A stretch of DNA of 21,540 nt from Ectocarpus siliculosus (lineage: Eukaryota > Sar > Phaeophyceae > Ectocarpales > Ectocarpaceae), in contig FN649736.1 in assembly GCA_000310025.1 (NCBI GenBank), positions 2,364,219-2,385,758 on the forward strand, read 5' to 3'. This document shows positions 1 to 21,540 of the stretch, piece by piece. The notes under the pieces were generated by a model that ran no database searches, had not been told where the DNA came from, and saw nothing but the letters and a program-made list of their open reading frames with translations. A program made the position numbers and the translations under genes. How positions within the stretch are numbered: position 1 is the stretch's first letter; every line of letters starts with the position of its first letter.

Positions 1-491
1 TCGTTACCTTCCCATATCTCTCCTGCATACTCTAGCTTAGGTACAATCACCTTCAAGAGAATACACCTCTTAATCCTAGTGTCTAGGTGTGGGTCCGTAA
101 GGATCTCGTCCATCTTGCCTATCTGAGCTTTACTCTTCCCAATCAACTTCGCTATGTGTGCGTCCCATGAGCACTCCTTCGAAATCTCTACTCCCAGGTA
201 CGTATACTTGTCTACTACCGGTAGTTCTTCCTCCCCCCATTTCCATTTGAATTCTACGGGATTTTTCTTATCTTCGTTACAGACCACAACTGCGCATTTT
301 CCTACGTTCGCCGACAGTCTCCATTTTCGGGTGTATCCTACCGCCGCATCTATTTGTTCTTGCAACCCTTCTGGTGTTTCGGATACCCCCACGAAATCAT
401 CTGCAAACATCAGTCCGGACACACTCTTTCCCTCTACTTGGACTCCCTGTCTTACTGCTTCAACCGCCCTTATCAAATCGTTGATGTAAAT
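1..491 (-). mobile_element. LINE (non-LTR retrotransposon) reverse transcriptase fragment
   Basis: The minus strand is open from about 491 to the window edge. It begins in the IYINDL block that precedes the catalytic loop of non-LTR reverse transcriptases and carries the loop as FADD at 407-396, the equivalent of YADD. It continues into the palm/thumb block (KWRLSANVGKCAVV, then TYLGVEIS) and a thumb segment with DTRIKRCILLKVIVPKLEYA. No frameshift or stop is visible, so this piece is young or only recently inactive. The enzyme would copy element RNA at a nicked target. The N-terminal RT motifs and any endonuclease are missing because the copy breaks off at about 491, beside the C-rich tail of another LINE end. 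The element continues left of the window. The reverse-transcriptase call is firm; the clade is not determined. Confidence 0.9.
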
Positions 492-620
492 CTTAGGGGG
501 GTGGGGGGGCGTACTCATGTTTTGCATGCCTTAGCGGTTAGACCATTTACCACGAGGAGGAGCATTGTTCCCACAGGACCGATCACCGTGGGGATTAGTG
601 TTAAGTGTGGCAAAGCGTAG
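492..620 (-). mobile_element. LINE 3' end, severely 5'-truncated
   Basis: On the minus strand this is the last ~125 bp of the LINE family seen elsewhere in the window: the GDRSCGNN-type coding end, the NGLTAKACKT end, a TGA stop and a C-rich tail (a G-rich run on the plus strand at 496-510). A short deletion in the coding end puts GDRSCGNN and NGLTAKACKT in different frames. Its tail directly abuts the RT fragment at 1-491, so two independent truncated pieces lie head to tail, or one inserted next to the other. Confidence 0.8.
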
Positions 621-739
621 CGCAGAAACGGGTGCTGACTTCCCCAGCGGACGGTCGGGCTCTAGAGTCTACGGGCCGTTGGCAGGTGGCGCTTGGTCGG
701 TCAGGCCTGGGAGCTTAGAAAGGCGTCGAGTACTGCTGC

Positions 740-757
740 TGCTGTTGTTGTTGTTGT
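740..757. repeat. (GTT)n microsatellite
   Basis: A short run of CTG units passes into GTT units. It gives Leu or Asn/Thr homopolymers in the conceptual translations and is not evidence of coding. The surrounding stretch 620-1030 contains no exon I can support apart from this and the 66-bp tandem repeat. Confidence 0.8.
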
Positions 758-835
758 TGAATGTTCTTCTGTTGGTGTTCGGTGATAAGGGAGCCGGCAA
801 GTTTTTTTCCGGTGCGTTCGGGATCCCGCCCTCCG

Positions 836-967
836 GCCGAAGCCTGTGCTCTCACCGACAACACGCTTCATCCATTGGGCGAAACCAGTTGGTTTTCCCC
901 AGCCGAAGCCTGTGCTCTCACCGACAACACTCTTCATCCATTGGGCGAAACCAGTTGGTTTTCCCCA
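836..967. repeat. Tandem duplication, 66-bp unit, two copies
   Basis: Two nearly identical copies (836-901 and 902-967) begin with GCCGAAGCCTGTGCTCTCAC and end with CAGTTGGTTTTCCCC. They differ at about one base (ACACGC versus ACACTC). The unit is 22 codons long, so it stays open in several frames, but it lies in the presumed intron before the first visible WD40 exon. Confidence 0.9.
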
Positions 968-1031
968 CTAACTTCTTTTTTTTCTCTTTCTTTTTTTTCG
1001 CATCTGGGCGCTTTGTTTCGTCGTTGCGCAG

Positions 1032-1120
1032 CGTTGTACTTCGATGGGGACCTGTTGGTCACCGGAGGAAGCGACAAGACAGTTCGCGTTCAGCGAAATA
1101 GCCGAGACTGCCTCGAGAAG
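1032..1120 (+). CDS. WD40 gene, visible exon 1
   Basis: The acceptor is TTGCGCAG at 1031 and the donor is GAGAAG|GTGCGAGG at 1121. The exon enters in phase 1 and leaves in phase 0. It encodes the d-strand core LVTGGSDKTVRV. The distal part (QRNSRDCLEK) lacks the normal Trp, so the 3' boundary is the least certain part. Confidence 0.7.
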
Positions 1121-3752
1121 GTGCGAGGAGTTGTTGATGTTTTGTTCGGTTTTGATCTCAGCCGGTTGCCAAATATTTCTACTAGACCGGCTGCTTTTCT
1201 AGATCTGCTGCTTTTGCAAGCCTGACGTTTTTCTGTATCAACGGCACGACGATGTTCGGCAACAAGGGATGGTTGATAAAGCTGGCAACGAGATTTTTCT
1301 AGCAGCAACAAAGTTGGTCTTCTCGCTGTTAAGAATCGCTTTTCGGTTTCCTGTTGGCCCATGATTGCCATGCGTACCACGTATTCACTCGGTGCAGTCT
1401 AGTGTGCAAACATTCGGGTGGTCGGCCTGGGTACGCGCAAGTAGGTGTAGGACACGTGCCGACACGTTTAGCACTCCTATACAGACGACAGAAACAACCA
1501 CCAGGACAACAGGATCAAATCGATAAATCAATAATAACGGCAAAACAACAACAAATACGGCAACAACAACAACAATTTTTTTACAAACGAACAGGAACAA
1601 CTAGGGGAATGCCTCCACGTGCTAGAGGGCCACACCGAGCGCATCACGGGGGTGGCGAGGCTGGACGGGTCCCGCCTGGCCACCAGCTCCGCGGACGGCA
1701 GCCTCCGGGTGTGGGACGTGTCGTCGGGGGAGACGCTGCACGACGTGCTGCTGCCCTCGCCGGCCTGCTGTCTCGGCGCCGCGGGTGAGCTACTCTGCTC
1801 TAGCTATCTCGAGACGGGTCTTGATTATTCTGTGACTCAAGGAGCTCAAGCATGACTGTAATAACAACTACCCGAGCATCACGATAGATCGTTGCGAATG
1901 AGTCACACAGAGGTCCAAAAGGCGTGCTCAAATGGTAGAAGAGGACACACGGCGCCCACCCACCACCACCCCACAGTCCCGAGCACTTTGTCAGCAGAAA
2001 TATCTCAAAATACACACATGGACGTCTCCTCGTTGCTGTGCCATCCTTGCCGCCGCGATACATGTGCGTGCACCTTTGCGATTGTGTGCGTACATGGACG
2101 ATTTTGGGGCATTTTATCTTCCAAGAGCCCGTCCTCGAGGAGGAGGAGGAGGTAAAAACAAAGCGTCAGACTACTCAAGTCACGTGAAGATTCTCCGACA
2201 GTCATTTGGTTTGTTTTTAGCTACTCGTACATAGTTGTAGATGGCGTTGGACGACAACACATAAAAAAATGGAAGGAGTCGAAGCGTGGCGCCACCGAGT
2301 GAGGGACCTTCCCTCCCGCTTGTGTCATATCGTCATATCCCCACCTGTGATGGCCTAGTTTCAGGTAACCACGCAGGCAGAATATTATGAGGGTGCGCGT
2401 GCACAATCTAAAATACCGCCGGCGATCTCGTTGCTCCCGGGCTTGCGAAAATTCTCGGAAACTTCTCGAGGCAGATCATTCCAACTTCACGAGAGGGGAG
2501 TAAGCAGGCGTGCTGACCCGCATCCGCGCCTCTCCCTGCAGAGGAGGGGATCAACCGACTAAACCTGCCGTAGGTTGCATAAAGTACCACTACCCCCTGG
2601 ACGACGTATTGCCGTAGCCGATAACTCTGCAGCACTAAGAGACTGTCTGTGCTGAGGATGGTGGCGTTGGAACCTTGACATGGATGGAGCTTTCCGAAAA
2701 CGTATCATGTTGGTGTGGATTGATGGAGCTTTCTAAAATGGGTCCAACGAGGAGGAGTGGTATCTTACGCAACAATTCGGCGATTACCTTCTATCGTCAT
2801 GGTCATATGCCGCCGCCACTGGGCACCCTCGTTGCCTTTCTTCTCATATACTTGTGTGTGTCTACATTCCACACGGCCCTCATGCCCGGTGCGTTTTCGC
2901 TCACACCCCGCCCCTCCCTCGTATCGGTGCCATGCCTACTGCTGTGCGGTAGAGGGTTACATGGTCACGGGTCTGACGGACGGGAGGGTGCTGGCGTGGG
3001 AGGCTAAGCGCCCGGAGCGCGCGCCGACGGAGATCCTGACGCTCGACGCTCACCGCGGGGCGGTCACGACGCTCAGCTTCCCCAAGCAGGTACACGTACT
3101 AGGTGGTGATGGGTGACTGAATTGGCACTCTGATGTGATACATAGTACTCCAAAGCAGACGCTCAGTGGACTGACCTCGTACTCTCTTGATGTGTGCTTC
3201 TTCGTAAGTACGTACCAGTCGTTCAGTTTCTCCAAGCAGGTACAGTACGTGGTGATGGGTGACAAACTTGGTGGTCTCTGTTCTCTCCTGTATGGTACAT
3301 AGTACTCCGTGACAAACGTTCCGCGTCCCCACGCAGTGAGTGGTGATAGGTGACTGACTTGGTCCTCTGATCATAAGTGGTACATACCTGGTAGTACTGG
3401 ACCAGACGCTCCGCTACCCCGAGCAGGTACAGCAGTAGGTGGTGATGGATGACTGGCTACATAGTACACGTGCCAGAAGCTTAGCTTCCCCACGCAGGTA
3501 GGTGCTGATGGGTGAGTGCCTTCGTACTCTCTTTGTATGGTGTTTTACACGCCAACCCGACGCACTTTTTTGGGGGAGGGTAGACTTTTGTGTTGCTTGC
3601 ACGAGCGAGCGACCCCCTACCACTGGGTTTGGGTGGAGCGGGTTGGGATGTGTGATGTCGCGCGGGATGGGCGTGTTGCGGCAAGGCATGCGCATTTGGC
3701 TCATTTTTTTTTTGTGTGTTGTGCTTCTCTTTCTCTCCCTCCCTCTCTCTCT

Positions 3753-3800
<48 letters not shown>

Positions 3801-5946
3801 ATCTCTCGTCGTCGCTGGCGCGCACGCGTGCACCTCTACTGCACACACCCGGCGAAGAACCTGACCCTCTTCTCTTGCGCCACTGCTGTGCCCCAACGAA
3901 TTGCCGCTTGTTGTGTACAGATAGCCTTGATTTACTTCCTTGGCGGCCTGTTATTCCTGACATTTGTACAATACTGCTGTTCCGACCAAAACCTTCAGTG
4001 ATATCGCTTCTTTCTGTTGACAGAATGTCTTTCTGACGTGGGGAGGGGACATGCGCTGTTGTTCCTGATGTTTTTACCGCTGTTTCGACTCCAAAACTTG
4101 AACCTGCTGTCATATTTTTGTTGTCTATACTTGCGACATTGTTTTTTTCGTTGGCAGGATGTCTTGCTGACGGGGGGGGGGGACGGCAGGGTCAAGTACT
4201 GGGATCTCAACCAGGGGGGGGCGGCCGAGGGGAACCGGTTCGAGATCGGCGGGGAAAGCTACACCCACGTCTTCCGGGTACGCGCGGATTTCGTGACTTG
4301 GTTGTGGTGGTCTCTCGGTACTTGGTCGAACGTGGCAGGAGCAGTGAATACTACTACGTGCAAAAAAAAAAAAAAAATAGAGATATGCCTTTTTTTCTGC
4401 AGGAAAACATGAAGTATTAATAGTTCATTGAGGTGAGTGTGCAGTATTCTTCGCGCTTGCAGGTCCGCACTGCTGTGATTGTACGATCTCGCTGTATTGT
4501 ACGGTCTCGCTGCGCCACGGCAGTATGCTTCGCGACGAAGTACGAGCACGCTGCATCGTTATCATGATGGTATGCTTGTGCAGGACGAAAAGGGTCACAC
4601 ACACAGCTGTCCGATGTGTTTCCCCTTCCGCTCTCTCTCTCTCGTCCGGCCGAAACGTAACACTCTCGTCTCAAACGGGTCACAACCATCGCCCGACCTC
4701 ATGCCACGCGCGTAGATAACCAACTCACGGCCTCAGTGCGCACCATGGTGTGTGTGTCGTACGTTCAGTAGCAGCATGACCATCGTGCTACCCCCAGATT
4801 TAGACGTCCTCCGAAAAACACGGCCACAATCATTCAAAAACCTCCACCCCCCAGAATATCTGTCGTTGATTTCTATTGACTTGCGGACCCCTCGGGGCCA
4901 GTTTTATTTGAGTGTACCTTTTTAGGGTAAGTTAACCTGTGACCACGGGAATCGACCGCGTCGAGTTTTGGATCAGTACGGACATACGAAGGTACTGGGT
5001 AGAGAGAGATCGGAACGGTTTTTAATGTGAAGACAACAACAACAACAACAACAACCCCCCGCGGTGATCGGTCCTGTGGGAACAACGCACCATCCTCTCG
5101 AGGACGCATGGTCAATGGTCTAACCGCTAAGGCATGCGAAACACGAGCACACACCCCACCACACCACCACCACCCCTTGTTTCGTGTTCTCCCTACGCAT
5201 GAAGGGTCACGCGGCACCCGTCACCGCGGTGCAATGTGACGAGCATCGAGTGGTGTCCGCGGCGACCGATGGCACGGTGTCGGTGTGGGACATCCGCAGC
5301 GGGCAGGAGCTGTTCCAGATCTACGGTCACGCGGACGGGGTTGGCTCCCTCCAGTTCGATAGGGAGCAGCTCGTGACTGACGGTGAACCGATTTTCGACA
5401 CACTGCTGTGTGCAGGCCGTGTTGTTGTTTGTGTTGTGTTCTTCGCATTAAACATCGCTGTAACACCCTTACCGGCCCACCTGATACGGAGCAAATAGTC
5501 TAGACCTTAAAAGAACGATGGCACACCTGTGGGTTCGCCCGCACATCTGCGCTGGGTCAAATCACTCACAGCTCTCATTATTATCCGCTTGTTTGTTTCA
5601 AGAGAAAAGTGTACCTTCCCCCACACACACTGCAGCAACACCAGCATCAGTTTCTCGAACAATTCTTGTATTTTTTTTTGTTTTTTCGTTCGTTCTTTCT
5701 CACGCTTCGCGAAAAAACATCGTAGGAACGGGAGAGACCTTGTACTTGCACGACTTCACGGGCAGAAGAGGAGCCCCCGCCGTGATGGGCTCGGACAACC
5801 CTTTCGGCGATGACGACGACGACGACGATAACGACGAAGGTAGTCAAAGTGGGTTTCGTATCGGCGGGGGGGACGGGGGACGGGGCCCGGGGCGAGGGGG
5901 GGGTGATGGTGTTGACGGCGGTAAAGGGGGTGGAGCAGAAGGCTAA
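1032..5946 (+). CDS. WD40-repeat protein, 3' part of the gene (six exons visible)
   Basis: Exons: 1032-1120, 1595-1784, 2953-3089, 4158-4277, 5205-5382 and 5726-5946 (end uncertain). Each boundary is GT-AG and all phases match (0, 1, 0, 0, 1), giving about 310 residues. The sequence is a run of WD40 blades: LVTGGSDKTVRV, LEGHTERITGV with SLRVWDVSSGETL, GLTDGRVLAWE, LTGGGDGRVKYWDL, GHAAPVTAVQ with GTVSVWDIRSGQEL, and IYGHADGVGSLQF, followed by an acidic tail (DNPFG then seven Asp). WD40 propellers are protein-interaction scaffolds; nothing here identifies the partner or complex. The entry phase of the first exon requires an upstream exon, and no initiator region is recognisable, so the protein start is missing. 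In the first visible blade the usual Trp after VRV is Gln. LINE debris lies in the intron before the fifth exon. Confidence 0.85.
1595..1784 (+). CDS. WD40 gene, visible exon 2
   Basis: The acceptor is GAACAG|GAACAA and the donor is GCGG|GTGAGC. It carries a complete blade: GECLHVLEGHTERITGVAR, then SSADGSLRVWDVSSGET. The exon is markedly more GC-rich than the CAA-rich intron before it. It leaves in phase 1, which pairs exactly with the next exon. Confidence 0.88.
1785..2952 (+). other. Intron of the WD40 gene, no further feature
   Basis: This is a long intron (1168 bp) with no recognisable repeat family or exon. Splicing from 1784 to 2953 restores the reading frame as LGAA-EGYMVTG. Open stretches inside it have no homology I recognise and intron-like composition. 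Confidence 0.7.
2953..3089 (+). CDS. WD40 gene, visible exon 3
   Basis: The acceptor is TGCGGTAG|AGGG and the donor is AAGCAG|GTACAC. It encodes GYMVTGLTDGRVLAWEAK followed by LTLDAHRGAVTTLSFPKQ. It enters in phase 1 and leaves in phase 0. The last ~25 exon bases together with the donor are the source of the degenerate repeats that fill the following intron. Confidence 0.88.
3066..3525 (+). repeat. Degenerate tandem repeat of an exon end plus 5' splice site
   Basis: The segment GACGCTCAGCTTCCCCAAGCAG followed by GTAC and GGTGGTGATGGGTGACTG recurs about five times with decay. Potential donors lie at 3090, 3240, 3336 (CA|GTGAGT), 3427 and 3498. The units also share TGGTACATAGTACTCC between the donor parts. 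Spacing shrinks from about 150 to 97, 90 and 71 bp. The first unit is the real exon end; the others are intronic. Confidence 0.8.
3724..3794. repeat. (CT)n microsatellite
   Basis: A CT/CCT-rich run, nearly pure CT from about 3760 to 3794, lies within the intron between WD40 exons 3 and 4. It gives Ser/Leu or Arg/Glu strings in translation that are not coding. Confidence 0.95.
4158..4277 (+). CDS. WD40 gene, visible exon 4
   Basis: The acceptor is TTGGCAG|GATG and the donor is TTCCGG|GTACGC. The exon has exactly 40 codons in phase 0 and encodes DVLLTGGGDGRVKYWDLNQG and then SYTHVFR. An 11-G run codes for the Gly cluster and is in frame as read; a one-base miscall there would break the gene. 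Confidence 0.88.
4278..5054 (+). other. Intron of the WD40 gene, no exon seen
   Basis: This is the intron upstream of the LINE remnant. It contains an A15 run near 4362-4376 and a CAA microsatellite at 5034-5053, but no convincing exon on either strand. Confidence 0.65.
5055..5177 (+). mobile_element. LINE 3' end, 5'-truncated, inside a WD40 intron
   Basis: The plus strand encodes GDRSCGNNAPSSRGRMVNGLTAK (split here: GDRSCGNNAPSSRGR then MVNGLTAKACETRA), matching the other copies. It ends in a C/A-rich tail, CACACCCCACCACACCACC and on to about 5176. The tail ends only ~28 bp before the acceptor of the next WD40 exon, in the same transcriptional orientation as the host gene. It is preceded by the CAA repeat. 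Confidence 0.85.
5205..5382 (+). CDS. WD40 gene, visible exon 5
   Basis: The acceptor is GCATGAAG|GGTCAC, preceded by the pyrimidine-rich TTGTTTCGTGTTCTCCCT, and the donor is GACG|GTGAAC. The exon enters in phase 0 and leaves in phase 1. It encodes one full blade, GHAAPVTAVQCDEHRVVSA then DGTVSVWDIRSGQELFQIYG, and the start of the next, HADGVGSLQFD. Confidence 0.9.
5726..5946 (+). CDS. WD40 gene, visible exon 6 (probably terminal)
   Basis: The acceptor is CATCGTAG|GAACGG in phase 1 and restores VTDGTGETLYLHDFTGRRG. It is followed by MGSDNPFG and a run of Asp. The frame then stays open through a Gly-rich stretch to a TAA-type stop region ending at 5946. A possible donor, GAAG|GTAGTC at 5840, would end coding at the acidic tail and imply another exon that I cannot identify. 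Coding up to 5839 is well supported; the Gly-rich end is not. Confidence 0.7.
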
Positions 5947-6807
5947 TAGCGAGATGTGTGTGCTGACAGGGGGGGGCGGCGTTCTGTTTGTGTCCACGTG
6001 GGCTTTGGCGGCGTCACTGGCTATTCAGTTGGTCGAGTCCGAGAGTTGTTAGGTTTGATGTTGGGGACCTTCACGGTAGGAGTACTCGCTCTGCAAGCCC
6101 GGGCGGGAGCGTGAGTGCGCTGTAGAGCCACCACGTTAGCCCGAATTTGGCAGACGAGACAGGAGCATGTACAATCTCACAATTAGTCGTTTCGCCTAAA
6201 CGACGGTCTTGTAAAAGTAGAGGTGGTCAAGTGCCGCGTTCGATGTGGTTCTGGCGAGAGCTGTGGCTGCAATCATGACCACTACAAGAAGAACGGCCTC
6301 ACCACCCGCAATTTGGACGTTGTCCGAATGTTGGATGGACCACGTGTCATAACAGCAGTATGTAGCGCTTTGTTGGCGTGAAGATGATGACGCATCAGCA
6401 TCAACCGCATCGCAATGAAATGTCCTACCACACACCCGTCGCCACCCGTCGCCAACGAACCCCTAGGATCCCTCGGTGCACGGGATAACAATGACGCGCC
6501 AAGCACGGTTCCGGCAACTGAAAAGTATGGCAATGATTGCTTCGAGACTAACGGAACTGGTGGATAGTCTCTGGGCGTTTTTTTTCCGGCAGGTCCAACA
6601 GGCCATCCCGGAAGCTGAAGGAAGAGCAGCAGCAGCAACTACGACAATAGCCATGACATTCCCCTGCCGGTGCCGACCCCCCACCCCTGCGGAAGATCAA
6701 TACAGCGGAGACAAAGGCGCAACCCGCGGAAAAATGCCTTCCCCCCCCCCCCGTGCGGCCCAAAGAGCAACAATTCGGAGGAGGAGGAGGAGGAGGAACA
6801 ACCAACG
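5947..6807. other. Region between convergent genes
   Basis: This stretch of about 860 bp lies between the WD40 gene and the methyltransferase stop codon and should contain both 3' UTRs. I saw no exon, repeat family or clear polyadenylation motif. Long open frames on the plus strand that begin here are antisense to the methyltransferase exon. Confidence 0.6.
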
Positions 6808-7742
6808 TCATGCGCGCCAGAACCGTTGCAGTTTGGTTCCCGCCCGTAGCGGCCGCGACACCACCAGCAGCTCCTCCTCTTCCCCCCCTTCCCTCCTCGC
6901 GGGAGAGGGGTGCTCTCCTTTCGCGGCGACCTCACCGGCCCCCCGTTGCTGCCGCTGTTCGGGTGGTGGCGGCTCTTGCTGTTCTTGGCGCTCCTGGGTT
7001 GTTGTTGTCGGTGTTGTGGGTGCGAGATGGAGCTCGTCCCACACCACCTCTCGAACCAAGCCCTGCTCCACGCAGGCCCGCTCGATCGTTTTCTCGGTCT
7101 CTGGGTCGTATCCGAAGCTCTGGGACATCAAGAACACGGGCGTGCCGTCAGCGCCGCCGCCGCCGCCGCCGCCGCTAGCAGACGAGCTTTCGTCGTCAAA
7201 CGGACCACCCTCACGTAATGGAGGCTTCGGCGGAGACAATACCGGCACTTCCTCCTCTGGAACGATGCTACCACTCCCGTCCCCCCCTGTCCCCGCTGCT
7301 TGTCGCCTCTCTACCGCCTCTTCCCCTTTGCCTGGCGCGGGTTCCCGTGGCGGCCTTGCCTCCCCTGCCCCCGTCTCTACCGCCCCTTCCGCGCAGAAGA
7401 CTTCGCCCCGTTTCTCCCTCGAAGGACAAGGGCAACAACGAGGACGGAGGAGCTCGCCGACTGTCAGAAAAAGGGGCTCCACCACCGACACCGAGTATAT
7501 CACGTCGCTCGCGATCACCAGATCGAAAAGCACGCCACCGCCACCACTGCTGTCACCATCATCACCATCGCTGCCGTCTTGTTCACTGCCATCCCCGCGT
7601 GCACCGTCGATACGTCCCCTGCTGAGCCCGGCCCCGCTCCCCCTCCCGGGGCCACTCCTACTTGTCGACCCCCCCACCTCCTCCGCAAGATTTCTTGTCC
7701 GGACGAGAGCTTCGTCACGCCTAGGTCGGGGCGTAGAGGAGG
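6808..7742 (-). CDS. Methyltransferase exon 4 (terminal)
   Basis: The acceptor chosen is CGTCGCAG at 7743, the only nearby AG that joins exon 3 in frame (phase 1). The alternative CCTAG at 7721 gives the wrong phase for DLVIASD. The exon holds FDLVIASDVIYSVSVVEPL, a Gly/Ser/Glu-rich insert, FLMSQSFGYDPETEKTIERA, VREVVWDELHLA, a second insert, and TKLQRFWRA before the stop at 6810-6808. The conserved C-terminal LQRFWR supports this as the natural end. Confidence 0.85.
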
Positions 7743-10700
7743 CTGCGACGCTCGAAAGCGCGTGCGCTAGGGAGGCGCGTTGGGCGTTTCCTGTGGGCGT
7801 CGGGGGTGGGGGGTAGGGGTACGCATGTTTTGCATGCCATAGCGGTTAGACCGTTGACCACGCGTCCTTGAGAAGACGGGAGCATTGTGTTCCCACAGGA
7901 CCGATCGCCGAGGGCCAATCGTTCCCTCCTACTGTGCCAAAGGTGGCTCAAAAGTGTTTCTCCCTAGGCTCGTCTATCCTATCGGTATCACCTCCAGTCT
8001 TTTCAGCCTACTTCCTATGCCCCGGTATAGCTACCGTCTTCTCCTGCCTATTCCATGCCTCAAACATCTCTCCGTACCTTTTTTATACTTTCCCCAGTTG
8101 AGCCATATACGTTTCTCTCTCCCTTTCGTAAAACGTGATCCCGGTCTTCGCACTCGGCCGCATTCAAATTTGAACTTGTGGTCGTCATCATCTACCTTCC
8201 TAAATCTTCGTCTACGTTCTCGGAGGTCAACGTGAAAAAATCCGTCCGGGTCAATTCTTGTTGACCCCAAGGGTCAGCCTAAGGCAGACAAGCGTGAACT
8301 ACAACAGGGGGGCGGGGGTTCACGTGATTTTCGTGCCCTAGTTGTGAGCCCATTGGCCACTCGTGCTCGAGAGTTGGCGTTGGGGGGAGGGGGGGGGGCG
8401 GGGGGGCGTGGGCGACGCAAACACCGTCCGCGCAATGGTGGTGGTGGTGGTGGTGGTGCAGACCAGAAAGAACCTCACAATGTACGCAACCGTAGAGCTC
8501 CATATTTGATCAGTGGTGGGGAGTCCAACAGGGAACTTATGATAGGTTGGGATTGTATTGATAAGCTTTTTATGCACTATTGCAAGATCCCCCTCCGGAT
8601 TGGGTCTCCACTGCTAACGACCACGCAACACAACTGTAGAACCTCACAATGTGCGCAACCGTAGCTCCATGTTTGATCAGTGGTGGGGAGTCCAACAGGG
8701 AACTTATGATAAGTTGGGATTGTATTGATAAGCTTTTTATGCACTATTGCAAGATCCCCCTCCGGATTGGGTCTCCACTGCTAACGACCACGCAACACAA
8801 ATGTACGACTGCTGCTATTGTGGGTTGAGTTCTTCCATATTGTGATAAATCGAACCCAAAACATAAATAACAAGAATTTGCGCATGACGAACATATCTGG
8901 TGTGGTGGCGTGTTCCGTGGTGGTGGTGGCGGCGGCGGGGTTGATCTGAGGACCACCGAAAACTGCCGTAGCGTGCTTCGAAGGAGGCGTTTTGATGTAT
9001 ACCGCATCATGCCATGATTTCGAAGAATTGGAGAGTGCCGCGGTTTGCGATCAAAGAGCATCGAGCGTGCCTCCTAGCTCAGGAAGTTCAGTCACGATGG
9101 CCGAGAACATGTACGTCCCCTCTCTATGAGCTCAGGGCATACGATGGGTTCCGTGCGCGTCCAACGGGAGTGGTGTTCACCTAACCCAACAACCTTCGAC
9201 GGGGGCAGGCAACCATCGACCGCAAAACGCGCCCCGTCTTCTTGGCTGCTCTCCTTCTTCTTACCGACGGTGCCCCACGAGAGCTGCACGCAACGCGACT
9301 TTGCTGCGGCTGCGCTCCCCCCCAACTCCGGCTGTTGCTGTTGCTCTTCGATGCTCTCTCTGATCATGTCCAACACGCCTGGGCACGTCAACGTGCACGC
9401 AGGGACACGGGACACAAAGAAGAACATGGCGAAGAAAGGGCGAGGAGGAGGTGGGGCGTATTCTTAATGTTCTTAAAAGTCATGCATGCCGAAGCGGTTA
9501 GACCATTGGCCACGCGTCCTCGAGAGGAGGAGGTGGGGGGGGGGGTGATGGCAAAAGCAAGAATGATAACGGAAGCGCGAGGGGGAAGCAGGTAGAGGTG
9601 GACGGACAGGAGAGCAGATAGAGATGTACAACAGGCGAGGTAGCAGGAAAGAGTCTCTCGGGGAAAGCAGGAGGCACATGGGCTTAGGAGGGAGGCAACA
9701 CGTGGGAAAATTTTCGTACGCCAACTGCCGTCGTCTCAGCCCCTGACCTTGCTCGGTACCGCAGCACAAAAAATCCAAAAAAATCGGGAACTGAGACGCG
9801 TCGACACTACCCCCCTTCCCGACGCATGCCTGGCTCTAGACCCAAAAACTCTTGCGGCCGGCTACCGCTTCCGATACAACTGTACATAAACACATCGGTC
9901 GCCATCCGAGGGTGGAAACTAATGGTCGGGTAACTAGACCTCCCCCACGCACCCGCGCCAACGACGCGCTCAGAGCATCCCCACGGCGCTCCGAGGCCGG
10001 TAGCGCAAGTTGCACGGTCTGCCTGCCTGCCTGCTTGTCTGCCTTGCCAAGCCCCGCCGTGTCCCGTCCTCGCTTTGTTGAACGCATATCTGGTACATAC
10101 CATGTACCACCCCGACGTATCAGCCTTCGCCTTGTGGACCGCATAGATGGTACACACCATGCACCGCCGGAGGGCACGTAGCGGCGCAAGACCACACTAC
10201 CCGCCGAAACAATCACAAGTACCTCCGCCCGCTCCCAAACATCCCGGCCTCCTCCTCCTCCTCCTCCTTCTCCCCGCTCCCCCGTCCCAAACCCACCACC
10301 CACCTGGGTCATGGTCCGTGAACACGACCGCCTTCGTGAGCGGTAGCTGCGCCGCGACTAGCCCCGCCAGGCCGCACCCTGCGCCCAGCTCCAGGCACCT
10401 GCCTCCGCGGGGCAGCGCCAGGCGGCGGTCTACGAGGTAGGCGGACAGCGCCGGAGCGGCCGGCCAGACGTAGTGACCGGACTGTTTGGGTGTGCGTGTG
10501 CGTGTGCGTATGCGTGTTTTGAATCAGAGAGCGGGCGTTTGCATAGGTCACCACCGATTAATAGGGACATGTGACGGGTGCTGAGGAAGGGTGGAAGGGA
10601 GGGGGGGTGTACTCATGTTTTGCATGCCTTAGGGGGTGAGGGTGAGGAACTAGAGCAGTATTGTCTATTCGCGGTTGTCGTTCGTCACACCAGCGGCCGA

Positions 10701-11484
10701 CAAAACGAAGCTTGACTACATGCAGTTTTCCTGCTGTCTTGCCGGTTTTCGTGTTTTTTGCTGGCGGCCTTTGTTTCGCACAGGAAATGGCCTACGGGTT
10801 GTACAGCAGTACATCACTTGTACAGCAATAGTAAAAGGACCTGTTGTATGCATACCAAGGGAGAGTTGACATGCGCTCTTGTCTGGAGATTGATCGCTGA
10901 ACGTCCGTGTTTTCGTAACGGCCGCCAAAAACAAGGGGGGGGGGGGGGGGGGGGGGGAAACCCCCCCCCAAAGGGGAAAAACCTTCCCCAATTTTCCAAC
11001 CCCCCCCCCCTTTTGTTTGGAAAAAAAAAACCCCCCCCCCCCCCCCCCAAAACAAAAGAAGCCCCCTCGCAACTCCCGGGGGCGTCTCTAACCAACCGAA
11101 AGGGAAAGGAAATTTCCCCAAAACGAAAAAACCCCCCGGTTTTTGGGGGGGGGNNNNNNNNNNNNNNNNNNNNNNNNNNNNNNNNNNNNNNNNNNNNNNN
11201 NNNNNNNNNNNNNNNNNNNNNNNNNNNNNNNNNNNNNNNNNNNNNNNNNNNNNGGGGGGGGGGGGGTGACAACCATCGACGAAGGGAGACAACCATCGAC
11301 GATTCTCACACACCCGCCCCCTATTGCTTGAGCAGAAGAAACCTCCACGCCCACACCCCAAGCACAACGTACGCACCTGCACAGCTCCCGGGTCGTCATC
11401 TACCAACCGGACGGCGACGGAGATGTCGCCGAACCGGAACGACCGCCGCGTCTTCGGCAGCGCGTTGTCGAACATGAACCCCAC
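6808..11484 (-). CDS. Class I SAM-dependent methyltransferase, Methyltransf_16 (METTL21/FAM86-like) family
   Basis: Exons on the minus strand: 11484-11377, 10481-10304, 9378-9265 and 7742-6808, with phases 0, 1, 1 joining without a stop. From the ATG at 11475-11473 the product is 441 residues. SAM-binding motif I, LELGAGCGLAG, is at about residues 63-73; the acidic motif TDHDP is at 88-92; and the family's post-II motif FDLVIASDVIYS is at 203-214, with DVIY at 210-213. HYVWPAAPALSAYL before motif I matches the conserved VWPAA block. Members of this family methylate lysines (sometimes other residues) on proteins such as chaperones and translation factors; the substrate cannot be told here. It is longer than the usual 220-330 residues because of three low-complexity insertions (about 132-200, 233-329 and 372-425). 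The first exon has an acceptor-like 5' border, so a 5' UTR exon or additional N-terminal exon may lie upstream. Confidence 0.9.
7806..8255 (-). mobile_element. LINE 3' fragment inside a methyltransferase intron
   Basis: On the minus strand the fragment runs from RRRRFRKVDDDDHKFKFECG (near 8225-8165) through degraded coding sequence to LSHLWHSRRERLALGDRSCG, NGLTAMACKT, a stop-like end and the tail CCCCTACCCCCCACCCCCG. It parallels the copy at 12975-13521 along its whole length, with frameshifts. It is in the same orientation as its host gene and its tail ends ~64 bp before the exon 4 acceptor. Confidence 0.85.
8380..8458. repeat. G-rich and (GGT)n simple sequence
   Basis: A G-rich stretch with runs of up to ten G is followed by (GTG)n at about 8440-8458. 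It is intronic relative to the methyltransferase gene and is the type of tract at which the sequence quality fails elsewhere in this window. Confidence 0.8.
8469..8804. repeat. Tandem duplication, about 169-bp unit, two copies
   Basis: Copies at 8469-8637 and 8638-8804 both begin AGAACCTCACAATGT and end CCACGCAACACAA. They differ by a 2-base AG indel (GTAGAGCTCC versus GTAGCTCC) and a few substitutions. They lie in the methyltransferase intron between exons 3 and 4. Confidence 0.92.
9265..9378 (-). CDS. Methyltransferase exon 3
   Basis: The acceptor is GTGCCCAG|GCGTG and the donor is GTCG|GTAAGAAG, a near-ideal 5' splice site. Phase 1 on both sides. It encodes GVLDMIRESIEE directly after TDHDP, as expected for the segment following the acidic motif, then a Gln/Ala-rich loop and RCVQLSWGT, the strand that precedes motif II. 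Confidence 0.9.
9474..9536 (-). mobile_element. LINE 3' end, short remnant
   Basis: On the minus strand it reads SSRGRVANGLTASACMT, the same terminal peptide as the other copies, followed by a short tail leading to CGCCCCACCTCC. It lies in the methyltransferase intron, 96 bp before exon 3. Confidence 0.75.
10304..10481 (-). CDS. Methyltransferase exon 2 (SAM-binding core)
   Basis: The acceptor is CCAAACAG|TCCGG and the donor is CCAG|GTGGGTGG. It enters in phase 0 and leaves in phase 1. It encodes SGHYVWPAAPALSAYLVDRR, then RCLELGAGCGLAGLVAAQL and AVVFTDHDP. This one exon contains the glycine-rich SAM loop and the acidic residue expected to contact the ribose hydroxyls. Confidence 0.93.
10600..10642 (-). 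mobile_element. LINE 3' terminus, minimal remnant
   Basis: Only the last ~40 bp match on the minus strand: AAGGCATGCAAAACATGAGT followed by ACACCCCCCCTCCC. This is the coding end (KACKT and TGA stop) plus the C-rich tail. It lies in the intron between methyltransferase exons 1 and 2. Confidence 0.7.
10935..11153. other. Poly-G run followed by unreliable, degraded sequence
   Basis: A 23-G run (10935-10957) is followed by sequence made almost wholly of homopolymer blocks. This block sequence aligns in order with 11267-11465 at a near-constant offset of about 312 bases. For example AACTCCCGGG at 11071 faces AGCTCCCGGG at 11383, and TCTAACCAACCG faces TCTACCAACCG. It should not be annotated as genes. 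Confidence 0.9.
11154..11253. other. Assembly gap of exactly 100 N
   Basis: The gap is bordered by a G run on each side (left end of the degraded block; 13 G at 11254-11266). The round length indicates a placeholder rather than a measured distance. The duplicated flanks suggest that the two contigs actually overlap. Confidence 0.97.
11377..11484 (-). CDS. Methyltransferase exon 1 (first visible)
   Basis: The donor is GTGCAG|GTGCGTAC at 11376. The 5' border is either the acceptor-like TTGGCGCAG at 11485 or further upstream if the ATG at 11475-11473 is used. It encodes MFDNALPKTRRSFRFGDISV and VRLVDDDPGAVQ, the N-terminal beta strands that precede the VWPAA block. A degraded second version of this exon lies at about 11065-11153 and should be ignored. 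Confidence 0.82.
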
Positions 11485-12167
11485 CTGCGCCAAGCACACA
11501 CGCAAGAACGCATTTTCACCCCTTACGTTGAAGCCACGTCGTCTTGGTAGAAGGGTTGAAGCCAAATCGTCGGTAGAAGTACAGGTGCGATGTGCAAACC
11601 CGGACCCGTGTGTACATGGAAACGCGACGATAGCTATTTACCTGTTGTAGATACATACCGCGTAGGTGACACCAGATTTTCAAAGCTCGACTTCAGTACT
11701 CCATGAAGAAGGGGGTGAAAATCTCAATCGGCGTTATTGGAAAGATCTCGACCACATGGTTCCAACACGGCCACTCTTTCTGTTGTGGAGTAATTCGAGC
11801 GAAGCGAGATTTCTAATCTCGCCTGAAATACACAGCTCCAGTGAGGAAAAAAAAGTTTGCACGTGTGTCTGTTCGCTTTAACTTGGTTTTAGACTACATA
11901 TTTGATTTTAGATTACAGGGGTCAGCAGATGCACTTTTATTTTTTCGGAGCACACTGTCAGCGGATTGCAGCAGAGAACACACGCACTGCGGGACTGCAG
12001 GCGACACCACAGAGCAAGCAACACACGCACAGCAGACAGCGTGCGCATAACAGGCGACACACACGCACAGCGGGCGACAGCATCTGGGCTCGATGCCGCT
12101 GGACTCTCTGTGGCATGATGACGCTATGTATTGCTCTGTCGCGCATGTTTTTTTTTGCCGCCGCGTG
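11485..12167. other. Intergenic, with a CACACGCACAGC-rich stretch
   Basis: This should contain the upstream region of the methyltransferase gene. No coding exon was recognised. From about 11975 to 12085 short motifs such as ACACGCACAGC and GGCGACA recur several times. Confidence 0.5.
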
Positions 12168-12557
12168 CAACTGCCAGCAATGTGAGCACAGCACCACATT
12201 AGTTCTCGAAACCTAGGACGCCGATCGCCATCGCACCACTTCGAGTGTGTGCTCCATTGTGGTGTCTCTGGGCGTGATAGTTGGGTTGGGCATGGGCGCT
12301 GTATGTGGCGAGAGCATCGCGGCGATGTGAAATTCGGTTTGGCTTTTTCGCCTGGCGATGCGGCCCGATTGCCCGGGCCAAAAAAAACGATTTGGATTCC
12401 ACGGCCACGAACATCTTCCCACACACAGCACGCATGCCTAACACAACTATCACGCCCCGATATATCGCAATGGAGCACACGCTCGACGTGGTGCCATGAC
12501 GATTGGTGCGCTAGGTGACGAGAACTGACTTGTGTCCTGCTGTTTCGTTGGCAGTTG
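12168..12557. repeat. 390-bp imperfect foldback palindrome (candidate MITE or hairpin locus)
   Basis: The two halves are inverted copies pairing in strict register about a centre near 12363. GTGTGCTCCATTG at 12247 pairs with 12468-12480, GGGCGTGATAGTTG at 12270 with 12444-12457, and AGTTCTCG at 12201 with 12519-12526; coordinate sums are all 24727. Outer ends are CAACTGCCA (12168) and TGGCAGTTG (12549-12557). The arms differ by substitutions but hardly by indels. Open frames on the two strands resemble each other (SGRDSWVGH versus SGRDSCVRH) only because of this symmetry. Confidence 0.85.
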
Positions 12558-12616
12558 GAAAAACACCGAACAAAGTAAGAGGGAACAGGGGGTTCAGCGA
12601 TAGTATGCGCGGGGTA

Positions 12617-12763
12617 CAGTGGGGGCTACGGATTAAGAGAGCTCACTTTACGAGAATTGCCGGTTAAAGAGAGGTCAAAATAGCTAGACACACCGATTCT
12701 CTTAAACCGAACCTACCCCCCCCCCCCCCCTCCTGTAGCCCAGTTAAACCGTAGCCCCCACTG
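12617..12763. mobile_element. Candidate MITE with 15-bp terminal inverted repeats
   Basis: CAGTGGGGGCTACGG at 12617-12631 is matched by its exact reverse complement at 12749-12763. The interior has no coding capacity; it contains TTAAGAGA/TCTCTTAA motifs and a 14-C run. CAGTG ends recall hAT-type terminal repeats, but I could not see an 8-bp target duplication (flanks GCGGGGTA and CCGTACCA), so the superfamily is open. Confidence 0.65.
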
Positions 12764-12974
12764 CCGTACCAGCTGTCCCCCACCACTGTTGTACGTGTGA
12801 TCATAGCTAGTGAGACAAACAGCCCCCACGGATGCCCGCGGGCCCCCCACTGCTGTGTTGCTCTTGCCGAGAGAGAAGAACATAATAATCTAACCAAAGA
12901 AACCAAGGATAAGGAGGGTCTAGACTAGATGTGTACGGAATGTTGAAAGAAGGAAAGGTTCAAGGAGTACCTAC

Positions 12975-13521
12975 TGCATGGATATGGTGAAGGACAAAGC
13001 TGAAGGTCAAATTCAGGACCGAGGACATTGGCCTTCGAGAAAATAGACGAAGATTTAGGAAGGTAGACGATGAAGACGACAAGCAAATTGATATATATAT
13101 CATTGCGGCTCCGTGTGCGAAGACCGGGTTCATGTAGTTAGTTGCGGAATGTCCGTTGTGCAAGAGAGAGAAGGACGTAAGTGTACATGGCCGAGCTGGC
13201 AAAATCAGAAGGGGGTTATATTACGGGGAGATGTTTGAGGCATGGAATGGCCGGGAAAAGTCGGTAGCTGTACTGGGGCAGGCATTGGGAGTGGGTTGAC
13301 AAGGCGGGAAGTCGTATCGCTAGGAGAGATAGACTACGTATACCGATGCCTGCAGGGAAAGCATTTTTGAGACACCTTTGGCAAAGAAGGTAGAAAGGAA
13401 CGATTGGCCATCGGTGATCGGTCCTCCTGTGGGAACAATGCTCCATCCTCTCGAGGACGCGTGGTCAATGGTCTAACCGCTAAGTAAGGCATGCAAAACA
13501 TTAGAGCACGCCCCCCCCCCC
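12975..13521 (+). mobile_element. LINE 3' fragment, longest copy of the terminal coding region
   Basis: The plus strand encodes RRRFRKVDDEDDKQI (about 13040-13085), a cysteine-containing block with AECPLCKRERKD near 13143-13178, MFEAWNGREKSVAVLG near 13230-13278, then frame-shifted KERND, and the common end with GDRS-type sequence and KACKT before an 11-C tail at 13511-13521. A TAG at 13135-13137 and later frameshifts show that it is dead. Comparison with 7806-8255 confirms that both are the C-terminal part of the LINE second ORF plus the element's 3' terminus. Confidence 0.85.
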
Positions 13522-13669
13522 ATTGTTGTTTACGAAACACCCATGCCGGAATACACTGCTGTACACCTTGGAGACCACGGAATTGCTGCATTCTTTGCTA
13601 CTGCTGCTGTTTGCTACTGCTGCTGTGTTCTGTTGTGCTTCGTACACAACCATAAGGAGGACTCACGCC

Positions 13670-13907
13670 GGGTGAGGGCCTGTAACGCACGAACATATAT
13701 TGTGGAAACAAAAAAATAAATATTTTTCATCACTTCGATCAGTTTAGACCCTTAAACTTGCCATATGCTCGGTTTAAGATAGGTTTTCTCTTAAAACGAA
13801 ACACCTGTTTAAGAGAAAACCTCTCCTAAATCGGATTAAGAGAAGGTCGTGTTTAAGATAGGTCTTCTTGGTCCTGCACACCCCTCTCTAAACCGTAGCC
13901 CTCACTG
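13670..13907. mobile_element. Candidate relative of the MITE at 12617
   Basis: The right end, CCGTAGCCCTCACTG at 13893-13907, differs at one base from that of the first element. The left end (GTGAGGGCCTGTAACG near 13673) is a weaker match. The interior has a perfect 15-bp inverted repeat, AGGTTTTCTCTTAAA against TTTAAGAGAAAACCT (about 13782-13825), and the same TTAAGAGA motifs. Confidence 0.5.
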
Positions 13908-15738
13908 TATGTATGACCACGAAAGCGGGATGTGGACGGGGATGGGGCAAACCGGTAGGTGAAAGTTAACCACAGATTTCACACCAGCACAGCAGGTACG
14001 TGTAGTATCAAGTGTGTGGTGTTTGCACTCTGTTTCCGCCCGTGGACGCACACGTCTGACGACAGTTACACCTATCAGCTGTCGCTCGTTATAGCGACAG
14101 CTAGTATATCTTTGTGCTGTGAAAATCGGTTCACGGGGTGTGGTATCTTAAGTCACCTGCGGGAGATGGCGTCCTCTTGCGTTCGCGGAGTAATCGAGTT
14201 CTACTGGGATTCAAGACGCAGGGGGATCGCAACCAGCCTGCTTTTACTTTGTGGAGCTGGGATATCACAAGCTCTTCGACATTTTCAGTCACTAGCACTG
14301 CTGCATCAGTGAACAGCGTCAGCCGCACTCCACGCACGCGCTCACCCTTCACGGCAAGACCGCCATTGAGAGCAGAGGGCGGCACATCAAAATAGGCTCT
14401 CGCTCATGATTGTACCTTTCGTTTCAGCTCACTTGTTTCCGACGCCAACAATTTACAACGCCCACCACTCTTGCCGCAGAGATGCACACGCTCCAACGAA
14501 GACACAAAGCATCGCGTAGCACTAGTTGAGGAAACTGGAGCAAGTGAGTGCCCAAAGAAAGGCTGTCGGGCGGCTGCGCAGACTCCGGACTCAGACAGAA
14601 ATGTGTGCATACCTCAACAACCGTCAAACATCGTTGCAAATGGCACAGCATCTACGCCACACACACTCACATCTCCAAAACAGCCGTCGTCGCTACTGTC
14701 AGTACCAGCATGCATGCATTCGCCTTCCGCCATGCCTCCCTTCATTCCCGTCCCTGCCCTGCCCTGTGCGTGTGCAAGACAAGAGACAAGAGACACGAAA
14801 GGGACGAGACTGGGGGCGCGCAGTAGGGAAAAGTGGGTCGGTGGGAGTTGACATTGTTGGTGACGTTTTGGTTGGAGGTTCGGGGATCGGGGGGTTATAT
14901 TATGAGTGCTGTTACTGCTGCAATATTGCAGAGGGAGGCTGTTAAGGCTTTGCCTTTCCGTGGCCTCCTCTTTGTTCCCTCCCTCTCTTCACCAGTTCAG
15001 TGCGCGCCCATCCCCCGGTAGCGTGGGATAAACAAGTCGACAGAACAATGGCGAGGCCGAAAACAATGTGAATCAAACACAGTAAGTTAGTTATTTTTTA
15101 TCCATCTCTATCATAGAGTCTGAGACAGATTAGCAATGAATTCATAGCGTCAGAAGGTACCTGTATGTCAACGATTTCCCAGACAGCATATAGGGACATC
15201 TCCCCTGCGGTTTTTGCGTTTGGCAGCGGGCGGGCCTGTTCACGAAAACGGCAAGCGAGTGAGTGAGTGAGTGATTCACTCATCATGCCTCACTGCCTGC
15301 TGTTTGTTGTTTTCGTCACAATCAGTCTGCTGCCGCGGGATGTCGAACGTGCGCGCCGCGTCCGCGCCGCGTTGATATTAGAAATAATACCTCCCACAAC
15401 TTCGCAACTCCAACTTTTGGCCCCAATTGCAACCGATCTTTGAGGTAGGTTGCCGGAATCGACATTGATTGATGATGCGTAGTTTGTCTAGTATTTTCAC
15501 TCTCACATGAAAGAAACACTGGCTAGAAAAAAGTGAATGACGACCGGCATGAAGATGCGTACCGTTATCGGGGGGGCGATACCTGTGTAGACCGCCACGT
15601 ACACCACCGCTTTGTGTTACCGCGCCAACTTTCGCGGTCCATCGAACTCTTGATACAACAGTCAGCTGCACAGGAGTCGCTGGGGTATGAAAGCTAAGGT
15701 TACAGGAGGAGGAGGAGGAGGAGGAGGAGAGTAGAGGA
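13908..15738. other. Intergenic, no gene I can support
   Basis: The longest unassigned stretch. Two weak hints exist. A minus-strand open frame at 14131-14385 reads like protein in part (LTLFTDAAVLVTENVEELV) but has no recognised family. On the plus strand, a good acceptor (CCTTTCGTTTCAG at 14427) and a good donor (GCAA|GTGAGTGC at 14545) bracket an open 117-bp segment with no partner exon. Neither is called as a gene. Confidence 0.4.
15702..15729. repeat. (GGA)n microsatellite
   Basis: A run of GGA/GAG units immediately precedes the ATG of the small ORF at 15739, so it would sit in that ORF's 5' leader. Confidence 0.9.
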
Positions 15739-15936
15739 ATGAATCTCGACGTCGTCTCTCGCTTGTTGACGGGAGGAGTGCTACAGAATATGCTCTCAGG
15801 AGTGGTTCGGTATGCCCAAGGTGAGTTCGGACTGCGAGGGAGGTGTCGCACGCCGTCCCTCCGTCTCCTACTAACCCTCTCGCGCCGCGTAGTGCAACCG
15901 TTGCCACCTGCAGTGAAAAAACTCTGGAAATTATAA
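15739..15936 (+). CDS. Possible small protein, 41 residues spliced or 65 unspliced
   Basis: The ATG at 15739 opens MNLDVVSRLLTGGVLQNMLS, continuing to VVRYAQ. A near-consensus donor, CAAG|GTGAGT at 15821, a perfect TACTAAC branch-point motif at about 15869-15875 and a TAG acceptor at 15892 define a 72-bp intron. Splicing joins phase 1 to QPLPPAVKKLWKL and a TAA at 15934-15936. The intron is a multiple of three without a stop, so retention leaves the frame intact and gives 65 residues. An amphipathic N-terminal helix is plausible. I do not recognise the family. The splice signals are better than the protein evidence, so this is tentative. Confidence 0.35.
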   Translation: MNLDVVSRLLTGGVLQNMLSGVVRYAQGEFGLRGRCRTPSLRLLLTLSRRVVQPLPPAVKKLWKL

Positions 15937-17734
15937 GTATCTCTTCACGAGCGAGTTCAACGCGCGCTGTGTACAAGGGATTGTTCTGTACTATAATCTA
16001 CACTTCCAACAAAAATCATGATAGCCTGCAACGTTGACGAAGTCTGATTCACTTGTTTCTGTCCCGTCAAAGGTCAATTTTTGACGCCAGCCAACGAGCA
16101 CGACACAAACCATCTCCGCTTTTTTCCAACCGTACTGCAGCACCGCAACCCATCGCTTGCAACGATCGGATAGACCACGCCGCCCGCCCGCCCGCAACAG
16201 CACGCTGGACAAATAAAGAGGTCTCGAGGAAGAATCACCAAACAGTACCTTCACCCAACCCCGCCCGTACTTCACGCACAATATGTCGCAACTAAGTGCT
16301 CTGCGTCACTCCCTCCAGGCTTCGTCAAAAACGTCGCTTCTGCGGAGATACATACGTACGCCTGTCTCTTTCCGCCGGGGTTGGGCGGCGGATAGAATGG
16401 GAGTGAGTCAGTCCTGGAAAGTTGGGAATGTGTGTACGTACATCTGGGTACCCAGGCATTCCACGCTCGCTCCTCCCGAAAAAAAAAAAACGAAGAATGA
16501 ACTTCAGGGTATCGAGAGACACACCCACCAACCCTCCCAAAAGCTCTCCTGCTGCGTGAACGATAGACACAAAAAAAACAACGGCGCGTGCATGTTGTTG
16601 AATGCATGCGCGGAAGCACACCTATGACGACGGGCTGCCAAAAAAAAACATTTTCGACCTGTTTCAGGCATTTCAAAGCGAGATGTATCTCTTCGAGAAC
16701 GCTCCGCGCCCTCGACTTCACACATACGGCAGTCCGCATCGAGTCTTTCAGACCAAACCGCCCTTGAGAGCGTGAGTCACGTTTAAGAACGCACCCATCT
16801 CTTTCTATCGCGCGCTTATATTGGCGACAAAATCCAGCTATAACAAGTACCATCGACTAAATCCAACAAATTATTATTTACTCCCCCCGCCACGCCCAAC
16901 GACGTCGCTAACATTTGCCGAAAAACTTACCGCACGCCAGAACTTAATCCTTGTCGTCAGTATTCGACCGACGGCCGTTGCCCTCCCACCTCTCCCCCCA
17001 CAGCTAGCTGCGAAACACCGAATCAATCAAGCTCGATCGATAGAGAATATCTTCTAGACTGCCACAGAGAAAACACTAAGGTACGTTAAGTATCGCGTTA
17101 AATATCTATGCGAAACGGCTAGACCACCACATGAGCACCACACTCTTTTTTGTGTGTGCGCTCTATTGTCTCATGTGCACGCGCGTGTGTGCGTGCGTGC
17201 GTGCGCTTGATGTCCTAAAACCCTATACCCCTGCTCTTCAGACAGAGAAAAGAAACAAAAAATAAGCGGCTGCCGTGCCATGAATGCCGCCGCACAAAGC
17301 CCCGGAAAAGCACAACGCGACGGCACCCTCCCCGCACATGCCTCATCGGAAAGTGCCAGTACATACCCCGCACCGCCGTGCCTCCGTCCCACCACCGACG
17401 CTTCATTCCTCCTGTGCAACAAAAATCGGCTCCCTGTCATGATCTCAACGCCTCGTGCACACCTCTACAACAATAAATCTGCGCCGTCCCGCCAAAGCGG
17501 GGGGGGGGTAAAACCTCATTCTACCCCCCCAAAGGTGAGGCGGCCCGCGAGCCGCGTGGTACGGCGCGCGCGCTAGTCTGCCGACCACGCCCTGATTCCT
17601 TGAGGAACGGAACGGGGGGTTGATTCAGGGTGCGGCGTTGCTCTGCCAGCGGGGACGGGAAGACAACCTATTTGAGGCGGCCGCGCACGCCAACGTTCTC
17701 CCAGCGATTGCGACATCATATATGCCTCTCTCCT
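15937..17734. other. Intergenic, with simple repeats
   Basis: This lies downstream of the unknown minus-strand gene and contains no exon I can support. It has GT/GC repeats at about 17180-17208 and a G-run/C-run inverted repeat, GGGGGGTA to TACCCCCC, at about 17502-17530, which could form a hairpin. The open frames here have no recognisable domains. Confidence 0.5.
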
Positions 17735-18262
17735 CTAGGAGCTACTACCGACACTACCGACACTACTGCCGCCCGCGTTCAGGGAGGGCGACGCCGATGC
17801 CGACGCCGCCGCTACCGACGCCTTGCTCTCTCCACCTTGCCCTCCTCCCACCGCAGCAACCGCAACAGATTCAGGGGCAGGAGCGGTCTTCGCTCCGGGG
17901 GACGGAGACGACGGCTTACGGTCGCCGCGCCCGACGCTCCCCCCCATCACCATCCGCTCGAGCCGCGTCGTGGTGGTCACCGTGGCAGCCGCCGCGGCCG
18001 TCGTCGTCGCTGCCGCCGCCGCCGCTACCGGTGTCGCCGGTTCAACCTCGGTGGCAACCGCCACGACACCCTTCACCTCCGCCTCTCCGCTGAGGTCGTC
18101 TGCGCCGCCGCTCTCGTCGTTGATTGTCTCCTCCCCCCGGCTGCTGCTGTTGCTGTTGGCGTCGAGGAGGATCACGCGCGGCGGTGGCGGGGTGCCGGAG
18201 CCGAGGTAGAGGACCGGCCGGGCGGCCGCCACCTGGCGGAGCTTCCTCGAAGGAGTCAGGAC
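17735..18262 (-). CDS. Unknown gene, terminal exon
   Basis: The acceptor is CACCACCAG|GTCCTG (phase 0) within a CCA repeat. It encodes VLTPSRKLRQVAAARPVLYL, a linker, DESGGADDLSGEAEVKG, and a long Ala/Thr/Ser/Gly-rich tail ending GSVGSSS before the stop. The plus strand is also open here because of the GC-rich codons; the minus strand is preferred since it joins in frame with four other exons. Confidence 0.72.
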   Translation of the reverse strand, partial: VLTPSRKLRQVAAARPVLYLGSGTPPPPRVILLDANSNSSSRGEETINDESGGADDLSGEAEVKGVVAVATEVEPATPVAAAAAATTTAAAAATVTTTTRLERMVMGGSVGRGDRKPSSPSPGAKTAPAPESVAVAAVGGGQGGESKASVAAASASASPSLNAGGSSVGSVGSSS

Positions 18263-20484
18263 CTGGTGGTGGTGGCGGTGGTGGTGGTGGTGGGCATGGC
18301 GGGGAGGGGGGAGAGGGTTCGCTGGGGGTGTCAAACAGGTGTGTGTATGTGTGTAAGCTATTCCAGATACGTGAGGCAGGTGAAACAGCGACTCGTACCT
18401 CTGGAACGGCGGAGGGAGGGAGGAAAGAGTTCGCCAGGGGTGGCAAACAGGCGCGACAAACAGGTGTGTCGGCCTTTTTGGATGCTCTTTTTAATACGTC
18501 GGAGGGCAGATGAAACAAGTGACTCGTGCCTGGCGCGGCGGCGGAAGGAGAGGCTTCGCCCTGGTGTGGGTGACAAAGAGGGTGAAAGCCTACTGTTGTG
18601 CGTCAGGCAGATGAAGCGGTATCTCGCGGGGGCACTCGCGAGTTGTGGGAGAGAGCATGGCAGCGTAGACTGCTAACGCTCGAATGATAATACAGGGCAG
18701 TCGCAGGTGGTACGGCAACAAGAGAAAGAAAGTTCACAGAATAGGCAAGCCGCCGTCGGCGCACGAAGGGGAAGAAAGCAATGGACAACGGCTTGAACAA
18801 CCATGTACTCTGTGCAGGGCCGTGTGATACACCAGCAACACCGTTTCGTCTCTATACCCAGCCTGTGGCCGATTCACAGCATCACGGCGGAAAAAGAAAC
18901 ACACGGCGGAGAAACAAACCACAACAAATAATCAATCTACCACCAACACCAAGGAGAAATTTTCCGTAAACCTTATGCAAACCTGGCCCAGACACAACTA
19001 CGACAACGACGACAACAACAACAGCAGCAGCAGCTGCTGCAGCAAAATCCGCACGTCATGAACAACACCAACCTTCCTTGCTCACCTTGCACGGGGGCAC
19101 CGCCCTGCCCATGGGGGGTTCCGACTCCTTGCACTCCTCCCACCCACCGTCCGCATCGGGGCTAGGCTTGGCCCACAGGGGGCTACGCGATTCCTTCGTC
19201 TCCTTCTCCTTCTCCTTCTCCTGAAAGCGTCAAAGAAACGGAATTTTGAGCGTGGACACGAGTGTTTCGCGCTCTATTCCGGCGTGTTCGACAATACCGT
19301 GCGGTACGACGAGAGCAAAGCAATCGCGATTGTTCCACCATGCACCGATAGCAACGAGAACATATCCCCTCTGGTCTCCCCCCCCCCCGATGTCTACCTC
19401 CCTCACCTCTTTTGCGAGACCCCCTCCCCCGTCCCCGCCCCCCTTGCTGGAGGCGCCGTCTCCCTTCTCCTTACCCTCCTCCGCAGCAGCAGCCTTGCCG
19501 GCACAAGTTTCGGTGCCGTTACTCGCGGCTCCCGCTCCCGCCGACGCCGAAGGCGCCGCGCCCTCATCCTTGGCGTTGGGTCCGAAGAGCATCTTGGGCG
19601 TCGCCCGAGAGGGCGGCGAGCTGTCCCCCGCGGTAGCTCCCTGTTGGAATCAATTCATTGTTTGGTTTTGTTAGAGCATCATCTCAGGGGTATTGTTGTT
19701 GTTACACAGCAACAGCAGTCCCATGTTGGTATTGGAATATTGTTGCTGGTTGTTTTGTTGGTTCTGTCAGAGCATCACCTTCGGGATATTGTTGTTACAC
19801 GGCAACAACAGCAGTCCCATGTTGGTGTTGGAATCATTGTTGTTTGGTCAGGGCATCATCGTCAGGGCATCATCGCGGGGGGTTCTTTGTTGTCACACAG
19901 CGACAGCAGTCCCCATGTTGGTATTGGAATTATTTGTTGCCGGTTGTTTCTGTTGGCTTGGTCAGAGCACCCGGGGTTCCTGCGTTGTTACACGGCAACA
20001 GCAGTCTTAAAGTGACGCTGCAGCATCATCCCCATGCGCATCAAACGATCGTTTTCTTTTTTCCTCTCCTGTACTTCATTTTCTCGCACTGCTGTGCCTG
20101 TCGGTGTTGGTGCTTTTCATCAACATCATCATCATCACCTTCACCTTGGCCGTTTGCAGGAAGCCCAACAGGGAGAGTTGCCCCGGGACAGGGGCGGTCT
20201 TCGACTTGTCCCCGGCAGCCTTTTTCCCCCGTCATGATCAAGAAGAAGCAAAAGGGTGAAACAACGAATTGGGGGGGCGGGAAAGGAAGAGAGACAGAGA
20301 GACAGAGAGAGCGCGCCACGGAGTGGTGTGACGGGGGTGAGCGTGGAGTAAAGGGGCAAAGGGCGGAAAGAAAGACACCCACACACACAGAGGGGGAGAG
20401 AGAGGCAGACAGAGAGAGGGAGGGACACAGAGAGAAATGAGAAGAGAGAGAGGGAGAGACAGACAGACAGACAGACAGACAGAG

Positions 20485-20545
<61 letters not shown>

Positions 20546-21011
20546 GGCACATGTCCGGCAGCAGTGAGCTGCAGTAGTTTACTCTCTGCTGAAGACAAAC
20601 AGAAGGCACAGCCATACACACTACATTAAAACAACGGGCGGTAGAAAGATGTCACGCGTAACACACCTCCTCCTCGTCCCTCTCTCGAGCCAAAAAAAAA
20701 CAGGAGCGAAAAGACGAGCCAACCAAAAACAACTGCACCACCGCACCGATCGCCCAGCCCACCTTGGGTCCGCTCCCGGGCGTGGTGTTGACGCCGTCAT
20801 CATCATCAACGGCAGAAGAAGCGGATTTTTCGGCGGCCTTCTCCGCCTTGAGGGCGGCGGCGGCCGCGGCGACCTCAGCCTGGGAGGGCTTGAGCTCGAC
20901 AGCGGAGGTCTCGACCCCTAGCCGCTCGATCACCTCGGGGTTGACGACGAAGACGGTTCCGCCGTGGAGGCTTCGCTCGCGGGTGGCCACGTCCTTCACC
21001 TTCTGGTGGAC
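17735..21011 (-). CDS. Ala/Gly/Ser-rich, mostly disordered protein of unknown function (3' five exons)
   Basis: Minus-strand exons: 21011-20763, 20219-20145, 19640-19407, 19220-19086 and 18262-17735. Every boundary is GT-AG, every intron is phase 0, and the joined frame is open for 406 residues to the TAG at 17737-17735. The most protein-like part is the first exon (HGGTVFVVNPEVIERLGVE, then an Ala/Glu/Lys helix and an acidic DDDD patch). A second candidate ordered segment is RPVLYLGSGTPPPPRVILLD in the last exon. The rest is low complexity (Ala, Gly, Ser, Lys/Glu runs). I recognise no catalytic motif or family and assign no function. The 5' part lies beyond 21011, past a stretch of unreliable sequence. 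Confidence 0.75.
18310..18665. repeat. Degenerate tandem repeat, about 110-125 bp unit, three copies
   Basis: Three diverged units start near 18314 (GAGGGTTCGCTGGGGGTGTC), 18424 (AGAGTTCGCCAGGGGTGGC) and 18550 (GAGGCTTCGCCCTGGTGTG). Each continues with a GAGGCAGGTGAAAC or GGGCAGATGAAAC motif and a CTCGTRCCT or equivalent. They fill the start of the intron before the terminal exon of the unknown gene. Confidence 0.7.
19086..19220 (-). CDS. Unknown gene, visible exon 4
   Basis: The acceptor is GCTTTCAG|GAGAAG and the donor is TGCAAG|GTGAGC, both strong. 45 codons, phase 0. It begins with Glu-Lys repeats (EKEKEKETKE) and continues SRSPLWAKPSPDADGGWEEC and PPMGRAVPPCK. This is one of the better supported exons of the gene. 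Confidence 0.8.
19407..19640 (-). CDS. Unknown gene, visible exon 3
   Basis: The acceptor is TTCCAACAG|GGAGCT and the donor is AAAGAG|GTGAGGG. 78 codons, phase 0. It encodes TPKMLFGPNAKDEGAAPS followed by Ala/Gly and Lys/Glu-rich low complexity. The charged, Gly-rich composition indicates disorder. Confidence 0.78.
19671..20012. repeat. Intronic minisatellite, about 95-110 bp unit, roughly four copies
   Basis: Each unit has AGAGCATCAYC, then TTGTTGTTACACRGCAACA, then GCAGTCCCATGTTGGTATTG and a GTTGTTTTGTTGG stretch. Starts are near 19671, 19768, 19849 and 19960, the last truncated. The TTGTTGTTACAC-GCAACAACA core is itself a small inverted repeat. It occupies most of the intron between exons 3 and 2 of the unknown gene. 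Confidence 0.85.
20145..20219 (-). CDS. Unknown gene, visible exon 2
   Basis: The acceptor is GGGAAAAAG|GCTGCC and the donor is GCCAAG|GTGAAGG. 25 codons, phase 0: AAGDKSKTAPVPGQLSLLGF then LQTAK. It is short and the acceptor is A-rich rather than pyrimidine-rich, but phase and composition fit. Confidence 0.65.
20280..20548. repeat. (GA)n / (GACA)n microsatellite tract
   Basis: A long purine-rich tract has a (CAGA)n core at about 20458-20482 followed by nearly pure (GA)n up to 20541. It lies in the intron between exons 1 and 2 of the unknown gene and produces spurious Ser/Leu open frames on the minus strand. Confidence 0.95.
20763..21011 (-). CDS. Unknown gene, visible exon 1
   Basis: The acceptor is CTCTCGCAG|GTCCAC and the donor is CCCAAG|GTGGGC. 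83 codons, phase 0. It encodes VHQKVKDVATRERSLHGGTV, FVVNPEVIERLGVETSAVEL, an Ala-rich helix and VDDDDGVNTTPGSGPK. It has high third-position GC. This part looks most like a folded domain, but I cannot place it in a family. Confidence 0.8.
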
Positions 21012-21069
21012 CTGCGAGAGTGAGTGAGTGAGTGAATGGCAAGATGTCGGTGTCGGTGGTCGACATGAC

Positions 21070-21540
21070 GGGGGGGGGGGGGGGGGGGGGGCCCAAAAAA
21101 GGGGGCCCCAAAAAAAAAAAAGCCCAAAGAACCAACGGGCAAATTTTTTTTTTTGGGGGGCCCAAAAAAACCCCGGGGTTTCTAACCCCCAGCTTTTTCA
21201 AAAAGGGGCCCCCCAAAAGGGGGGGGGGGCCCCAACCCCCCTTTTTTAAAAAAACCCCCTTGGGCCTAAAAAAAAACCCAAAAAAAAAAAACCCCCCCCC
21301 CCCCAAAAAAAGGGGCCCCCCCCCCCCCCACCCAAAAAAACAACAAACCAAGGAAACCCCCCAAAAAAAAACCCCCCCCCAAAAAAGGGCCAATTTCCCC
21401 CCCCAAAAAAAAAAAAAACCCCGGGGCCCAAAAAAATTTTCCCCCCCCAAACCCCTGTTTTTAAAAAATTCCCAAAAAAAACCAAAAAAAACCCCCCCCC
21501 CAAAAAGACAAAGAAACCCCGGAATCTTTTTAAAATAGGG
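21070..21540. other. Poly-G run followed by unreliable homopolymer-block sequence
   Basis: After 22 G (21070-21091) the sequence turns into alternating blocks of A, C, G and T, like the block at 10958-11153. It continues to the window edge. Open frames in it (Pro/Lys or Gly/Phe-rich) are artefacts. The true sequence behind it is not recoverable from this window. Confidence 0.85.

Follow-up and report, generated by a model that had tools for sequence, protein, structure and literature searches.

Homotype false duplications are described as arising with sequence read errors, and a gap between the two copies is given as a mark that the duplication is false (PMC9516828). In the description of PBJelly, a negative gap is one where the mate-pair distance says that adjacent contigs overlap and the sequences do not, and low-quality flanking sequence is named as a contributor to gap formation (PMC3504050). 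At the level of the traces, Sanger stutter is attributed to polymerase slippage, which is worse in homopolymers and leads to misplaced peaks and wrong calls (PMC10643650). For Ectocarpus, version V1 is described as 1561 scaffolds based on Sanger data, and the rescaffolding paper judged its Sanger contigs 'unlikely to contain misassemblies' (PMC7386250); version V2 is given as 176.99 Mb in 28 pseudo-chromosomes with 17.97 Mb unplaced and 11,588 gaps (PMC11541908). Among the papers listed in our literature searches, no title or abstract opening describes a poly-G false-gap artefact in Ectocarpus, which is weak evidence of absence.

The site described here lies in a window of 21,540 nucleotides, the whole stretch that was analyzed (C11:2364219-2385758, in a genome of 189.5 Mb and 492 contigs), and is centered on a 100-N gap between two contigs. 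Its layout, together with the neighboring gene and a second stretch of similar appearance, is as follows.

10935-10957, plus strand: poly-G tract of 23 Gs (G23) as read on the left contig; presumed point of phase loss
10958-11153, plus strand: 11267 to about 11465 in a blurred, phase-lost reading; very probably no separate locus
11154-11253: 100-N gap, most likely inserted at a default size where the contigs in fact overlap
11254-11266, plus strand: poly-G tract of 13 Gs (G13), very probably the same tract as G23; the right contig begins here
11267-11465, plus strand: clean copy of the overlapped sequence
11377-11484, minus strand: real exon of a putative methyltransferase (VGFMFDNALPKTRRSFRFGDISVAVRLVDDDPGAVQ), CAG before and GTGCGT after; no Pfam match alone
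10304-10481, minus strand: next exon of the putative methyltransferase (SGHYVWPAAPALSAYL...LELGAGCGLAG...), PF10294 E=3e-9 (10302-10523)
6811-7677, minus strand: downstream coding segment of the putative methyltransferase; weak PF10294, E=0.0075, below the curated cut-off
21070-21540, plus strand: second blurred stretch, after a run of 22 Gs (G22) and into a 2318-N gap (L002 1271-1760)

We place the probability at about 95% that the 100-N gap is false and that its left flank is a degraded reading of its right flank, produced after phase was lost in the poly-G tract. Past the G runs, the best local alignment pairs 10971-11146 with 11282-11457 at an offset of 311, which moves to 312 and back through single-base indels. 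The alignment of the flanks forms a dovetail, beginning at base 1 of the right contig and ending at most 7 bases from the end of the left contig; the adjacent contigs thus overlap in sequence, as the negative-gap description has it, and none of 1000 controls reached the end-anchored score. If the tract has 23 Gs, the assembled locus exceeds its real length by about 309 bp, plus or minus the true tract length. The original prediction had proposed this reading, with a read that lost phase after the poly-G tract and was left unmerged with the clean contig, and it has stood up well: the neighbor-copy test, the sister loci and the excess of gaps near long G runs, all described below, support it. 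Its coordinates for the two collinear copies (10958-11153 and 11267-11465) and their offset of 310-312 were correct within a few bases, the pairwise alignment of the flanks giving 311-312. Each copy does follow a G run, G23 before the blurred copy and G13 before the clean one, and its excess of about 310 bp is here put at 309 bp assuming G23.

How could one stretch come to be read twice? The end of the left contig may consist of one or a few capillary (Sanger) reads across the long G run. Polymerase slippage on the G run would turn the downstream read into a mix of products 1-2 bases out of phase, which the base caller would render as smeared blocks of whichever base dominates locally. The right contig, read cleanly from the opposite side, would halt in the same G run, and the assembler would fail to recognize the blurred end as the start of that contig. 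Mate pairs would then order the contigs, the computed gap would be negative, and a default 100 N would be inserted between two readings of one stretch.

The blur itself is readily seen in the lengths of homopolymer runs, which average 3.16 bases in the left copy against 1.32 in the clean one and 1.39 across the window, so that the earlier description of clean bases smeared into homopolymer blocks is borne out. As in stutter, the degradation starts at a long homopolymer, which in the window is G23. A detector based on run length, set by eye and applied to 194 kb of non-N sequence, picked out 23 blurred stretches. Thirteen of these are at least 100 bp long, and 11 of the 13 span from a G/C tract to the edge of a gap, as against 1/10 of those below 100 bp; the other short detector matches probably represent simple sequence. 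Loci chosen for their G runs account for eight of the 13 long stretches; in the window or in sequence sampled without such selection, all five long stretches span from tract to gap. The two exceptions lie at C1:356827 and C1:630920. At one locus (L022) the blur sits on the right contig, showing that either contig can carry it, which is expected if reads from each side stumble on the tract. The second blurred stretch of the window (21070-21540) gave no alignment above controls with the right flank of its 2318-N gap and is probably a lone bad reading; not every blur, therefore, is a false duplicate. Open reading frames of 191 aa and 168 aa are listed within this second stretch, whose sequence is probably unreliable and could give false ORFs.

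Long G/C tracts and gaps are also associated beyond the blurred stretches. A genome search with G21 returned 8217 overlapping matches; among the matches listed, the interval from 60 kb to 2.9 Mb of C1 contains 29 tracts of at least 21 Gs or Cs. A gap lies within 300 bp of 23 of these 29, the margins of 300 bp having been covered except for at most 40 bases, whereas the same holds for 681 of 20148 sampled positions (3.4%). Six pairs of tracts flank one gap each, and counted by distinct site the figure is 17/23 with a gap within 300 bp, again on C1 and among the matches listed.

These observations bear on the rival that survives best, namely that the blur reflects a general loss of quality at read ends rather than slippage on the G run, an account under which the false gap and the overlap would be unaffected. 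Blurred stretches do lie mostly at contig ends, and the two exceptions among the 13 long ones do not run from tract to gap. The other 11, however, begin at a G/C tract, on either contig, a pattern that is partly one of ascertainment given the eight loci chosen for G runs, and we regard general read-end decay as an unlikely cause of the blur.

The letters of the blurred copy point to the clean copy as their source. Of its 61 mismatches in the window, 59 equal the preceding or following clean base, where 34.6 would be expected and none of 2000 simulations gave a count that high. Pooled over eight overlapping loci, 424/495 mismatches are neighbor-copied against 237 expected; at the weakest of these (L055), 29/51 are, a count reached in 11 of 2000 simulations. 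A blur kernel derived from five other loci peaks at 0, then at -1 and +1, and predicts which wrong letter was called in 77% of 60 window mismatches, with chance at about 1/3. Its gain over all window letters is small: plain identity accounts for 68% of them (n=189) and the kernel for 75%. The called bases are, in other words, a local mixture of shifted true bases, as in homopolymer stutter, and the pattern is what a trace of products 1-2 bases out of phase would give.

Two collinear and similar copies about 310 bp apart would also result if some 200 bp, most of the exon included, had truly been duplicated in tandem and the left copy had since decayed by mutation. When clean copies were substituted and realigned in 300 trials, however, the neighbor-copied fraction averaged 0.39 and never exceeded 0.60, far from the 59/61 observed; the expectation that a true duplication would lack the base-block signature is thereby upheld. 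An origin as an ordinary duplicate is rejected because the mismatches are neighbor-copied and not ordinary substitutions. A duplication, moreover, does not account for a left copy that spans from G run to contig end, for another copy that opens at base 1 of the next contig, or for the same pattern at unrelated loci, and we give it very little credence. Just as improbable in our view is the placement of two alleles (haplotypes) as adjacent contigs. Such placement is an established source of false duplication in diploid assemblies (PMC2864568, PMC9516828), but allelic differences would not form neighbor-copied blocks, and if the genome is that of Ectocarpus, it has been described as haploid (PMC7386250).

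The strength of the overlap was judged against controls of two kinds. For flanks of 600 bases, the alignment scores 72 and has identical letters in 141 of 206 columns, G runs counted, and 17 control right flanks score 30 or less. The end-anchored score after the G run exceeds those of all 1000 random window segments, drawn so as to exclude the finding itself and the blurred stretch beyond 20900. The runner-up local match in the window is the other blurred stretch, which scores 45, while the best grid segment over the clean copy reaches 54. That such a stretch comes second shows that homopolymer-rich composition alone does raise scores, and two blurred sequences can reach a local score of up to 49.5 through composition (L002 against control flanks); the effect does not reach the level of the true pair. 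Chance alignment of low-complexity sequence, for which that runner-up score would speak, is the least credible of the alternatives given the anchored result and the score of 72 against controls of at most 30. True duplication, allelic copies and a chance low-complexity match were all rejected on the overlap, neighbor-copy and anchored tests. In the genome search, 10620-10934 and 11254-11470 each match only themselves at E<=0.001.

The artefact is not a one-off but recurs elsewhere in the assembly. In 20 stretches (193 kb) near the window and on C1, picked without regard to gaps, joining pieces by hand leaves nine gaps, of which eight measure 788 to about 28,200 (28222) N and one 100 N; a length of 100 N amid otherwise varied gap sizes fits a default size. 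This sole 100-N gap of the sample (L016) has a G run, a blurred left end and a right contig that carries the same sequence mostly clean, with an overlap that takes in bases preceding the G run. An overlap scoring higher than all of its controls was found at 7/11 of the 100-N gaps (the window, L016, L022, L038, L039, L052 and L053), 9 of these 11 gaps having been located through G runs, so that the fraction is no genome-wide rate, and at 0/5 of the gaps of more than 700 N with both flanks compared. Gaps with a missing or too short flank were excluded, which removed 9 of 20 rows from one comparison and 4 of 21 from that with 600-base flanks.

The strength of these cases varies. The overlap at L039 extends over 512 alignment columns. 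At L052 the local score is barely above that of the control (34 against 30.5), with 0/1000 controls as high in the anchored test, and a 57-N gap (L055) has a weaker overlap at 43.5 against a control maximum of 36.5. Among the remaining 100-N gaps, L050 offers nine bases for comparison after the tract, TCTCCCCAT against TGTACTCAT, with 24/1000 controls as high, too short a match to call; at L056 and L058 the break falls inside the G run, which makes them uninformative. At L054 there is no overlap: the left end after the G run is unblurred and unrelated to the right flank, and 372/1000 controls score as high. A gap of 100 N, therefore, is not always an overlap.

What does the artefact interrupt? 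On the minus strand, the lysine methyltransferase family PF10294 matches 10302-10523 with 37.3 bits against a curated Pfam cut-off of 21. When the exons at 11377-11484 and 10304-10481 are joined, the best solved relative is METTL21A (4lec, E=1.3e-4), with all matched residues in the second exon, and by this similarity the gene is probably a METTL21-like methyltransferase. The exon at 11377-11484 ends in CAG, followed by GTGCGT, and the left contig closes at 11153 with a blurred image of part of this exon; the G run, the blurred copy and the gap would all sit in the presumed intron between the two exons. Both minus-strand peptides quoted in the original prediction are present. The prediction had also called this segment methyltransferase exon 1; the exon stands but may not be the first, since a possible acceptor CAG precedes it and upstream exons may exist.

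Other features of the window were noted in passing. A short dispersed element, frequently with a G run at its head, occurs near 500-600, 7806-7910, 9440-9540 and 10602-10640 and at many other loci. Exact genome copies number 487 for the type A core (TCATAGTCGTGCATGCCGTAGTCGTTAGACCATTGACCTCGCATCC), 90 for an extended form that carries TAC and eight Gs immediately ahead, and 224 for the type B core, to which the window copies belong. Contigs break at or near the G head of the element at L016, L044, L050 and L052. By eye the element appears tRNA-like. A tRNA scan of the window found none. Among the papers listed in a literature search for SINEs and Ectocarpus, none mentions Ectocarpus. The window also has a WD40-repeat gene of several exons (1592-5390, plus strand), with PF00400 over the cut-off in 1592-1783 and 5190-5390 and weak in 2940-3095 and 4152-4286; WD40 and PF10294 were the only protein families found in the window. 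At about 8465-8805 there are, by eye, two near-identical tandem copies of about 170 bp, both clean, unlike the copies at the gap. Long CT or GA simple repeats lie at 3720-3800 and about 20400-20600 (by eye; also seen as low-complexity ORFs). In the genome at large, the EsV-1-7 cysteine motif (PF19114), which is expanded in brown algae, gave at least 150 matches among 880 candidates, and none in 14 control genomes.

The false gap is biologically ordinary; as a systematic assembly error, it is mildly useful. If the assembly is the same as that of PMC7386250, its contig ends hold local errors beside long G runs. Flanks that are false duplicates add extra sequence, may yield false exons or frameshifted models, and split genes at needless gaps. 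The neighbor-copy test works without reads and could be applied to other old Sanger assemblies to locate sites of this kind. Whether the error has a wider reach is, to us, an evenly balanced question: a large share of the assembly's 100-N gaps may be overlaps hidden by poly-G stutter, many of them closable from the assembly alone by a blur-modeling aligner; and as the long G runs to which they would be due frequently form the 5' head of a short dispersed element present in hundreds of copies, much of the fragmentation may go back to a single repeat family.

Finally, we would place the site among the systems described above. As in homotype false duplication (PMC9516828), read errors would have produced a second copy that went unrecognized, and the two copies stand on one scaffold with a gap separating them, here the 100 N at 11154-11253. 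The neighbor-copy signature is indirect evidence of such read error. That class is defined by read depth and k-mers, whereas here the duplication is deduced from sequence alone and poly-G phase loss is the proposed cause. The overlap also differs in scale from the negative gaps of PBJelly, whose six Sanger-validated examples measure 1-43 bp (PMC3504050), as against about 200 bp in the window and the 512 columns of L039. Stutter, for its part, is described in traces (PMC10643650), and what we see is only its likely imprint in an assembled genome. Taken together, the testable features of each are present, and the case appears to be of a known kind, a homotype false duplication at a negative gap.
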